64,000 nucleotides of DNA, taken from contig JALSLK010000103.1 in assembly GCA_026988355.1 (NCBI GenBank), forward strand, positions 1-64,000, in the 5' to 3' direction. This DNA is from Flavobacteriaceae bacterium. Its GTDB lineage: Bacteria > Bacteroidota > Bacteroidia > Flavobacteriales > Flavobacteriaceae. Below are positions 1-64,000 of the stretch, piece by piece (within the stretch, counting starts at the first letter, position 1; every line of letters begins with the position of its first letter). The notes under the pieces are model-generated. The model saw only the letters and a program-made list of their open reading frames with translations, ran no database searches and had not been told where the DNA came from. A program made the translations under genes and the position numbers.

Positions 1-41
1 ATTTTCAATAAGTTAATTTTAAATTCTAAATTAAAATTCAA

Positions 42-49
42 TACCTTTG
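42..49 (+). promoter_or_regulatory. Bacteroidota -7 promoter element for the DUF423 gene
   Basis: TACCTTTG matches the Bacteroidota sigma-A -7 consensus TAnnTTTG. It overlaps the longest possible start (TTG at 47), so the downstream ATG at 65 is the better start codon. Confidence 0.6.
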
Positions 50-64
50 TACAAACAAAATAAG

Positions 65-436
65 ATGAACAAAAATTTAAGTATTACTGCATTTTTAGGT
101 TTTTTAGCTATTGTTTTTGGTGCTTTTGGAGCACATGCATTAAAAGAGAAATTAGGCATTGATGGTTTAAAAAATTTTGAAACTGGAGTTAGATATCTAA
201 TGTATCATGTAATTGTTTTATTGTTTGTAAATACATATAATGATTTTACTACAAAGGTAAAAAATCGTATTAGCTTGTTCTTTTTTATCGGAATTTTATT
301 CTTTTCTGGCTCTTTATTTGCAATAACCGCAGGAAATATAGCGGCTAAAAGTATTTGGTTTGTTACTCCTCTTGGTGGATTGTTTCTCATTTTTGGTTGG
401 TTGTCTTTATTATATCAATTCGCAAAAAGAAATTAA
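65..436 (+). CDS. DUF423 family small inner-membrane protein
   Basis: The product has about 123 residues and is almost entirely hydrophobic, with four predicted membrane spans. The N-terminal stretch FGAFGAHALK is the signature of the DUF423 (YgdD-like) family, whose function is not established. The reading frame is open from a TTG at 47, but a promoter element covers that codon, so translation most likely begins at the ATG at 65, giving MNKNLSITAF. It is monocistronic: a separate promoter precedes pckA. Family assignment is confident; role is unknown. Confidence 0.85.
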   Translation: MNKNLSITAFLGFLAIVFGAFGAHALKEKLGIDGLKNFETGVRYLMYHVIVLLFVNTYNDFTTKVKNRISLFFFIGILFFSGSLFAITAGNIAAKSIWFVTPLGGLFLIFGWLSLLYQFAKRN

Positions 437-490
437 CAAATAATCGTTAATAAATTTTTCTCCAAAAAAAACTCATGTAATAATAAAATG

Positions 491-498
491 TAAATTTG
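491..498 (+). promoter_or_regulatory. Promoter -7 element of pckA
   Basis: TAAATTTG fits TAnnTTTG and lies 27 bases before the pckA ATG, giving a short leader of about 20 nt. Confidence 0.55.
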
Positions 499-525
499 TA
501 ACCTATAAACACACAACTAAAAATT

Positions 526-2118
526 ATGGATACGAAAACGTTTTCGTTAAGTGAATATAAAATAGATAGTTCTAATGTACATTGGAATCTTTCTGCTAAA
601 AAATTAATTGATATTTGTCTTGAAAAGGGAATTGGTAAAATTGCCAGTTCAGGAGCTTTGGCTGTAAATACTGGTAAATTTACTGGTAGATCGCCTAAAG
701 ATCGTTTTATTGTCAAAGATGCCATTACCGAAAATACGGTTTGGTGGGACGGTACAATTAACCTTCCGTTTGATACAGGTAAATTTGATGCGCTCTACGA
801 TAAAGTAGTTGACTACCTTTCTGAAAAAGAATTATATGTACGTGATGCCTTTGCTGGTGCTGATAAAAGTTCTCAACTCTCTTTAAGAGTTGTTACCGAA
901 TTACCATGGGTAAGTCTGTTCGCATACAACATGTTTATTACGCCAACTCAAAATGAATTGGAAAATTTCAAACCAGAATGGGTCGTATTACAAGCTCCAT
1001 CTTTTATGGCTGTTGCTGACAGAGATGGAACACGTCAGCACAATTTTAGTATTATCAATTTTACACGTAAAGTAATCCTTATTGGTGGTTCTGGATATAC
1101 TGGAGAAGTAAAAAAAGGTATTTTTTCGGTAATGAATTTTATTTTACCTGTTAATAAAAATACGTTTCCAATGCACTGTTCTGCCAATGTTGGTAAGAAT
1201 AATGAAACTGCTATTTTTTTCGGATTATCTGGTACTGGAAAAACCACACTATCGGCAGATATAAATCGTAAATTAATTGGCGATGATGAGCATGGATGGA
1301 CAGATAGTAATACCGTTTTTAATATTGAAGGTGGTTGTTATGCTAAAGTCATTGATCTTTCGGCAGAGAACGAACCTGAAATTTATGCGGCAATTAAAGA
1401 TGGTGCTTTATTAGAAAATGTAATCTTTAAAGAAGGTACCAATGAGGTAGATTACAAAGATACTTCTATCACACAAAATACACGTGTTAGTTATCCTATT
1501 GATTACATTCAAAATATCCAAAAACCATCTATTGGAAAAAATCCTAAAAATATTTTCTTTTTAACTGCGGATGCTTTTGGTGTTTTGCCTCCAATATCTA
1601 AATTAACTCCAGGTCAAGCTGCATATCATTTTATTTCTGGATATACTGCAAAAGTAGCTGGTACTGAAGAAGGAATTACAGAGCCAGTTCCTTCATTCTC
1701 TGCGTGTTTTGGAGCTCCTTTTATGCCTTTACATCCTGCTAAATATGCCGAAATGTTGAGCGATAAAATGAGCAAACACAATGTTAATGTTTGGCTTGTT
1801 AATACTGGATGGACTGGTGGACCTTACGGAATTGGTAACCGAATGAAATTAAAATATACTAGAGCAATGATAAACGCTGCCTTAGATGGTAAATTAGACA
1901 ATGTTCCTTTTATTAAGCATCCTATCTTTAAATTAGCAATGCCTACTTCTTGTGAAAATGTGCCAACCGAAGTATTAAATCCAAGAAATACTTGGAAGGA
2001 TAAAACTGCGTATGACGCAAAAGCAAAACATTTAGCAAAATCATTTCATAAAAATTTTAAAACTTTTATAGATGGCACTAATGAACAAACTTTAGCTGGC
2101 GCTCCAACACGAGATTAA
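526..2118 (+). CDS. pckA: Phosphoenolpyruvate carboxykinase (ATP)
   Basis: A cytoplasmic enzyme that interconverts oxaloacetate plus ATP with phosphoenolpyruvate, CO2 and ADP, the entry step of gluconeogenesis. The 530-residue length is normal for the ATP-dependent class. A kinase-type P-loop GLSGTGKTTLS lies near residues 233-243, followed by the metal-binding GDDEHGW about 20 residues later. The substrate-binding TGRSPKDRF lies near residue 54 and NTGWTGGPYG near residue 426. The gene has its own promoter and is followed by two strong hairpins, so it is probably transcribed alone. The identification is secure. Confidence 0.97.
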   Translation: MDTKTFSLSEYKIDSSNVHWNLSAKKLIDICLEKGIGKIASSGALAVNTGKFTGRSPKDRFIVKDAITENTVWWDGTINLPFDTGKFDALYDKVVDYLSEKELYVRDAFAGADKSSQLSLRVVTELPWVSLFAYNMFITPTQNELENFKPEWVVLQAPSFMAVADRDGTRQHNFSIINFTRKVILIGGSGYTGEVKKGIFSVMNFILPVNKNTFPMHCSANVGKNNETAIFFGLSGTGKTTLSADINRKLIGDDEHGWTDSNTVFNIEGGCYAKVIDLSAENEPEIYAAIKDGALLENVIFKEGTNEVDYKDTSITQNTRVSYPIDYIQNIQKPSIGKNPKNIFFLTADAFGVLPPISKLTPGQAAYHFISGYTAKVAGTEEGITEPVPSFSACFGAPFMPLHPAKYAEMLSDKMSKHNVNVWLVNTGWTGGPYGIGNRMKLKYTRAMINAALDGKLDNVPFIKHPIFKLAMPTSCENVPTEVLNPRNTWKDKTAYDAKAKHLAKSFHKNFKTFIDGTNEQTLAGAPTRD

Positions 2119-2131
2119 TTTTTATAATAAA

Positions 2132-2182
2132 AACCTGAGTTCGACCTAAACTTGCAATCAACGTTTAGGTCGAACTCAGGTT
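2132..2182 (+). terminator. Long perfect hairpin after pckA
   Basis: A 20-bp perfect inverted repeat (arms 2132-2151 and 2163-2182) with an 11-base loop begins 14 bases after the pckA stop. The arm starts AACCTGAGTTCGAC, a sequence seen again in part near 13875 and 58235, so it may be both a terminator and a member of a dispersed palindromic repeat. It lacks a long T tract. Confidence 0.6.
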
Positions 2183-2204
2183 AATAAAACATAATTAAAA
2201 ACAA

Positions 2205-2240
2205 AAGGCAAGTACGCTCTTCTAGAATTTAACTTGCCTT
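2205..2240 (+). terminator. Second hairpin after pckA
   Basis: AAGGCAAGT (2205-2213) pairs with ACTTGCCTT (2232-2240). A T-rich stretch follows, consistent with a rho-independent terminator backing up the first hairpin. Confidence 0.5.
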
Positions 2241-2298
2241 CTTGTTTAATTTTTTGGTTTATCTTAAAATCGAATTAATAAAGACCATGCTACATTTT

Positions 2299-2329
2299 TT
2301 TGACCGTAAGTTGATTTTAACTATCTTCG
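2299..2329 (+). promoter_or_regulatory. Promoter of the DUF2520 gene
   Basis: TTTG at 2299-2302 and TATCTTCG at 2322-2329 are separated by 19 bases, matching the -33/-7 arrangement of Bacteroidota promoters with one mismatch. The ATG follows at 2334, so the leader is very short. Confidence 0.5.
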
Positions 2330-2333
2330 CATT

Positions 2334-3080
2334 ATGATAAAAGTAGTAATACTTGGTGGTGGAAATGTAGCAATACAACTTGCAAGAGCATTTAAAAATT
2401 CTAAAAAAGTAAAACTCATACAACAATATTATCGTTCTAAACCAGATACCTTTTTTTTAGAAAATAATATTGCTACCACACAAAACATTACGAATTTAAA
2501 AAATGCTGATTTATATATTATTGCTATTTCTGATGATGCTATTTCTGAATTTTCAAAAAAAATAATCCAACAAAATAAACTAGTTGTACATACTTCTGGT
2601 AGCGTTGCACTTCTTGACTTAAAATGTAACGCCAATAAAGGTGTTTTTTATCCGTTACAAACTATTAGCAAACAAAAGAAAGTTAAATTTAAAAACATTC
2701 CTATTTGCATTGAAACAGAAAAAGACTCGGATTATAAATTATTAGAAAAAGTTGCAAAGTCTATTTCTAAATATATATATGCCATTAATTCGGAACAACG
2801 CAAAAATTTACATGTTGCTGCCGTTTTTGTTAATAATTTTGTAAATCATCTTTATAAAATTGGAAACGATATTTGCGATAGTCATAATGTAGATTTTGAA
2901 ATTTTAAAACCTTTAATCGAAGAAACTGCAAAGAAGATAAGGTCTTTGCCTCCTAAAAATGCACAAACTGGCCCTGCAAAAAGAAACGACAAAAAAACAA
3001 TAGCAAAACATTTAAAATTATTAACAAAAAAACAACAAAAAATGTATACTTTGCTAACGGATTCGATTTTGAATGATTAA
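2334..3080 (+). CDS. Rossmann-fold and DUF2520 domain protein
   Basis: A 248-residue cytoplasmic protein. The N-terminal GGGNVAIQLARAF (residues 8-20) is a dinucleotide-binding Rossmann loop, and the N-terminal half resembles F420/NADP oxidoreductases and pyrroline-5-carboxylate reductases. The helical C-terminal half, with HVAAVFVNNFVNHLY around residue 160, is the DUF2520 domain. The substrate is unknown. It is followed after about 85 bases by the KdsC-like phosphatase, a pairing often seen in Bacteroidota, so the two are probably co-transcribed. Confidence 0.85.
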   Translation: MIKVVILGGGNVAIQLARAFKNSKKVKLIQQYYRSKPDTFFLENNIATTQNITNLKNADLYIIAISDDAISEFSKKIIQQNKLVVHTSGSVALLDLKCNANKGVFYPLQTISKQKKVKFKNIPICIETEKDSDYKLLEKVAKSISKYIYAINSEQRKNLHVAAVFVNNFVNHLYKIGNDICDSHNVDFEILKPLIEETAKKIRSLPPKNAQTGPAKRNDKKTIAKHLKLLTKKQQKMYTLLTDSILND

Positions 3081-3164
3081 ATATCTAAAGAATGAATGCT
3101 ATAAAATGAGTATGTTAAATATTGCGATGAAATATTGAAACTAAAAAGAATAATAATTAATATA

Positions 3165-3692
3165 ATGAGTAAAAATTATAAAGAGATATTACCACAAATA
3201 AGCACCTTGATTTTTGATGTTGATGGTGTTTTAACAGATGGTACTGTAACTATTTTTCCTAATGGAGAAATGGTTCGAAAAATGAATATTAAAGATGGTT
3301 ATGCCTTAAAAACTGCCGTAGATAATGGGTTTCATGTTTGTATTATTTCTGGTGGCACAAATCAATCTGTTAAAGATCGTCTACAAAATTTAGGAATAAA
3401 AGAGGTCTATTTGGGCGCACATAACAAAATTATACAACTACACGAATATTTAGATAAGGTCAAAGTTAATTTAGAAAATGTCCTTTATATGGGCGACGAT
3501 ATTCCCGATTATCCTGTAATGGAATTGGTTGGTTTACCTACTTGTCCGCAAGATGCTGCCCCTGAAATAAAAGGAATTTCTAAATATATTTCGCATAAAA
3601 AAGGTGGTAAAGGTGCTGTTCGTGATATTATTGAACAAGTGATGAAAGTACAAAATAAATGGAGTTCTAATTTTGATGCTAAATACGATTAA
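3165..3692 (+). CDS. kdsC: KdsC-like HAD phosphatase (KDO 8-phosphate phosphatase)
   Basis: A HAD-superfamily hydrolase of about 175 residues with no cap domain. Motif I is FDVDGVLTDG near the N terminus, motif II IISGG, and the motif III/IV region carries MGDDIPDYPVM, all typical of KdsC, which removes phosphate from 3-deoxy-D-manno-octulosonate 8-phosphate during lipopolysaccharide core synthesis. The frame is open from a TTG at 3135, but MSKNYKEILP from the ATG at 3165 matches family length better. HAD class is certain; the substrate is assigned by family. Confidence 0.8.
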   Translation: MSKNYKEILPQISTLIFDVDGVLTDGTVTIFPNGEMVRKMNIKDGYALKTAVDNGFHVCIISGGTNQSVKDRLQNLGIKEVYLGAHNKIIQLHEYLDKVKVNLENVLYMGDDIPDYPVMELVGLPTCPQDAAPEIKGISKYISHKKGGKGAVRDIIEQVMKVQNKWSSNFDAKYD

Positions 3693-3724
3693 TTCATTTA
3701 AAATTTAAGATTCCTTTTTTGTTT

Positions 3725-4669
3725 ATGGAAAATAAAGAACGCTTACTAAAAATTCCTATTATTGGCTTTTTAACTAAAATCGCCGATAAAATTAAAGTTC
3801 CTGGTCTTAAAGGCATGAGTTTATTTGACCTTTTAGAAATGTATATTATTGGTATTGTAAAAGGTGCGGTTACTTCTCGTGCTGGTAGTATTGCCTTTAG
3901 TTTTTTTATGGCACTTTTTCCGTTTGTTCTTTTTATCCTTACATTAATTCCTTATATACCAATAGATAATTTTCAAGAAGATTTTTTAGTTCTTGTCGAG
4001 GAAGCTTTACCTCCAAAAACTGCAGATAGTGTTGATTATGTAATTAAAGATATTGCCAATAATACCTATGGCGGATTATTATCTTCTGTCTTTATTCTAT
4101 CTATATTTTTAATGACAAATGGTGTAAATGCGCTATTTAGTGGTTTTGAATATACCTATCATAAAATAAAAACTAGAAATGTTATCATGCAATATATTGC
4201 TGCACTTTATACCTCTATAATAATGGCACTATTATTGTTACTTACAGTAGCAATAATATTTTATTTTGAAATAGGAGTTGGTAAATTAAAAAACAACGGT
4301 TATGTTTCTAATGATATATATTGGATTGGAATTGGTAAGAATATCATCTTATTATTGATGTTATTAGTTGGCGTTTCGTTCCTTTATTTCTTTGGGACAA
4401 AAGAAGGTAGGAAAATTAATTTTTTATCTCCAGGCTCCATTTTTACAACGGTATTAATTATTCTTAATTTTATTTTATTTGGAATATACGTTAGTAAATT
4501 TGCAAAATATAATGAGTTGTATGGTATTATTGGAACGGTACTAATACTAATGCTTTTTATATGGCTTAACTCTATTATTCTACTATTAGGATACGAGTTA
4601 AATACTTGTATGATTGGATTACGAAATAAATCTATTAATAATAATGATAAATTAAACAACTATAATTAA
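3725..4669 (+). CDS. YihY/BrkB family inner-membrane protein
   Basis: About 314 residues with six predicted membrane helices. The early TSRAGSIAFSFFMALFPF stretch and the C-terminal LYGIIGTVLILMLFIWLNS are hallmarks of the YihY/BrkB (formerly RNase BN) family, whose role is unknown. The ATG at 3725 is preferred over a TTG at 3719. It lies 32 bases downstream of the KdsC-like gene on the same strand and is probably in its operon; the thioredoxin gene follows after 10 bases. Confidence 0.85.
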   Translation: MENKERLLKIPIIGFLTKIADKIKVPGLKGMSLFDLLEMYIIGIVKGAVTSRAGSIAFSFFMALFPFVLFILTLIPYIPIDNFQEDFLVLVEEALPPKTADSVDYVIKDIANNTYGGLLSSVFILSIFLMTNGVNALFSGFEYTYHKIKTRNVIMQYIAALYTSIIMALLLLLTVAIIFYFEIGVGKLKNNGYVSNDIYWIGIGKNIILLLMLLVGVSFLYFFGTKEGRKINFLSPGSIFTTVLIILNFILFGIYVSKFAKYNELYGIIGTVLILMLFIWLNSIILLLGYELNTCMIGLRNKSINNNDKLNNYN

Positions 4670-4679
4670 AAATTTTACA

Positions 4680-5162
4680 ATGAAAAAAATACTTTTATTT
4701 CTTGCGATTATCTTTCTTCATATTACTATTTTAAATGCACAAGAAAATACAACATATAATGATTTGAATTGGTTTTCTAATTTTGAAAAAGCTAAAAAAA
4801 CAGCTACTACCGAAAATAAACCCATTCTTATTTTCTTTACTGGCTCTGATTGGTGTGGTATATGTAAAATGCTCGATAAAGATTTTTTAACTACCGATAA
4901 GTTCAAAACAATTGCCAATAAAAGTCTTATTTTATACAAAGCGGATTTCCCTCGAAGAACGGACTTGGTGTCCTTAGATCAAAAAGAAGTAAATGAAACT
5001 CTAAGTGCAAAATACAGTAAAACAAGAAGTAAACGTGTTTTCCCAACTATCGTACTTGTTGATGCAAATGGAAATGAACTTGGTTTTATTGAAAGTTATA
5101 ATTACATTCACGATACTACAAGACATTATGGTTTGTTAGAAAATGTTTTAGCAAAATATTAG
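4680..5162 (+). CDS. Secreted thioredoxin-fold protein
   Basis: 160 residues. An N-terminal signal peptide ends near LNAQE, placing the protein in the periplasm. The thioredoxin-like domain contains SDWCGICKML, a CxxC redox site (CGIC), and the cis-proline segment VFPTIVLVD. It resembles the thioredoxin_7/DUF255-like group common in Bacteroidota, thought to reduce or repair exported disulfides; the partner is unknown. It is probably the last gene of the 2334-5162 run. Confidence 0.8.
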   Translation: MKKILLFLAIIFLHITILNAQENTTYNDLNWFSNFEKAKKTATTENKPILIFFTGSDWCGICKMLDKDFLTTDKFKTIANKSLILYKADFPRRTDLVSLDQKEVNETLSAKYSKTRSKRVFPTIVLVDANGNELGFIESYNYIHDTTRHYGLLENVLAKY

Positions 5163-5246
5163 CAAGTAGATTAAGTTTTGTTTGTATTAACCTTACAAAT
5201 TCTCAAAATACCTTAGTGGAATATTAACCTTTGATGTGACGATTTT

Positions 5247-6158
5247 TTATAACCATTTTGTTTTTATACCTATTTCATTTAATTCATCAATTACATTGTC
5301 TTTAGCATAACATAATGTGGCTTTTTTAAGATTTGGGAATTTTTTTGCATCTTCTGTAATCTTAATATCCCAATAATCCTCCCAACCTTCTCCAAAGCAA
5401 AGTAAATTCAAATAGATTTCATTTCCTCCATCTTGATAGATTTCGGTTATTTCTGTGGCTATTTTTTTTGGAATTGGTAAATCTTTAAAATATTGTGTTA
5501 CTTCTAAAATTGGTTCGTAGCCTTCTGTCTCAAGATCAATTTTTCTTTTGTCATACCATGCTACAAATTCATATAAATCAAATTTAGGTTCAATTAAATT
5601 TTTATCGTACATTAATTCTTGAATAATTGCCAATTTAAATCCAAAATCTTTAAACTCAATTTGCGCTTCGTCTAATTCTTTTATCAAATATTTATCTTTT
5701 GGTATTTCGTTTTTAATTGTGCTTTTGTATGCTGAAATTTCAATTGCTTTAATAACACTTTTAGTTTTGGTATCGCAATTAAACCAAGCACTAATTCCAT
5801 TTAAAACCAACGCTCCTGTATCATCTCCATCAAAAAGTTTTATTCGCTTCTTCGTATTTGTTTTATAATAAGTAATACTATTTTCGTTATCGAATATAAA
5901 CTTTCCTTGAAAATTGTTTTTGGGACTAAATTTGGTGTCTTCTTTTTCTAAATTAAGAAGTAAACTTTCTACTGTTTTACCTTCTTTTGAATAGGCAAGA
6001 ATTCCGTACTCATCCCAAGTATATATTGTATTATATTTCGTTTCTGTTTGTCTATTAAAATTTCCTAACGCACTTTTTAGACTTTCTATTTTAATAGGAA
6101 AACGCAATGACAATTTATTAATTTGAAAGTCCGTTGATGTCAAGTTTATTACAATCAT
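5247..6158 (-). CDS. Conserved protein of unknown function
   Basis: 303 residues with no signal peptide and no clear membrane segment, so probably cytoplasmic. It is rich in acidic and aromatic residues. The C-terminal half, including YDKNLIEPKFDLYEFVAWY and GEGWEDYWDI, recalls proteins annotated with DUF6892-type domains, but this is recollection and untested. It stands alone, convergent with the thioredoxin gene. No catalytic motif is visible. I assign no function. Confidence 0.6.
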   Translation of the reverse strand: MIVINLTSTDFQINKLSLRFPIKIESLKSALGNFNRQTETKYNTIYTWDEYGILAYSKEGKTVESLLLNLEKEDTKFSPKNNFQGKFIFDNENSITYYKTNTKKRIKLFDGDDTGALVLNGISAWFNCDTKTKSVIKAIEISAYKSTIKNEIPKDKYLIKELDEAQIEFKDFGFKLAIIQELMYDKNLIEPKFDLYEFVAWYDKRKIDLETEGYEPILEVTQYFKDLPIPKKIATEITEIYQDGGNEIYLNLLCFGEGWEDYWDIKITEDAKKFPNLKKATLCYAKDNVIDELNEIGIKTKWL

Positions 6159-6180
6159 ATTCTCTTTTAAATTATTGGTA

Positions 6181-6226
6181 ATACCAACCTAAGTTTGCAA
6201 AATCTTATATTTACAAGAAATAACCA
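6181..6226. repeat. Dispersed intergenic repeat fragment
   Basis: ATACCAACCTAAGTTTGCAAA (6181-6201) recurs almost exactly, inverted, at 12988-13008. TTACAAGAAATAACCA (6211-6226) recurs exactly at 58261-58276. Both are just outside gene ends. Confidence 0.5.
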
Positions 6227-6227
6227 A

Positions 6228-6259
6228 AAACAATAATCGTATCGGAACGGTTATTGTTT
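6228..6259 (-). terminator. metK terminator hairpin
   Basis: AAACAATAATCG and CGGTTATTGTTT form a 12-bp stem with one G-T pair and an 8-base loop, about 35 bases past the metK stop. Read on the minus strand it is a plausible intrinsic terminator. Confidence 0.5.
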
Positions 6260-6293
6260 ATGTATTTATAGGACTGCATTGTAAGTCGTCTTT

Positions 6294-7571
6294 TTATTTT
6301 AAGTCAAAAGCATTTTTAACTTTATCTACAAAATCTAATTTTTCCCAAGTAAAAGTTTCTACTTCTTTTTCTACTACGTTTCCACTAGGCGAAACAAAAC
6401 GGACTGTTTTAGTCTCTGGTGTTCTTCCCATGTGCCCATAGGCAGCTGTTTCTAAATAGATTGGATTACGTAACTTTAAACGTTGTTCTATAAAATAGGG
6501 ACGCATATCAAAAAGGTTCTCTACAATCTTACTTATTTCTCCATCTGTTTTGTTTATTGTTGCTGTACCATACGTATCTACGTTAATACTCGTAGGTTTT
6601 GCTACACCAATTGCATACGAAACTTGGACTAATACTTCTTTACACAAACCTGCTGCCACTAAGTTTTTAGCAATATGCCTCGTTGCATACGCTCCTGAAC
6701 GATCTACTTTACTTGGATCTTTTCCTGAGAATGCTCCTCCTCCATGTGCTCCCTTTCCTCCATAAGTATCTACAATTATTTTACGACCTGTAAGACCTGT
6801 ATCTCCATGTGGACCTCCAATAACAAAGGTTCCTGTTGGATTAATATGATAGGTTATTGTATTATCAAATAGAACTTGGATTTTTGCTGGTAATTTTGCA
6901 ATTACTCTTGGAATTAGTTTTTGGATAATATCTGATTTTATTTTTACCAACATCGCATCGTCTGCCTTTTTTTTATCGGTATCTTTTACAAAATCATCGT
7001 GTTGTGTAGAAACTACAATCGTATCTATTCGTACTGGAATATTATCGTCCGAATATTCGATGGTAACTTGCGACTTTGCATCTGGGCGTAAATAAGTTAT
7101 TTCTTTATTCTCTCTTCGCATTGCTGCCAATTCTATTAAGATTAGATGCGATAGATCTAAAGCTAATGGCATGTAGTTTTCTGTTTCATCGGTTGCATAC
7201 CCAAACATCATTCCTTGATCTCCTGCTCCTTGATTTTCTTTATCGCTACGTTCTACTCCTTGATTTATATCGGCGGATTGCTCGTGAATTGAGGAGAATA
7301 CTCCACAGGAGTTTCCATCAAACATATATTCGCTTTTGGTATAACCAATTTTATTAATAACATCTCTAGCTATTTTTTGTACATCTAAATATGTATTTGA
7401 TTTAACTTCTCCTGCAAGAACAACTTGCCCTGTTGTTACCAAAGTTTCACATGCAACTTTTGCTTGTGGATCAAATGCTAAAAAATTATCGATTAATGCA
7501 TCTGAAATTTGATCGGATACTTTATCTGGATGTCCTTCAGAAACGGATTCTGATGTAAATAAATAAGACAT
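6294..7571 (-). CDS. metK: S-adenosylmethionine synthetase
   Basis: A cytoplasmic enzyme joining methionine and ATP to make S-adenosylmethionine. At 425 residues it is somewhat longer than the approximately 384-residue E. coli enzyme, as usual for Flavobacteriaceae. Signature segments are present: [13 protein letters not shown] near residue 13, [15 protein letters not shown] near 115, [14 protein letters not shown] and the glycine-rich [25 protein letters not shown] riboswitch lies in its leader, implying feedback by its own product. The radical SAM enzyme encoded at 28585-29937 would be a consumer of SAM. Confidence 0.97.
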
Positions 7572-7604
7572 ATTTATATTTTATTTTGTCTTTTTCCGAA
7601 GTTT

Positions 7605-7687
7605 GAAGATTGCAATTTAAAACGGTAGATTTTCTACACTGTTTTAGCATTTTTTTATAGAGGTTGCAATCAGTCAAATTCTTCCTC
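7605..7687 (-). ncRNA. SAM-II riboswitch in the metK leader, with a possible anti-aptamer
   Basis: Read on the minus strand, GAGG (7687-7684) pairs with CCUC (7663-7660) around a loop holding ACUGAUUGCAA. The 3' stretch AUGCUAAAACAGUG ends in CAGU, which pairs with ACUG of the loop, giving the pseudoknot typical of SAM-II (metA-type) aptamers; the AUUGCAA and GCUAAAA segments match that class. Just downstream are a GUAGA/UCUAC hairpin and UUGCAAUC (7615-7608), which is complementary to GAUUGCAA inside the aptamer and could act as a competing switch. It probably represses metK when SAM is high. Confidence 0.8.
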
Positions 7688-7738
7688 AAAAGAAATTAGT
7701 ATTCTTTTATTGAAATAACATTATTGTTATTTACATTG

Positions 7739-7746
7739 CAAATATA
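7739..7746 (-). promoter_or_regulatory. Promoter -7 element of metK
   Basis: On the minus strand this reads TATATTTG, fitting TAnnTTTG. It would give a leader of about 160 nt that contains the entire riboswitch. Confidence 0.5.
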
Positions 7747-7796
7747 CATAGTTATTTAATAATAATGTGTTGGATTTTAAAAAATTTAATATAGCT

Positions 7797-8090
7797 TTAG
7801 CGTATTTTGTTCGCTAACTTTTTAATTAAAATTACAGCTATAATTCCTCCTATAAGGGAGACTATTGCATTAAGAATAAACAAATAGATGTTTATTGTAC
7901 CTGATTGCATAATTGATACTGGATCAAATCCCAATCTTCCAAGTGATTTTATAAAAAAAACACTACCAAAAACTCCTGCAATTGAGTTGCCTATAATATC
8001 AAATGTATATTTTTTAGAGAATAGTTGTACTGTATTGGCTCCGATAATCCCTATAATTATGCTGATTAATGCGATTAATGTATCTGTCAT
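7797..8090 (-). CDS. Small membrane protein downstream of cydAB
   Basis: 97 residues with three predicted hydrophobic helices and a basic C terminus (KKLANKIR). It begins 9 bases after the cydB stop and so is the third gene of the oxidase operon. I recognise no family. It is larger than the single-helix CydX subunit of proteobacteria (about 37 residues). It may be an accessory or assembly factor for the oxidase, judged only from position. Confidence 0.6.
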   Translation of the reverse strand: MTDTLIALISIIIGIIGANTVQLFSKKYTFDIIGNSIAGVFGSVFFIKSLGRLGFDPVSIMQSGTINIYLFILNAIVSLIGGIIAVILIKKLANKIR

Positions 8091-8099
8091 AATTGTTAT

Positions 8100-9173
8100 T
8101 TAATGCCCATAATCCATGTTGTCAATTTTACCTTTTCGCAATCTTTTTTGGATAATAAGATAAATTATTATTAGTATAATACCAACTATTCCCCAATAGG
8201 ATGCTACGGATAATCCATAGGTACTTGTTGCGGTATTATAAATGGTTAATGATGGATTTATAGGATTTGTTGATGGTAATATTGCTGGAAACATCGATGC
8301 TAATGACGAACTAATCCCTCCAAAAATAAGCATCGAGGAAAATATAAAGCTCGTAATTTCTCGCTTAAATTTTTTCACAAAAAACAATCCAAACAATCCT
8401 GTTAAATAAATTATTGGAAATACTATTAAATATGGTTTTTTCACAAAATTATCTAACGAATTTGGATTAACGATTTCCCAAACTACCAAAGAAAAAATAG
8501 TTAAGATTAATAATATACTATTTAATTTAAAGATTACGGTTTTTAATTGTTGGTTTATACTTGCATTTGTTTTTAATATAATCCAATTTGCTCCATGCAT
8601 TGCTAAGGTTATTACGGCTATTACTCCTATAATAATGGTAAACCAATCTATTACTCCTGGATTTTCTGATAGTGGACTAAAACTACTATTCCATAATGGT
8701 AAAAAGAAATAATGTGCTTCGTAAATAGATGTGCCATTTTCTACACCTCCTAAGTTTACTCCTCTTGCGATATTTCCTAATGCTATTCCAAAAAACAGTG
8801 CCAATAAGAAACTTGAAATTCCAAAGGATTTATCCCAAATATCTTTCCACATTTGGTAGGTAAATTGCCCTCTAAATTCCAATCCAATTGCTCTAAAAAC
8901 AATAAGCCATAATACAATTATTAGCGGCAGATAAAATCCACTAAAAACAGATGCATAAAATGTTGGGAAAGCCATAAATAGCATTCCTCCTGCTGCGACT
9001 AACCACACTTCATTTGAATCCCAAAAAAGTCCTGCGGATTTTGTTATTACTTCTTTATCTTTTTCTTCTTTTGCAAAAAACAAATGAATGATTCCTGCTC
9101 CAAAATCATATCCATCTAATATAAAAAATACGATTAATACACTTGCAATAATAATATACCAAAATAGTTCCAT
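8100..9173 (-). CDS. cydB: Cytochrome bd quinol oxidase subunit II
   Basis: A 357-residue polytopic membrane protein. The start MELFWYIIIASVLIVFFILDGYDFGAG contains the LDGYDFG signature of CydB, and RAIGLEFRGQ and DSNEVWLVAAGG are also characteristic. It partners CydA in the bd-type terminal oxidase, which reduces oxygen with quinol at low oxygen tension. It lies 2 bases after cydA and is surely co-transcribed. Nothing is unusual about it. Confidence 0.95.
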   Translation of the reverse strand: MELFWYIIIASVLIVFFILDGYDFGAGIIHLFFAKEEKDKEVITKSAGLFWDSNEVWLVAAGGMLFMAFPTFYASVFSGFYLPLIIVLWLIVFRAIGLEFRGQFTYQMWKDIWDKSFGISSFLLALFFGIALGNIARGVNLGGVENGTSIYEAHYFFLPLWNSSFSPLSENPGVIDWFTIIIGVIAVITLAMHGANWIILKTNASINQQLKTVIFKLNSILLILTIFSLVVWEIVNPNSLDNFVKKPYLIVFPIIYLTGLFGLFFVKKFKREITSFIFSSMLIFGGISSSLASMFPAILPSTNPINPSLTIYNTATSTYGLSVASYWGIVGIILIIIYLIIQKRLRKGKIDNMDYGH

Positions 9174-9175
9174 AA

Positions 9176-10507
9176 TTAATGTGTTTCGTGTTTTGGTCCT
9201 TGATGTATTGTTTTTCCTACCAATACCAAAAATAATAAACCTAGCAACATGTATAATGCTACAAATCCTAGTAATGTAAATAGCGTATTTCCTGAAGATA
9301 CAGTTGGCGAAACGCCTTCGGTAGTTCGTAATAATTTGTATACTAGATATGGTTGTCTACCTAATTCGGCTACATACCAACCTGTAATGTTTGCTATGTA
9401 TGGAAATGGCACAAGAAACATAATTGTCCAAAGCAATGGTTTTATTTTATATATTTTTTTACGCCATAAAAAGAATGCTGCTAGACTCATAATTCCGATA
9501 AAAACGGTTCCTAATCCAACCATAATATGATAGGCATAATAGAGTGCTGGTATGTTGGTTGGCAATTCTTCTTTTTTAAATTTATCCATACCTAAAATTT
9601 GCTTGTCCCAATCTTGGTAGGTTAAAAAACTTAAAATATTTGGCACTGCTATCTTGTTATCTAATTTTTTCTCGACCATATTTGGTTGTCCTACTAGTAC
9701 AATTTCGGAACCTGCATGTTCTGTTTCAAAAATACCTTCCATTGCTGCAAAAGTTGCTGGTTGGTATTTGGCTACATTTTTAGCATTCCAATCTCCTGTC
9801 GGAAATGCTACTAAGATACTAGAAGTTACGCCAAAAATAACTCCTGTTTTTAGAAATAACGTACCATATTCTATGTTCTTTTTTCGCAAGATGTAAAAAG
9901 CTCCTATACTTGCTACTACAAACGATGAAGTAACTAATGATGCTACTTGATTATGTAAAAAAGCTGGTAACAACCATGGGTTTGTAAATAATTCGGAAAA
10001 ATGTTGCAGCACATATTTACCGTTCTCTAAAATTTCATAACCTACTGGATGTTGCATCCATGCGTTTGTTGCCAATATAAAATAGCCACTTGCCCAAGAG
10101 CCTAAAAAGACTAAAATTCCTGTTAAAAAATGCAACTTTTGTCCCATTAGTTTTTCTCCAAATATAAATAGTGCTAAAAATGAAGATTCTAAAAAGAAAG
10201 AAAACAAACCTTCCATTGCTAATGTTTGTCCTATTATTCCTCCAGTTAATTCCGAAAATTTAGCCCAATTTGTTCCAAACTGAAATTCCATTGGAATTCC
10301 TGTTACCACTCCCATCGTAAAATTAATTGCAAAAATTTTCATAAAAAATTTTGCTGCATTGTTATATTTTTCAATTTTACTACGTAAATACTTCCATTTA
10401 AAATAGACAATTATTAAAGATAATCCCATGGTTAATTGTGGGAATATATAGTGAAATGTGATAGTAAATGCAAACTGCATTCTATCGTAAAAGATCATAT
10501 CTTCCAT
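9176..10507 (-). CDS. cydA: Cytochrome bd quinol oxidase subunit I
   Basis: About 443 residues. It carries the heme-binding and quinol-site landmarks of CydA: MQFAFTITFHYIF near the N terminus (axial histidine), the GRQPYLVYKLLRT segment after the quinol loop, and several membrane helices. The Q-loop is short. The frame stays open to a TTG at 10525, but a promoter element covers that region, so the start is the ATG at 10507, giving MEDMIFYDRM. The first gene of the cydA-cydB-small protein operon. Confidence 0.95.
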   Translation of the reverse strand: MEDMIFYDRMQFAFTITFHYIFPQLTMGLSLIIVYFKWKYLRSKIEKYNNAAKFFMKIFAINFTMGVVTGIPMEFQFGTNWAKFSELTGGIIGQTLAMEGLFSFFLESSFLALFIFGEKLMGQKLHFLTGILVFLGSWASGYFILATNAWMQHPVGYEILENGKYVLQHFSELFTNPWLLPAFLHNQVASLVTSSFVVASIGAFYILRKKNIEYGTLFLKTGVIFGVTSSILVAFPTGDWNAKNVAKYQPATFAAMEGIFETEHAGSEIVLVGQPNMVEKKLDNKIAVPNILSFLTYQDWDKQILGMDKFKKEELPTNIPALYYAYHIMVGLGTVFIGIMSLAAFFLWRKKIYKIKPLLWTIMFLVPFPYIANITGWYVAELGRQPYLVYKLLRTTEGVSPTVSSGNTLFTLLGFVALYMLLGLLFLVLVGKTIHQGPKHETH

Positions 10508-10522
10508 TAGTAGTATTTTGTA

Positions 10523-10530
10523 CAAAGATA
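10523..10530 (-). promoter_or_regulatory. Promoter -7 element of the cyd operon
   Basis: The minus strand reads TATCTTTG, an exact TAnnTTTG match, 16 bases before the cydA ATG at 10507. It excludes the upstream TTG as start. Confidence 0.65.
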
Positions 10531-10561
10531 CTGCTATAATCGTATTTTTAGGTAATATTAG

Positions 10562-11764
10562 TTACTTATGTTGCATTCTTATCTTTATGATAATTGCGGA
10601 TATTAATGTAAGTATTCCTATAAATAAAATAGCGCTATTTGTAGTGTAGTAATCTGCTATAATGCCTGTTAAAATAGCTCCAATTGCATATCCTAAATCT
10701 CGCCACAATCTAAATACACCTATACTTTTTGCTCTTTCTTTCGGATTTGTATTTTCGGCTATTGAAGCTAAAAATGTTGGATATACCATTGCTGTTCCCC
10801 AACCTAGTATTGCTGAGAGTATGATGTAATGATAAAATTTGTGTGCAAATATAAATAATAGGAGTGTAATTGCTTGTAATAGCATGCCTATAAATAACAT
10901 TTCTTTTTTTTTGTATTTATCTGCCATTTTTCCTGTAAATAATTGTCCTATTCCCCAAACGGCTGGATAAATGGCTGTTATTATTCCTATTTCTTCTATT
11001 GAAAAATTCTTACTTGCTAATAATAGTGGAAATATTCCCCATACCATACCATCATTTAGATTGTTTATTAGTCCTGCTTGAGAAACCGATCCTAGATTTT
11101 TATTTCTCCAAGTTGTATCCCAAAATATATTTTTTAACAATGGTTTTATACTGGTTTTACTCTCTTTTTCGACATGATGTTTTGTTTCTTTAATAAAGAA
11201 AATACTAAAAATTAAACCCAAAACTACCAAAATAACTCCTATATAAAACGGATATGGTCTTAATCCGTATTTACTTGCAATCCATCCTGTAAGGAATGCT
11301 ACAATCGCCACTGCGATATAGCCTGCAAATTCATTTAGTCCCATAGCAAATCCTCTTTGTTTGTCTCCAACTAAATCTATCTTCATTACTACGGTACTAC
11401 TCCAAGCTAAACCTTGATTAATTCCTAATAATACGTTGGCAACTACAATCCAATTCCAATTAGGTGCATACATCAATATAAACGGAATTGGTATTCCGAC
11501 AATCCAACCTAAAATAAGTAGTTTTTTTCTGCCATATTTATTTGCTAATGCTCCGGTATAATAATTGGTAATTGCTTTTGTAATACCAAAAACGATAATA
11601 AAAGATAGTAGTACTGTTTTTACTTCTAGTTCGAATTCTTTTTTTGCTATTTCTGGTAAGATTGAACGTTCTAATCCTACCATTCCGCCAACAAAGGCAT
11701 TTACAATAACTAATAATGAAAATTGTTTTCTGTTTTCTTTTAATCCTAATTTTATTTCGTGCAT
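10562..11764 (-). CDS. MFS transporter
   Basis: 400 residues with about twelve predicted membrane helices. The loop after helix 2, GALANKYGRKKLLILG, is the major facilitator motif A, and a second copy, GKMADKYKKKEMLFIG, occurs after helix 8. The substrate cannot be told from sequence; the first domain resembles drug or sugar efflux carriers. It lies just upstream of the cyd operon on the same strand, but a cyd promoter separates the two. Confidence 0.85.
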   Translation of the reverse strand: MHEIKLGLKENRKQFSLLVIVNAFVGGMVGLERSILPEIAKKEFELEVKTVLLSFIIVFGITKAITNYYTGALANKYGRKKLLILGWIVGIPIPFILMYAPNWNWIVVANVLLGINQGLAWSSTVVMKIDLVGDKQRGFAMGLNEFAGYIAVAIVAFLTGWIASKYGLRPYPFYIGVILVVLGLIFSIFFIKETKHHVEKESKTSIKPLLKNIFWDTTWRNKNLGSVSQAGLINNLNDGMVWGIFPLLLASKNFSIEEIGIITAIYPAVWGIGQLFTGKMADKYKKKEMLFIGMLLQAITLLLFIFAHKFYHYIILSAILGWGTAMVYPTFLASIAENTNPKERAKSIGVFRLWRDLGYAIGAILTGIIADYYTTNSAILFIGILTLISAIIIKIRMQHK

Positions 11765-11830
11765 TACTTATATTTCGTAAATGCAAAGGTGCGTAAACAA
11801 AATAAGAATTTATTTTACATATGTTAAATA

Positions 11831-11990
11831 ATACTAACTCAACATCAAAATACGCTATAAATTATTTATCTTTTCTCATACTTCTCCATTTTAAAATTAT
11901 AACCACAACAGCAGCTATGCTTACAATTTTAAGATAGTATACTAAAAAAATATGTTGTTGTTTTTGTCTATCTTAAAATCAAATTGACAC
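11831..11990. repeat. MITE-like repeat, full copy 1
   Basis: About 160 bp bounded by ATACTAACTCAACATC and a degenerate inverted end, ATCTTAAAATCAAATTGACAC. Its reverse complement matches the copy at 61100-61256 throughout, including TAGTATACTATCTTAAAATTGTAAG. It holds no open reading frame. Confidence 0.65.
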
Positions 11991-12003
11991 ATTAAGTAGC
12001 GGC

Positions 12004-12777
12004 TTATTCTTCTTCTACTTCTTTTATTATTAAATCATCATTATAAACAGTTCCTGTAATTAATTGTGGTGAGCAATAAAGTCCAAAATGTGCTTGAGAT
12101 AATTTATTAGTTATGTTTCCAATATTTGCATGTGATACTAATTGTCCATTTTGCCAGACCTTTGCATATCCATTATCTCTAAAATCTAAATACATTTTTA
12201 ATTCTACCCATTCTCTTTGTGGAAACATTAAATCTGTTGTTTGAAAAATATTTGTTTGCTCTCCTTGATTGGAAGTATGCTGTAAATGAACAAATCCGCT
12301 TGGATTTAGATTTACCAATACAGTTCTATTCCAACTGTCAGATTCATCATCTGTAAATGTTGCAAAACTAAACCAATCATCTTCTCCTCCTGTTATGCTT
12401 TCTTGCAACTCCATATCCAACCAAACCCATAAAGTAATATAACACGGTGTTTTAAACGTACCTTGAGCTGTTTTTTGGAATTGGATTGTTGGATAACCTC
12501 TATGATTATTATTAATGCTTATTGTAGATGGTGGATTAGCTCCATCTATCCAAATCTTATGAGCATAAGTTCCACTATGTACGATTAAATCTGATAATTC
12601 ATGAAATGTTGTCCCTTTATGTCCTTGAGGCGTTATATAAAAATCAGAAAAATCATTTATCGATTCAAATGAACTAATAAATTCTTTTTTCTCTCCATTG
12701 TCTACATCGGAATTAGCGGAATCTTTAGTACAAGATATATTTAGAAGCACCAACAGGCTAAAAATTATTTTTCTCAT
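12004..12777 (-). CDS. Lipoprotein with a lectin/polysaccharide-lyase-like domain
   Basis: 257 residues. The signal peptide ends in the lipobox LLNISC at Cys16, so it is a lipoprotein, probably surface exposed. The remainder has the strand-rich pattern of a concanavalin-like jelly roll, with LWVWLDMEL, DDWFSFATF and REWVELKMYLDFRDNGYAKVWQNG. That last segment resembles the heparin-lyase-I-like (Polysacc_lyase) group, which measures or cleaves polysaccharides. Catalysis is unproven; it may only bind glycans. Monocistronic. Confidence 0.65.
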   Translation of the reverse strand: MRKIIFSLLVLLNISCTKDSANSDVDNGEKKEFISSFESINDFSDFYITPQGHKGTTFHELSDLIVHSGTYAHKIWIDGANPPSTISINNNHRGYPTIQFQKTAQGTFKTPCYITLWVWLDMELQESITGGEDDWFSFATFTDDESDSWNRTVLVNLNPSGFVHLQHTSNQGEQTNIFQTTDLMFPQREWVELKMYLDFRDNGYAKVWQNGQLVSHANIGNITNKLSQAHFGLYCSPQLITGTVYNDDLIIKEVEEE

Positions 12778-12987
12778 TTAATTTTCTTTATTTTAATGTG
12801 TTGAACGTTTGAATATACGTAGTTGCGGACTTTAAATACCGAAACTTCGGGTTAAGCACCTAACTTTGTAAAAGTACTTAATTTTTTAATTTAGTATCTC
12901 GCGATTATTTATACGTTACTATTTGCTTTCTACTCTTTTATTATTCTTTCTGTTTTATTCTTTCTGGTTATTCTGTAAAATTAATAC

Positions 12988-13008
12988 TTTGCAAACTTAG
13001 GTTGATAT
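12988..13008. repeat. Inverted copy of the 6181 repeat
   Basis: TTTGCAAACTTAGGTTGATAT is the reverse complement of 6181-6201 with one difference. It abuts the stop codon of the Crp-type gene. Confidence 0.5.
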
Positions 13009-13010
13009 AA

Positions 13011-13589
13011 TTACTTTTTGGCTCTAATTCTACTTAGACTTACTTGTGTTATTCCTAAATAGGATGCAATGTATTTTAAGGGTACTCTTTGGATGATTTG
13101 ATTGGATTGCTTTTGTAGGTTTTTATAACGTGCTTCTGCTGTATGGAATTGCATGCTTTCAATTCTATTAACCGTTTCTACATACGCTTGTTCAAATATT
13201 TTTCTAAATAATCGCTCTATATCTGCATATTGGTCATAGAGTTTAAATAATTTTGCAGAATTAATAGCTATTAATTTAGAGTTCTCTAGGGCTTGTATTC
13301 CTTTACGTGATGGGTTTGCATTAAATAAACTATCTGCTCTTGCTAAGATTTCATTTTCAAATTCAAAACTTTCGGTAATGTCTATATCTTCTTTAAGATA
13401 ATAAATTCGCAGCAATCCTTTTTTAATGAAATAGATATTCCTGCATGTATGTCCTATTGGATGTAAATCGTTGTTTTTATTAATTGTTGATTCTGTACAA
13501 ATTGAAATTATTGCTTTTTCAGATTTTTTAGTTAATTTTTGAATTTTATTTAAATATTTTAGAAGTTCTTCCATTGTGTTATAAAACAT
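13011..13589 (-). CDS. Crp/Fnr family transcription regulator
   Basis: 192 residues. An N-terminal cyclic-nucleotide-binding type beta barrel (HPIGHTCRNIYFIKKGLLRIYYL) is followed by a dimer helix and a short C-terminal helix-turn-helix ending YIASYLGITQVSLSRIRAKK. This compact layout is common in Bacteroidota, where the effector is usually unknown. There is no cysteine set for an iron-sulfur cluster, so it is not a classical Fnr. Starts at 13589 or 13574 are both possible. No target genes can be inferred from position. Confidence 0.85.
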   Translation of the reverse strand: MFYNTMEELLKYLNKIQKLTKKSEKAIISICTESTINKNNDLHPIGHTCRNIYFIKKGLLRIYYLKEDIDITESFEFENEILARADSLFNANPSRKGIQALENSKLIAINSAKLFKLYDQYADIERLFRKIFEQAYVETVNRIESMQFHTAEARYKNLQKQSNQIIQRVPLKYIASYLGITQVSLSRIRAKK

Positions 13590-13600
13590 CTATTAGTATT

Positions 13601-13759
13601 ATACCAACTCAATTTCAAAATACGTTATAAATCATTTATCTTTTCACGTTTTCTGCACTTTAAATTTAAACCATAGCTATGCTATGCTTGAAATTTTAAG
13701 ATTGTAAAACATAAAAATAGTTCAAATCTATTTAGCGCATTTTGAAATTGAATTGGTAT
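13601..13759. repeat. MITE-like repeat, full copy 2
   Basis: 159 bp with near-perfect terminal inverted repeats: ATACCAACTCAATTTCAAAAT at the left and its complement ATTTTGAAATTGAATTGGTAT at the right. It shares the internal GCTATGCTTGAAATTTTAAGAT with copy 1. Together with the next half copy it fills the 412-bp gap before the TonB receptor; no gene was found there. Confidence 0.7.
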
Positions 13760-13874
13760 TAATGTTATTTGTGTGCTGTGTTATTTAATTTGAATATATT
13801 ATTTTTCGATTTGCATCAAATATACAAATTTTTATTTTTTTGGTTCTACCATGAATTTAGTGGAGAAAAATATT

Positions 13875-13964
13875 AACCTGAGTTATGCTATGCTTGAAAT
13901 TTTAAGATTGTAAAACATAAAATAGTTCAAATCTATTTAACGCATTTTGAAATTGAATAGGTAT
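13875..13964. repeat. Half MITE-like repeat joined to an AACCTGAGTT end
   Basis: AACCTGAGTT, the end of the pckA-hairpin sequence, is followed directly by the right half of the MITE-like element (TTATGCTATGCTTGAAATT to GAATAGGTAT). The junction suggests recombination between two repeat families. Confidence 0.55.
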
Positions 13965-14001
13965 AATACACACGTTACGAAATTCTAATGTTTAATTTGG
14001 G

Positions 14002-16716
14002 TTAAAAAGTAAATTTCGTAGCAAACTGCCATGTTCGTCCTAAACCAAAAAACACTTGGTTTTTTGTATTTACTCCTTTCCATGTTATATCTCCAGATTC
14101 TGCATAAATATTTGTATTTGATTCGGATATATATATTGTATCAAACAAATTATTTATATGGAATTGAAATGCTATATTTCCAAAATTGGGAATATCTAAA
14201 TTATACGAAGTTCCGATATCTAATAATTGATAGGATGGTAATTTTAATACTGATTTTTGTGAGTTCTCTCCAAAATCATTAAGATCTATATTTGCATATA
14301 AGTTTGTATAAAACGAATGATTTAATGTTATATGTAAATCTGTAATAACCTTATAATCTATATCATAATTAGCTGTAAACTGTGCTGCATTTCCAATCTT
14401 TAGTTTGTCTAAATTATAATTGCGTTGCCCTATAAATTGTTGTGTATCATCATATAATTTTACATTGTTTACATTACCAATATATTTCCAGTCTCCTACA
14501 GATACCATTCCTGACATTTTTAACTTTTTATGATGGTATTTTACTTCTAATTCTATTCCGCTATGATCTTCTTTTATACCAAACATTCTTCCACTTACAT
14601 TAACATTATTGATAATTCCTCTTGCCGTAGCGTGTCTGTCCGACCATGTTGTTTTATACAGATTTAGAGTTACATTTCCATTTAAAAATTGATATCTATA
14701 TCCTGCTTCAAACGCAGTAATTTTTTCACTTTGTAAATTTCTTGTTATGGTATTATCTGAAAAATTAGAAAATACGGCTTCAAATAATGGTTGTTTGCTA
14801 TAATATCCTGCATTAAAATACGCATTATTTTTACTACTCATTTTATAATTTATTCCTGCTTTTATATTACCTCCATTTTTAATATCCCAATCTGATTTTT
14901 GTTCTTCTATAATTCCATCGCCATTCACATCTTTTGGTAAATTAAAATAATCTACTCGCCGAAACCCTTGTCTTGAAATACTTGTCTGTACAAATGCTGC
15001 TATCTTTTTATGTGTATATTCTAATTGTGTAAAAGCACCTAACCATCGTACGTTTCCTTGGTTATAAAATACTATTTTTTCTAAATCTGCTATACTTTTA
15101 AAGGCATTCCAATTATAATTTGCTGCAACATAATCTGAAGATGTTATTGTTCTATTTGGATTATTTCTATCGAAAAAATCCAAATAATTATCTGCTCCTA
15201 GTACATCATTTACTGTAAGTGCATTTTTTCCTGAATGTGAACGAAAATCTAGCCCTACTTGCCACAACATCGTATTATTTAATTGTGTTTGTAAGTTAAT
15301 GATACTTCCATACCACGCTTGTGAATTTATAAAAGCGAATCGTGTTAATCCTAATCCAATAGTATTGGTATATAGTCCGTTTGCGTCTGGTGTGCGAACT
15401 GCTCCAAAATCTGGAACATCATTTCCTGAATTCCACGCTACTATATCGTCAAAACGATACAATCCTTCTGTATTTCTAAACTGGGATGCTAATGGATTTG
15501 TTCCGTTAATATTTCCTATTGGTCCTGTTCCTCCTCCTTTTCCCCATGAAGCATAAACGACTGTATTTAATTTTGTTTTTTCGGAATAGTTATAATTCCA
15601 GTTTAACGATGTTACTGGTTTATGGTAATAATTTCTACTCCAAGTAAATATTTTATTGTTTTTAAATCCCCATTCGCTATTGTATCGAATATTTGGCTTT
15701 TCGGAATCGCTATATTTGATATGTTCGGATATTGCTATGGCATTATTTCGTTGCCTATGCCATTGTGGTGCTGTAAGAAATGTAAATTGCAACCTATTTT
15801 TATCGTTTATTTGATATGCTACATCTACATAAAAACTATTTCCTTTTCCTTCTGTTGCATCTACATATCCATCTCCTTGAAAACGGCTTATTAACAACGA
15901 AAATGACAGTTTTTCTTTTATTATTCCTGAATTATATTGTGCTGAAACTCTACTATAATTATCATTTTGTGCCGTAAATGTTACTATTGCTCCTTGTTTT
16001 TTACTTGATGGTTTTGTTAAGATATTTATGGTTCCTCCTACTGATGGTATTGCTAGTTTGGACGCTCCAAGTCCTCTTTGTATTTGTATTGCCGATGTTA
16101 CTTCTGCTAATCCTAACCAGTTACTCCAAAACACATTACCTGTTTCCATATCGTTTACTGGCATTCCATTTATTAATACTGCTGTATTTCTTTGATCAAA
16201 TCCTCGTACTTTTATACTTACATCTCCAAAACCTCCTCCTTTTTTTGATGTGTATACGGATGGTGTTCTATTTAATAATTCTGGCACTTCTTTTGTTCCT
16301 ATTTGGTGTGTTATTTCATACGATTTTATGGTTGATATTGCCATTGGCACTTGCCGCTTTTTTATGATATCTGTTACTCCTATAATAGCTACCTCGTCTA
16401 ATGTTTCGTTAAATAATTCTAATTTTATTTGTAATTGTTCGGTTTCTTTTTTTATTAAATCTAATGGTACTTGCTGTATTTTATAGTTTGGATATGTACA
16501 TAGTATGTGTGTGGTTTCTGTTGGTACTTTTATTGTAAAAAATCCTTTTGCATTGGTTGTTGTTTTTGCTCCTTGCGTTGTAATTATTTTTGCATTTATT
16601 ATTGGTTCTTCGGTTATTGCATCTACTACAAATCCTTTAATTTCTTTTTGTGCGTATAGTATATTTGCAAATAATAAGATAGCTATGTATAAGGAGTGTA
16701 TTTTATATCGTTTCAT
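14002..16716 (-). CDS. TonB-dependent outer-membrane receptor
   Basis: 904 residues. A signal peptide (cut near LYAQKE) precedes a carboxypeptidase-regulatory-like domain of about 85 residues, then a plug domain with SIKVRGFDQRNTAVLINGMP and VFWSNWLGLAEV near residues 165-205, then a long beta barrel ending in an aromatic residue (FATKFTF). The PMNDMETG-type plug wording is typical of receptors such as FecA-like siderophore or vitamin transporters rather than SusC, and no SusD lies beside it. The substrate is unknown. Confidence 0.88.
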   Translation of the reverse strand: MKRYKIHSLYIAILLFANILYAQKEIKGFVVDAITEEPIINAKIITTQGAKTTTNAKGFFTIKVPTETTHILCTYPNYKIQQVPLDLIKKETEQLQIKLELFNETLDEVAIIGVTDIIKKRQVPMAISTIKSYEITHQIGTKEVPELLNRTPSVYTSKKGGGFGDVSIKVRGFDQRNTAVLINGMPVNDMETGNVFWSNWLGLAEVTSAIQIQRGLGASKLAIPSVGGTINILTKPSSKKQGAIVTFTAQNDNYSRVSAQYNSGIIKEKLSFSLLISRFQGDGYVDATEGKGNSFYVDVAYQINDKNRLQFTFLTAPQWHRQRNNAIAISEHIKYSDSEKPNIRYNSEWGFKNNKIFTWSRNYYHKPVTSLNWNYNYSEKTKLNTVVYASWGKGGGTGPIGNINGTNPLASQFRNTEGLYRFDDIVAWNSGNDVPDFGAVRTPDANGLYTNTIGLGLTRFAFINSQAWYGSIINLQTQLNNTMLWQVGLDFRSHSGKNALTVNDVLGADNYLDFFDRNNPNRTITSSDYVAANYNWNAFKSIADLEKIVFYNQGNVRWLGAFTQLEYTHKKIAAFVQTSISRQGFRRVDYFNLPKDVNGDGIIEEQKSDWDIKNGGNIKAGINYKMSSKNNAYFNAGYYSKQPLFEAVFSNFSDNTITRNLQSEKITAFEAGYRYQFLNGNVTLNLYKTTWSDRHATARGIINNVNVSGRMFGIKEDHSGIELEVKYHHKKLKMSGMVSVGDWKYIGNVNNVKLYDDTQQFIGQRNYNLDKLKIGNAAQFTANYDIDYKVITDLHITLNHSFYTNLYANIDLNDFGENSQKSVLKLPSYQLLDIGTSYNLDIPNFGNIAFQFHINNLFDTIYISESNTNIYAESGDITWKGVNTKNQVFFGLGRTWQFATKFTF

Positions 16717-16737
16717 TTTTTTAGTTTAAAAACGATG

Positions 16738-16745
16738 CAAATGTA
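16738..16745 (-). promoter_or_regulatory. Promoter -7 element of the TonB receptor gene
   Basis: The minus strand reads TACATTTG, an exact TAnnTTTG match, 21 bases before the ATG. Confidence 0.55.
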
Positions 16746-16793
16746 CAATTTAACCTTACTTAATTACCTCGTTAAAAGTTTAAAAACAACTAT

Positions 16794-16828
16794 AAAAAAA
16801 CCATTCGATTTAACGAATGGTTTTTTTT
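16794..16828 (-). terminator. lpdA terminator
   Basis: CCATTCG and CGAATGG form a stem with a six-base loop, flanked by seven A and eight T residues, so it can work on either strand. On the minus strand it ends lpdA transcription before the TonB receptor promoter. Confidence 0.8.
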
Positions 16829-16951
16829 ATTTTATGTTTGTTTCTGTGAGAAAAATTTATTTATTTTTTTGTGTTTTACGCAAAGATTGTTAGGAGTTGT
16901 TCGATCCTATTTTCGTAGGGAATCGAAAAAAATCACTCTAACTTTTTTTTA

Positions 16952-18340
16952 TTACAGATGTATTACCTCATCGTAAGCTGCTGCAACTGCTTCCATTACT
17001 GCTTCGCTCATGGTTGGATGTGGATGTATTGCTTTTAGGACTTCGTGTCCTGTAGTTTCTAGTTTTCTTCCTAATACTGCTTCGGCAATCATATCTGTAA
17101 CTCCTGCTCCTATCATGTGACATCCTAACCATTCGCCATATTTTGCATCGAATATTACTTTTACAAAACCATCTTTTGTTCCTGCTGCACTTGCTTTTCC
17201 TGATGCTGAAAATGGGAACTTTCCTATTTTAACATCCAGTCCTTGTTCTTTACATTCTTGTTCTGTTAATCCTACACTTGCTATTTCTGGTGTTGCATAA
17301 GTACATCCTGGAACATTTCCATAATCTACTGCTTCTACATGTAGTCCTGCTATTTTTTCTACACAAGTTATTCCTTCGGCAGAGGCTACATGTGCTAATG
17401 CTGGTCCTGGCACAACATCGCCAATCGCATAATATCCTGGTAAGTTTGTTTGGTAATACTTATCTACTAATATTTTATCTTTATCTACTACAATTCCTAC
17501 ATCTTCTAGTCCTATATTTTCAATATTTGATTTGATTCCTACTGCAGATAATAATATATCTGCTTCTAATGTTTCTTCTCCTTTTTTTGTTTTTACGGAT
17601 GCTTTTACTCCTTTTCCTAAAATATCTACTGCTGTTACACTAGAATTTGTCATTATTTTGATTCCTTGTTTCTTTAAGGATCTTTCAAATTGTTTGGACA
17701 CATCGTCATCTTCTAATGGTACTATTTTTGGTAAATATTCGATAATGGTTACTTCGGTTCCCATCGCATTATAGAAGTATGCAAACTCTACTCCTATTGC
17801 TCCTGAACCAACAATTATCATTTTTTTTGGTTGTTCTGGCAAGGTTAATGCTTGTCTGTAACCTATTACTTTTTCTCCATCTATTGGCATAAATGGTAAT
17901 TCTCTTGAACGCGCTCCTGTTGCTATAATAATGTTGTCGGCACTATATTCGGTTACTTTTCCGTCTGTTTCTGTAACCTCTACTTTTTTTCCTTGTTTTA
18001 TTTTTCCGAATCCATTTAGAACGTCAATTTTATTTTTTTTCATCAAAAACTGAACTCCTTTACTCATTCCTTCGGCTACATTTCTACTTCGTTTTACTAC
18101 TGCTGTAAAATCTTTATCTATTGCTTCTGCTTTAAGTCCATATTCGTCTACATGTTTTAAATAATCGTATACTTGTGCCGATTTTAATAATGCTTTTGTT
18201 GGTATACATCCCCAATTTAGACAAATTCCTCCTAAATTTTCTTTTTCTACTACTGCTACTTTAAAACCTAATTGTGAGGCTCTAATAGCTGTTACATATC
18301 CTCCTGGACCTGATCCTATTATTATTATATCGTATTTCAT
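16952..18340 (-). CDS. lpdA: Dihydrolipoyl dehydrogenase
   Basis: 462 residues. A flavoprotein that reoxidises the lipoyl groups of 2-oxoacid dehydrogenase complexes with NAD. Visible are the FAD-binding GSGPGGY near residue 9, the redox disulfide in GGICLNWGCIPTK (Cys40 and Cys45), the NAD-binding GSGAIGVEFAYF and the C-terminal catalytic AIHPHPTMSEA. No E1 or E2 genes are nearby, so the enzyme probably serves complexes encoded elsewhere. It ends in a clear terminator. Confidence 0.96.
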   Translation of the reverse strand: MKYDIIIIGSGPGGYVTAIRASQLGFKVAVVEKENLGGICLNWGCIPTKALLKSAQVYDYLKHVDEYGLKAEAIDKDFTAVVKRSRNVAEGMSKGVQFLMKKNKIDVLNGFGKIKQGKKVEVTETDGKVTEYSADNIIIATGARSRELPFMPIDGEKVIGYRQALTLPEQPKKMIIVGSGAIGVEFAYFYNAMGTEVTIIEYLPKIVPLEDDDVSKQFERSLKKQGIKIMTNSSVTAVDILGKGVKASVKTKKGEETLEADILLSAVGIKSNIENIGLEDVGIVVDKDKILVDKYYQTNLPGYYAIGDVVPGPALAHVASAEGITCVEKIAGLHVEAVDYGNVPGCTYATPEIASVGLTEQECKEQGLDVKIGKFPFSASGKASAAGTKDGFVKVIFDAKYGEWLGCHMIGAGVTDMIAEAVLGRKLETTGHEVLKAIHPHPTMSEAVMEAVAAAYDEVIHL

Positions 18341-18566
18341 ATCTGTATATTTATTATTTGTAGTATTCTCTCCTGCAAAGGTCGCAAAGTTTTTGTGATT
18401 TTCATCCTTTTTGTTTAAATTTTGTTTCTTGTTTTATGAATTTTTCTATCTTGTTTCACACACAAAATGTTAAGGATGTAACGTTTCTTCCTTTTATTTC
18501 TCTCGCAAAGACACAAAGATTATGTTTTGCTTCTTATCTTTTTCTTTTTGACGCTTATTTTATTAT

Positions 18567-19589
18567 TTACTTTCTATCTTCAAACTCTACTAACGTCTCT
18601 AAAGCTACTAAGGTTGTATGCATGTAATATCTAAATTCGATATCGTTTCCTACTTTTTTTCTAGCTCGTTCATAACTTCCAAAAGATCCGTCTGTATTTT
18701 GTCTATTTAATATTCGCTTATAAGATGTTTTAAATGTGTTGGTTTCTGTTTCTCCAATGAATATTAGGCAAGTTAAAAGTTCTGCTACAATATCATCGTT
18801 TTGTTTTAGTTCAAACTTTTTTATTATTTGCGGTATTATTTTTTTTAAGTATTCTATATCTTTTTTACTAAATCGCGTTTGTGTTTTTTTATTGCCATAA
18901 TCGTATGCTGCAAATAAAAAGTGTGTTAGTATATACGCATTTCTTCTATTGTAAAATTCTATTTTTTTTTGTGTTGCTATTGGTCCTTTTAAACGTTTTG
19001 CTTCTCGTAAAATTACTGGTTTTTTTATTTTAAAAAAGTCATAGTATTTATCAAATACTGCACGTTGCCATTCTCCTCTAATTTTCATGTGAGCATCCAT
19101 TCGATTTTGTACTTTTGCCAATTCTTTTTTATAATGGCTAATATCGAATTTCATTTCGTTTAACAGCCACATAATTCGCATATACGACATGCTATTTTTT
19201 TTAAATTCCTTATCCTTTAATATTGCTAAATTATGAAATTTTTTATCGAATGTTTTTTGGTAAAATGGTTCTATTCTCTTATGTAATTTTTCTTTTTCTT
19301 TTGATGATGTTGTCGCTTTATCTAGTTTTAAATACATTCCTAAAAATTCTGCTAAAAATTTTTTATCTGCTAAACCTTTATTTCGTATATAATCTAAATT
19401 AAAATCCAATTCGTTTGCAAACTTCGTTGTTCTTTCTATTGCTTCTTTATATGTGTTTTTTCTTACTTTTTCTTTTTTATTTTTCTTGCTTTTTGTTACT
19501 AAATGCTGTTGTTGGACCGTTTTTTTCTTTTGTCCTTCAATACAACTTGATAGTAGTATTGCTATTAAAAATATGCTTATTTTTTTCAT
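18567..19589 (-). CDS. Lipoprotein with an alpha-toroid-like repeat, function unknown
   Basis: 340 residues. The lipobox LLSSC (Cys16) marks a lipoprotein. A highly basic stretch follows, then a helical body. Near the C terminus, RILNRQNTDGSFGSYE resembles the QxxDGSW/F repeat of terpene-cyclase-like alpha/alpha toroids, suggesting a toroid fold, though no aspartate-rich catalytic motif was seen. It starts directly after the stop of the LolC-like permease, so the two are co-transcribed and may work together at the envelope. I do not recognise a named family. Confidence 0.6.
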   Translation of the reverse strand: MKKISIFLIAILLSSCIEGQKKKTVQQQHLVTKSKKNKKEKVRKNTYKEAIERTTKFANELDFNLDYIRNKGLADKKFLAEFLGMYLKLDKATTSSKEKEKLHKRIEPFYQKTFDKKFHNLAILKDKEFKKNSMSYMRIMWLLNEMKFDISHYKKELAKVQNRMDAHMKIRGEWQRAVFDKYYDFFKIKKPVILREAKRLKGPIATQKKIEFYNRRNAYILTHFLFAAYDYGNKKTQTRFSKKDIEYLKKIIPQIIKKFELKQNDDIVAELLTCLIFIGETETNTFKTSYKRILNRQNTDGSFGSYERARKKVGNDIEFRYYMHTTLVALETLVEFEDRK

Positions 19590-20846
19590 CTAATCAAATT
19601 TTATTGCTTTTACTGGATTTATCTTACTTACCATAAATGTTGGTATTATCAACATGATTAAACATAAAAATAAAGTTCCTAAATTTAGTACTAATAAATA
19701 ACCTAAATTAATATAAACTGGTACTTTATTTACATAATAATTCTCTGGGTTTAAACTTATCAATCCAAAATATTTTTGAAGCAATAGTAATCCTATTCCT
19801 ATTAAATTTCCCCAAAATAGTCCTTTTACTATTAAATATCCTGCGTTATACAAAAATATCTTTTGAATACTTGCATTTGAATTTCCCAACGATTTTAATA
19901 TTCCTATCATTTGTGTACGTTCTAATATTAAGACTAACAATGCTGTAATCATGTTAATTCCTGCTATTATTATCATTATTATTATTATTAATTTAATATT
20001 TACGTCAAACATATCTAACCATTCAAAAAGTCCTCTATTTTTATCTGCTATGGTATACGAATTTAGTGAAGGATCTATATTTTCATATATTTCTTGTCCT
20101 TTTGTTTCTAATGCATCAAATTCTTTAATAAAAACTTCAAATCCTCCTACTTGATTTTGTTGCCATTTATTTAGTCTTTGTATTATTTTTATATCTCCAA
20201 TAATATATGTTTTATCAAATGCTATTACACCTGAATTAAAAATTCCAACAACTTTTAAGGGTCTTACTTTGGTATTGGACTTTATATCTGTTACATTTTG
20301 ACTTTGTGTTTCTTTGATAAACCACATATTAAATTTATCACCAATTTTTAGATCTAATCGTTCGGATGTTATTTTTGAAATTAATACTGCATTACTCGTT
20401 TTATCGCTTAATTCTAGTATTTTCCCTTCAACTAAATAGGTTGTAAAAAAGGACCAGTCATAATCTACTCCTACTCCTTTAAAAATAATACTTTCAAAAT
20501 CTTTTGGTGTACGTATCACTCCTGCTTTTGAAGCATAAACTTGCACTTTTTTTATTCCTGTAACATGTTTAAACTCTGGATAGAAATCTTGATTTATGGA
20601 AACCGAATTGTTTGTATTTAATACATTATTTCGATCAAATTTTGAAATTATTACATGACCACTTAGTCCTGATAATTTTTCTTTTATCTTCTTTTTTAAT
20701 CCAAATCCTGTAGATATAGATAATATCATTACAACCATACTGACTGTAATAGATACAATTGCTATTTTTATTATTGAAGAAGATATACTACTTTTATCCT
20801 TCTTTTTGGCAATTAATCGTTTTGCTATAAATAATTCGTAATTCAA
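19590..20846 (-). CDS. LolC/E-like ABC transporter permease
   Basis: 418 residues. An N-terminal helix (IAIVSITVSMVVMILSIS) precedes a large periplasmic domain, then three helices with FtsX/MacB character (MIGILKSLGNSNASIQKIF is the coupling segment). The family extracts lipoproteins from the inner membrane, working with an ATPase that is not encoded here. The start codon is TTG: MNYELFIAKRLIAKKK matches the family N terminus and no ATG is near. It is divergent from namZ with only 5 bases between the start codons. Confidence 0.85.
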   Translation of the reverse strand: MNYELFIAKRLIAKKKDKSSISSSIIKIAIVSITVSMVVMILSISTGFGLKKKIKEKLSGLSGHVIISKFDRNNVLNTNNSVSINQDFYPEFKHVTGIKKVQVYASKAGVIRTPKDFESIIFKGVGVDYDWSFFTTYLVEGKILELSDKTSNAVLISKITSERLDLKIGDKFNMWFIKETQSQNVTDIKSNTKVRPLKVVGIFNSGVIAFDKTYIIGDIKIIQRLNKWQQNQVGGFEVFIKEFDALETKGQEIYENIDPSLNSYTIADKNRGLFEWLDMFDVNIKLIIIIMIIIAGINMITALLVLILERTQMIGILKSLGNSNASIQKIFLYNAGYLIVKGLFWGNLIGIGLLLLQKYFGLISLNPENYYVNKVPVYINLGYLLVLNLGTLFLCLIMLIIPTFMVSKINPVKAIKFD

Positions 20847-20851
20847 TATAT

Positions 20852-22144
20852 ATGAAGTTCTATTTCTGTTTCAAAAATACCCTTTTTATTTGGTTTTTTA
20901 TTTCTCTTTTTCTGGTTTCTTGTGGAAGTCGGAATAACACAAAAAAAAAACATGCTATTCTTAACAAAAAGTCGCAAGTTAATAATCTTTCTAAAAAGAA
21001 ACCTATTGTTGTTGGTGCTAATCAATTTTCTAAATATTTCCCTCTTTTAAAAGGCAAAAATTTTGCTGTTGTTGCAAACCAAACTTCTATGGTTGATTAT
21101 ATGGAAAAGTCTGCCGCTAATTCTCACAAAACTGATATTAAAAAAGAAGCGATACATTTAGTGGATTATCTTAAACAAAAATTTCCAAACCAAATTAAAA
21201 CTGTTTTTGCTCCCGAACATGGTTTTAGAGGTAAGGCTGATGCTGGCGAGCATATTAAAAATGGTATGGATAATAAAACCAAGCTTCCTATTATCTCGCT
21301 TTATGGCAATAATAAAAAACCTAAATCGGAACAATTAAAAGGCCTGGATGTTGTTTTATTTGATATTCAAGATGTTGGCGTTCGTTTTTACACCTATATT
21401 TCTACTTTACACTATGTGATGGAGGCTTGTGCGGAAGCTAATATTTCTGTTATTGTTTTAGACAGACCTAATCCAAATGCTCATTATGTGGATGGTCCTA
21501 TACTCGAAAAAGAACACCAATCTTTTGTCGGCATGCATCCTGTTCCGCTTGTTTACGGAATGACTATTGGTGAATATGCTCAAATGATTAATGGCGAAAA
21601 GTGGTTAAAAAACAATCTATCGTGTGATTTAACTGTAATTTCTTTACAAAATTATACGCATCAGACTTTGTATGATTTACCTATCAAGCCTTCGCCCAAT
21701 TTACCGAATGCAAAATCTATTAATTTGTATCCGAGTTTGGCTTTTTTTGAAGGTACTAACGTGAGTTGTGGTCGTGGTACCGAAATGCAATTTCAAATTT
21801 ACGGCTCTCCTTTTTTAGATAATAAATACAATACTTTTGAATTTATTCCTCATCCAAATTTTGGTGCTAAATTTCCAAAACACAAAGACAAAATTTGCTA
21901 TGGTAAAGATTTACGAAATCATAAAAATCTTAACATGCTTAATTTAGAATGGCTTATTGATGCTTATGTTTCTACAAAGGATAAATCTAAATTTTTTAAT
22001 GCTTTTTTTACCAAATTGGCTGGTACTAAAAAATTACAACAACAAATTGAACAAACGTATACTTATCGTGAAATTAGAAAAGATTGGATGCACGATTTAG
22101 AGGCTTTTAAAAAAACACGCAGTATGTATTTGATTTATGAGTAA
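20852..22144 (+). CDS. namZ: DUF1343 (NamZ-type exo-beta-N-acetylmuramidase) lipoprotein
   Basis: 430 residues. A signal peptide ends in a lipobox (FLVSC). The body is the DUF1343 family: FAVVANQTSMV, the TVFAPEHGFRGKADAGEH segment, LPIISLYG, DVVLFDIQDVGVRFYTYIST and VLDRPNPN are all characteristic. Characterised members of the family (NamZ) remove N-acetylmuramic acid from the non-reducing ends of peptidoglycan fragments, a step in cell-wall recycling. It sits head to head with the LolC-like permease. Substrate activity here is inferred by family. Confidence 0.85.
   Translation: MKFYFCFKNTLFIWFFISLFLVSCGSRNNTKKKHAILNKKSQVNNLSKKKPIVVGANQFSKYFPLLKGKNFAVVANQTSMVDYMEKSAANSHKTDIKKEAIHLVDYLKQKFPNQIKTVFAPEHGFRGKADAGEHIKNGMDNKTKLPIISLYGNNKKPKSEQLKGLDVVLFDIQDVGVRFYTYISTLHYVMEACAEANISVIVLDRPNPNAHYVDGPILEKEHQSFVGMHPVPLVYGMTIGEYAQMINGEKWLKNNLSCDLTVISLQNYTHQTLYDLPIKPSPNLPNAKSINLYPSLAFFEGTNVSCGRGTEMQFQIYGSPFLDNKYNTFEFIPHPNFGAKFPKHKDKICYGKDLRNHKNLNMLNLEWLIDAYVSTKDKSKFFNAFFTKLAGTKKLQQQIEQTYTYREIRKDWMHDLEAFKKTRSMYLIYE
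20872..20879 (-). promoter_or_regulatory. Promoter -7 element of the permease, inside namZ
   Basis: The minus strand reads TATTTTTG. It lies within the first codons of namZ, 26 bases before the TTG start of the permease. Confidence 0.45.
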
Positions 22145-22244
22145 TAGAAATATTTAAACTCTTCTGTGGCGAATAATATATATTATTGAGTACAAAAAAA
22201 CAAGTCGTTATTGTTTAACTCAAATTATTCACAAATTTCCTATT

Positions 22245-22306
22245 ATACCAACTCAACATCAAAATAGTTCAAATCTATTTAGCGCATTTTGAAATTGAAT
22301 TGGTAT
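22245..22306. repeat. Deleted MITE-like repeat
   Basis: 62 bp: the two terminal inverted repeats (ATACCAACTCAACATC and GCGCATTTTGAAATTGAATTGGTAT) with the middle missing. Found between convergent genes. Confidence 0.6.
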
Positions 22307-22314
22307 TATTCGGG

Positions 22315-23841
22315 TTAAAGGATTCCTTTTGGAAGTATTTTACGTGTCCATGATTTTATTCGTTTGCTCTTTTTAACTTTAGAATCTGGATTAAATGTCT
22401 CTGTTATTTCCCATGAATTTTCTACTTTAAACTCTTCATTCATTCCTTTTAAGACTTGTGCTGCTATTTTTTTTGATTCCATTATTACCACACATTCTGT
22501 GTTTAGATTTGCACTTCTTGGATCTAAATTAAATGTTCCTATTACTGTTATTTTTCCATCGATAACCATAGACTTTGCATGTAGTCCAAAAATGGGTTTC
22601 TTTTTTAATGTCTTTTGTAATTCGCCAGTCATTATTTTTGTCCGCTCTGCTGCATCTGGTTTAAACTCAAATATACGTATTCCTGTTTTTAACAATTTCT
22701 GCCTATCTGTTTGGTAACTTGCAAAGGCTTCTAAATTATCTGTTGATGCCAAACTATTGGTCAAAATTTTGATTTCTACACCTCTTTTTACTGCATTTTT
22801 AAATAAGGTTTGACTTAAGGCTGTAGTTATTAAGTATGGTGTTTGTATCGCAATGGACGTTTTGGCTTTCTTTATTAAATTAATTAATGCTGTTGTAGAA
22901 ATTCCTCCACCTCCTAATCCATTTTTAGTTTCATTTTTTCCTGGTATATCCGAAATAAACGAAATACTATCTAACCAAACCAATGCTCCATTTTCTTTTA
23001 TATTTTGAATTGTTCTTGGGAATTTTTCTAATTTTGTTCGTATTTGTGGCCAAAAATTTTCTGGATTACACGCATATTCGTGTAATTTATCGAATCGTTG
23101 TATATCGTCTTTATTTTTAGATTCTTTTTTTAATAGATCTGTTGCAGTCATGCTGAGTTTACTATTCCAAAATTCACGAAACGATTTTTCTACCTCTTTT
23201 GTCGTTTTACCAATTAGTAATACATCTCTATCTCTAAAATTATATTCGTGGTCGTAATCAAAATATTCGTCTGCAATATTTCTACCTCCTGTAATCACAA
23301 CTTTACCATCTACAATAAATGTTTTATTATGCATGCGTTGGTTTGCTCCTCTAAAATCTACTGTAAATTTTTTTAGTTTAGCTAGTATACTCTTCCCGAG
23401 ATTTACTCCTGGATTGTATATTTTTATTTCAATATTTTCGTGTGAATCTAATGTTAATACATCTTCTATGTCTGCATCTACCATTATATCGTCTACTATT
23501 ATTCTAACTTTAACTCCTCTATCTGCTGCTCTTACTAGATAATCACATGCTATAAGACCTATATTATCTGTTGAAAATATAAAGTATTGTATGTCTATTG
23601 TCTTTTCTGCATATTCACTTAACCACGCTCTTGTAACCATAGAACCTCCTCCATCTTCTAAAACATAAACTCCTGTTTTTGTTTGCATTAATTCTGAAAA
23701 AGAACTTAATTCTTTCGATAAACTTATTGTATCATTTCTATGTATACTAGAACAAAAGTCTGTTTTTTGTGTTGTTACTTTCTCTTTTTTTTTAGAACAA
23801 GATATAATAATCATTAAGAGTATTACCAGTTTCAATTTCAT
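22315..23841 (-). CDS. Phospholipase D family lipoprotein (cardiolipin synthase-like)
   Basis: 508 residues. The lipobox IISC near residue 15 marks a lipoprotein. Two HKD motifs are intact: HNKTFIVDGKVVITGGRN near residue 170 and HAKSMVIDGKITVIGTFN near residue 420, both followed by the Gly-Asn type sites. These catalyse phosphatidyl transfer, as in cardiolipin synthase or phospholipase D. The closest recalled relatives are ClsC-like proteins. An exported, lipid-anchored member would act in the periplasm or outer membrane. Monocistronic with its own promoter. Confidence 0.85.
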   Translation of the reverse strand: MKLKLVILLMIIISCSKKKEKVTTQKTDFCSSIHRNDTISLSKELSSFSELMQTKTGVYVLEDGGGSMVTRAWLSEYAEKTIDIQYFIFSTDNIGLIACDYLVRAADRGVKVRIIVDDIMVDADIEDVLTLDSHENIEIKIYNPGVNLGKSILAKLKKFTVDFRGANQRMHNKTFIVDGKVVITGGRNIADEYFDYDHEYNFRDRDVLLIGKTTKEVEKSFREFWNSKLSMTATDLLKKESKNKDDIQRFDKLHEYACNPENFWPQIRTKLEKFPRTIQNIKENGALVWLDSISFISDIPGKNETKNGLGGGGISTTALINLIKKAKTSIAIQTPYLITTALSQTLFKNAVKRGVEIKILTNSLASTDNLEAFASYQTDRQKLLKTGIRIFEFKPDAAERTKIMTGELQKTLKKKPIFGLHAKSMVIDGKITVIGTFNLDPRSANLNTECVVIMESKKIAAQVLKGMNEEFKVENSWEITETFNPDSKVKKSKRIKSWTRKILPKGIL

Positions 23842-23863
23842 TTTTAATATTTTTTATTAACTA

Positions 23864-23871
23864 CAAATATA
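23864..23871 (-). promoter_or_regulatory. Promoter -7 element of the phospholipase D gene
   Basis: The minus strand reads TATATTTG, fitting TAnnTTTG, 23 bases before the ATG at 23841. Confidence 0.5.
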
Positions 23872-23958
23872 CAAAACATGCCTTGTCTATTTTTACAAAA
23901 AAGGCAAGCCCTTATTAATAGTAATAAAAACCCTTAACTACATCTTGTCAAACATCGC

Positions 23959-23966
23959 TACTTTTG
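23959..23966 (+). promoter_or_regulatory. Promoter-like element abutting the LytTR gene start
   Basis: TACTTTTG matches TAnnTTTG exactly but ends only 4 bases before the ATG at 23971, implying a leaderless or nearly leaderless mRNA if functional. Confidence 0.4.
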
Positions 23967-23970
23967 GAAT

Positions 23971-24696
23971 ATGCAAAACTATTTCATCATAGATCATAAT
24001 ATAAATACTGTTAAAAAAATAAAAACAGTATTGCATGATTTCCCAAAAGTAACATGTATTGGGATTTCCGAAAATAAAGACGATGCTTTAAATTTAATCT
24101 TGAAAAATACACCAGATATTATTTTTATAAATATTGACGATACTGTGGATGATTATCCTAGATTTTTATCGGAAATTCGTCATTATTGCAAAAAAGATTT
24201 TGCTTTTGTTGCTTTATCCGATTCTAGAGACCAAGCTTATGATACTTACAAATATGATTTTTTTGATTATTTACTAAAACCCATTGTCGAACTTTCTTTA
24301 CGAAAATGTATCTTAAAGTTTAAAAAAAAACATCCGAAGAAGATTTGCAATAAAATTTGCCTTAAATCTTACAAAGATTTTCACTATTTGAATACAGATG
24401 AAATTCTTTTTTTAAAAGCCGACAATAATACTACTGATTTTCACATGCATGATGGTTCTATTGTAAGTGCCTATAAAACACTTAAAATATTTGAAAACAG
24501 ATTGCCACAAAATTTCTTACGCATACACAAAAGTTATATTATAAATAGCAACTGTATTTCTAGAATACACTATGGAAAATCACAATGCATTATCAAAAAA
24601 AATTCACATAGAATTCCTTTTACAAAAACTTTTATTAATAATATTGACTTTATTAATACCAAACTATCCAATAACATTTTTACGGTATTAAATTAA
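23971..24696 (+). CDS. LytTR DNA-binding regulator with degenerate receiver domain
   Basis: 241 residues. The N-terminal half has the receiver fold, but the phosphoacceptor aspartate is replaced: FINIDD places Asn54 where FLDI has Asp, and the usual acidic pair near residue 8 is Asp-His. The switch lysine (DYLLKPI) remains. The C-terminal LytTR domain is intact, with NTDEILFLKADNNTTDFH and FLRIHKSYIINS. It probably binds DNA without classical phosphorylation, or responds to another cue. No cognate LytS kinase is adjacent. It is the first plus-strand gene before the signalling and peptide region. Confidence 0.85.
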   Translation: MQNYFIIDHNINTVKKIKTVLHDFPKVTCIGISENKDDALNLILKNTPDIIFINIDDTVDDYPRFLSEIRHYCKKDFAFVALSDSRDQAYDTYKYDFFDYLLKPIVELSLRKCILKFKKKHPKKICNKICLKSYKDFHYLNTDEILFLKADNNTTDFHMHDGSIVSAYKTLKIFENRLPQNFLRIHKSYIINSNCISRIHYGKSQCIIKKNSHRIPFTKTFINNIDFINTKLSNNIFTVLN

Positions 24697-25053
24697 TCTA
24701 AATTTGATAAATCCGTAAAAATGGAATTCTGTTATCAATCTTTCTTTTTTTACAACTATTTCTTATATAATTCTAACGTATTTATATAAAAAACAGATCC
24801 TCTAAATTTTTCTTTTTCTTCAAATATTATTTTTTTTTGAAATCTATTTCCCTATCAAAAAACAGAGTTTCACTAACAAACCCATACTTTTCACTAAAAT
24901 AAGTGTATTTACTTAGTTTTAAATTGATTATGTGCATAATTTAGTCTTGATTATATGAGGATTTAATACTAAAAAACGATATTAATTTATTTTTTTTCAC
25001 AATTATTTCCTAACAAAATATAACACATTTATTAATTTTTAAAATTTTATATT
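24697..25053 (+). other. AT-rich intergenic region before the small lipoprotein gene
   Basis: No gene or terminator stands out. TAGTCTTG at 24942-24949 is one mismatch from TAnnTTTG and could drive the lipoprotein gene with a leader of about 100 nt. Confidence 0.3.
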
Positions 25054-25215
25054 ATGAAAACATTAAAGAGATTATTTATTCTAACATTATTTTTAAATTT
25101 ATTTACCTCCTGTACTAATTTTGAAGAATTAGATACAGTTGATGATTCCGAAAATATTGCATTAGTAGATACTGGAGATGAGGGAGAAGAAGTTGATGAA
25201 ACTGAAAAAGATTAG
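25054..25215 (+). CDS. Small acidic lipoprotein, function unknown
   Basis: 53 residues. MKTLKRLFILTLFLNLFTSC is a signal peptide with the lipobox LFTSC (Cys20). The 33 residues after it are strongly acidic (about 16 Asp or Glu) and contain no basic residue apart from one near the end (ETEKD). It sits about 80 bases before the histidine kinase gene, which also starts with a signal and a possible lipobox. A role as an accessory or ligand-presenting factor for that sensor is only a positional guess. Confidence 0.6.
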   Translation: MKTLKRLFILTLFLNLFTSCTNFEELDTVDDSENIALVDTGDEGEEVDETEKD

Positions 25216-25295
25216 CGTATTAGAAATTAATTATCCATAAATATTATTATAGTTAAAGACATTTTCATAGATTTGTTACCAACAATAATTACTTT

Positions 25296-27332
25296 TTGAA
25301 AATAAAAACTATATATAAAAAATGCTTTATATATCTGTTCTTAATTTTCTCTCTACAATATTGTAACTTAAAAAAAGGGGATTTAAAGCAGTCAAATATA
25401 AAAAATGACAGCATTGTTTTGTGGATAAAACATGCTAAGGATACTTCGTATTCAATATCTAAACGTAACTATTTTTTAAAACAATCTTACCATACCATAA
25501 AATTTAGTAAAAAAGATACTTTATCTACTAGAAGATTGGCTTCGATTGCTTATCAATACTTAAAACTTAAGGACACCCTTCGTTTTAAAAAAATAAACAA
25601 AGAAGCCTTTCAATTTGCACAACAACTTAAAGATAGTTTTGCTTTAGCAGACATACATTGGAATAATGCAAATTTTTATAAAAAAAAAGAAATTTACGAG
25701 AAATCGTATTACCATTATAATAAGGCATTTATTTATTTTGAAAATATAAACAAACAATATTTTGCTGCAAAAATGTTGTATGGCATGTCGTTCATTAAAG
25801 GTCGCTTAAGAGATTACTCTGGTAGTGAAATATTAATTATAAAAGCGATTTCTAAATTCGAAGCGTTAAATAAATACAAATCTTTATATTCTTCATATAA
25901 TCATTTAGCGCTTCTACAAAAAGATATAAAAGAGTATGACTTGTCCCTATTTTATAATAAAAAAGCAATTAAATATTTAGATAGAATAAAACCAAATAGT
26001 GAACTTCTAGAAATTAGCTTTAATAATATTGGCATTGTCTATCAAGAAAAAGGAGAATATACAAATGCGATTAAATATTTTGATAAAGTTTTAAAAAACA
26101 CCAATTTAAAGGCTAAAAATATTGGTCGATATGCTAGAATTATTGATAATCTAGCATTTTGTAAATTACTTAATAAGGATACTATTAATATTAAGCATTT
26201 TTTTTATGAATCTTTAAAAATAAGAGATAGTATAAAAAATAAAGGTGGCAAAATTATTGCAAAAATTCATTTAGCAACTTACTATTTAAAAATTAAAGAT
26301 TCTGTAAAATCATTACAATACGCTAAAGAAGCAAATTTATTGGCAAAAAAAATAAATAATAATAGAGACTACTTATCTTCTTTAAAATTATTGTCAAAAA
26401 TAGATGCAAAAAACGCAAATAGATATTTAGAAAAGTATATTATTTATAATGATAGCTTACATAATGCCGAACGAAAGATTCACAATAAGTTTACTCGAAT
26501 TGAATACGAAACAGAGCAATATATCGAAAAAGCAGCTTTTTTATCGCAACAAAAAATGTTTATATTGATTTCTAGTATTGGTATACTTATAACCTTATCT
26601 TTATTTTACATTGTTAAAGTTCAAAAATCTAAAAATAAAAATCTACAATTAGAAACAGAACAACAAAAGGCAAATGAACAAATATATATTTTAACCCTAA
26701 ATCAACAAGAAAAACTGGAAAATGAAAAGAGAATTGAACAAAATAGAATCTCAGAAGAATTACACGATGGTATTCTCGGAAACCTTTTTGGGACACGTGT
26801 TGGTTTAGGTTTTCTAAAATTAAATGGAAGTACAACAACCTTAAACAAATACCAATCTTTTTTAAATGATTTACAAGATATTGAAAAGGAAATTAGAGAT
26901 GTTTCACACAGATTAAATGATAATATTGGTAATATCGAAATTGGTTTTAGCTCTATTATTTACCAACTACTTAATAAGAGAAGTAAAATGGGAAATTTTA
27001 ATAGCGAATTACTTATTAGTGATGAAATTGTATGGGATGATATTAATAAAATAATCAAGGTAAATTTATACCGAATTTTACAAGAAGCGCTACAGAATAT
27101 TATTAAATATGCAAAAGCAAAACAAGTCACATTACATTTTACAATAGAAAACGGCAACTTAATCCTAATTATTACTGATGACGGAATAGGCTTTAACACC
27201 TCAAAACGCAACAAAGGAATCGGAATTAAAAATATTAAATCTCGAGCTGTTAAATTAAATGCCTCTCTCCAAATTAATTCAAGTATTAATAAAGGGACTA
27301 CAATAAACATTGAAATTCCTCTAAATAACTAA
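25296..27332 (+). CDS. TPR sensor histidine kinase
   Basis: 678 residues. The start is TTG: no ATG is near, and MKIKTIYKKCFIYLFLIFSLQYC gives a signal sequence with a possible lipobox at its end. Residues 60-400 form tetratricopeptide-like helical repeats (for example ISFNNIGIVYQEKGEYTNAI) on the outer side. A single membrane helix lies near 421-442. A coiled coil leads to a HisKA_3-type dimerisation domain with His490 in ISEELHDGILGN, then an ATPase domain with EALQNIIKYAKA and DDGIGFN. The response regulator follows 9 bases later and is surely its partner. Confidence 0.88.
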   Translation: MKIKTIYKKCFIYLFLIFSLQYCNLKKGDLKQSNIKNDSIVLWIKHAKDTSYSISKRNYFLKQSYHTIKFSKKDTLSTRRLASIAYQYLKLKDTLRFKKINKEAFQFAQQLKDSFALADIHWNNANFYKKKEIYEKSYYHYNKAFIYFENINKQYFAAKMLYGMSFIKGRLRDYSGSEILIIKAISKFEALNKYKSLYSSYNHLALLQKDIKEYDLSLFYNKKAIKYLDRIKPNSELLEISFNNIGIVYQEKGEYTNAIKYFDKVLKNTNLKAKNIGRYARIIDNLAFCKLLNKDTINIKHFFYESLKIRDSIKNKGGKIIAKIHLATYYLKIKDSVKSLQYAKEANLLAKKINNNRDYLSSLKLLSKIDAKNANRYLEKYIIYNDSLHNAERKIHNKFTRIEYETEQYIEKAAFLSQQKMFILISSIGILITLSLFYIVKVQKSKNKNLQLETEQQKANEQIYILTLNQQEKLENEKRIEQNRISEELHDGILGNLFGTRVGLGFLKLNGSTTTLNKYQSFLNDLQDIEKEIRDVSHRLNDNIGNIEIGFSSIIYQLLNKRSKMGNFNSELLISDEIVWDDINKIIKVNLYRILQEALQNIIKYAKAKQVTLHFTIENGNLILIITDDGIGFNTSKRNKGIGIKNIKSRAVKLNASLQINSSINKGTTINIEIPLNN

Positions 27333-27341
27333 ATAAAAAAA

Positions 27342-28028
27342 ATGACGAAAAATAAAAATTATACGGTATTAATCATTGACGATCATCCAATAATATCGGA
27401 AGCGTATAAAAGCGCTTTTAAACACATTAGTGAACACGATAATACAATCTCTTTTATAATTGATGTTGCTGATAATTGCGATATTGCCTATGAAAAAATT
27501 AAATATTTTGCTAACAATAATAAAATTTTGGATATTGTTTTTTTAGACATGAGACTTCCTCCTTCAAAAGATGGAAAAATTTTATCTGGAGACGATTTAG
27601 GTCTAAAAATAAATAAATTATTACCAGATACTAAAATTATTGTTTCTACCACTTTTAATGACAATTATAGGATTCATAGTATTTTTAAAAGTATTAATCC
27701 TGATGGTTTTTTAGTAAAAAATGACATCACTCCTAGTGAATTAATTACAACTATAAAAACTATTATTAGAGATCCGCCATATTATAGTAAAACTATTATT
27801 AAACTGCTTCGGAAAGAAGTTTCTAATGATTTTTTGCTCGATGAGATTGATAGAAAAATATTATACGAACTCTCTATTGGTACAAAAATGAAAGATTTAC
27901 CTACGATTGTTCCATTATCTATTGCTGGTATCGAAAAACGAAAACGTCACTTAAAAGATATTTTTAATATTGATGGTATTGGCGATAAAGAGTTAATCCA
28001 AAACGCCAAAGATAGAGGTTTTATATAG
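27342..28028 (+). CDS. NarL/LuxR-like response regulator
   Basis: 228 residues. The receiver has an intact acidic pocket (LIIDDHP) and phosphoacceptor Asp69 in IVFLDMRLPP, with the switch lysine in FLVKNDI. The C-terminal part, EIDRKILYELSIGTKMKDLP then SIAGIEKRKRHLKDIF, has the helix spacing of a LuxR-type DNA-binding domain but a divergent sequence. Co-transcribed with the TPR kinase. Its targets are unknown; the peptide locus 550 bases downstream on the same strand is the nearest candidate. Confidence 0.82.
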   Translation: MTKNKNYTVLIIDDHPIISEAYKSAFKHISEHDNTISFIIDVADNCDIAYEKIKYFANNNKILDIVFLDMRLPPSKDGKILSGDDLGLKINKLLPDTKIIVSTTFNDNYRIHSIFKSINPDGFLVKNDITPSELITTIKTIIRDPPYYSKTIIKLLRKEVSNDFLLDEIDRKILYELSIGTKMKDLPTIVPLSIAGIEKRKRHLKDIFNIDGIGDKELIQNAKDRGFI

Positions 28029-28138
28029 TCATTCCTTACAAAGTCAAAATTTAAAACAAGATTTTGCTTAAAAAATTGAAATTTCAAATAGATCAATATT
28101 TTTTCAAGTTCAAGTTTTAATTTATTCTTCATTTTCTT

Positions 28139-28350
28139 TAAACTCTTTTTTGATATTGGGTATCTCTTTTTAACTGTCTATGATCTGGTGTAAGTATTTT
28201 TTTTGTATTTCCTATTAGTTTTTATCCTTTTCCTCCTCTATCATAAATTAATTCTTCTGGTGTATATCCTATATTTTCTTCCATTTGATTTAGTAATGAT
28301 TCAATAGTTTTACTGTCGTGTGGATTTCCTTCAAAACTTTTTATGGCTGT
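28139..28350 (-). pseudogene. Remnant of a DDE (IS5-type) transposase
   Basis: Read on the minus strand, the sequence gives NPHDSKTIESLLNQMEEN, then ELIYDRGGKG, an in-frame stop, then KKILTPDHRQLKRDTQYQKR and further stops. The HDSKT and YDRGGKG blocks resemble the catalytic core of IS5-like transposases. Only about 70 codons remain, with stops at 28222-28224 and beyond, so it is dead. No inverted ends were found. It marks old mobile-element activity immediately upstream of the peptide locus. Confidence 0.65.
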
Positions 28351-28354
28351 TATT

Positions 28355-28420
28355 ATACCAAATCAACATCAAAATACGCTATAAATTAGTTATCTTTTCA
28401 CGTTTTACTGCACTTTAAAT
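28355..28420. repeat. Left half of MITE-like repeat
   Basis: ATACCAAATCAACATCAAAATACGCTATAAAT through TGCACTTTAAAT matches the left half of copy 2 (13601). The right half is missing; the small reading frame at 28419 starts at the break. Confidence 0.6.
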
Positions 28421-28574
28421 GGAATTGAAATTAAAAGGAGTAAATAAAAAGTGGCGTAAAAAATTAGTTACAAAATTATTAGGTAGTCCAAAAGAAATAA
28501 TAAGGAAGTTCATTACTTTTTCTACGGTAAAAAATCTCAAGACATTATCAATATATGATAGTTTTGGAATATAA
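28419..28574 (+). CDS. Possible small basic peptide upstream of the radical SAM gene
   Basis: An open frame of 51 codons. The product is very basic in its first half (VNKKWRKKLVTKLLG) with an amphipathic look and ends in YDSFGI. It stops 10 bases before the radical SAM start. The start codon lies on the edge of a repeat and the coding signal is weak, so it could be fortuitous, a leader peptide, or a gene remnant. No family is recognised. Confidence 0.3.
   Translation: MELKLKGVNKKWRKKLVTKLLGSPKEIIRKFITFSTVKNLKTLSIYDSFGI
28559..28566 (+). promoter_or_regulatory. Candidate promoter of the RiPP-like operon
   Basis: TAGTTTTG matches TAnnTTTG exactly, 18 bases before the radical SAM ATG. No clear TTG was seen at -33, so the site may need an activator. 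Confidence 0.4.
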
Positions 28575-28584
28575 ATTTTAACCT

Positions 28585-29937
28585 ATGAATTACAAATTAT
28601 CAAAATATTTAGTTTTTTCAGAACCAATAATAAATTCTAATTATAGATTAGTTTATTCAACAATTTCAACAACATTGACTTTATTAAAAGTTAATATATA
28701 TGATAAGTTAATAAATAAAGATTTTTTTAGTTTAAAAAACGATAGCATATTTGATAGACTTATTTCTTCAAAAATAATAATTGATAAAACAAGAAATGAA
28801 TTAGAACAAATTATTAAATATAATAAAAAGGCTATAGCAAACGAAAATGTACTATATCAAATAATATCTCCATCTGCAAACTGTCAACTTGGGTGTAATT
28901 ATTGCGGTCAAGTTCATACTAAAAAGTCGCTTGATGATAATTTAAATAAAAAAATTACAGCCAGAATTGCTGTTAATATAACCTTAAAGAAATACAAACA
29001 TTTACATATAGGTTGGTTTGGCGCAGAGCCATTAATGGGTTTGAAAAATATAAAAAAACTAACTTTGGGATTTATGAATTTAGCGAATAAAAATAATTGT
29101 TCTTACTCGGCTAATATGATAACCAATGGCCTTAGTTTAAAAAAAGATATTTTTTTTGATTTAGTCGAAAAATACAAAATCACCAAGTTTGAAATTACAT
29201 TAGACGGAACTCAAAAACATCATGATTTAAGAAGACATACCAAACTAAAAGAAAAAACATTTAGCTTAATTTTCAAAAACTTAAAAAATATTGTCAATGA
29301 CAATCGGTTTGAAAAATCTAAACATAAAATAATTATAAGATGCAATGTTGACAGCTCAAATTATAAAAGCACGTACGATTTAATTAATTTATTGGAAGTT
29401 GAAAAAATATTGGATAAAATCTCATTTTATACAGCCCCAATACATTCTTGGGGAAATGATGCGCATTTAAAATCACTTACACATGAAGAATATTCTGAAT
29501 TTCAAATAGAAACTTTTATTGAATTAATAGATAAAAAACACAAAGTTGTATTATTGCCAGGTATTAAAACTCCGATAGTATGTACAAGTTTATATGAACA
29601 TGCAGAAGTATTTGACACTGATGGAAATGTCTTTAACTGTACAGAAATATCTCAGGTACCTATTTATGAAAATGATGATTCGTTTAAAGTAAAAAAACTA
29701 TATGATGAAACATACACTAATAATAACAGACCTTATTCTTCATGGAATGATGATATCTTAAATGGAGAAGTTCCATGTACGAATTGTGTCATATTACCAA
29801 TTTGTGGTGGTGCTTGTCCAAAACTATGGAAAGAGAATATATCTCCCTGCCCTCCAATTAAATATAATATAAAAGACAGATTATTATTACATTTTTCTCA
29901 AAATAATAGAAAAATATTAAGTAAAAAAAATGTTTGA
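28585..29937 (+). CDS. Radical SAM/SPASM peptide-modifying enzyme
   Basis: 450 residues. The radical SAM cluster motif CX3CX2C is at Cys100, Cys104 and Cys107 (NCQLGCNYCG), with GWFGAEPLMG and the later EITLDGTQKHHD as the glycine-rich and SAM-binding parts. A SPASM domain closes the protein: cysteines near 331 and 350, then Cys398, 401, 407, 411 and 422 (VPCTNCVILPICGGACPKLW), enough for auxiliary Fe-S clusters. This type installs thioether, carbon-carbon or epimer changes in ribosomal peptides. A 47-residue candidate substrate follows 62 bases later. The exact reaction cannot be told from sequence. Confidence 0.88.
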   Translation: MNYKLSKYLVFSEPIINSNYRLVYSTISTTLTLLKVNIYDKLINKDFFSLKNDSIFDRLISSKIIIDKTRNELEQIIKYNKKAIANENVLYQIISPSANCQLGCNYCGQVHTKKSLDDNLNKKITARIAVNITLKKYKHLHIGWFGAEPLMGLKNIKKLTLGFMNLANKNNCSYSANMITNGLSLKKDIFFDLVEKYKITKFEITLDGTQKHHDLRRHTKLKEKTFSLIFKNLKNIVNDNRFEKSKHKIIIRCNVDSSNYKSTYDLINLLEVEKILDKISFYTAPIHSWGNDAHLKSLTHEEYSEFQIETFIELIDKKHKVVLLPGIKTPIVCTSLYEHAEVFDTDGNVFNCTEISQVPIYENDDSFKVKKLYDETYTNNNRPYSSWNDDILNGEVPCTNCVILPICGGACPKLWKENISPCPPIKYNIKDRLLLHFSQNNRKILSKKNV

Positions 29938-29999
29938 TCAACATCTAGGAGAAAGCTGAAAATCCTTAAAGAGTAAGCATAACATTAAATATTTTTAAA

Positions 30000-30143
30000 A
30001 TGAAAAAAATAGAAAAATTAAGAAACGAATTAGATTTAATTCAATTAGAAGACCGATTAGAAATGGTGAATTTAGCTGCTGTAGACACTACTACAACTGA
30101 AACAGCGGGTAATGGCGTATGTTGTTGTAGCGAGGCTAAATAA
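30000..30143 (+). CDS. Candidate RiPP precursor peptide with C-terminal CCC motif
   Basis: 47 residues. The first half (MKKIEKLRNELDLIQLEDRL) is charged and helical like a recognition leader. The end is short and distinct: DTTTTETAGNG then VCCCSEAK, with four threonines in a row and three adjacent cysteines. There is no double-glycine cleavage site. Position between a radical SAM/SPASM enzyme and a membrane protease, small size, and a strong hairpin directly after the stop all fit a peptide precursor. Family not recognised; modification sites are unknown. Confidence 0.75.
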   Translation: MKKIEKLRNELDLIQLEDRLEMVNLAAVDTTTTETAGNGVCCCSEAK

Positions 30144-30150
30144 TTCTACA

Positions 30151-30187
30151 TTAAACCAATGTAAGACTATTTCTTACATTGGTTTAA
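30151..30187 (+). terminator. Hairpin after the precursor gene
   Basis: TTAAACCAATGTAAGA (30151-30166) and its exact complement (30172-30187) form a 16-bp perfect stem with a five-base loop, 7 bases after the precursor stop. The T tract is weak, so it may be a partial terminator or an mRNA-stabilising end that gives more precursor than downstream enzyme. Confidence 0.65.
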
Positions 30188-30242
30188 AAATTCATACAAT
30201 ACCAAATAGATAGATGTAAATAATTTAAAGAGGAAATATTTA

Positions 30243-31388
30243 ATGGAAAAGACAATTGATAATTTTGTAAATACCTTAGAATTAAGTGATAATACAGAAA
30301 AGTATACTTTAATTTACTTAAACAAAAGCTATTATATAAAGAAATTTTTATATGATTTTTTTTTAATTGCAAAAAAAAAAAATTTTAATACTGCAATCAA
30401 TAAGCTAAAAACCAATAATAATTTATCCGATATTGAATTTGAATCTCTAAAAAAATCCATTAATAATGTGATTGAAGAAATAGTTAATAGTGAAGAAAGT
30501 AAAAAATATATAAACTACTCAATTGTTCTATTTTCTAAAAATTTGGTTAATCACTTCTCGAATAAGCTTACTTGGTTATTTCATAAAAAAATTTTCATAA
30601 CATTAATATTAATGTCAATTTCCGTTAGTGTTTACATATTTTTTTTCTATCCTTTAAATGTTAAAATATCTAATGTCTCAATTCTTGAAACTGTAGCAAG
30701 TTATATTATCATTTTTACAATTTTAATACTACATGAATTTGGTCATGCCTCTTCATCAGCATACTATAAAATTAAACCCGAAGAAATTGGCTTTGGATTT
30801 TACTTGATATTTCCTGTTCTTTTTGCAAATGTGACCAAAATATGGAAACTAAAACGGAATCAAAGAATTGTAGTTAATTTGGCTGGAATATATTTTCAAT
30901 TAATTATTAATATTCTCTTATTCATATTTTTTATACTAATTGGAAGTAAAAGCTCCTACATACTAAGCATCATGAAAATTAATATTTTGGTAGTCTTATA
31001 CTCACTAATCCCTTTTATACGAAATGATGGATATTGGATTTATTCCGATTATTTTGACATCCAAAATCTCAATCAAAAATCCAATACATTTTTTTATCAA
31101 CTATTTAAGAGAATCATTCGAAAAGATAAAACAGTCAACTTTTCATTAGCTCTAATAATATACAGCTCAGGAAATTACGCTTTTTTAGGATATATCATGT
31201 ATAAATTTATTTTAAAATTTCCAGAAACAATTAATGAAATTATATATATCTTTAATGAAAATGGAGCAAAATCAATACTAACAAATCACTTTGGTCTAAT
31301 AATTAAACTTTTAATATTTGTTTTTCTAAGTAGCATAATTTATAAATCTATAATTTCTTGGTTTAAAGAAATTTTAAAATCTAGATAA
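30243..31388 (+). CDS. M50-like membrane metalloprotease of the peptide locus
   Basis: 381 residues. About 115 soluble N-terminal residues, possibly a peptide-binding region, precede five or six membrane helices. The zinc site HEFGH is at His164-Glu165-His168 and a second conserved NDGYW near residue 261 supplies the aspartate ligand, as in site-2-type proteases and YydH-like proteins of peptide operons. It would cut the modified precursor in or near the membrane. AAAGAGGAAA 11 bases upstream is a ribosome site. Next gene begins 1 base after its stop. Confidence 0.82.
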   Translation: MEKTIDNFVNTLELSDNTEKYTLIYLNKSYYIKKFLYDFFLIAKKKNFNTAINKLKTNNNLSDIEFESLKKSINNVIEEIVNSEESKKYINYSIVLFSKNLVNHFSNKLTWLFHKKIFITLILMSISVSVYIFFFYPLNVKISNVSILETVASYIIIFTILILHEFGHASSSAYYKIKPEEIGFGFYLIFPVLFANVTKIWKLKRNQRIVVNLAGIYFQLIINILLFIFFILIGSKSSYILSIMKINILVVLYSLIPFIRNDGYWIYSDYFDIQNLNQKSNTFFYQLFKRIIRKDKTVNFSLALIIYSSGNYAFLGYIMYKFILKFPETINEIIYIFNENGAKSILTNHFGLIIKLLIFVFLSSIIYKSIISWFKEILKSR

Positions 31389-31389
31389 C

Positions 31390-32526
31390 ATGAAAAAAGA
31401 ATATTTTAAAAACATAAAAGAGGTAATTGAAAAATCCTCAAAAAGAGCTTCATCAGTATTGGATATTAATTCTAATGAACGACTAAATTATTTAAAATTT
31501 AAATCTGCTTTTAACTATTTATATCCCATTATTAAAGGTAGTAAAAATGATTATCGAGAATATTTAATTAATAAAGAGTTAACAAGTCTAGAAATTAATT
31601 ACATCCATTTACTAGAGAAAAATGGATTTTCCAGTCATAACGGAATTAAAGATCTAGGGGATACTCCAAATATTTTTTGCTCATTTCATATGGGATCCTA
31701 TATTTCAGTTTGCTATTATTTGGTGAAAAATAATATTACCTTTTCAATCGTAATGGGAGAAGAAAGTTTTAATGAAAAAAAAGAAATGTTTCTATTTGCA
31801 TATAAAAAAACTTTAAGTGTATTAAAAAACTCAACCTCAAAAATAGATTTCATTAATGGAGAAAAAAAAAATTCGATTATATCAATGATAAAATCTACAC
31901 GAAAAGGAAAAAGTTTACTTTTTTATATTGACGGAAATAAAGGAGTTAAAGAATTTGACAATAATGATGATAATCTAGTTGAAATAGACTTTCTAAATGT
32001 GAGTATATATTCTAGAAAAGGCATATCCTACCTGTCAAATTACCTAAAAATAAATATTATTCCAATTATTTCATATAGAGAGTCTCACAACAAAATTAAA
32101 GTTAATTTCTTAGATCCTATTTCTTATGAAGGAAACGATCGAGAAAAATATTGTTTAGAAACTACTCAAAAAATTTGGAGTCAATTTTTAGTATATTTTA
32201 AAAAATATCCACTACAATGTGAATCCATTTACTATATCAATCAATTTAGAAAACCATATTTTCAAAAAAAAGATAAAGGATTTAATATTAAAGACATCTT
32301 TAGATTTAATTCTAATAGATATGAGTTTTATCAATTGGATAAAAAAATAATCTATGACAAATATAATGGTTTATCAAAAAAACTTTCTGATGGTTATTCT
32401 GATTTCTTATATAAAATTCATCAAAAAAATATTGAATTATTAGGCTCTGATTTAATGGCAATAATAAATAATAAGGCTATCATAACTACATTAGTTGAGA
32501 ATGAATATTTAATAAAAAACAATTAA
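31390..32526 (+). CDS. LpxL/HtrB-like acyltransferase-fold protein
   Basis: 378 residues, no signal peptide. The middle resembles lysophospholipid acyltransferases: PNIFCSFHMGSYISV carries the block-I histidine (His100), LLFYIDGNKGV (Asp181-Gly182) matches block II/III, and INIIPIISYRE the block IV. The usual HX4E/D dyad is altered: the sixth residue is Ile105 instead of an acid. It therefore may use another base, bind lipid without catalysis, or have a new reaction. Its start is 1 base after the M50 gene stop, so the two are translationally coupled. It could lipidate the peptide. Confidence 0.65.
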   Translation: MKKEYFKNIKEVIEKSSKRASSVLDINSNERLNYLKFKSAFNYLYPIIKGSKNDYREYLINKELTSLEINYIHLLEKNGFSSHNGIKDLGDTPNIFCSFHMGSYISVCYYLVKNNITFSIVMGEESFNEKKEMFLFAYKKTLSVLKNSTSKIDFINGEKKNSIISMIKSTRKGKSLLFYIDGNKGVKEFDNNDDNLVEIDFLNVSIYSRKGISYLSNYLKINIIPIISYRESHNKIKVNFLDPISYEGNDREKYCLETTQKIWSQFLVYFKKYPLQCESIYYINQFRKPYFQKKDKGFNIKDIFRFNSNRYEFYQLDKKIIYDKYNGLSKKLSDGYSDFLYKIHQKNIELLGSDLMAIINNKAIITTLVENEYLIKNN

Positions 32527-32610
32527 CTTTACTAGTATCTGTAAAAAATATTTTTTAAGCAAAGAATACTATTTTATTGTATTTTTTTACAAACATAAAT
32601 CAAGTATCTT

Positions 32611-33678
32611 ATGAAAAAAAAAATCAAAATTCTTTTAAAACTCTTATTAACCGCATTATTAATTTGGCCTGTATATTATTTCATCACTAAAAAAAATGCA
32701 CAAGAAGAGACTTATATCACAAAAAAACTTCAAAAAAGAGATCTAAAAAATTTCATTATTTGTTCTGGTATTATTTTACCAAAAGAAGAAGTAGAAATCA
32801 AATCTAGGGTTTCTGGTGTCTTAGAAAAAATTTATGTAAAAAATGGAGATAGTATCCACAAAAATCAAATTATTGCAAAAATAAAAATCATTCCAGATAT
32901 AGAACGTTTATCCTCTTCTCAAATAGAAATAAATGTAGCAAAAAATCGCTTCAATAATAAAAAAGCAATTTACAATCGTAACAAAGAATTATTCGAAAAA
33001 GGAATTGTAGCAAAATCAAAATTCGAAATAATAGAAACCGATTATTTGAATGCACTAGAAGACTTAAAAAACACAAAAAGAACCTATCAAATTGTTAAAT
33101 CAGGAAATTATAGTGGAGGAACAACAAATACGTCTATTGTTTCGACAATAGATGGTGTAGTAACATTATTACCCATAAAAGTTGGTTCTTCTGTAATTCA
33201 AAGTAATAACTTTAGTGAAGGAACAACTATCGCAAAAGTTGCAAATATTGACGAAATGATTTTTGAAGGAAATGTAAAAGAATATGAAGTTGCAAAACTT
33301 ACCAAAGGCATGCCTGTCAAAATAGCTACGGCAATAAGTGACAAAGAAGAAGATGGTATACTCTCCGAAATATCAACTAGTGGTAAAAACACGGATGGAT
33401 TAATATTATTTGAAATAAAATCCAAATTGACAAACTCAAAAATTAGAAAAACAGGATTTAGTGCAAATGCAAAAATTATCATTAAAGAGAAAAAAAATAT
33501 TTTATGTTTAAAAGAAAAATGGATTACTTTTAGTAATGACACCTCTTACGTATACATTCATAAAAATGATGATAAATATGAAAAAAGAGCAATTAAACTC
33601 GGTATTTCTGATGGTGTTTATACCGAAGTTATTTCTGGAATAAAAGAGAATGAAAGCATAAGAATATATGATAACTAA
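32611..33678 (+). CDS. Periplasmic adaptor (MacA/HlyD family)
   Basis: 355 residues. A single N-terminal membrane helix (ILLKLLLTALLIWPVYYFI) anchors it. A lipoyl/barrel-sandwich half motif (VEIKSRVSGVLEKIYVKNGDSIHKNQ without the full run) is followed by a helical hairpin around residues 105-165 and the second half (STIDGVVTLLPIKVGSSV), then beta-barrel and membrane-proximal domains. It overlaps the permease gene by 11 bases, so they form a MacA/MacB-type pair for export across the envelope. A TolC-like partner must come from elsewhere. Confidence 0.85.
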   Translation: MKKKIKILLKLLLTALLIWPVYYFITKKNAQEETYITKKLQKRDLKNFIICSGIILPKEEVEIKSRVSGVLEKIYVKNGDSIHKNQIIAKIKIIPDIERLSSSQIEINVAKNRFNNKKAIYNRNKELFEKGIVAKSKFEIIETDYLNALEDLKNTKRTYQIVKSGNYSGGTTNTSIVSTIDGVVTLLPIKVGSSVIQSNNFSEGTTIAKVANIDEMIFEGNVKEYEVAKLTKGMPVKIATAISDKEEDGILSEISTSGKNTDGLILFEIKSKLTNSKIRKTGFSANAKIIIKEKKNILCLKEKWITFSNDTSYVYIHKNDDKYEKRAIKLGISDGVYTEVISGIKENESIRIYDN

Positions 33679-34906
33679 AGATGAAATAATTGAAATAACG
33701 GAAACGCTAAAAAAAAACAAATCCAGAACGCTTCTTACCGCTTTTGGTGTTTTTTGGGGAATTTTTATGCTATTATTATTGTTAGGTTCTGGAGATGGAT
33801 TGGAAAAAGGAGTTACGAATATGTTTAAAGGATTTGATATTAATAGTTTTCATATTTATAGCGATAAAACTAAGATTCCATACAAAGGCGTAAAAGACAA
33901 TCGAAAAATAAGAATTACAAATGAAGATTTAGATATTATCAAAAAAAAATTTAAAAAAAATATTAAATATATTGGCGCAAGATCGTATACATATAATGCA
34001 ACTTTAGTACAAAATAATAGGCAGAATGAAAAATACGAAATATATGGTGTAGAATCTGATATTTTTTACATCCGAAATGTGAAATTAAATGCTGGTAGAT
34101 ACATCAATAAACTTGATAATAATCGGAGTAGACTTGTTGCAGTAATTGGATCTAAAGTTAAAAAAGAATTATATAATAATAAAAATACAATTGGTAAGTT
34201 TATTCAAATTAATAATAGTTTTTATAAAATAATTGGCGTTTTTAAGTCTTTAAAAGAAGGAGAAGAAGCAAATGAGCAAAACAAAACTATTATAATTCCA
34301 CACACATCGTTTCAAAAAAATTTTAATAGAAAAAATACAATGGACAACATTGGTATTGTTGCTACAAATAACAAAACCGAACGTCAAATTTTAAGTTTTT
34401 TAAAAGAGCGTCATAAAGTACATCCAGACGATGAAGCAATTTATACATGGAATACCAGAGAAGAATTTTCAAAATATACTGGATTATTTAAAGCAATTAG
34501 AATGTTTATGTGGATTATTGGTATTGGAACATTATTATCTGGAATAGTTGGTGTTAGTAATATCATGGTAATAAATATAAAAGAAAGAACCAAAGAAATA
34601 GGAATTAGAAAAGCAATTGGAGCAAAACCTTTTTCTATTATAAAAATGATTATTTTAGAATCTGTTTTTCTAACGAGTATTTCGGGTTATCTGGGTTTAT
34701 CTTTTGGCTTATTATTAATTGAAGGTGTAAACTATTCCTTAAATTTATTTGATTTAAAAAGTGGTTTTTTTTTAAATCCAGAAATTAATTTATTTGTAGT
34801 AATATCGGCAATTCTCACACTGCTATTGTCAGGTTTCTTTGCAGCGTACCTTCCTGCAAAAAAAGCAGCAATGATTAGACCAATTGAAGCACTCCGAGAA
34901 AATTAA
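33668..34906 (+). CDS. MacB-type ABC transporter permease
   Basis: 412 residues. One N-terminal helix (FGVFWGIFMLLLLLGSGDG), a large periplasmic MacB_PCD domain, then three FtsX helices with the coupling segment IVGVSNIMVINIKERTKEIG and GIRKAIGA. No ATPase domain is present and no separate LolD-like ATPase is encoded beside it. It overlaps the adaptor gene and ends in a small hairpin, so it is the last gene of the peptide locus. Likely exporter or extrusion module for the mature peptide. Confidence 0.85.
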   Translation: MITKDEIIEITETLKKNKSRTLLTAFGVFWGIFMLLLLLGSGDGLEKGVTNMFKGFDINSFHIYSDKTKIPYKGVKDNRKIRITNEDLDIIKKKFKKNIKYIGARSYTYNATLVQNNRQNEKYEIYGVESDIFYIRNVKLNAGRYINKLDNNRSRLVAVIGSKVKKELYNNKNTIGKFIQINNSFYKIIGVFKSLKEGEEANEQNKTIIIPHTSFQKNFNRKNTMDNIGIVATNNKTERQILSFLKERHKVHPDDEAIYTWNTREEFSKYTGLFKAIRMFMWIIGIGTLLSGIVGVSNIMVINIKERTKEIGIRKAIGAKPFSIIKMIILESVFLTSISGYLGLSFGLLLIEGVNYSLNLFDLKSGFFLNPEINLFVVISAILTLLLSGFFAAYLPAKKAAMIRPIEALREN

Positions 34907-34928
34907 AATTGCTTTTTATAAAGCAATT
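34907..34928. terminator. Hairpin between convergent genes
   Basis: AATTGCTTT and AAAGCAATT pair with a four-base loop. It overlaps neither stop codon and could end the peptide operon, though the stem is weak and lacks a long T tract. Confidence 0.4.
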
Positions 34929-34930
34929 CG

Positions 34931-36685
34931 CTAATTCATTTCTGATAATTGCTGATTATAGATTTCTCGATAATAACCTTTTGTATTTTTTAATTCTTTA
35001 TGTGTTCCAGCTTGAATTAACTTACCTTCGTCTAAAACAATAATAGCATCTGCATTTTTAACAGACGATACACGATGACTTATAATTATTGTAGTTACTC
35101 CCTCGCTTATCTTTTTTAAATTAGTCAAAATAATTTCTTCCGTTTCGGTATCTACAGCAGATAAACAATCGTCAAACACCAAAATATTTGGAGAGCCAAT
35201 AATTGCTCTTGCTATGGAAACTCTTTGCTTTTGACCTCCAGATAAAGTTACACCACGTTCTCCAACCATAGTTTGATAACCATCTGTAAAACCAACGATA
35301 TTATGATGTATGTAGGCATTTTTTGCAGCATTCTCAACTTCAATATCGGTAGCGTCGTGTTTACCAAATCGAATATTGTCTTTTATCGTTTCCGAAAATA
35401 AAAAACCATCTTGAGGCACAAAACCAATTGCCTCTCTTAAGCTTTTTAGATGAATCTTCTTAATGGGTTTATCATCAATTAATATATCTCCGCCCGTAAC
35501 ATCATACAACCTAGAAATTAGATTTACAATAGTAGATTTTCCAGATCCTGTTTTCCCAAGTATTGCTAATGTCTTTCCTCTTTCTATGGTAAAACTTACT
35601 TTTTTTAACGCTTCTATATTAGTGTCTTCATAGGTAAAAGACACCTCATTAAAAGTAATTTTTCCATGAATCTCTGTTGGTGTATTTGTTGTATTTTGTA
35701 TTCCAGATTCTTCTTCTAAAAACTCATTAATACGTTTTTGAGAAGCCTCAGCTTGTTGAATTATAGAGGTTACCCATCCAACAACAGCAACTGGCCAAGT
35801 AAGCATATTAACATAGATAATGAATTCTGCAACGATTCCAATATTGGCAATCTGACCATTAATATAACGCATACCTCCAATATAAATTACTAAAATATTA
35901 CTAATACCAATTAGTAAAATCATCAATGGAAAAAATAGAGCTTGTGCTTTATATAAAGAAATATTTTTCTCCTTACTTTCAACAGCTAAAGCGTCAAAAT
36001 TAGTGACACTTTGATTTTCTATTGCATACGCTTTAATAACATGAATTCCAGAAAAAGTTTCTTGTGCTAAAGTGGTTAATTTAGACAAATATTGTTGTAC
36101 TAAAGTACTTCGTTTATGAATTATTTTACTCAGTAAATAAATAGAAATCGATAAAATTGGCAATGGCAATAATGTATACATCGTTAATGTTGCATCAATA
36201 CTTATCATTTTTGTTAATGCAACCGTAAAAAGCATTAACATATTAATGGTATACATAATTGCAGGACCAAAATACATTCTAACTTTACCGACATCCTCGC
36301 TAATACGATTCATTAAATCGCCAGTTCTATTTTTTTTATAAAAACCAAGCGAAAGATTTTCATATTGTCTAAATATTTCATTTTTTAAATCGAATTCTAT
36401 CAAACGAGACATTACAATTAAAGTTTGTCGCATTAAAAAAGTAAAAAAACCAGACAACAAAGCAGCTCCAATAATCCATAAAATATTATCTAATAAAGTT
36501 GATTTTACAATAACTAAATCTGTAATTAAACCTTTATTATAATCTTCAACAACATTTAAAGAATTTTTAATAAAAGAAGGTATCTGTACTGCCAATATTT
36601 TTGAAAAAATGGTAATAACAATTCCAAATATCAAGCGATATTTGTATGTAACAAAATATTTATTCAAATATTGTAAGGCTTTCAT
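34931..36685 (-). CDS. ABC exporter, fused membrane and ATPase domains (MsbA-like)
   Basis: 584 residues. Six membrane helices lie in residues 20-310, then an ATPase domain with Walker A GKTGSGKST near residue 375, signature LSGGQKQRVSIARA near 479 and Walker B NILVFDDCLSAVD. It matches Bacteroidota MsbA/multidrug exporters; substrate unknown (lipid or drug). It is convergent with the peptide locus and has its own promoter, so it is probably a separate housekeeping gene. Confidence 0.92.
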   Translation of the reverse strand: MKALQYLNKYFVTYKYRLIFGIVITIFSKILAVQIPSFIKNSLNVVEDYNKGLITDLVIVKSTLLDNILWIIGAALLSGFFTFLMRQTLIVMSRLIEFDLKNEIFRQYENLSLGFYKKNRTGDLMNRISEDVGKVRMYFGPAIMYTINMLMLFTVALTKMISIDATLTMYTLLPLPILSISIYLLSKIIHKRSTLVQQYLSKLTTLAQETFSGIHVIKAYAIENQSVTNFDALAVESKEKNISLYKAQALFFPLMILLIGISNILVIYIGGMRYINGQIANIGIVAEFIIYVNMLTWPVAVVGWVTSIIQQAEASQKRINEFLEEESGIQNTTNTPTEIHGKITFNEVSFTYEDTNIEALKKVSFTIERGKTLAILGKTGSGKSTIVNLISRLYDVTGGDILIDDKPIKKIHLKSLREAIGFVPQDGFLFSETIKDNIRFGKHDATDIEVENAAKNAYIHHNIVGFTDGYQTMVGERGVTLSGGQKQRVSIARAIIGSPNILVFDDCLSAVDTETEEIILTNLKKISEGVTTIIISHRVSSVKNADAIIVLDEGKLIQAGTHKELKNTKGYYREIYNQQLSEMN

Positions 36686-36703
36686 CTATTAAAATTCGAT
36701 TCA

Positions 36704-36711
36704 CAAATATA
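36704..36711 (-). promoter_or_regulatory. Promoter -7 element of the ABC exporter
   Basis: The minus strand reads TATATTTG, matching TAnnTTTG, 19 bases before the ATG. Confidence 0.5.
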
Positions 36712-36867
36712 TTAAATTGAATGCAGTAAATTTACAATATTCACATTTATTCATTTTTTTTTATTGCACTTATTTTTTACATATAGCTGATACAAAAAAA
36801 CAAATTATTTTATGATTATTTTATGATTTTGTTAAAAAGTAAATCCAAATCATGCTAATAATTTAAC

Positions 36868-36875
36868 TATCTTTG
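36868..36875 (+). promoter_or_regulatory. Promoter -7 element of the dehydrogenase gene
   Basis: TATCTTTG is an exact match to TAnnTTTG, 27 bases before the ATG. TTTTGTTAAAAAG lies further upstream and may provide the -33 TTTG. Confidence 0.6.
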
Positions 36876-36901
36876 CCATATCAAATTTAATACACAAAAT
36901 T

Positions 36902-37993
36902 ATGACTCTAGATATTGTAGAAGCAAAAGATTTATGTAATATTAATCCTGTTTTTGGAAATTTTTCATTTGACAAACACGAACAAATTGTTTTTTGTAAC
37001 GACGAAGCTACTGGTTTAAAAGCCATTATTGGTATCCATAATACGACACTTGGTCCTGCTCTTGGTGGTACTAGAATGTGGAATTATAAAAATGAAGAAG
37101 ATGCGTTACAAGATGTATTGCGATTATCTCGTGGCATGACCTATAAAGCTGCTATTACAGGTTTAAAATTAGGTGGTGGTAAAGCCGTAATTATTGGTGA
37201 TGCTAAAACACAAAAAACAGATGATTTGATGCGTCGATTTGGTGAGTTTGTACACTCATTAGGTGGAAAATATATTACCGCCGAAGATGTTGGTATGGAA
37301 ACTCGTGATATGGATATTGTTAGAGATATTACACCTTATGTTACTGGAATTTCTGAAGCAAGAGGTGGAGCAGGAAACCCTTCTCCAATTACTGCTTATG
37401 GTGTTTTTATGGGAATGAAAGCTGCTGCAAAGTATCAATTCGGAACCGATAACTTAAAAGGTAAAAAAATATTAATACAAGGTATCGGTCATGTTGGAGA
37501 AACTATTGTCGATTTAGCAACGAAAGAAGGCGCTCAAATTATTATTAACGATATTAATAAAGAGCAATTGGAATATGTTAGCAAAAAATATGGTGCAACC
37601 ATCCATCACGATTTAGATATCTATGGTTTGGATGTAGATATTTATGCTCCTTGTGCTTTAGGTGCTACTATTAATGATAATACCATTGATAGAATTAAGG
37701 CTAAAGTTATTGCTGGTGCAGCAAACAATCAATTACAAGACGAAATTAAACACGGTAGATTATTGAAAGAAAAGGGGATTGCTTATGCTCCAGATTTCTT
37801 AATTAATGCTGGTGGAATTATTAATGTTTATGCAGAAATTGAAGGCTATGGCAAAGATGAAATCATACGCCAAACCGAAAATATATACAACACAACTTTA
37901 GAAATTTTTAAACTTTCTGAAACACAAAATATTACAACACATCGAGCTGCATTTAATATTGCGCAAGCAAGAATTGATGCAAAGAAAAATTAA
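36902..37993 (+). CDS. Glu/Leu/Phe/Val dehydrogenase (leucine dehydrogenase-like)
   Basis: 363 residues. NAD-dependent oxidative deamination of a branched-chain or aromatic amino acid. The catalytic segment GLKLGGGKAVIIGD near residue 90 and LGPALGGTRMW near 55 define the family, and GKKILIQGIGHVGETIVDLA is the dinucleotide-binding fold. Length fits leucine/valine dehydrogenases rather than the longer glutamate dehydrogenases. It probably feeds branched-chain fatty acid or amino acid catabolism. Terminator follows. Confidence 0.88.
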   Translation: MTLDIVEAKDLCNINPVFGNFSFDKHEQIVFCNDEATGLKAIIGIHNTTLGPALGGTRMWNYKNEEDALQDVLRLSRGMTYKAAITGLKLGGGKAVIIGDAKTQKTDDLMRRFGEFVHSLGGKYITAEDVGMETRDMDIVRDITPYVTGISEARGGAGNPSPITAYGVFMGMKAAAKYQFGTDNLKGKKILIQGIGHVGETIVDLATKEGAQIIINDINKEQLEYVSKKYGATIHHDLDIYGLDVDIYAPCALGATINDNTIDRIKAKVIAGAANNQLQDEIKHGRLLKEKGIAYAPDFLINAGGIINVYAEIEGYGKDEIIRQTENIYNTTLEIFKLSETQNITTHRAAFNIAQARIDAKKN

Positions 37994-38022
37994 CTATTTT
38001 TTTTAAAATTAAAATAATATTT

Positions 38023-38052
38023 CCTCATGGAATCTTTTCTATGAGGTTTTTT
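38023..38052 (+). terminator. Dehydrogenase terminator
   Basis: CCTCAT and ATGAGG pair around a 12-base loop, followed by six T residues (38047-38052). Confidence 0.6.
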
Positions 38053-38088
38053 ATGCTTTTAAAATAGTTATCCAACTAAAGCATTATT

Positions 38089-39639
38089 CTAATTCTTTAT
38101 CATTTTAGTTATCGTCACCTTTCCTGTTTTATACGTCATTTTTACGAAATAAACACCTAAAGAAAGGTCTTTTATGTCTAAATAATCATTTTCTCCATTT
38201 TCACTTTTAACCAAAACACTTGAATGAGAAAATATTTGAATTTTATTAATATTATCTCGATTAGATATATAAATCATGCCATTATTAGGGTTCGGAAATA
38301 ATATTGTGTTATCGTTATCTTCAATATCAATTACATTTAATGTATTTAATTCTCCAACAAACAAATTAACAGAATAAGGAGAAAGATTGATAGTTCCATC
38401 ATTCAAATTCGACCAATTTGTAGATTCTGTAAAATAATCGTTTTGAGCATCCCATAAATGTCTCTCTAAATTAATTGGTAATAATTCTTCCATTTGCAAT
38501 TGAACCGATTGTAATAATGCTGTACGATTAATTAAACAAAAAGAATAACTATTAGCACTTTGATTAATAGTAGCATACACTAATACTTTTGAATTTTCAC
38601 TAGAATTACTTTCTACCAAGTTGCCATAAAAAGAAGTATTGAATATTTCATATAAATAAGCATTTCCATCCAATTGATTGCCATCCATCACAGACATGTC
38701 TGAATATGGAGCAACATTCCAATAACAAGTAGCATCAATTCCTGACTTAATACTTTCTGTCATTATAATTGCATCGTAAACCGCTCCATTATTAGATTGA
38801 ATATTAGCACAACCTTGGTACGAGATATTATATTCTGTTAAAAAAATAGGAAGATAAGATCCATTTGTTATGGTATTAATATTTTGACGAAGCAATGCTA
38901 AATCTGAAACAGCAAATTGAGCTATATCGTAAGCATTCTCTAAACTATTTGTACAGTCACCAGAATAAGTATGGCAAGTAATAAAATCTATATTTGGAAA
39001 AGTAGCTTGAGTTAATTGCGTTAAATAATCTACATTTACCCAAGCTGTTGCAGAACCGCCAACTTTAATGGTTGGATCTACAGCTTTCATTGCCAATGAT
39101 GCCGTATTAATAAATGATGCCATCCTATTAACAGATAGTCCTGGTACAGCAAAACCTTGTTCACGTTCATTTGGTATTTCCCAATATTCAATACCGAATT
39201 GATTGTCGATATTTACAATTTGAACCAAATCAGCACAAAATTGAGCAAATGCTTGAGCATCTTGATAATCTTCTTCGCCATTAAATCCACTAGGAATATT
39301 AATCATCACTTTATATCCTTGCGCTACAAGTGGAGATAATGCTTGGTTAATTTTAACAGTATCCCAAACGCCATTTGTTTGCCAAGATTCTGGACTTCCT
39401 CCTAACATTCCCCAACCATGAAGCCTTACAAACCCTTTTTTCTGAGTTATGCGATCTAAATTTCCCATAAATAGTACATCATTAGAATACGATGGAATAA
39501 AATTAGCTGAACTATTAACACCATACGCATAATCTGGAATTGAGCGAACTAAATTACTCCAGTCTATATTAATAGAAACTGTCTGTGCTTGTGTTATTAG
39601 GTGTAAAAAAAATAGAATATATAATACAAAAAACTTCAT
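38089..39639 (-). CDS. Secreted glycosidase-like protein with T9SS sorting domain
   Basis: 516 residues. A signal peptide ends at ITQAQ. The body reads as a TIM-barrel glycoside hydrolase of the GH39/clan-A kind: IEYWEIPNE supplies a likely acid/base Glu, and IFLTEYN a likely nucleophile Glu. A small all-beta domain and then the type IX sorting domain follow, starting ILFPNPNNGMIYIS and ending GKVTITKMIKN. It is probably secreted or surface-attached by T9SS and acts on an outside polysaccharide, unidentified. Monocistronic. Confidence 0.75.
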   Translation of the reverse strand: MKFFVLYILFFLHLITQAQTVSINIDWSNLVRSIPDYAYGVNSSANFIPSYSNDVLFMGNLDRITQKKGFVRLHGWGMLGGSPESWQTNGVWDTVKINQALSPLVAQGYKVMINIPSGFNGEEDYQDAQAFAQFCADLVQIVNIDNQFGIEYWEIPNEREQGFAVPGLSVNRMASFINTASLAMKAVDPTIKVGGSATAWVNVDYLTQLTQATFPNIDFITCHTYSGDCTNSLENAYDIAQFAVSDLALLRQNINTITNGSYLPIFLTEYNISYQGCANIQSNNGAVYDAIIMTESIKSGIDATCYWNVAPYSDMSVMDGNQLDGNAYLYEIFNTSFYGNLVESNSSENSKVLVYATINQSANSYSFCLINRTALLQSVQLQMEELLPINLERHLWDAQNDYFTESTNWSNLNDGTINLSPYSVNLFVGELNTLNVIDIEDNDNTILFPNPNNGMIYISNRDNINKIQIFSHSSVLVKSENGENDYLDIKDLSLGVYFVKMTYKTGKVTITKMIKN

Positions 39640-39847
39640 ACGTTTCTAATTTTTATAGGTTTATTAAATACTTCCAAATAAGTATTTTATGCGTGTAGCA
39701 AACTAATTAATTTAAAGGAAAAAATAAAGTTTCTACTTTGATGTCATTACACAGTAAGTTAGCAAAATACACAAAATAACTATAAAATCAAAAAAGAGGC
39801 AAAATTTAAACTTGCATTATTAAATAAATTAACCGATTTTTGCTTCA

Positions 39848-40951
39848 ATGCAAAGAAAACTATTACTCCTTTTTTTATTTGTTAATGTATGCTCCTTTAG
39901 TCAAAAAAAGAACGTAGAAAATACTTTTTTACAATTCGATTATTTTTATGGAAATATATTAAAACACAATAAAAATGTAGGTCATTTTTTAACGAATCAT
40001 CCAACTGGTTTTACCTTAAGCTGGAATAAAAAAACAAACGGAGAAAAATCTTGGGAATCACGATATAATTATCCAGATTTTGGTATTTCTATGACTTACC
40101 AAGATTACAACAATTCTATTTTAGGAAAACTGTATTCTCTGTACGCACATTATAATTTTTATTTGTTACCTCGAAAAAACAAAGATCAAATCGTTTTACG
40201 AACTGGTTGGGGAATTGCTTACAATACCAATCCGTATGACAAAATTACCAATCCGAAAAATGTTGCTTTTGGCACACACCTCAATTCGAGTACGTATTTT
40301 AAACTATATTACAAACGAGAAAATATTATCGATAAAATAGGTATTAATGCTGGATTAACATTTATTCATGCATCCAATTCGAGTGTAAAATCTCCAAATA
40401 CAGGTGTCAATATTTGGGCAGCAACTGTCGGTTTAAATTACAATATCGAAGAGAATAAAGAAATAACTTATACGCCATCTACAGAGAGTAAAAAATATAC
40501 CGAATCTATAAAATACAATATCGTTTTTCGCTTTGGCGCAAATGAAAGTGATTTTATTGGTAGTGGTGTTAAACCTTTTTTTGTATTGTCTGCTTATGCA
40601 GATAAACGTATCAATAGAAAATCTGCACTTCAATTTGGTGCAGATTATTATGTTTCTTATATGATGAAAGATTATATTGCGATAAAAAAGGCAGTCGATT
40701 CTAATTATAAAGATGGCGATTTTAAACGTGCTGGAATATTTGTAGGTCACGAATTATTTTTAAATAAAATTTCAATGATTTTTCAAGTTGGATATTACGT
40801 CTATTATCCAGTAGAATTTGAAGGAAGATTATACGAACGTCTTGGATTAAAACGTTATTTTAACGATAAGTGGTTTGCTTCAATAAGTTTAAAAGCACAT
40901 GCAGCTAAAGCAGAAACTGTAGCTTTTGGAGTTGGAATCCGATTTAATTGA
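39848..40951 (+). CDS. PagL-like lipid A deacylase (acyloxyacyl hydrolase), copy 1
   Basis: 367 residues with a signal peptide (cut near CSFSQKK). An outer-membrane beta barrel is expected. The catalytic His-x-Ser-Asn of PagL is present as IHASN (His174, Ser176). PagL removes an acyl chain from lipid A. A C-terminal extension, beyond the usual roughly 150-residue PagL, repeats a barrel-like half. It is a tandem paralogue of the next gene, with matching blocks such as NYPDFG and YNLxEN-type turns. Confidence 0.75.
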   Translation: MQRKLLLLFLFVNVCSFSQKKNVENTFLQFDYFYGNILKHNKNVGHFLTNHPTGFTLSWNKKTNGEKSWESRYNYPDFGISMTYQDYNNSILGKLYSLYAHYNFYLLPRKNKDQIVLRTGWGIAYNTNPYDKITNPKNVAFGTHLNSSTYFKLYYKRENIIDKIGINAGLTFIHASNSSVKSPNTGVNIWAATVGLNYNIEENKEITYTPSTESKKYTESIKYNIVFRFGANESDFIGSGVKPFFVLSAYADKRINRKSALQFGADYYVSYMMKDYIAIKKAVDSNYKDGDFKRAGIFVGHELFLNKISMIFQVGYYVYYPVEFEGRLYERLGLKRYFNDKWFASISLKAHAAKAETVAFGVGIRFN

Positions 40952-41069
40952 TAACGTCTTATCGAATGATTTTAGCAGAGATAATAATGAAAAATTATAT
41001 CGAGATAAAAAATATAAATTTTGAAAACCTCTAACAAATAAGCATACCAAAACTAATTAGAATTCTGAA

Positions 41070-42173
41070 TTGAAAAAACACATCATATATATAGTCCTAG
41101 GATTTACTTTAACGAGTGCTTTTGCACAAAAAAAGCAATATCACTTTATGGATGTAGATGCGTTTTATGGTATTGCATTAGAACACGATAAATCACTAGC
41201 AACAGCAATTCAAGGAAATCCATTTGGTTTTATAATTGGCTACAATATTAAAAATGCAAAAAATGCGAATTGGCTAGCATATTATAATTATCCAGATTTT
41301 GGGTTCTCTGTTTTATATCAAAATACGAATTCGGATATTTTAGGAGAAATGTATGCTGCTTATACACATTACAATTTTTATTTTAATGATAGAAATGCTA
41401 AAAACAAATTGCAACTTAGAATAGCATTTGGTCTAGGGTACATTAGCAAACCGTACAACGCCATTTCTAATGAATTCAATTATACATTAGCCACAAAATT
41501 TGCAGGTTCTGCGTACTTAAAATTAAATTATCATCGAGATTTTTTTAACAAAAAAATCGGACTACAAACTGGTTTATCTTTAATTCATTTTTCAAATGCA
41601 GGTTTTAAAAATCCAAATTTAGGTTTAAACACTTTAGCAGCAACTATTGGTATAAATTATAATTTACAAAAAGAAAACCCAACATTTTCAAAAAAAGAGA
41701 AACGTCCAAAAGAAAAAAACAAAATACGTTATAATTTTATGTTTAGAGCAGGAATTAATGAGAGTAAGATTCCTGATAGCGGTCAATTTCCTTTTTATGT
41801 AGGAACTTTTTCAATAGAGAAAAAGCTAAATTTCAAATCCACACTTACAACTGGAGTTGATTATTTTAAATCCGATTTTCTAAATAAATATTTACAAGAC
41901 GAATCGGAGTTACAAACGGGAATTCCGAATACAACGAATTTTAAAACCGATAGAATTGGTATTTTTGCAGGGCACGAATTATACATCCATAATTTTTCGA
42001 TGGTAACACAATTAGGGTATCACATATATGCTCCAAACAAATACGTTTCTAAAATTTACGAACGTTTGGGATTTAAACATCAATTTAACGATCATTTTTT
42101 TACAGAATTAACTTTAAAAGTGAATCTCTTTAGAGCGGAAGGTTTGGAATTTGGTATAGGATACAGACTATAA
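41070..42173 (+). CDS. PagL-like lipid A deacylase, copy 2
   Basis: 367 residues, the same length as its neighbour and alignable along the whole chain. TTG is the start because the signal peptide KKHIIYIVLGFTLTSAFA begins there and no ATG precedes the mature part. The catalytic motif is IHFSN (His173, Ser175). The two copies have diverged strongly in the second half, suggesting an old duplication with separate roles. It probably sits in the outer membrane. A DUF2807 lipoprotein gene follows 16 bases later. Confidence 0.75.
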   Translation: MKKHIIYIVLGFTLTSAFAQKKQYHFMDVDAFYGIALEHDKSLATAIQGNPFGFIIGYNIKNAKNANWLAYYNYPDFGFSVLYQNTNSDILGEMYAAYTHYNFYFNDRNAKNKLQLRIAFGLGYISKPYNAISNEFNYTLATKFAGSAYLKLNYHRDFFNKKIGLQTGLSLIHFSNAGFKNPNLGLNTLAATIGINYNLQKENPTFSKKEKRPKEKNKIRYNFMFRAGINESKIPDSGQFPFYVGTFSIEKKLNFKSTLTTGVDYFKSDFLNKYLQDESELQTGIPNTTNFKTDRIGIFAGHELYIHNFSMVTQLGYHIYAPNKYVSKIYERLGFKHQFNDHFFTELTLKVNLFRAEGLEFGIGYRL

Positions 42174-42189
42174 TTTGAAAAAATATAAA

Positions 42190-42936
42190 ATGAATATAAC
42201 AGTAAAAAATACAATCTATTTCTTAATCTTAATTGGTATTGCTAGTTGCAATCCAAAAGACTGTTTTGAAAGTACAGGAACAATTATTCAAAAAGAAATA
42301 ACCGTACCTATTTTTGATAAAATAAATGTTGGCAATGAAGTAAGTTTGATAATTAAGCAAGGAGTAACTCAAAAAGTTATTTTAGAAACAGGCACTAATT
42401 TAATAAACGATGTTACTGCAGAAGTTGTTGATGGAAAATTATTTATTACCGATACTAATTCTTGTAATTTAACACGAGATTATGCCGTTACAAAAGTGTA
42501 TGTAACTTCGCCTAATATTACCGAAATACGAAGTAATACAGCAAGAAGCATTACATCGAATGGAATAATTAATTTTTCAAATCTTACTTTAATTTCAGAA
42601 GATTTTATTGAAGATGCCTTAAATATTGGGGACTTTAATCTCCATATCGAAAATCAATCTATAAAAATAATAAGTAATGGAAGTTCTATTTTTACACTAA
42701 ACGGAACAACTACACATCTAAACATCGGTTTTTATTCTGGTAGTTCTCGATTTATTGGTTCGGATTTAATGGCAACAAATGTCTTAGTCGTACAAAAATC
42801 GACAAACGACATGCTTATCCATCCAATAAACAGATTAGAAGGAGATATTTTTTCTATTGGAGATGTCATTAGCTATAATCATCCAAATATTATTACAATT
42901 ACGGAGCATTACACTGGAAAATTAATTTTTATTTGA
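42190..42936 (+). CDS. DUF2807 (head GIN domain) lipoprotein
   Basis: About 248 residues. The ATG at 42190 gives the signal MNITVKNTIYFLILIGIASC with the lipobox at IASC; a TTG at 42175 is less likely. The chain FDKINVGNEVSLIIKQG and LITDVTAEVVDGKLFIT pattern marks the head-GIN beta-helix-like DUF2807. Function unknown; such proteins are surface or periplasmic. It is probably co-transcribed with the PagL-like pair. Confidence 0.75.
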   Translation: MNITVKNTIYFLILIGIASCNPKDCFESTGTIIQKEITVPIFDKINVGNEVSLIIKQGVTQKVILETGTNLINDVTAEVVDGKLFITDTNSCNLTRDYAVTKVYVTSPNITEIRSNTARSITSNGIINFSNLTLISEDFIEDALNIGDFNLHIENQSIKIISNGSSIFTLNGTTTHLNIGFYSGSSRFIGSDLMATNVLVVQKSTNDMLIHPINRLEGDIFSIGDVISYNHPNIITITEHYTGKLIFI

Positions 42937-42983
42937 ATTCTATAAAATAATTTTATATCGAACTAAGGTTAGTAATAATTTAT

Positions 42984-42991
42984 TAATTTTG
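42984..42991 (+). promoter_or_regulatory. Promoter -7 element of mscS-like gene
   Basis: TAATTTTG matches TAnnTTTG, 26 bases before the ATG. Confidence 0.5.
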
Positions 42992-43016
42992 CAAGACTAA
43001 ATTTTTAAGATTAATA

Positions 43017-43838
43017 ATGGCACAAGAAGATAAAGGATATTTAGAATTAGCACAAGATAATATTATTACGTATGCTCCAAAAATGATTGGCGCAATATTA
43101 ATTTTATGGATTGGATTTAAAGTGATTAAAAAATTAATGACTTTAATTGAGAATTTACTTAACAAGAGTTCATTGTCCGATACCATAAAACCATTTATTT
43201 TATCTGTTTTGGGTATTGTATTAAAAGTAGCTGTTGTATTAGCTGCCGCAGGAATTGCAGGAGTTGATTTAAGTATTTTTGCAACAATAATAGGTGCTTC
43301 TGTATTAGCAATTGGACTATCTTTACAAGGCAGTTTAGGTAATCTAGCCTCAGGTTTATTGGTATTATCTATAAAACCTTATAAGGTTGGTGATTGGATT
43401 GAAGTAAATGAAAAATTTGGTAAGGTTTCCGAAATTGGCATTTTTAATACAACCGTTGTTACTCCTGGAAATAAAACACTTATTATTCCAAATTCGTTAA
43501 TGACTAGCGATGTTATTACGAACCATTCCGAACGTGGCGTATTACGACTCGAAATTGATGTAACCATGCCTTATGCAGAAAGTTTTCCTAAAGTAAAACA
43601 AATCATTGAAAATGCAATCGCTACCATTCCTAATATTTTAGAGACACCAAAACCCGAAATTGGTATTGAAGGTTACGATAGCCATTCGGTACAAGTTGCT
43701 GTTAGACCTTATGTAAATCCCGATCATTTTTGGGAAGTTACTTTTGCTTGTTACGAAAATATTAAAAAAGCATTTAGCGAAAATAACATTCAAGTTGCTT
43801 ATTCTGAAGGTGTAGAACTTGGTAGTATTGGCGAGTAA
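43017..43838 (+). CDS. MscS family mechanosensitive channel
   Basis: 273 residues, as in the E. coli small-conductance channel. Three membrane helices occupy residues 20-125, and TM3 has the small-residue pore pattern ASVLAIGLSLQGSLGNLASG. The beta domain follows with KVGDWIEVNEKFGKVSEIGIFNT. It opens under membrane tension to release solutes after osmotic downshift. It has its own promoter. Confidence 0.93.
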   Translation: MAQEDKGYLELAQDNIITYAPKMIGAILILWIGFKVIKKLMTLIENLLNKSSLSDTIKPFILSVLGIVLKVAVVLAAAGIAGVDLSIFATIIGASVLAIGLSLQGSLGNLASGLLVLSIKPYKVGDWIEVNEKFGKVSEIGIFNTTVVTPGNKTLIIPNSLMTSDVITNHSERGVLRLEIDVTMPYAESFPKVKQIIENAIATIPNILETPKPEIGIEGYDSHSVQVAVRPYVNPDHFWEVTFACYENIKKAFSENNIQVAYSEGVELGSIGE

Positions 43839-43894
43839 TTAGATTAAAAAGTATAGATCCTAGATGCAAGACTATTAATCTCTATACGATAAAA

Positions 43895-44614
43895 ATGATT
43901 CATAAAACCAACGACATATACGGACAAGCATTGCTAGATTATCAAAATGGTAATTTTACCGAAGACATTAAAACATTTTCTTCCATCGCTGGCGAAGATA
44001 TTTATCCATTACCTTATCTTTTTAGAAGTTTTAATGAAATGCCAAAACTAGAGCAAAAAGCATTGCAACTTTCTAAAGGAAAAATAATAGATGTTGGTTG
44101 CGGAGCTGGAAGTCATAGTTTATATCTCCAAAAAAAAAACAAAGAGGTTTTTGCTATTGACGTTTCAAAAGGTGCTATTGAAACTTGTAGATTAAGAGGT
44201 ATTAATAATGCTTCAGTCCAAGATATTTGGCAATTAAAAAAGCAACAATTCGATACGATTCTACTTTTAATGAATGGTGCTGGAATGTGCGGAAAACTCC
44301 ATAAATTAACTAATTTCTTAAATCATTTAAAAACTTTACTTAGTCCTAACGGACAAATTTTGTTAGACTCTACGGATGTTATTTATATGTTTGAAGATGA
44401 AAATGGCGATTATATTATTGATGTCAATCAAGATTATTATGGAGAAACTACTTTTAGGATGGAGTATAAAAATCAAAAAGGCAAACCGTTTAATTGGCTT
44501 TATATTGATTTTAACAATTTACAACGTGCATCCGAATTTTGTGGTTTACAATGCGAATTAATTTTAGAAGGTTCGCATTACGATTATCTAGCTAAGATTA
44601 GTTTTTTCCAGTAA
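43895..44614 (+). CDS. SAM-dependent methyltransferase
   Basis: 239 residues. A class I Rossmann methyltransferase with motif I IIDVGCGAGSHSLYL near residue 66, motif II VFAIDVS, and ILLLMNGAGM. Substrate unknown; resembles small-molecule methyltransferases of the Methyltransf_25 type. Its last 17 bases overlap the end of the convergent lipoprotein gene. Confidence 0.85.
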   Translation: MIHKTNDIYGQALLDYQNGNFTEDIKTFSSIAGEDIYPLPYLFRSFNEMPKLEQKALQLSKGKIIDVGCGAGSHSLYLQKKNKEVFAIDVSKGAIETCRLRGINNASVQDIWQLKKQQFDTILLLMNGAGMCGKLHKLTNFLNHLKTLLSPNGQILLDSTDVIYMFEDENGDYIIDVNQDYYGETTFRMEYKNQKGKPFNWLYIDFNNLQRASEFCGLQCELILEGSHYDYLAKISFFQ

Positions 44615-45539
44615 TATACTTTCCTATTTTTACGTATTCGTTTTTTACATTTTGTGGCATATTTCTGGCTCCTACGGAAGTAGTAACATCAAATCCACTT
44701 GGCCAAAAATAGCCAAAAACACCTATTACTTTTGGTTCTTCTTTAGCCAAATCAAAATAACTACTTGCTACATCTTTCATTTCGGTTAAAGCAATTCCTC
44801 CTATATTTTCATGTAATGCATTTATGTAATGTGTATCCATTATTAAAATAAGTCGTTGTGTATTGTTAATTTTAGATTTTAAAAGAGAAAATTCATTTTT
44901 AAAAGTTACATTATTTTTTGGATCTTTAATTCCGTAATGATTAAATCCGATCCAATCTACCGAATTCGGAACTTGTAATTGTCTAATTGCTGGATATGCT
45001 TCTATTATCATTATTGGAACCGTTGTAATTGTAGTTTTTATATAATCCGCAGCAGTTTTTAATGCCGTAAATGAAATTGCATTCCAAGTTGGTTCTTCTC
45101 CTAAATAAAAAGATTGAATTCTATTTTTATTTATTTGCAACTGATTTGTAACCACAAATGTATTCCATCTATCTTCGTAATCTGCTCTTAAATCGTATTC
45201 TGCTCCAGATTGTCCTCCTGTACCAACTTGTTCAAAAAATAATTCGCTAATGTGCAAAATGCTTTTCATTTGTAAATTATCCATTGCTTCCATCCTATCT
45301 ATAATATTATCGGTTGGATTAACTACTAAAATATCTGCAACATTAGAAAATTCAAAAACCTCATCGATATAATTTGTTTTCACTTCATTATCTGTTGGAT
45401 CGTCCCAATCTGTATCTACCAAAGTAAATCCAAAAAATTGAATGTGATTAGTTGGCAATTCTACTACTTCATCTTTCTTACACGAAAAACTAAAAGCAAA
45501 CAAAATTACCAATATCAATACATAACTTACTTCTTTCAT
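44598..45539 (-). CDS. TIM-barrel-like lipoprotein, function unknown
   Basis: 313 residues. A signal peptide with the lipobox FSFSC (Cys20) makes it a lipoprotein. The body has alternating strands and helices such as MKSILHISELFF, RIQSFYLGEEPTWN and VDWIGFNHYGI, like a glycoside-hydrolase-type barrel, with Glu in LGEEP as a possible catalytic residue. No family is certain. A near-consensus promoter TATCTTTA is at 45562-45555. It precedes no obvious partner. Confidence 0.6.
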   Translation of the reverse strand: MKEVSYVLILVILFAFSFSCKKDEVVELPTNHIQFFGFTLVDTDWDDPTDNEVKTNYIDEVFEFSNVADILVVNPTDNIIDRMEAMDNLQMKSILHISELFFEQVGTGGQSGAEYDLRADYEDRWNTFVVTNQLQINKNRIQSFYLGEEPTWNAISFTALKTAADYIKTTITTVPIMIIEAYPAIRQLQVPNSVDWIGFNHYGIKDPKNNVTFKNEFSLLKSKINNTQRLILIMDTHYINALHENIGGIALTEMKDVASSYFDLAKEEPKVIGVFGYFWPSGFDVTTSVGARNMPQNVKNEYVKIGKYITGKN

Positions 45540-45569
45540 TTTAATGATTTGGGATAAAGATACTATATT

Positions 45570-46772
45570 CTATCCAACCTCTTTATAATCCATATCTCTT
45601 TTTAACCAAATTAAAAATACACAAGAAACTAATAACAAACCTGTTACAGCGTACCACAACATCGCATAACCGTAGTTATCTACGATATACATTCCAAAAA
45701 TAGGCCCTACAATAAAAGCGGCAGAATAGGTCATACCATACATTGCCATATATGCTCCTTGGTTTCCTTTTTTGGAGCGTTCCATTGCATAAGTATTTGA
45801 AAATGGAAAACTAAATATCTCTCCAAAAGTGAGTAATACCATTCCTAGAATAATTACCCAAATAGAATGGTCTAAATTCAATATAAAATAACTTGCTGCA
45901 AATAATAACATCCCAAAAATTACTAATTTTATATGATGGTATTTTTTATCAAAATAGTCTACTATTGGCATTTCGGTTAAAAATATTAAGAATCCGTTTA
46001 ACGCCAATAAATAACCTATTTTTTGCTCCTCTAAATGGATTACTTCGTTGTAAAACAAAGGTAATATTTCTATAAACTGAATAAAGGCAACTCCTGATAA
46101 AAATATAGCAATCCAAAATAACATGAATTGAAAATCTTTATAAGGTGGTGTTTTTTTATTTTTTTCTTTCTCGTCCTTTTTTACTACATCTGTTTTTTGG
46201 TATAGGTATTTGTACAATACAACTCCTGCGATTAGTGTTGTTGTTGCATCTATCCAAAATAATCCTTTGTAACTTATTGTCGCTATTATTAATCCTGCTA
46301 AAGCTGGACCTACCGAGAATCCTAAATTTATTGCCAATCGTATTAATGTAACCGATCTTGTTTTATTCTCGTCGTTACTATAATCTGTAATTGCAACCCA
46401 CATTGCTGGTCTAAACAAATCTATAATTGTAATTAATACAAATATCCCAACATTAAATTGCCAAAATGTTTCTATATATTGCAATACAAAAAATAATACT
46501 CCTCCTAAAAACAGACTCATATACATTACTTTAAAGTAACCTATTATATCTGTTAATTTTCCGCCTAACCAAGTCCCAAAAAAAGAGCCTAAGCCATAAA
46601 AAGTCATAACGATACCTACTTGCATTAAGGTAAAACCTAATGACTTGGTAAGGTATAAGGATAAAAATGGTATTACCATTGCTCCTGTTCTATTTATTAG
46701 TGTAATTAGTGAAAGTATCCAAATATCTTTAGACAAATTTCTGTATGGGTTTATTAATTTATCAAACATCAT
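45570..46772 (-). CDS. MFS transporter
   Basis: 400 residues, about twelve helices. Motif A appears as GTWLGGKLTDIIGYFKVM after helix 2, and a second conserved stretch as ERSKKGNQGAYMAMYG. It belongs to the MdtH/YceL-like drug-efflux group by appearance, but the substrate cannot be read from the sequence. It is 30 bases upstream of the TIM-barrel lipoprotein gene on the same strand and may share its mRNA. Confidence 0.82.
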   Translation of the reverse strand: MMFDKLINPYRNLSKDIWILSLITLINRTGAMVIPFLSLYLTKSLGFTLMQVGIVMTFYGLGSFFGTWLGGKLTDIIGYFKVMYMSLFLGGVLFFVLQYIETFWQFNVGIFVLITIIDLFRPAMWVAITDYSNDENKTRSVTLIRLAINLGFSVGPALAGLIIATISYKGLFWIDATTTLIAGVVLYKYLYQKTDVVKKDEKEKNKKTPPYKDFQFMLFWIAIFLSGVAFIQFIEILPLFYNEVIHLEEQKIGYLLALNGFLIFLTEMPIVDYFDKKYHHIKLVIFGMLLFAASYFILNLDHSIWVIILGMVLLTFGEIFSFPFSNTYAMERSKKGNQGAYMAMYGMTYSAAFIVGPIFGMYIVDNYGYAMLWYAVTGLLLVSCVFLIWLKRDMDYKEVG

Positions 46773-46801
46773 TAAGGTTTTAGTAGTATTATAAAAATAA
46801 A

Positions 46802-46824
46802 AAATCCAGCTAAAAGCTGGATTT
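46802..46824. terminator. Hairpin between divergent genes
   Basis: AAATCCAGCT and AGCTGGATTT pair with a three-base loop. Placed in a divergent intergenic region, it cannot end either neighbour; it may be an operator or part of a short transcript. The following stretch to 46930 also contains GTGTATATCTACAC. Confidence 0.4.
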
Positions 46825-46995
46825 AAAATTTATTGAAATAGTTTATATATCTATAATCAAAACAAATAATCGCAGCGATACGCATGTGTATATCTACACT
46901 TTTGCACGAACGTATATGTTTTAATTGTTTTCATTTCTTGATTAATTACAAACAAATATATAAAATTATTGTTTCTATCCATATAAATTATTGCT

Positions 46996-47003
46996 TATTT
47001 TTG
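46996..47003 (+). promoter_or_regulatory. Promoter -7 element of the DUF1684 gene
   Basis: TATTTTTG matches TAnnTTTG. It overlaps the longest frame start (46991), so the ATG at 47018 is preferred. Confidence 0.5.
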
Positions 47004-47017
47004 AAAAAAATATAATC

Positions 47018-47623
47018 ATGAATAAATTATCTATAATAATCTTGCTATTAATTTCTTTCTCTGCTTGCACGCAAGAAAAAGACAATTCTCCTATTACATT
47101 AGCAAAAGAGTTTCAATATAAATTAAATTTAGAATATGCGGATAAAGACACTTCGCCATTAACTAAAAAGGATTTTAAAACCTTTTCTAGCTTAGACTTT
47201 TATCCTATAAATAAAGATTTAATTATTGAGGCTACCTTTACTAGAACGCCAAATGAGAAACCATTCGAAATGGTAACTACTACGAGCAGACTAGCAAAAT
47301 ATGTTAAATATGGTATCGCTAAGTTTGTTATTAATGGAAAAAAATTGCAATTAAATATTTATCAAAATATCAATTTAAGAGATAAAGAAAAGTATAAAGA
47401 GCATTTGTTTTTACCTTTTACGGATATAACTAATAATACCGCAACGTATGCTGCTGGTAGATATGTGGATTTAAAAATCCCTAAAGGAGATACTATTCTT
47501 ATTGATTTTAATCGTGCTTATAATCCGTATTGTGCTTATAATCACAAATATTCTTGTCCTATTCCTCCAGAAGAAAACAATCTAGATATTGAGATTAAAG
47601 CTGGTGTTTTAAAGTTTCATTAA
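47018..47623 (+). CDS. DUF1684 lipoprotein
   Basis: About 201 residues. The signal MNKLSIIILLLISFSAC ends in a lipobox at Cys17. The conserved C-terminal block YAAGRYVDLKI, then IDFNRAYNPYCAYNHKYSC and PIPPEENN, is the DUF1684 signature; its biochemical role is not known. It ends just before a partial repeat and the convergent lon gene. Confidence 0.85.
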   Translation: MNKLSIIILLLISFSACTQEKDNSPITLAKEFQYKLNLEYADKDTSPLTKKDFKTFSSLDFYPINKDLIIEATFTRTPNEKPFEMVTTTSRLAKYVKYGIAKFVINGKKLQLNIYQNINLRDKEKYKEHLFLPFTDITNNTATYAAGRYVDLKIPKGDTILIDFNRAYNPYCAYNHKYSCPIPPEENNLDIEIKAGVLKFH

Positions 47624-47646
47624 TTGGTCTGTTTTAAAACTTGTTT

Positions 47647-47692
47647 ATACCAACTCAACATCAAAATGCGCTAAATAGATTTGAACTATTTT
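47647..47692. repeat. Partial MITE-like repeat
   Basis: ATACCAACTCAACATCAAAATGCGCTAAATAG is the left terminal repeat followed by the internal ATTTGAACTATTTT. It lies between the DUF1684 and lon genes. Confidence 0.55.
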
Positions 47693-47709
47693 TAATTCTG
47701 ACACCAAAA

Positions 47710-50157
47710 CTAAATCTTCTTCGCTCCTTTTACCTTTTGTTTTAATAAAGCAATTTTAATCACTTCATTCATTTCGGTTACGTAATGGAATTTAAGTCCT
47801 TTTAAATATTTTTGATTTATTTCTTCAATATCTTTTTTATTCTCTGCACATAAAATAATTTCTTTAATATTGGCTCTTTTGGCTGCCAATATTTTTTCTT
47901 TTAATCCACCAACTGGCAAAACTTTTCCTCTTAAAGTTATTTCTCCAGTCATGGCTAATTTCGATTTTACTTTACGTTGTGTAAAACTAGAAACTAAAGA
48001 GGTTAACATGGCAATTCCTGCGCTTGGACCATCTTTTGGTGTTGCTCCTTCTGGAATATGTATGTGTACTTTGTTTTTTTCTAATGCTTTTGGTTTTATT
48101 CCTAACGTTTCAAAATTAGATTGGATGTATTCCATCGCAATGGTTGCCGACTCTTTCATTACCTTTCCTAAATTTCCTGTAATGGTTAGTCCTTTTCCTT
48201 TAGATAAAATCGATTCAATAAATAAAATATCGCCTCCTACTTGTGTCCAAGCCAAGCCTGTAACTACTCCTGCCGTTTCGTTATTTTCATATTTATCTCG
48301 TTCCATACGAGCAATTCCTAATATTTTATCTAACTCTTCTACTTTAATTTTTGGATTAAACTCCTCCTCCATTACAATAGATTTTGCTATGTAACGGGTC
48401 ACTTTTGCTATTTTTTTATCCAAACCACGCACTCCTGATTCTCGTGTATATCCTACTATTATTTTTTCTAATACTTTTGGAGACAAGCTAATATCTTTTA
48501 CTTTTATTCCGTGTGCTTCTATTTGTTTTGGTAATAAATGTCTTTTGGCAATTTCTATTTTTTCTTCGACAGTATAACCGTGTACATTTATAATTTCCAT
48601 TCTATCTTGTAATGCCCAAGGAATGGTAGATAAACTATTTGCTGTTGCGATAAATAATACTTTAGACAAGTCGTAATCTACATCTAAGAAATTATCGTGA
48701 AATGTTGCGTTTTGCTCTGGGTCTAATACTTCTAACATTGCTGCAGATGGATCGCCATTATGACTATTTGCTAGTTTGTCTATTTCGTCTAATACAATTA
48801 CTGGATTGGATGTTTTTGCCTTTTTAATACTCTGTATTATTCTTCCTGGCATTGCTCCAATATAGGTTTTTCGATGTCCTCGTATTTCTGCTTCATCACG
48901 CAAACCTCCTAAGGATATTCGTACGTATTTTCTTCCAACTGCTTCTGCTATAGATTTACCAAGTGATGTTTTTCCTGTTCCTGGAGGTCCATACAAACAT
49001 ATTATTGGCGATTTCATGTCTTTTTTTAGCTTTAATACTGCCAAATATTCGATGATTCGTTCTTTTACTTTTTCTAAACCAAAATGATCTCGATTTAAAA
49101 TTTTTAATGCCTTTTTTAAATCAAATTTATCTACCGTATATTCATTCCATGGCAAGTCTAAAAACAAATCCAAGTAATTACGTTGTACGGAATATTCTGC
49201 TACTTGTGGATTCATTCTTTGTAAACGTCCTATTTCTTTCTCAAATATTTTTGCTATTTCTTTAGACCATTTTTTCTTTTTTGCTTTCTCTTTCATTTCT
49301 TCAATCTCTTCGTCATACGAAACACCTCCAAGCTCTTCTTGTATGGTTTTCATTTGTTGTTGTAAGAAATATTCTCGCTGCTGCTGATCCATATCTTCGC
49401 GAACCTTAGACTGTATATCATTTCTAAGTTCTAAACGTTGCAACTCCGAATTCATCTTTTTTAAAGTTGCTAAAGCGCGTTCTTTCTGGTCTTTTATATT
49501 TAGTAATTCTTGTTTTTCTGCAACATCAATATACATATTTGAAGATACAAAATCGATTAAAAAAGAATCACTTTGTATGTTTTTTATTGCTCCTGATGCT
49601 TCGCTTGGCAGATTTGGATTTTCTTCTATAATTTTTAAAGATAATTCGCGAATTGAATCTATTATTGCTTTAAACTCCTTTTCGCCTTCGTATCTAACTT
49701 CGTTAAAATCTTTTGTGGTTGCTTTAATATATGGTTTATCTTGTACAAACGCATCTACTTCAAATCGCTTTTGCCCTTGAATTACTACCATTGTATTACC
49801 ATCTGGCATTTTTAACACTTTTAAAATTCGCGCTACGGTACCTATTCTGTGTATGTCTTCTATACTTGGACTTTCTATCTCTTCATTTTTCTGAGATACT
49901 ACTCCTATAATTTTATTTCCTTTATTTGCATCTTTTAACAATCGAATAGAAGAATCTCTTCCTGCTGTAATTGGCACTACTACGCCTGGAAATAATACGG
50001 TATTTCTTAAAGGTAATATTGGTAATACTTTTGGCAATGCTTCTTTGTGCATCTTCGCTTCATCTTCTGCTGTCATTAGCGGAATCAATTCTGCATCTTC
50101 ATCCATTAAATTTTGTAGTGACAAGTTGTCTAATATATTTATTTTTACTTTGCTCAT
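47710..50157 (-). CDS. lon: ATP-dependent Lon protease
   Basis: 815 residues. The N-terminal substrate-binding domain spans about 40-240, followed by a coiled coil. The AAA+ domain has Walker [14 protein letters not shown] near residue 390 and Walker [13 protein letters not shown]. The peptidase domain carries the catalytic Ser in [12 protein letters not shown] near residue 712 and its Lys partner in [13 protein letters not shown]. It degrades misfolded and regulatory proteins in the cytoplasm. Has its own promoter about 100 bases upstream. Confidence 0.97.
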
Positions 50158-50252
50158 ATCTTAATTATACGTCATTTTGACATTATATTATTTCTTCCTC
50201 TTATTTTGAAACGCAAACTTATACGCAATCAAAGGATTCATAGCTAATTGTG

Positions 50253-50260
50253 CAAAAATA
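50253..50260 (-). promoter_or_regulatory. Promoter -7 element of lon
   Basis: The minus strand reads TATTTTTG, a TAnnTTTG match about 95 bases before the ATG. Confidence 0.45.
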
Positions 50261-50391
50261 CACAAACTATCCATACTAGTAATTCAATTCTTATGCCAAT
50301 GTAAAAAATTAATCGTAAAAAAAAATGTAACTTTATACAAACAAAGTGTAACATATTAAAAAATGCTTTGTCTTTATTATAGAAACGAATC

Positions 50392-50964
50392 TTGCATACT
50401 AATAATCAACATATCAGCCAACTGTTACAACGTTGTAATAATGGAGAGCAAAGTGCTCAATTCGAAATCTATAAGTGCTATTACAAAGCAATGTATAATA
50501 CAGCACTGCGGATTTTAAAAGATAAGTTTGAAGCAGAAGACATCATGCAAGAGTCGTTTCTGACAGCTTTCTTAAAATTGGGCACTTTTAGATCTAAAAG
50601 TAAGTTTGGTAATGGCAATGTTCCTTTTGGAGCTTGGTTAAAAAGAATCGTAATTAATAAAAGTTTAACGCAACTTAAAAAGAATAAACGATTAGAGCAG
50701 TGGAACGAGAACAGCTTGTCGATGAATCTTATAGATAGAACAGATGAATCGGAATCGGATGCTTTTAATACCTTAAAAGTAGAAAAAATTTTAGATGCTA
50801 TTAAAGGTTTAAAAAGCAATTACAGCGTCATACTCTCTTTAAGTTTAATTGAAGGGTTTGATAATGAAGAGATTGAAAAAATATTACAAATAAACAATCA
50901 ACTTGTAAGAACAACTCTTTCTAGAGCTAAGAAAAAATTAAGAAGTGTGCTAAATGTAAAGTGA
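50392..50964 (+). CDS. ECF-type RNA polymerase sigma factor
   Basis: 190 residues. Region 2 is FEIYKCYYKAMYNTALRILKDKFEAEDIMQES with the polymerase-binding and -10-reading helices, and region 4 ends SLSLIEGFDNEEIEKIL...RTTLSRAKKKLR, typical of the sigma-70 ECF family. The TTG start is favoured because the residues before region 2 fit family members and the nearest ATG would cut them. The next gene starts across its stop codon, probably its anti-sigma partner. Confidence 0.82.
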   Translation: MHTNNQHISQLLQRCNNGEQSAQFEIYKCYYKAMYNTALRILKDKFEAEDIMQESFLTAFLKLGTFRSKSKFGNGNVPFGAWLKRIVINKSLTQLKKNKRLEQWNENSLSMNLIDRTDESESDAFNTLKVEKILDAIKGLKSNYSVILSLSLIEGFDNEEIEKILQINNQLVRTTLSRAKKKLRSVLNVK

Positions 50965-50981
50965 CAAATAACAGATTAAAA

Positions 50982-51509
50982 ATGGAAAATAAATTTAAAA
51001 TATTGGAAAGTAAATTTGATATCGAAGAGCCAACAATTGGTCATTTTAATCGGTTTCAAAATAAATTAAAAAGCAAAAATAATTCTAAAAAAAAGACTAG
51101 CTTTTATAAATATATAGCTATTGCTGCTTCTTTATTATTACTAGTTACAATTGGTTTTAGTAAGATACAATCTTCTAATGGTATCGAGTTGGCTGATGTC
51201 TCTCCAAAAATGGAAGAAACTCAAGATTATTTTACCTCTGTTATACATCTAGAATTAGAAAAAATAGAACTTTTAAAGAATACAGATAACAAAAAAATTA
51301 TTGAAGATGCTTTTCTACAATTACAATTTTTAGAAGACGATTATAATAAACAAACCCTAGAATTACAAGATAATAACGATAATAAAAAAATCATTTTTGC
51401 TATGATTAATAACTTTCAGCAACGCATCACTGTTTTGCAAAATTTATTAAGCAAATTACACGATTTTGAACAATTAAAAAACACCAAAAATGAAATTAAT
51501 AACATCTAA
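50982..51509 (+). CDS. Probable anti-sigma-like membrane protein
   Basis: About 175 residues. A hydrophilic N-terminal part, one central membrane helix (YIAIAASLLLLVTIGF), then a long coiled-coil outer part. This topology and its position right behind an ECF sigma gene suggest an anti-sigma factor, but the typical zinc anti-sigma motif is absent. GTG at 50961 would overlap the sigma stop; the ATG at 50982 is used here. It overlaps the next gene by 20 bases. Confidence 0.55.
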   Translation: MENKFKILESKFDIEEPTIGHFNRFQNKLKSKNNSKKKTSFYKYIAIAASLLLLVTIGFSKIQSSNGIELADVSPKMEETQDYFTSVIHLELEKIELLKNTDNKKIIEDAFLQLQFLEDDYNKQTLELQDNNDNKKIIFAMINNFQQRITVLQNLLSKLHDFEQLKNTKNEINNI

Positions 51510-52587
51510 ATTAGTACTACTACTACTACTGTTAATTCCGCTACTAACATTTCCCAGCAACTCGAACAAAGGGAAATACAAAAAAACAAGAACTATAAAA
51601 AAATCATTTCATGTAAATGACGATGCTTTGCTAAATATTAATAACAGATATGGTAATGTAGACATTAGCTCATGGCAAGAAGATACTATTGAAATACTTG
51701 TAGAAATTAGTGTTAGTGGCAATAATGAAGATAAAGTTTTGCGTAAATTTGAAGCCATCAAAATAGAATTTAGAAGCAATATAAATAAAGTTTCCGCAAG
51801 AACACTTACCAATAAAAATAAATCTAAAAAATGGTTTTCTTGGTTTGGTTGGGAGTCCTCTAACTTAAACTACACGATTAATTATAAAATTAAAATGCCT
51901 ATTACAAATCAACTAAATATTTCTAATGACTACGGTTCTATTTTAATAAATGAATTGGATGGTAAAGCAAATATTAGCTGTGACTATGGTAAATTAATTA
52001 TTGGCTCTTTAAATCATTCGGATAATAAAATAAACTTCGATTATACCAATCAATCAACTATTGAATTTATGAATGGTGGACAAATTAATGCGGACTATTC
52101 TGGATTTATTTTAGAAAATACAAACAATCTTGTGCTTAATGCGGATTATACTTCTAGCACTATTGAAAACGTTAAAAACCTCAATTACAATTGCGATTAT
52201 GGTAGTTTAACAGTAGATAAAGCGTCTAATATTAAAGGAAATGGCGATTATCTTACTATGAAATTTGGGGAGATTTTAAAAAATGTATACATCAATGCAG
52301 ATTACAGCTCTATAAAAATTAATGCGGTACAAGACGGATTTGAAAATGTTACCATTGTTGCTGATTATACTGGTATAAGAATTGGTATTGACAAAGACAC
52401 TTCTTGTAACGTTATTGCAAAGCTAAGTTATGGAAACTTGACATTTAATGAAAATGAGTTCACTTTTACTAAAAAAAGACTTAACTCTACCGACAAATAC
52501 TACGAAGGTTATCATAAAAACAAAAATACAAATGCTACAATATCTACAACAACCGATTTTGGCAATGTAAAATTATTTGAATACTAA
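51490..52587 (+). CDS. DUF4097-like exported beta-helix protein
   Basis: 365 residues. Signal peptide first (LLLLLIPLLTFPSN). The body is a repeated strand pattern of about 18-22 residues in which NADY, NCDY, VADY or SNDY recurs nine times (for example VLNADYTSSTIENVKN and NADYSSIKINAVQ), consistent with the right-handed beta-helix-like DUF4097. Role unknown; the operon links it to the ECF sigma factor, so it may be a response target or a sensor. Confidence 0.75.
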   Translation: MKLITSKLVLLLLLLIPLLTFPSNSNKGKYKKTRTIKKSFHVNDDALLNINNRYGNVDISSWQEDTIEILVEISVSGNNEDKVLRKFEAIKIEFRSNINKVSARTLTNKNKSKKWFSWFGWESSNLNYTINYKIKMPITNQLNISNDYGSILINELDGKANISCDYGKLIIGSLNHSDNKINFDYTNQSTIEFMNGGQINADYSGFILENTNNLVLNADYTSSTIENVKNLNYNCDYGSLTVDKASNIKGNGDYLTMKFGEILKNVYINADYSSIKINAVQDGFENVTIVADYTGIRIGIDKDTSCNVIAKLSYGNLTFNENEFTFTKKRLNSTDKYYEGYHKNKNTNATISTTTDFGNVKLFEY

Positions 52588-52619
52588 AAACGAATTAAAC
52601 AATCCTAAAAAACAATATT

Positions 52620-53345
52620 ATGAAAGTAAAAATAATCTTAAGTATTACTTTAGCAATTTTATTAACATCGTGTGTACAATCGCAATGGTTTAACAAAATA
52701 AAAGGAAATGGCAATGTCATTACAAAAACAATACATGTTGGCAATTACGATGAAATTACTGTTGCTGGCTTCTTTGATGTAAACTTAGTTGCTGGCAAAG
52801 AAGGCGAGTTAGAAATAAAAATTGAAGATAACTTACTGCCATATTTAATCGCCGAAGTTGTAAACGGTAAATTAAAAATTAAAGTAAAAAAAGGCACTAA
52901 CATAAGTACAAAAAAAGGTATTTTTATTACCGTTCCTTTTGAGGACATCAGTGCTGTAAAACTTACTGGTTCTGGCGATATTATTGGAGAAAACACTATA
53001 AAAACAGACGAATTTTACACTTCGGTTTCTGGTTCTGGCGATATTACTTTAAAAGTAAATGCAGATACAATAACTTCTAAAATAACAGGTTCTGGCGATG
53101 TAACACTTATAGGTAATGCCAATAATTTAAAAACATCGATAACTGGATCTGGGGATTTTCATGGATTCAAATTAGAAACTCAACATGTTAATGCTAAAGT
53201 TACTGGTTCTGGCGATGCTTCGGTATACGCAAGCCAAAAAATAAATGCTAGAGTTACTGGTTCTGGCGATATTGATTTTATGGGGAATCCTGAAATACAA
53301 GACACTAAAGTAATTGGTTCTGGAGATATAAACTCCAAATCGTAA
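52620..53345 (+). CDS. DUF2807 (head GIN) lipoprotein with seven GSGD repeats
   Basis: 241 residues. Signal peptide with lipobox LLTSC. The first half is the head-GIN domain, and the second consists of seven GSGD-containing strands about 18-21 residues apart (SGSGDITLKV, TGSGDVTLIG and so on), a beta-helix-like stack. Function unknown. It is 32 bases after the DUF4097 gene and ends the sigma operon; a strong terminator follows. Confidence 0.8.
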   Translation: MKVKIILSITLAILLTSCVQSQWFNKIKGNGNVITKTIHVGNYDEITVAGFFDVNLVAGKEGELEIKIEDNLLPYLIAEVVNGKLKIKVKKGTNISTKKGIFITVPFEDISAVKLTGSGDIIGENTIKTDEFYTSVSGSGDITLKVNADTITSKITGSGDVTLIGNANNLKTSITGSGDFHGFKLETQHVNAKVTGSGDASVYASQKINARVTGSGDIDFMGNPEIQDTKVIGSGDINSKS

Positions 53346-53372
53346 ACGCTTCATTTTTCTGAATTAATTTTG

Positions 53373-53414
53373 AAATCCGCTTAAAAAGCAAATTACTTTT
53401 TAAGTGGATTTTTT
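53373..53414 (+). terminator. Terminator of the ECF sigma operon
   Basis: AAATCCGCTTAAAAAG (53373-53388) and CTTTTTAAGTGGATTT (53396-53411) form a 16-bp stem with one G-T pair and a T-rich tail. Confidence 0.75.
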
Positions 53415-53466
53415 GTTTGTTGGAATTAATAACAAAACTTATTTTTCCTTATCTCAAAACTTTACG

Positions 53467-53474
53467 TAATTTTG
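53467..53474 (+). promoter_or_regulatory. Promoter -7 element of the LytTR operon
   Basis: TAATTTTG matches TAnnTTTG, 4 bases before the ATG at 53479, again implying a very short leader. Confidence 0.45.
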
Positions 53475-53478
53475 TAAA

Positions 53479-54213
53479 ATGCAGTTAAAAGCAATTCTTG
53501 TTGACGATGAAAAAAACAGTAGAGAAATTTTACGGAATTATCTCGGTAAATATTGTACAAATATTACCATTATTGGCGAAGCTGAGAACATAAAAAACGC
53601 ACTACAACTAACCAAAGAAAAACAAGTTGATTTGGTCTTTTTAGATGTCGAAATGCCTTATGGTAATGCGTTTGACTTTATCGATCAATTAGAAAATCCA
53701 AATTTTGAAATTATATTTGTAACGGCTTACGACAATTATGCTATCGAGGCTTTAAATAGCCATGCTGCTTACTATTTAACCAAACCAATTTCTATAGATA
53801 ATCTAATTAAAGCCGTAGATTATGTTACGGATATTAAAATTAAAGAACACAAATTACAGAATACTATTTTAGTTCCTAAAATCTCTAAAATAGAAGGTAA
53901 GATTACTATACCAACACAAAATGGGTTTGAAGTATTGTCTATTCAAGATATTGTTTATGCCAAAGCAGACGATAATTATTCTATTTTATTCTTACAAGAT
54001 AAAACACAAAAATTGGTTAGTAAAACCTTAAAATATTTTGAAGATGCGTTACAGCACAACAGCTTTGTACGTATTCATAAATCGCATTTGGTTAATATAA
54101 ATAACATTATATCTTACCACAAAGGAAGTGGAGGTTCGGTTGTACTAAATAACGGTAAAGAATTATCGGTTTCTGCCTCTAAAAAAGCAACTCTTTTATC
54201 TCATTTTAAATAA
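53479..54213 (+). CDS. LytTR-type response regulator
   Basis: 244 residues. An intact receiver (AILVDDEK and DLVFLDVEMP with its phosphoacceptor Asp) is followed by a LytTR DNA-binding domain (IQDIVYAKADDNYSILFL and FVRIHKSHLVNIN). It is the normal counterpart of the degenerate LytTR protein at 23971. No sensor kinase is adjacent. Four bases separate it from the rhomboid gene, so they are co-transcribed. Confidence 0.9.
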   Translation: MQLKAILVDDEKNSREILRNYLGKYCTNITIIGEAENIKNALQLTKEKQVDLVFLDVEMPYGNAFDFIDQLENPNFEIIFVTAYDNYAIEALNSHAAYYLTKPISIDNLIKAVDYVTDIKIKEHKLQNTILVPKISKIEGKITIPTQNGFEVLSIQDIVYAKADDNYSILFLQDKTQKLVSKTLKYFEDALQHNSFVRIHKSHLVNINNIISYHKGSGGSVVLNNGKELSVSASKKATLLSHFK

Positions 54214-54217
54214 AACC

Positions 54218-55060
54218 ATGACGATTAACGAAATAAAAGACAAACTGCAAATTGCAAGTATCGTAGACAAATACATTTATATAAATGTTGCCGTATTTGT
54301 TGCTACATTATCTATAAATACAATGAACGCTTTGCAAAATAGCAAATCGAACTTTATTATAAATTATTTTACACTTTCCGAAAAATCTAGCGAATATCTA
54401 TACAAACCATATACGTTTATTACTTATGGTTTTTTACATTTAGGTTTTATTCATTTGTTATTTAATCTAATTGCACTTTATTATTTAGGAAATTTATTTC
54501 TTAATTTTTTCTCGAAAAAAAAGTTTGTGTTATACTATATATTAGGTAGTATTTTTGGTGGAATTTTCTTTGTATTAAGTTACAATTATTTTCCTGTTTT
54601 TAAAAATAGTAATGCTGTCTTGTTTGGCGCTTCTGCTGCAATTTCTTCTATATTGGTTGGTTTGGCTACATACATGCCAAATTATGAAATAAATATACGA
54701 TTAATCGGTTATGTAAAACTATGGATTATTACTGCTATTTTTATCGTGTTGAGTTTTGTTCTAATTCCTAACGGAAATGCTGGTGGTCAATTTGCACATC
54801 TTGGCGGTGCTTTTATCGGTTTTATTTTAACTAGATATTTTAACACAAATAGAACTATTGTACAAAAAAAAAAGAAATCCAATTTAAAAACAGTGTACAA
54901 AGCGACGAACAAATCGGAAGATTTTGGTATTTCAAATTATCAAAAAAAAGTTGTTCAGCAACGAAAAATTGATGCATTATTAGATAAAATTAGCAAATCT
55001 GGTTACGATAGCCTTACAGATAACGAACGAGAATTTTTAGCATCTGCAAGTAAAAAATAA
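54218..55060 (+). CDS. Rhomboid family intramembrane protease
   Basis: 280 residues, about six membrane helices. Catalytic serine in LFGASAAIS near residue 139 and histidine in HLGGAFIGF near residue 194 form the rhomboid dyad, and GFLHLGFIHLLFNL is the conserved early helix. It cleaves membrane proteins within the bilayer; substrates unknown. The C-terminal 70 residues are cytoplasmic and basic. Operon with the LytTR regulator and a nuclease-fold gene. Confidence 0.88.
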   Translation: MTINEIKDKLQIASIVDKYIYINVAVFVATLSINTMNALQNSKSNFIINYFTLSEKSSEYLYKPYTFITYGFLHLGFIHLLFNLIALYYLGNLFLNFFSKKKFVLYYILGSIFGGIFFVLSYNYFPVFKNSNAVLFGASAAISSILVGLATYMPNYEINIRLIGYVKLWIITAIFIVLSFVLIPNGNAGGQFAHLGGAFIGFILTRYFNTNRTIVQKKKKSNLKTVYKATNKSEDFGISNYQKKVVQQRKIDALLDKISKSGYDSLTDNEREFLASASKK

Positions 55061-55064
55061 GTAT

Positions 55065-56078
55065 ATGAAAAAACGCTCCCTTTTTAATAAGTTGGTTTAC
55101 TTTATCAATATTATTTTTGCAATTTTACTATTGCTAGGCTTAGTTTTGCCATTTATACGACCTTCGACCGCTCCAAAAATTGCCATATTGAGTTTAACCG
55201 TTCCCATACTATTTATTAGTAACATTATTTTTGCCTTATATTGGCTAACTAAATTAAAACCTGCATTTTTTCTATCTTTAACTTGTTTGGTTATTAGTTA
55301 TTTTATTTTACCAACATTTTATAATTTCAGTAAAAAAAATATAAAAACCGCTAATGAAATTAGTATTATGAATTACAATGTGCGTTTATTTAACGTTTAC
55401 AATTGGATTAAAGATAAAAGTATTCCTTCAAAAATTGGGAAATTTATTCAAACCGAAAATCCAGATATCGTATGTATTCAAGAATACCACCATTCTGGCG
55501 AAAAAAACATGAATTATACTTACAAATACATTAAAATAAATTCTAATAGTACTAAATCTGGACAAGCTATTTACTCTAAATATAAAATTGTAAACAAAGG
55601 TTCTCTCGATTTTAAAAACACACAAAACAATGCAATTTTTATTGATTTTGTAAAAAATAGAGACACCATACGCATTTATAACGTACATCTTGAAAGCCTT
55701 GGTCTTAACATTGACAAAGAGAATTTTGGCGAAAAAAGTTCCGAAAAACTGATGAATCGATTAAGTAGAGAATTTGTTAAACAACAACAACAAATAGAAC
55801 TATTACTACAACATCAAAAAAAATGCACCTATCCAATACTTATTAGTGGAGATTTAAACAATACTGCTTATTCTTGGACTTATAAACACATTAAAAACAA
55901 TAGAAAAGATAGTTTCTTAAAAGCTGGATTTGGATTTGGAAAAACCTTTGAAGTGAAAAAATTTCCATTGCGAATAGATTTTATTTTTACAGATCCTATT
56001 TTCACAATTAATCAACATAAAAATTACAAGGTAAAATACTCCGATCATTTGCCTATAATGGCTCGTATCGGTCTTTAA
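55065..56078 (+). CDS. Endonuclease/exonuclease/phosphatase family membrane protein
   Basis: 337 residues. Two N-terminal membrane helices then the EEP-fold domain: ISIMNYNVRLFN, PDIVCIQEYHH, RIYNVHLESLG, LISGDLNNTAYSW and the C-terminal SDHLPIMARI, all catalytic blocks. This fold covers phosphodiesterases acting on DNA, lipids or sugar phosphates; the substrate is unknown. It begins 4 bases after the rhomboid gene. Confidence 0.85.
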   Translation: MKKRSLFNKLVYFINIIFAILLLLGLVLPFIRPSTAPKIAILSLTVPILFISNIIFALYWLTKLKPAFFLSLTCLVISYFILPTFYNFSKKNIKTANEISIMNYNVRLFNVYNWIKDKSIPSKIGKFIQTENPDIVCIQEYHHSGEKNMNYTYKYIKINSNSTKSGQAIYSKYKIVNKGSLDFKNTQNNAIFIDFVKNRDTIRIYNVHLESLGLNIDKENFGEKSSEKLMNRLSREFVKQQQQIELLLQHQKKCTYPILISGDLNNTAYSWTYKHIKNNRKDSFLKAGFGFGKTFEVKKFPLRIDFIFTDPIFTINQHKNYKVKYSDHLPIMARIGL

Positions 56079-56109
56079 AATTATATAAAATACATCTAAT
56101 CGTTATCCA

Positions 56110-58221
56110 ATGAAAAAAATTAGCACTCTTATCTTATTATTCCTTTTTATTCAAGGATTTGCACAACAAAAAGAACTTACCTTAAACGATGCTGTTTTAG
56201 GATACTACAAAGGTCTATATCCTAAATCTCTAACTAATTTACAGTGGATTAGCGACACAAAATACATGTATCAAGAAGATGATACTTTTATTATTAATGA
56301 CGTTGTAACTTCTGTAAAAGAAAAAATAAATTTAGTTTCTCTACAAAAAGAATATGTCAATTTAAAACGTCTACCAAGAATAACAAAAATGAGTGATAGT
56401 GTAATCATTTTTAAAAATAAAAATAAAATTATTACTTATAATTATAAAATTAAACAAGAAATATCTAAACTTGCCTTTGACGAAAAAGCGCAAAATACAG
56501 ATTATAACAACGACAACTTAGCGTATACTATAGACAACAATTTATATATCGCTACTGCTACAAATCCAAAGATTGCAATTACTAATTTTACGAATAAAAA
56601 TATAGTTGCTGGACAAGCAATTGCTAGATACGAATTTGGAATCTCTAAAGGTACATTTTGGTCTCCTCAAGGTAATTTTCTAGCATTTTATCAAAAAGAC
56701 GAAACGAATGTAACCGATTATCCTTTAGTAGACGTTACAACCTATCCAGCCACAACAAACCATATTAAATATCCTATGGCTGGACAAGGTAGTGAACTAG
56801 CTAAAATTGGTATTTATAATGTGGAAACTAATAAAACTGTTTATTTAAAAATTGACAATTCGGACGAACACTATTTAACCAACCTTTCTTGGTCTCCAAA
56901 CGAAAAATACGTTTTAATAGCAGAAGTAAATCGAGCACAAAATCATTTTTCTTACAATCTTTACAATGCTAAAACTGGTAAAAAAACAAGAACTATTTTT
57001 GAAGAAAAAAACGACAGATGGGTGGAGCCCGAAAATAATGCTGTTTTTCTACCAGAAAGCAAAACCAAATTTCTTTGGTTGAGCGAACGTAATGGATATA
57101 AAAATTTATATTTATATAGTACAAAAGGGAAATTTATAAAACAAGTTAGTAATTTTAAATTTGTGATTAAATCTATTTTAGGATTCGACAAATCTGGTAA
57201 AAATGTGATTGTAAGTGCTACAGGAAAGGATGGTAGACAAACGCATGTTTATAAAATAAATATTAAATATGGCGAAACAACAAAAATAACGACTAAAGAT
57301 GGTACGCATCGTGCTAAATTAAGAGGTAATTATCTAATAGATAATTTTAGTAGCCTCACTATTCCTAGAGAAATTAACATTATTGACATCGAAAATATCC
57401 AAGAAACAAATATACTAACGGCAAAAAACCCATTACAAGAGTATAAAATTGGAGCTACCGAATTTCACACCTTACGTTCTAACGATGGTTTCGATTTATA
57501 TGCACGAATTATTAAACCTGCAAATTTTGATTATTCCAAAAAATATCCTGTTTTGGTTTATGTCTATGGCGGAACACATGCACAATTAGTTACAAATTCT
57601 TGGCTTGGTGGTGCGCGTTTATGGATGCATTGGTTGGCTACACAAAAAGAATATATTGTATTTACTTTAGACAATAGAGGTTCCGAAAATAGAGGTTTTG
57701 CTTTTGAAAGTGTTATACATCGTAAAGCTGGCGATGCAGCTATGGAGGACCAATTAAAAGGTATTGATTTTTTAAAACTAATGCCTTATGTAGATGCCAA
57801 TAGAATTGCTGTTCATGGATGGAGTTATGGTGGTTTTATGGCAAGTTCTTTACTCTTAAGAAATCCATCTGTTTTTACTACGGCTGTTGCTGGTGGTCCT
57901 GTTACAGATTGGAAATACTACGAAGTAATGTATGGCGAACGTTACATGGATACACCGCAAGAAAATCCAGACGGTTATGCGAACTCTCGCGTTGGTAAGT
58001 ATTTAGAGAATCTAGGCGATAATAAATTACTTCTTATCCATGGAAGTGTAGATCCGACAGTTGTACCACAACACAGCATGTCTTTATTAAAAGAAGCAGT
58101 TGATAAAAATGTACAAATTGACTTTTTTACTTATCCCATGCATCCACATAATGTACGAGGAAAAGATAGAGTACATTTAATGCAAAAAGTGGTAAATTAT
58201 ATTCTTAAAAACAACAAATAG
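56110..58221 (+). CDS. S9 family (DPP-IV-like) serine peptidase
   Basis: 703 residues. Signal peptide to FAQQKE. The N-terminal beta-propeller domain (residues 25-460) precedes an alpha/beta-hydrolase domain with catalytic Ser in HGWSYGGFMASS near residue 571, Asp in LIHGSVDPTVVPQ and His in YPMHPHNVRGKDRVH. These proteins cut dipeptides, often after proline, from peptides in the periplasm. Starts 32 bases after the nuclease-fold gene. Confidence 0.93.
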   Translation: MKKISTLILLFLFIQGFAQQKELTLNDAVLGYYKGLYPKSLTNLQWISDTKYMYQEDDTFIINDVVTSVKEKINLVSLQKEYVNLKRLPRITKMSDSVIIFKNKNKIITYNYKIKQEISKLAFDEKAQNTDYNNDNLAYTIDNNLYIATATNPKIAITNFTNKNIVAGQAIARYEFGISKGTFWSPQGNFLAFYQKDETNVTDYPLVDVTTYPATTNHIKYPMAGQGSELAKIGIYNVETNKTVYLKIDNSDEHYLTNLSWSPNEKYVLIAEVNRAQNHFSYNLYNAKTGKKTRTIFEEKNDRWVEPENNAVFLPESKTKFLWLSERNGYKNLYLYSTKGKFIKQVSNFKFVIKSILGFDKSGKNVIVSATGKDGRQTHVYKINIKYGETTKITTKDGTHRAKLRGNYLIDNFSSLTIPREINIIDIENIQETNILTAKNPLQEYKIGATEFHTLRSNDGFDLYARIIKPANFDYSKKYPVLVYVYGGTHAQLVTNSWLGGARLWMHWLATQKEYIVFTLDNRGSENRGFAFESVIHRKAGDAAMEDQLKGIDFLKLMPYVDANRIAVHGWSYGGFMASSLLLRNPSVFTTAVAGGPVTDWKYYEVMYGERYMDTPQENPDGYANSRVGKYLENLGDNKLLLIHGSVDPTVVPQHSMSLLKEAVDKNVQIDFFTYPMHPHNVRGKDRVHLMQKVVNYILKNNK

Positions 58222-58234
58222 TGCTAGGGTTAAT

Positions 58235-58332
58235 AACCTGAGTCCGACTAAGACTTCCATTTACAAGAAATAACCAATTCAATTTCAAAATGTGCTAAAT
58301 AGATTTGAAATATTTTGATGTGGAGTTAGTAT
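58235..58332. repeat. AACCTGAGT end joined to a deleted MITE-like repeat
   Basis: AACCTGAGTCCGACTAAG (58235-58252) resembles the pckA hairpin arm; TTACAAGAAATAACCA (58261-58276) also occurs at 6211. Then AATTTCAAAATGTGCTAAATAG to GATGTGGAGTTAGTAT (to 58332) is a MITE-like element missing its middle. Confidence 0.55.
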
Positions 58333-58335
58333 AAA

Positions 58336-59205
58336 CTAATCCTTACGATTTATTATTCGTTCAAAAATTTTTAATTTATCTATTATTAGCAAAAACACAT
58401 AAGCAAATAAAGACAAGAAAAATAAGGTAGTCATAACTCTTAAATACATTTTAACTGTCCATTCTAATGCTACTTTTACACGTTGCATGATTCCTATTTT
58501 TATTTTTTTTCCTTCTAAAAGGGAGAATTTAACAGTACAAAATTCATTTTCATCGTCAAAATCTCCTAGACTTACGCCTAAATTTTGGAGTTGTTGTTCT
58601 ATTTCTAAAATTCTATTTTCCAGTCCCATATATTCTGCAATCTTTCCACCTTTTGTTTTTAAATCTATCAATGAGGTTCTAATTTTCTCTAAAGATTGCT
58701 TTTTTGCATTTAGTTCTTTGTACTCGTTCGTTTTATCTTTTTTTGTTATTTGTTTTGCTTGTATTTTTCCTATTTTAATCAGCTCATTATACAAAGCATC
58801 AAAATTTTCTGGCGGAACTCCTATTACCAAATTTAATTTTCGATAGCCTTTATTTCCACTTTTTTGTTCAAACTGAATTAATGCATTAAATTTTCCAATT
58901 GCGTTTCTTGACGTTTTCTCTTCCCCTTCAAAATCGGAAGATTTAGTTTTAATCTCTGCAATTTTTTCATATTTCTGATCTACCTTAACTGCTGCTTGTG
59001 ATACTCCTCCTGATTTTACCTTATACTTTTTGGTTGCATAATTTCTTTTGGAATTGGAAATATTATCAAAAAATTGTGTTTGATTTGGAATATTATCAAA
59101 CGTTTTTGTATAACCATATAATAGTCTAAAAAGAAATAGAATAAAAAAGAGTATGCCGAGTCTTAAAATTATTTTACGTAATCTTTTTTTTAATGATTGT
59201 TTCAT
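58336..59205 (-). CDS. DUF4349 family membrane-anchored protein
   Basis: 289 residues. An N-terminal membrane helix (RLGILFFILFLFRLLYGY), an outer domain with GYRKLNLVIGVPPENF typical of DUF4349, a coiled coil (about 165-215), and a C-terminal membrane helix. Function unknown. Probably follows the DUF4139 gene on one mRNA (47-base gap). Confidence 0.75.
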   Translation of the reverse strand: MKQSLKKRLRKIILRLGILFFILFLFRLLYGYTKTFDNIPNQTQFFDNISNSKRNYATKKYKVKSGGVSQAAVKVDQKYEKIAEIKTKSSDFEGEEKTSRNAIGKFNALIQFEQKSGNKGYRKLNLVIGVPPENFDALYNELIKIGKIQAKQITKKDKTNEYKELNAKKQSLEKIRTSLIDLKTKGGKIAEYMGLENRILEIEQQLQNLGVSLGDFDDENEFCTVKFSLLEGKKIKIGIMQRVKVALEWTVKMYLRVMTTLFFLSLFAYVFLLIIDKLKIFERIINRKD

Positions 59206-59252
59206 TTTTATTTGCTTTATAAGTCGTACTATTTCTATACCTGTTAATACAT

Positions 59253-60869
59253 TTATTTAATTCCAGAAATGGTTTCTTTTTTTGGATACTTAACCGAATA
59301 CACAAATCGTTCCTTTACGGTTTGCTGTGGTTTTATAGAAAATTTCCAAAGTAATTTTCCTATTTCTTCTTTAAATTCTGCATTTCCTTTTTCTTCTACC
59401 TCTATTTTTATTTTTTTATTTTGAGATACCGGTATTTGATCTAATATTTCGATTTCTATCGGAATTGTTTTTTTGTTCTTTACCACAATATCATACCCAA
59501 AAGTTTCTTTTTTATTTACTCCAATAAATTTAGAAGATTGGTATTCTTTTATTGGTTTTCTTTCTACTATAATTCCATTGTCTCTTCCCATAGAAATTAA
59601 CAAGTCTTTGGAAGTTATCTGTGCATTGATATATGTTTTACCGATATATGCACCTTCAAAAAATATGTTTGCTTCGCCATTCTCTAAATTATGTTTTCCC
59701 CAATCACTCACTTTCGCTAATAAATATGCTCCATTATTAATTTTTGGAACTGCATGATATACATATTTTGTATCTAATTCGTAACTAGCTAAAGCCATTA
59801 AATTATATTTTCCATCACTTTTTACTTCTTGTTTATTTTTAATTTCAAATTCTATATTTATTTGATTTGTTGCTACGGCTGCATCATAGTTAAAACCATC
59901 TTTATAATTGTCGTCTATAACTATTTCTTCCACTTCCATCATGTTGGCTTGTATTGGTTCTACCGTTGCCATTTCTTTTTTATATCCAGATCGTCTTCTG
60001 TTTTTTGCAATCATTGGAGCATACACTTGTGCATACAATGGACTTAAGATTGGTCTATTATTATTTTGTGATGGATTTCCTGTTGATATTTTTAGATTAA
60101 CATTCGTCCAATCTTGCCCTGTATTTTGATATACGTTTGCTTTGTAACTTAGCTTTACATTTTCTGTAATTCCGTTAGAACGTAAATCGTATAAAGGAAT
60201 CCAACCTGCATTACTAACGGTATATACACATTTTAAAGCTGTTTTTTTTGACGACTTAGCGTCTATTTTCATAACAATATTCCCACTCGGTTTATTAAAT
60301 CTAGCTTTTTTTTCTGTTAATTGATTATTGATTTTGGTAATCTCTTTGGTTACTTTTTTTGCTTGTCTTTTTAGAAGATTTATTTCCTTTCTAATTTCTA
60401 AAGACTTTGTTCTGTATACATTACTCAACTCTATTACTTGTGCTGGAGTAAATCCTGCATTCCCTCCTAAATCTTGGTTTTTATTTAATACCTCTAAAGT
60501 GCCATCTAAAATTGTTTTTTGATCGTTTATCCAAGATAAATCATCGGATAAATCTAAAAATTGTGCTTGTAATTTTTCAATCTCTGGATTATTCTTCTTT
60601 GACACTAAATAATTACGTTCATATTTTACCGAAAGTAAAGTTATCCCAGATTTATTTATCTGTGTTTGTAAACTTGCTGGATTTATTGCTGTAGAAATTC
60701 CTGTAAGTATAATTTCTTGTGTTCCTGCAACTAAATTTACTTGTACTTCTCTCGTAATTTCTGCGTGTTGTTTAAATACTGTAACCGATTTAATCTTTGA
60801 ATCTATTGCCTTTTGCGCAAATAAACTCCAATTAATTAGTACGATTAATAGAATAGTGATTTTTTTCAT
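59253..60869 (-). CDS. DUF4139 (mucoidy-inhibitor MuiA-like) secreted protein
   Basis: 538 residues. A signal peptide ends near LFAQKA. The N-terminal DUF4140 part (SVTVFKQHAEITREVQV) leads to a coiled-coil, then a beta-rich DUF4139 domain (NVKLSYKANVYQNTGQDWTNVNLKISTGNP and similar blocks). MuiA relatives influence exopolysaccharide in other bacteria; activity is unproven. First gene of the pair with DUF4349. Confidence 0.78.
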   Translation of the reverse strand: MKKITILLIVLINWSLFAQKAIDSKIKSVTVFKQHAEITREVQVNLVAGTQEIILTGISTAINPASLQTQINKSGITLLSVKYERNYLVSKKNNPEIEKLQAQFLDLSDDLSWINDQKTILDGTLEVLNKNQDLGGNAGFTPAQVIELSNVYRTKSLEIRKEINLLKRQAKKVTKEITKINNQLTEKKARFNKPSGNIVMKIDAKSSKKTALKCVYTVSNAGWIPLYDLRSNGITENVKLSYKANVYQNTGQDWTNVNLKISTGNPSQNNNRPILSPLYAQVYAPMIAKNRRRSGYKKEMATVEPIQANMMEVEEIVIDDNYKDGFNYDAAVATNQINIEFEIKNKQEVKSDGKYNLMALASYELDTKYVYHAVPKINNGAYLLAKVSDWGKHNLENGEANIFFEGAYIGKTYINAQITSKDLLISMGRDNGIIVERKPIKEYQSSKFIGVNKKETFGYDIVVKNKKTIPIEIEILDQIPVSQNKKIKIEVEEKGNAEFKEEIGKLLWKFSIKPQQTVKERFVYSVKYPKKETISGIK

Positions 60870-61006
60870 TTTTAAAATTTTCTGTGTTAAATTTTATGTA
60901 TTAAAATAAGTATCGTTTTATAAACCATGCAATAATATGTAAACTAGTTTGTTAAAATTTAATTTATTTAATAATTGCTATAAACGGTTTTGTATTCGTT
61001 ACAGGG

Positions 61007-61014
61007 CAAAGATA
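61007..61014 (-). promoter_or_regulatory. Promoter -7 element of the DUF4139/DUF4349 operon
   Basis: The minus strand reads TATCTTTG, an exact match to TAnnTTTG, giving a leader of about 130 nt. Confidence 0.5.
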
Positions 61015-61099
61015 GATACAAATCTATAATAAAAAAGTAAGAATGAGTGTTTGCTAATTTTGAATGAGGGAAGTCTTATTTTGGGTTAGAAAACCCATA

Positions 61100-61256
61100 A
61101 TACCAATTTGATTTTAAGATGCACCAAAAAAATCAAAATATTTTTTTTAGTATACCATCTTAAAATTGTAAGTATAGTCTTTGATACGGTTATAATTTTA
61201 AGTGAAGTAGCATGAGAAAATAAAGAGTTTATGGCTTATTTTAAGGTCAATTTAAA
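61100..61256. repeat. MITE-like repeat, full copy 3
   Basis: 157 bp, inverted relative to copy 1 and matching it through TAGTATACCATCTTAAAATTGTAAG and GGTTATAATTTTAAG. It starts ATACCAATTTGATTTTAAGAT. With the promoter and clpB terminator it accounts for most of the gap between the DUF4139 gene and clpB. Confidence 0.65.
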
Positions 61257-61275
61257 CAGCTTATTTTACAAAAAA

Positions 61276-61305
61276 GACCTTGAAAATTGTACAATCTCCA
61301 AGGTC
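61276..61305 (-). terminator. clpB terminator
   Basis: On the minus strand GACCTTG and CAAGGTC pair, followed by TTTTTTG. It lies 23 bases after the clpB stop. Confidence 0.6.
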
Positions 61306-61327
61306 AAAATAAGAACTTTACTATTTA

Positions 61328-63913
61328 TTACTTATTCCTAAAAACAAATTCTCCATTAAAAGCATCTAATAAAATAGAACTTTCTGCTGTTATTTTATTT
61401 GCTAAAATTTCTTTCGATAATTTGTTTAACACTTCTCGTTGAATTACTCGTTTTATTGGTCTTGCTCCAAATTGCGGATCAAATCCTAAACGTGCTAAAT
61501 TAGCAATAGCTTCATCTGTTGCAGAAAATTGAATGTTCTTTTCTGACAACATTTTTGTCAAATTATTAATTTGTATCCCTACAATTTGTTTTACTTCCAT
61601 TTTATTTAATGGTGTAAACATAATTATTTCATCAATACGATTTATAAATTCTGGTCTAACCGTTTGTTTTAACATACTTAAAACTTCGGTTTTAGTTTGT
61701 GCGACAACTTTTGCTCTTTTATCCATGTCCAAACCTTCTAATTTTTCTTGAATAATGTGCGAACCTATATTAGAAGTCATGATAATAATCGTATTTCTAA
61801 AATCGGCAGTTCTCCCTTTATTATCGGTTAAACGTCCTTCGTCTAATACTTGCAATAATATATTAAACGTGTCTGGATGCGCTTTTTCGATCTCGTCTAG
61901 CAACACAACAGAATATGGTTTTCTACGAACTGCTTCCGTTAATTGTCCGCCTTCATCATAACCAACATATCCTGGAGGAGCTCCTATTAAGCGACTTACA
62001 GAATGTCTTTCTTGGTATTCGCTCATATCGATTCTTGTCAATGCACTTTCGTCATCAAATAGATATTCTGCCAAGGCTTTTGCCAGTTCTGTTTTACCAA
62101 CTCCTGTTGTTCCTAGAAATAAAAAGGATCCTAGTGGTTTTCGCATATCTTGTAAACCTGCTCTCGATCTTCGCACTGCATCCGAAATAGCAATTATTGC
62201 TTCTTCTTGCCCTACAACTCTTTTATGTAATTCGTCTTCCAAATACAATAATTTTTCTCTATCCGATTGCAGCATTTTTTGCACAGGAATCCCTGTCCAT
62301 TTTGCAACAACCTCAGCAATATCTTCATTTGTTACCTCTTCCTTAATCAAGGTATTTTCATTTTTTGCAAATTCGGTTTGCAACGCAACTAACTTCTCTT
62401 CTTCTTTTTTTATTTTTCCATATCTAATTTCTGCAACCAAACCATAATTTCCTTCTCGTTCTGCCTTATCTGCTTCTAACTTATAGTTTTCTATGTTTTC
62501 TTTTGCTTTTTGAATTTCGTCTACGATATCTTTTTCACTTTTCCATTTGGCATAAATGCTTTCTCGTTCTTCCTTTAAATTGGCTAAATCTTTACGAATA
62601 GCGGTTATTTGTTTTTCATCTTTTTCTCTTTTAATAGCTTCTAATTCTATTTCTAATTGCATTATTTTTCGATCTAACACATCCAATTCTTCTGGTTTGG
62701 AATTAATTTCCATTCTAATTTTTGCCGCAGCTTCATCCATTAAATCGATGGCTTTATCTGGTAAAAACCGATTGGTAATATAACGTTGTGATAATTCGAC
62801 ACAAGCAATAATAGCACTGTCTTTAATTTGTACTTTATGGTGTGTTTCGTACTTTTCTTTAATTCCTCTAAGGATAGAAATAGCACTTTCGGTATCTGGT
62901 TCATCAACCATTACTTTTTGGAAGCGTCTTTCGAGTGCTTTGTCTTTTTCAAAATATTTTTGATATTCGTCTAAAGTAGTTGCTCCAATGGCACGTAATT
63001 CGCCACGAGCCAAAGCTGGTTTTAAGATATTTGCAGCATCCATCGCTCCTTGTCCGCCTCCTGCACCAACCAGAGTATGGATTTCATCGATAAATAAAAT
63101 GATTTCGCCTTCTGCTGAGGTTACTTCTTTCACTACTGATTTTAAGCGTTCTTCAAATTCTCCTTTGTATTTTGCTCCTGCAATTAAAGCGCCCATATCT
63201 AACGAATACAAGGTTTTATTTTGTAAATTTTCTGGTACATCTCCTTTTACAATTCGATGTGCTAATCCTTCGGCAATAGCAGTTTTTCCAGTTCCTGGCT
63301 CTCCGATTAATATCGGATTATTCTTTGTTCTTCGTGATAATATTTGTAAAATTCGACGTATTTCTTCATCACGACCAATTACTGGATCTAGCTTTCCATC
63401 GTTTGCCAACTGATTCAAATTTTTGGCATATTTATTTAATGAATTATAAGTGTCTTCTGCACTTTGCGAAGTAACACGATCGCCATTTCGCAATTCTGAA
63501 ATTGCTGCTTTTAAATCTTTTTCATTAATACCATTATCTTTTAATAACTGACTTGTTGCGCCTTTTGATCTCAATATTGCTAAAATTAAATGTTCAATCG
63601 ATACATATTCGTCCTTCATTTTTTTTGCGAGAATACTCGCATCTGTAAGCATCGTACTTGCTGTCCTAGAAAATTGTAACTCTCCTCCTTCTACTTTAGG
63701 AAAACTCTTTACTATATTTTCTAAAGTCTGCTTAAACAAAGTAACATTTAGTCCTAACTTGTTTAATATAAACGGAATTACATTTTCATCTACTTCAAAA
63801 ATCCCTTGTAAAATGTGTCCGTTTTCTATTTGCTGATGTCCATATCCTTGTGCAATTTGTTGTGCTTGTTGTATGGCTTCTTGTGATTTTATGGTAAAAT
63901 TATTTATGTTCAT
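61328..63913 (-). CDS. clpB: ATP-dependent chaperone ClpB
   Basis: 861 residues. Double Clp N-domain at 1-145; first AAA+ domain with Walker A GEPGTGKTAIAEG near residue 206; middle coiled-coil domain about 400-520 (the ClpB hallmark that distinguishes it from ClpA/C); second AAA+ domain with GTTGVGKTELAKAL near residue 603. It disaggregates heat-damaged proteins with DnaK. Upstream sequence to the window end has no clear heat-shock site visible; the family is secure. Confidence 0.96.
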   Translation of the reverse strand: MNINNFTIKSQEAIQQAQQIAQGYGHQQIENGHILQGIFEVDENVIPFILNKLGLNVTLFKQTLENIVKSFPKVEGGELQFSRTASTMLTDASILAKKMKDEYVSIEHLILAILRSKGATSQLLKDNGINEKDLKAAISELRNGDRVTSQSAEDTYNSLNKYAKNLNQLANDGKLDPVIGRDEEIRRILQILSRRTKNNPILIGEPGTGKTAIAEGLAHRIVKGDVPENLQNKTLYSLDMGALIAGAKYKGEFEERLKSVVKEVTSAEGEIILFIDEIHTLVGAGGGQGAMDAANILKPALARGELRAIGATTLDEYQKYFEKDKALERRFQKVMVDEPDTESAISILRGIKEKYETHHKVQIKDSAIIACVELSQRYITNRFLPDKAIDLMDEAAAKIRMEINSKPEELDVLDRKIMQLEIELEAIKREKDEKQITAIRKDLANLKEERESIYAKWKSEKDIVDEIQKAKENIENYKLEADKAEREGNYGLVAEIRYGKIKKEEEKLVALQTEFAKNENTLIKEEVTNEDIAEVVAKWTGIPVQKMLQSDREKLLYLEDELHKRVVGQEEAIIAISDAVRRSRAGLQDMRKPLGSFLFLGTTGVGKTELAKALAEYLFDDESALTRIDMSEYQERHSVSRLIGAPPGYVGYDEGGQLTEAVRRKPYSVVLLDEIEKAHPDTFNILLQVLDEGRLTDNKGRTADFRNTIIIMTSNIGSHIIQEKLEGLDMDKRAKVVAQTKTEVLSMLKQTVRPEFINRIDEIIMFTPLNKMEVKQIVGIQINNLTKMLSEKNIQFSATDEAIANLARLGFDPQFGARPIKRVIQREVLNKLSKEILANKITAESSILLDAFNGEFVFRNK

Positions 63914-64000
63914 ATCTCTATTTTTTTTAATTATTCTAAGTTTTATTATCTAATAGCAATGTAATTTCTATTTGTCAAAATGTATTCCATTGTAAAATCT

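Follow-up and report, generated by a model that had tools for sequence, protein, structure and literature searches.

The window (the whole 64,000-nucleotide stretch of DNA analysed here) carries at positions 28585-34906 the six plus-strand genes of the original prediction, all of which we recovered as intact open reading frames (ORFs) beginning with ATG. In gene order they are separated by 62, 99, 1 and 84 bases, and the last two overlap by 11 bases. The tight order claimed for them thus applies to two of the five junctions (the 1-base gap and the overlap) but not to the other three. The genes and their key features are:

28585..29937, plus strand: radical SAM/SPASM peptide maturase, 450 aa (Pfam and curated profile matches)
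28882-28905, plus strand: CX3CX2C motif of the radical SAM enzyme, codons 100-107
29581-29850, plus strand: SPASM cysteines of the same enzyme, codons 333-422
30000..30143, plus strand: precursor peptide, 47 aa (leader and Cys conserved in homologous loci)
30045-30062, plus strand: LEDRLE leader motif of the precursor
30120-30128, plus strand: CCC codons in the end of the precursor core, NGVCCCSEAK
30243..31388, plus strand: M50 (site-2-protease type) membrane metalloprotease, 381 aa, presumed leader peptidase
30732-30746, plus strand: HEFGH of the M50 protease
31026-31028, plus strand: Asp262 of DGYW in the M50 protease
31390..32526, plus strand: LPLAT-fold (PatA/LpxM-like) acyltransferase, 378 aa (fold comparison of an AlphaFold model)
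31687-31689, plus strand: His100 of the acyltransferase
31930-31932, plus strand: Asp181 of the acyltransferase
32251..32523, plus strand: C-terminal domain of the acyltransferase, residues 288-378, predicted RRE-like winged helix
32611..33678, plus strand: MacA/HlyD-type periplasmic adaptor, 355 aa (RND_mfp above cut-off)
33668..34906, plus strand: MacB-type ABC permease subunit without ATPase domain, 412 aa (profile match)

The first gene product scored 35 bits with the SPASM model TIGR04085 (cut-off 27) and 31.5 with Radical_SAM (cut-off 29.5). It is 65-73% identical to the same-cassette enzymes of Tenacibaculum, Arcticiflavibacter and Flavobacterium, and falls into a clade of 10 members (support 96/94) whose hosts include Tenacibaculum, Flavobacterium, Chryseobacterium and others. 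Cys100/104/107 and the SPASM residues Cys333/352/398/401/407/411/422 are invariant in 10/10 clade members, and the presence of CX3CX2C together with the SPASM auxiliary-cluster cysteines meets the criterion for a SPASM radical SAM maturase. Likewise, the protease scored 35 with Peptidase_M50 (cut-off 27.2) and met the Peptidase M50 criterion, its HExxH and DGYW residues being invariant in a four-member alignment. The motifs predicted to be intact in both enzymes are therefore present, and they do not vary in the relatives compared. The best curated model for the radical SAM enzyme was the RiPP maturase model TIGR04463 (rSAM_vs_C_rich), matched over nearly the full length at 185.7 bits, below its cut-off of 525. 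For the protease the closest curated M50 model was the daptide model NF041824, at 90.1 bits against a cut-off of 300, and no other daptide gene was seen.

The 47-aa peptide between these genes is real and not a chance ORF, because no other small ORF of the 64 kb window bears the leader motif and because this motif has a one-sided distribution. Of 80 related M50 loci, 44 contained small ORFs with LExRLE, 110 in total, and all of these lay on the operon strand (0 on the opposite strand). Leader and Cys core are conserved across the 10 radical SAM-clade loci; a non-conserved peptide frame, which had been named as a refuting result, was thus not what we found in homologous loci. The general criterion for a RiPP cluster, maturases beside a short precursor whose leader is conserved and whose core varies, is fulfilled. 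The peptide had been described by its Cys-Cys-Cys sequence, which is present in the window copy, but the hallmark of the family is the LExRLE leader, and the number of cysteines varies. The window precursor did not match any curated family, and ten related precursors gave no match in NCBIfam except one of chance level. Reading the 47-aa sequence by eye, we found neither signal peptide nor lipobox; the N-terminus is charged and no hydrophobic stretch precedes the cysteines.

To follow the module across genomes, we seeded an all-genome pattern scan with the M50 alignment, the acyltransferase alignment being too divergent; the 80 loci are therefore ascertained through M50. An acyltransferase ORF was called at 44/80 of them, compared with 7/395 genomes overall, and tblastn added L047 and L049, giving at least 46/80. 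Its partners at M50 loci were a radical SAM enzyme, an arginase or neither, and some leader-bearing M50 loci lacked the acyltransferase. Within the radical SAM clade, acyltransferase, M50 protease and Cys-rich peptide accompanied the enzyme in every case (10 members), although most of these loci came via M50. In contrast, distant homologues of the enzyme (36-45% identity) belonged mostly to GG-leader/C39-exporter systems without acyltransferase, M50 or Cys-rich peptide. Burkholderiales carry a more distant version of the cassette. The neighbourhood check across Bacteroidota thus did not yield the refuting outcome, in which radical SAM and M50 genes would mostly lack peptide and acyltransferase. 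As to the novelty claimed for the combination, we found no prior description of the leader motif, or of an LpxL/LPLAT protein with a RiPP, in the open-access literature searched (most subscription papers and all supplements lay outside it), but the combination is not unique, since the module recurs with various maturases.

The fourth protein had been called LpxL-like. Its AlphaFold model matched PatA (Foldseek E 5.5e-11) and LpxM (E 3.8e-10), which upholds that identity at the level of the predicted fold; its sequence, however, scored below the PF03279 gathering score (13.7 vs 22.3), and the HX4D/E acid is missing (H100, then I105). A relative from L083 passes PF03279 with 34.8; among curated families the window sequence comes closest to lipid A lauroyl acyltransferases, and a PDB sequence search with it gave no match. 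Across the family the position of the acid is unconserved, being mostly Arg, Leu, Lys, Met or Gln, while His100 is conserved in 52/52 and Asp181 in 51/52 members. In PatA the relay partner of the His is E200 rather than the HX4D acid (PMC4792965), and the missing acid therefore does not exclude acyltransferase activity. The protein shares the fold and the catalytic-type His with PatA and LpxM, and Asp181 may replace E200 of PatA; it differs in lacking the HX4D/E acid, in an extra C-terminal domain and in its RiPP-gene genomic partners. The window copy has Cys in place of the family's consensus Trp277, and Tyr in place of Pro246.

Leader-recognition (RRE-like) domains are common, albeit not universal, on RiPP maturases. 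The C-terminal domain of the acyltransferase was modelled with a pLDDT of 90.5, and in this model it looks like a RiPP recognition element: its top Foldseek matches were mostly RRE proteins, none of them significant (best E 0.25). The N-terminal domain of the M50 protease is RRE-like as well, and a profile comparison linked it to the N-terminal domain of the arginase. Five of six pairs of maturase domains were linked at 56-96%, while the highest value among 90 controls was 9.3%; there are no leader-binding data. The fused recognition-like domain, the unconserved acid and the loss of Trp277 in the window copy would also suit a dead or repurposed LPLAT that serves as scaffold, leader-presenting subunit or hydrolase, leaving a radical SAM-modified, lipid-free product. 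We regard this as unlikely: a scaffold would need neither His100 nor Asp181, and at L108 genes for ketosynthase, ACP, dehydratase, ATPase, MacA and MacB directly follow the acyltransferase, the first three of which argue against an inactive protein.

Fatty-acid or flexirubin genes occur at some other acyltransferase loci. Ketosynthase genes stood beside 13/43 acyltransferase loci vs 4/35 others, an association that is only suggestive (Fisher p 0.057, loci not independent), and there is none inside the window cassette itself. At L046 the module adjoins the flexirubin genes FlxA and FlxY. This adjacency and the lipid A lauroyl families nearest in sequence could be taken to mean that the substrate of the acyltransferase is not the peptide but a lipid (lipid A or phospholipid) or a pigment (flexirubin-type polyene), required for self-protection, for export or for a pigment made alongside. 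Such a role is hard to square with the peptide-recognition-like C-terminal domain, with the widespread pairing with precursor/M50 modules, and with L035 and L036, where the acyltransferase lies beside CC-type peptides without M50 or radical SAM genes; we hold it to be very doubtful. The reading that fits best is an acyltransferase that targets the peptide, within a broad and as yet undescribed family of RiPPs; acylation and its site are inferred. Cys as the acylation site, which the company of the acyltransferase had suggested, was dropped because the two occur without each other: precursors at acyltransferase-free M50 loci also contain Cys, and L061 and L088 pair the acyltransferase with Cys-free motif peptides.

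The predicted MacA/MacB pair was borne out in that adaptor (RND_mfp 113, cut-off 94.9) and permease (MacB_PCD 101, FtsX 57) are present, but the 'MacB' has no ATP-binding domain and the cluster no ATPase gene, so that the criterion for a MacAB tripartite exporter, an ATPase in MacB or alongside, is unmet here. The adaptor is 57-61% identical to those of the L040 and L108 clusters. In 118 related genomes nothing matched the permease at E<=1e-100, yet it is 73% identical to the permeases of these two clusters, an observation we counted for the favoured reading given below. In L040 (Tenacibaculum), genes for a 280-aa TPR-like protein and a 224-aa ATPase lie between acyltransferase and MacA, where the window has 84 bases; the TPR-like gene was not found in the window's genome. 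Given these two absences, the window copy might be a decaying or non-exporting version of the Tenacibaculum cluster. We think this improbable, as its six ORFs are intact with key residues kept, and a 64% identical ATPase, encoded in another MacAB operon on another contig of the same genome, could serve in trans.

Directly upstream, at 23971-28028, lie two-component genes (LytTR, TPR-histidine kinase and response regulator). LytTR or response-regulator genes likewise neighbour the acyltransferase at L038 and at L034-L036, where it comes with a small peptide; this would fit a secreted signalling lipopeptide sensed by its neighbours. This proposal concerns the role only, and is compatible with the chemistry we favour; it remains quite unlikely, given that the regulators and the cassette lie ~550 bases apart with no clear gene between them and that the regulators have no homologues in L040, L041, L042, L057, L079 or L108. 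Their membership in the cassette is, on the latter ground, unsupported. A degraded transposase suspected by eye upstream of the radical SAM gene was not confirmed by Pfam, and a plasmid search gave no match.

Collectively, we favour as probable, if far from certain, a RiPP cluster with LEDRLE-guided maturases, whose product would be radical SAM-modified, acylated, cleaved by M50 and exported by MacA/MacB. The possible lipidation proposed originally is thereby supported as an inference, with frame conserved and co-occurrence kept. Winged-helix (RRE-like) domains on the maturases would recognize the precursor via its leader; the radical SAM/SPASM enzyme would act on the Cys-rich core, probably introducing a cross-link in which cysteines take part; and the acyltransferase would draw on acyl-ACP or acyl-CoA to attach a fatty acyl group to the peptide, at a proteolysis-freed N-terminus, Cys or side-chain amine. 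The M50 protease would then remove the leader, and the MacA/MacB-type pair, with an ATPase from elsewhere in the genome, would export the lipopeptide. Gene identities, conserved leader, co-occurrence, acyltransferase fold and shared recognition-like domain are directly supported by the data; chemistry, export and activity are inferred. We counted for this reading the leader/Cys conservation, the 110:0 strand bias, the M50-locus enrichment (44/80 vs 7/395), the PatA/LpxM fold with His100/Asp181, the C-terminal domain fold, the maturase profile links, the ketosynthase neighbours and the L108 gene order. Counted against it were the merely suggestive ketosynthase association with none in the cassette, the Trp277/Pro246 departures, the non-significant C-terminal Foldseek matches, the absent ATPase gene, leader-bearing M50 loci without acyltransferase, and the lack of MS or biochemical data.

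More tentatively, and with slightly less than even confidence, the loci may form an undescribed RiPP superfamily that crosses phyla, defined by an LExR(L/F)E leader, M50, LPLAT-fold acyltransferases with their own leader-recognition domain and modular maturases (radical SAM, arginase, others), with dedicated synthesis of fatty acids or flexirubin-type aryl polyenes supplying some lineages. If so, a lipid-A-type acyltransferase with a peptide-recognition-like domain would be an enzyme solution separate from GNATs and the lipoprotein pathway, present in many Bacteroidota and some Burkholderiales. Leader motif and acyltransferase offer simple genome-mining handles, and the existence of versions with a radical SAM enzyme, with an arginase or with neither opens the acyl step to testing.

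Several known systems resemble this one in part. Epipeptide operons (YydF/YydG/YydH; EpeX), to which it had been likened, likewise combine a short-peptide gene with genes for a radical SAM enzyme, an M50 protease and ABC-type export. The window cluster, with its acyltransferase and Cys-rich core, is not such an operon: the YydG model was absent from the 22 radical SAM profile matches of its enzyme, and its M50 protein scored 49.1 with the YydH/LiaK model NF058609 (cut-off 225). The DybA RiPP-lipoprotein hybrids are lipidated ribosomal peptides of the same phylum that carry signal peptide and lipobox with Lgt/LspA/Lnt (PMC12636315), both of which the window peptide lacks. RiPPs lipidated by GNAT acyltransferases, namely lipolanthines such as microvionin, goadvionins, lipoavitides, selidamides and nostolysamides (PMC13060382), share a ribosomal precursor, maturases and a peptide-borne acyl chain (inferred here), some with dedicated fatty-acid genes. 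The window system differs in its LPLAT (PatA/LpxM) fold with fused recognition-like domain, in the radical SAM or arginase partner instead of a lanthionine synthetase, and in an unrelated leader. The peptide arginase pathways OspR, FlmR and OhkR (pfam12640) act on NHLP, N11P, SCIFF, SCCRRSCN and DD(I/V)LF precursors, with no acyltransferase mentioned (PMC12703449); the arginase branch of the LExRLE family likewise combines an arginase-type maturase with RiPP precursors, but its arginase is of the PF00491 type and is paired with the LExRLE leader.

Profile searches recovered the rSAM/SPASM enzyme, the M50 protease, the adaptor and the MacB-type permease named in the original prediction, and all six genes lie where it had placed them. 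The cassette and its surroundings are as follows.

23971-28028: LytTR regulator, small lipoprotein-like ORF, TPR-histidine kinase and response regulator, immediately upstream of the cassette; related loci do not share them
28040-28424, minus strand: stretch containing a short open segment that reads ITAIKSFEGNPHDSKTIESLLNQMEENIGYTPEELIYDRGG, by eye like an IS transposase, without Pfam confirmation
28585-34906, plus strand: cassette of rSAM/SPASM enzyme, 47-aa precursor peptide, M50 protease, acyltransferase (378 aa, 31390-32526), MacA and MacB-type permease
34931-36685: cassette-flanking ABC transporter

The supposedly tight gene order held at two junctions, from M50 to acyltransferase (a gap of 1 base) and from MacA to MacB (an 11-base overlap), but not at the remaining gaps (62, 99 and 84 bases). 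Likewise, a MacA/MacB pair is present, but its permease lacks an ATPase domain. Locus L040 of an uncultured Tenacibaculum is the nearest relative of the cluster as a whole; its gene order is identical, except that genes for a TPR-like protein and an ATPase lie between acyltransferase and MacA. No such TPR-like gene was found in the window's genome, where the nearest ATPase (64% identical) is on a different contig, within a separate ATPase-MacB-MacB-MacA operon.

The precursor peptide is real. An all-genome scan using the M50 alignment yielded 80 M50 loci, 44 of which contained small ORFs with the leader motif LE[DENQ]R[LFYM]E (n = 110; all on the M50 strand, none on the opposite); the window has exactly one. 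At locus L039 (genome G453; Edaphocola flava L059 seems to be the same record), three tandem peptides of 57-61 aa sharing the window peptide's leader are flanked by the same enzymes. Because the Cys-rich cores differ, e.g. VCCCSD plus two residues at the C-terminus of three L040 peptides and LCSCC in one, NGCCCGSDGTC in Arcticiflavibacter, NSSCCFSSGH in Flavobacterium, NYCCTGSD in Chryseobacterium and DCCCVNGSC in Draconibacterium, the leader is the family hallmark, and the Cys number is variable.

The acyltransferase was barely recognisable in profile searches; its AlphaFold model (pLDDT 74.7) matched PatA (E 5.5e-11) and LpxM (E 3.8e-10). His100 is found in all 52 family members compared and Asp181 in 51 of them; the HX4D/E acid is not conserved. 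In PatA, E200 is the acid pairing with the catalytic His, and the HX4D acid is otherwise arranged (PMC4792965); we infer that Asp181 is a candidate for the role of E200. The C-terminal 91 residues make up a distinct domain in which strands precede three helices (pLDDT 90.5). None of its Foldseek matches is individually significant (best E 0.25); the top twelve consist mainly of proteins involved in RiPP leader recognition (lasso B1 proteins, SuiB, ThcOx). Profile comparison of the terminal domains of acyltransferase, M50, arginase and rSAM gave probabilities of 56-96% in five of six pairs and 11.6% in the sixth, the maximum of 90 control pairs being 9.3%.

With gene content, peptide conservation, folds and co-occurrence observed, the locus is most likely a RiPP cluster. 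Its precursor would be bound through LEDRLE by the putative recognition domains, modified by the rSAM (bond type inferred), acylated by the LPLAT-type enzyme (acylation and its site inferred), cleaved by the M50 protease, as M50 proteases do in epipeptide and pearlin pathways (PMC10885120), and exported by MacAB; cleavage, export and the product's role are likewise inferred. Identity with epipeptide, daptide or GNAT-lipidated RiPP operons was rejected on membership tests. We found no earlier description of such a cluster in the open-access literature searched, which does not exclude one elsewhere.

In a maximum-likelihood tree of 20 rSAMs, the window enzyme falls in a clade of 10 (support 96/94), outside which lie rSAMs from GG-leader/C39-exporter systems. 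Acyltransferase, M50 and Cys-rich peptides are present at all 10 clade loci, a clade partly ascertained because its loci were mostly found through M50. Searching 395 class genomes returned three non-self rSAM matches: G453, inside the clade and with the module of acyltransferase, M50 and leader peptide; G748, which has a C39-type exporter; and G153, where M50 occurs with a P450 and acyltransferase is absent. In Paucibacter, Pelomonas and Roseateles, M50, acyltransferase and rSAM (41-43% identical) are consecutive, and the peptide has the leader VELDQRFEMVNA and one Cys only; the cluster type therefore crosses phyla. Loci L020 (5453-12410) and L110 each carry, within one cluster, a leader peptide (core C-terminus KICWLA or KICW), M50, rSAM and a truncated rSAM-like protein, L020 additionally a cytochrome P450 and a squalene-cyclase-like protein. 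Divergent lantibiotic dehydratase-like proteins (by eye) adjoin the cassette on the minus strand upstream of rSAM in L042-L045 and L079, suggesting RiPP islands.

An acyltransferase ORF was called at 44/80 M50 loci, and tblastn located two more (L047, L049), against a background of 7/395 class genomes. Its partners are an rSAM, an arginase-family enzyme (PF00491) or neither. Ketosynthase genes occur at 13/43 acyltransferase loci versus 4/35 others (Fisher p 0.057), an association that is only suggestive because loci are not independent. At the arginase-type cluster L108 (8971-18795), arginase, acyltransferase, KS, ACP, dehydratase, ATPase, MacA, MacB and a TolC-like gene are consecutive, as an operon. 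At L046:958-11634 and L048 (Neolewinella), M50, acyltransferase and 3-5 leader peptides adjoin flexirubin-type genes, two of which at L046 exceed the cut-offs for FlxA (tyrosine ammonia-lyase) and FlxY, a hint of peptides acylated with aryl polyenes. At L036:8871-9237 and L035:8663-8893, M50 and rSAM are absent and the acyltransferase stands next to Cys-Cys peptides whose leader is different; the L036 peptide is in two identical copies, near LytTR and response-regulator genes.

The window's MacB is 73%, and its MacA 57-61%, identical to the counterparts in L108 and the rSAM-type L040, and a search of 118 relatives gave no MacB hit at E ≤ 1e-100; on these sequence comparisons, the pair looks dedicated to the module. 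Acyltransferase and MacB are absent from five congeneric draft genomes, three of which keep the flanking ABC transporter with no cassette-side window gene beside it within the available contig. Cassette G+C is about 22-28%, lower than parts of the flanks. L040 and L108, although otherwise different from each other, have a common upstream trio (L040:3809-6182, L108:5864-8355) that consists of a ThiF-like protein, a LuxR-type regulator and a third protein with no match in Pfam.

What the first reader, a model, noticed from the sequence alone, without database searches (positions are those of the whole stretch)
30000..30143. 47-residue precursor ending in CCCSEAK after a Thr-rich linker
Seen: a complete short frame between the modifying enzyme and protease, with a charged helical leader and TTTT plus CCC near the end. 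No GG leader-cleavage site is present, so an M50 route is plausible. Three adjacent cysteines would be an unusual substrate for thioether-forming enzymes and could instead carry lipid or metal.
Basis: partly seen in the sequence, partly recalled or inferred. Interest (0 to 1): 0.8.

Follow-up and report, generated by a model that had tools for sequence, protein, structure and literature searches.

The report
Cysteine-rich RiPP precursor with M50 protease
The short gene is a real precursor of a modified bacterial peptide: relatives in other Bacteroidota keep its recognition tag and its paired cysteines, and they sit beside the same radical-SAM enzyme, membrane protease and acyltransferase-like gene, which points to an unstudied kind of cross-linked, perhaps lipid-carrying, secreted peptide.

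Summary
ORF 30000-30143 encodes MKKIEKLRNELDLIQLEDRLEMVNLAAVDTTTTETAGNGVCCCSEAK. It is a RiPP precursor, not a chance frame. A Tenacibaculum locus carries a 65%-identical radical SAM/SPASM enzyme and five tandem homologues, four ending VCCCSDP[KQA]. Three further Bacteroidota genomes carry 3-6 copies each with an LEERLEM leader and a CC core. dN/dS is 0.17-0.31 against the CCC copies.

The leader and protease go together. In this rSAM family every locus with an LExRLE[ML] leader has an M50 protease (9/9); GG-leader loci have a C39-ABC exporter instead (0/12 with M50).

The invariant core is CC followed within five residues by Asp/Glu; the third Cys and the Thr linker are not conserved. I infer a ranthipeptide-like Cys-Asp/Glu thioether. 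A LpxL-like acyltransferase homologue is present in all five members of this rSAM subclade, so lipidation is a live possibility; its canonical catalytic acid is missing. No metal evidence was found.

Unexpectedly, a DUF805b RNA element (E=2e-8) lies 20 nt before the start codon, and a hairpin follows the gene. Across 46 extracted copies, DUF805b shows a covarying pseudoknot and precedes RiPP precursors and secreted proteins.

The parts
28585..29937 (+). Radical SAM/SPASM peptide maturase, TIGR04463-like (CxxxCxxC plus complete SPASM cysteines)
   Evidence: best NCBIfam TIGR04463, 185.7 bits (cutoff 525); TIGR04085 SPASM 35.3 bits; Pfam PF04055; cysteines invariant in A2; closest solved relative 5wgg
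29946..29979 (+). DUF805b RNA element (RF02914) in the 5' leader of the precursor, with a GCU/AGC pseudoknot
   Evidence: 37.4 bits, above gathering 35.6, E=2e-8; pseudoknot covariation
30000..30143 (+). Precursor peptide, 47 aa: leader with LEDRLEM (residues 16-22), core near GNGVCCCSEAK
30151..30187 (+). 16-bp hairpin between precursor and M50 gene, probable attenuator or 3' stabiliser
   Evidence: -19.4 kcal/mol, z -8.6; equivalent hairpin after the Tenacibaculum CCC precursors (z -8.35)
30243..31388 (+). M50 intramembrane metalloprotease (HEFGH, NDGYW), related to daptide and YydH/LiaK proteases; proposed leader peptidase
   Evidence: PF02163 35 bits; NF041824 90 bits (cutoff 300)
31390..32526 (+). 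LpxL-like (Lip_A_acyltrans) homologue without the canonical HX4D/E acid; proposed peptide acyltransferase; C-terminal ~80 aa has RRE-like topology
32611..33678 (+). HlyD/MacA-type periplasmic adaptor
   Evidence: TIGR01730 113 bits over cutoff
33668..34906 (+). MacB-type permease without its own ATPase gene in this cluster
   Evidence: PF12704, PF02687; ATPase present in Tenacibaculum L012 13900-14574, nearest in this genome elsewhere

Best explanation
30000-30143 encodes the precursor of a ribosomally made, radical-SAM-modified peptide. The N-terminal helix with LExRLEM is the recognition tag (inferred from invariance). The SPASM enzyme at 28585-29937 acts on the CC(C)x[D/E] tail, most likely forming a Cys-to-Asp/Glu side-chain thioether as PapB does (inferred, about 50%). 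The M50 membrane protease at 30243-31388 cuts off the leader (inferred from the leader/protease coupling and from MpaP, YydH and LiaK kin). The LpxL-like protein probably acylates the peptide or its leader-bound form before export (speculative, about 40%). HlyD and MacB then move the product across the envelope, using an ATPase encoded elsewhere (inferred). The stated confidence is for the core claim: modified-peptide precursor, rSAM-modified, leader removed by M50.
For: Homologues with invariant LExRLEM and CC beside the same rSAM, M50 and LPLAT-like genes in five genomes including this one; these form one rSAM clade (99/96 support). dN/dS well below 1. Leader/protease coupling 9/9 versus 0/12, Fisher p=3.4e-6, ignoring relatedness. 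Cys within 2-5 residues of Asp/Glu in all CC cores but one; PapB accepts Cys-Xn-Asp/Glu with n=0-6. NCBIfam relatives of the rSAM include PapB, CefB, Clo7bot and the geopeptide maturase. MpaP is reported as an RRE-dependent intramembrane leader peptidase. The LPLAT profile hit only this locus in 276 genomes of the order, so it looks dedicated to such loci.
Against: The fifth Tenacibaculum peptide (LCSCCGISGSSN) lacks an acidic partner after its cysteines, so a thioether to Asp/Glu is not universal. The rSAM misses the cutoff of every named maturase family. No chemistry was observed. The LpxL-like protein lacks the HX4D/E acid. The RRE comparison was inconclusive. No ATPase lies in the cluster.
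Confidence: 0.82

Rival explanations
1. The rSAM makes alpha-carbon (sactionine) or Cys-to-other-residue links, or another modification, rather than Cys-Asp/Glu thioethers.
For: One paralogue, LCSCCGISGSSN, has no downstream acid. GG-type relatives have CNSGC, CTVNNSC and CGTNDCW cores with mixed neighbours. The rSAM is far below every family cutoff.
Against: An acidic residue 2-5 positions after the CC pair is kept across four genera despite otherwise changing cores.
Confidence: 0.4
2. The main role of the cysteines is to carry a fatty acyl chain added by the LpxL-like protein, with the rSAM acting elsewhere.
For: LPLAT-like gene in all five subclade members and also with M50 and dedicated fatty-acid-synthesis genes in L053.
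Against: L053 precursors mostly have no Cys, so acylation there cannot be on Cys. The catalytic acid is missing.
Confidence: 0.2
3. The CCC tail binds a metal (metallophore or metal sensor).
For: Three adjacent cysteines only.
Against: The third adjacent Cys is lost in other genera, and there is no metal-uptake or regulator gene in the conserved core.
Confidence: 0.05
4. The frame is a spurious ORF.
For: No family hit in Pfam, NCBIfam or PHROGs.
Against: Tandem homologues in other genomes and purifying selection.
Confidence: 0.01

Closest known systems
Epipeptide (YydFGHIJ) and LiaK-type operons
   Same: rSAM next to a no-GG precursor, an M50-type protease (NF058609 49 bits) and an ABC exporter (operon make-up from own knowledge)
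   Different: SPASM-type rSAM of another branch, Cys-rich core, LpxL-like gene, HlyD and MacB in a Gram-negative
Ranthipeptides (PapA/PapB freyrasin, SCIFF/CteB)
   Same: SPASM rSAM related to PapB and CteB; Cys followed by Asp/Glu at 2-5 residues
   Different: One compact CC(C)x[DE] site at the C-terminus, LExRLEM leader, M50 instead of C39
TIGR04463 'rSAM versus C-rich' RiPP maturases
   Same: Best NCBIfam hit along the full length
   Different: 185.7 bits versus 525 cutoff; some relatives use GG leaders and C39-ABC
Daptides (MpaP protease)
   Same: M50 relative NF041824 (90 bits, cutoff 300)
   Different: None of the other daptide enzymes; different leader and core

Membership tests
RiPP precursor | Short leader-core peptide encoded beside its modifying enzyme, leader conserved | tested here: met
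RiPP precursor | Post-translational modification and leader removal in the product | not testable with these tools
   needs mass spectrometry
Double-glycine (GG) leader peptides | GG/GA cleavage site with C39 protease-transporter | tested here: not met
   No GG site in the peptide; no C39 in the cluster, while sister loci have both
TIGR04463 equivalog | Score above curated cutoff 525 | tested here: not met
   185.7 bits
Radical SAM/SPASM enzymes | CxxxCxxC and SPASM cysteines | tested here: met
Ranthipeptide | Cys with Asp/Glu at short spacing in the core | tested here: met
   not in one paralogue
Ranthipeptide | Non-alpha-carbon thioether in the product | not testable with these tools
   needs mass spectrometry
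M50 metalloprotease | HExxH and distal DG motif in membrane segments | tested here: met
   HEFGH and NDGYW conserved; PF02163
LpxL-type acyltransferase | HX4D/E catalytic motif | tested here: not met
   His invariant, sixth position I/L/F/R in six homologues
RiPP recognition element (RRE) on LpxL-like protein | PqqD-like three-strand, three-helix fold | tested here: inconclusive
   Topology seen in the confident part of one model; domain-alone model poor; hhalign and PDB profile searches weak
DUF805b RNA (RF02914) | Score above gathering threshold | tested here: met
   37.4 versus 35.6 bits

The most novel reading that the evidence does not exclude
A new RiPP class in Bacteroidota, defined by an LExRLEM leader shared across different chemistries (rSAM, squalene-cyclase-like proteins, fatty-acid synthesis), processed by M50 proteases and often lipidated by a repurposed LpxL-like enzyme, so that the peptide here is both radical-cross-linked and acylated.
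Probability: 0.35. Interest if true: 0.8.

Novelty: new variant of a known kind. Interest (0 to 1): 0.6.

Why it matters
It defines a RiPP leader family that no library used here recognises, shows a natural swap of leader and protease type within one radical-SAM family, and suggests a route to peptides that are both thioether-bridged and lipidated in Gram-negative bacteria. The upstream RNA element also links an orphan Rfam motif to secreted-peptide expression, which makes its function directly testable.

Tried and rejected
BLAST of the precursor alone in 60 relatives gave only noise. The LpxL-like structure model was poor overall (pLDDT 45), and its fold searches were meaningless. Modelling the C-terminal domain alone was worse. 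Profile comparison of the three putative RRE regions was weak. PDB profile searches with the LPLAT and precursor alignments found no usable match. Plasmid searches found only remote rSAMs and no precursor. Papers: nothing held on DUF805 with riboswitch, or on TIGR04463, and the original DUF805b paper is not held. The idea that a cognate ATPase lies in the cluster was rejected: the nearest one (64%) belongs to a complete separate ABC set. Metal binding was rejected for lack of any conserved support.

Full report
Observation. It lies between a radical SAM/SPASM gene and an M50 protease gene. No protein family library used recognises it.

Is it real? Single-sequence BLAST in relatives gave noise, so I went through the enzyme. 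The rSAM found one 65%-identical protein in a Tenacibaculum contig (L012). That locus has five tandem homologues of the peptide, four ending VCCCSDP[KQA] and one LCSCCGISGSSN, and then, in the same order as in the window, M50, LpxL-like, HlyD and MacB genes; it also has a TPR gene and an ABC ATPase that the window lacks. A profile of these peptides, and the rSAM, then led to three more Bacteroidota genomes with tandem copies: G687 (3), G860 (6) and G887 (3). All have LEERLEM leaders and NYCCTGSD or GCCSFTD type cores. dN/dS (NG86) is 0.17-0.31 between the window peptide and the CCC copies, 0.41 against the divergent CSCC copy, and 0.06-0.18 between the copies of G687, G860 and G887.

Leader and protease. 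Mapping related loci shows two architectures inside one rSAM family. Peptides with a GG site sit beside a ~730-aa transporter with a C39 peptidase domain (nine transporters tested, nine positive). Peptides without GG but with LExRLE[ML] sit beside an M50 protease in all nine loci. In L054 the M50 gene was missed by my ORF filter and was found by tblastn. No locus has both; 9/0 versus 0/12 gives Fisher p=3.4e-6, though related loci are not independent. In the rSAM tree, the window, L012, L096, L052 and L081 form a supported clade (99/96), and the M50 label needs three changes in all against 7.6 in shuffles. This is the best evidence for the M50 protease as leader peptidase. The related daptide protease MpaP is reported to remove the leader (PMC10036551).

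Core. Across four genera the constant part is a CC pair followed within 2-5 residues by Asp or Glu; the third adjacent Cys and the Thr run are not constant. The enzyme scores best to TIGR04463 and, more weakly, to Clo7bot, CefB, geopeptide and PapB maturases, all below their cutoffs. PapB joins Cys to Asp/Glu over spacings of 0-6 residues (PMC9413430). A ranthipeptide-like link is therefore the most likely chemistry, but it is inferred; the divergent Tenacibaculum paralogue has no downstream acid.

LpxL-like gene. 31390-32526 is a distant Lip_A_acyltrans homologue. It occurs in all five members of the subclade. It also occurs in L053, which has 14 tandem LEQRFEM precursors with a different, mostly Cys-free core, an M50 gene, and AMP-binding, ketosynthase and ketoreductase genes but no rSAM. 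A profile of it hits only this locus in 276 genomes of the order. Its His is invariant but the HX4D/E acid is absent. Its C-terminal ~80 residues were the only confident part of a model and have strands followed by three helices, like a leader-binding RRE; profile comparisons did not confirm this. Peptide lipidation is thus a reasoned possibility, not a result.

Regulation. A DUF805b RNA (RF02914) covers 29946-29979 above the gathering score, and weaker versions precede the four CCC-type Tenacibaculum copies, three of them listed by Rfam. The genome has about a dozen strong DUF805b copies; nearly all start 48-57 nt before an ATG, mostly of signal-peptide proteins. In G687, G005 and Tenacibaculum they also precede GG-leader RiPP precursors, in tandem arrays. 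I noticed that the triplet before GAAAA pairs with the triplet after GAGTA and covaries: UCC/GGA, GCC/GGC, ACC/GGU, CCU/AGG, CUC/GAG, GGU/GCC, GCU/AGC. 137 of 184 cells pair against a shuffle mean of 93 and a maximum of 108 in 10,000 (a few of the 46 extracted sequences are spurious, and related copies are not independent). The Rfam model line printed by cmscan does not show this pairing; whether its authors already drew it I could not check. A strong hairpin follows the precursor here and the CCC precursors in Tenacibaculum, as expected for an attenuator giving excess precursor (inference).

Verdict. This is a real RiPP precursor of an unrecognised leader family, with M50 processing well supported, thioether chemistry likely, and lipidation possible.

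Noticed in passing
window 29946-29979; L017-L028, L099-L128: DUF805b RNA shows a covarying 3-bp pseudoknot between its loop and the triplet after GAGUA, and sits 48-57 nt before start codons of secreted proteins and GG-leader RiPP precursors genome-wide.
   Followed up: partly
L053 8065-9739: Fourteen tandem precursors (MNLQELDLQELEQRFEMTAAAE...) with M50, LpxL-like, Rce1-like and fatty-acid-synthesis genes but no rSAM; a probable lipopeptide RiPP.
   Followed up: partly
L091 8000-16040, L054 1600-9410, L093 8578-14178, L098 10070-14932: LExRLE[ML] precursors (cores KVCWIG, KICWLA, or Gly-rich) beside rSAM and M50, with a squalene-cyclase-like protein in L091, L054 and L093 and a P450 in L091 and L054.
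   Followed up: partly
window 32611-34906; L134 (G000:C9): HlyD and MacB permease genes lack an adjacent ATPase; Tenacibaculum has one in place, and this genome's nearest (64%) belongs to another complete ABC set.
   Followed up: yes
window 28219-28353 (-): Relic of what looks like an IS transposase (ITAIKSFEGNPHDSKTIESLLNQMEENIGYTPEELIYDRGGKG) just upstream of the rSAM gene.
   Followed up: no
window 25054-28028: A 53-aa lipoprotein-like ORF followed by a TPR-containing histidine kinase and a response regulator, directly before the cluster; not seen beside the Tenacibaculum cluster.
   Followed up: no
L087 12386-13693, L088 12178-13467: Five tandem GG-leader-type peptides with repeated C...NxCW motifs beside the same rSAM family and a C39-ABC transporter.
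   Followed up: no
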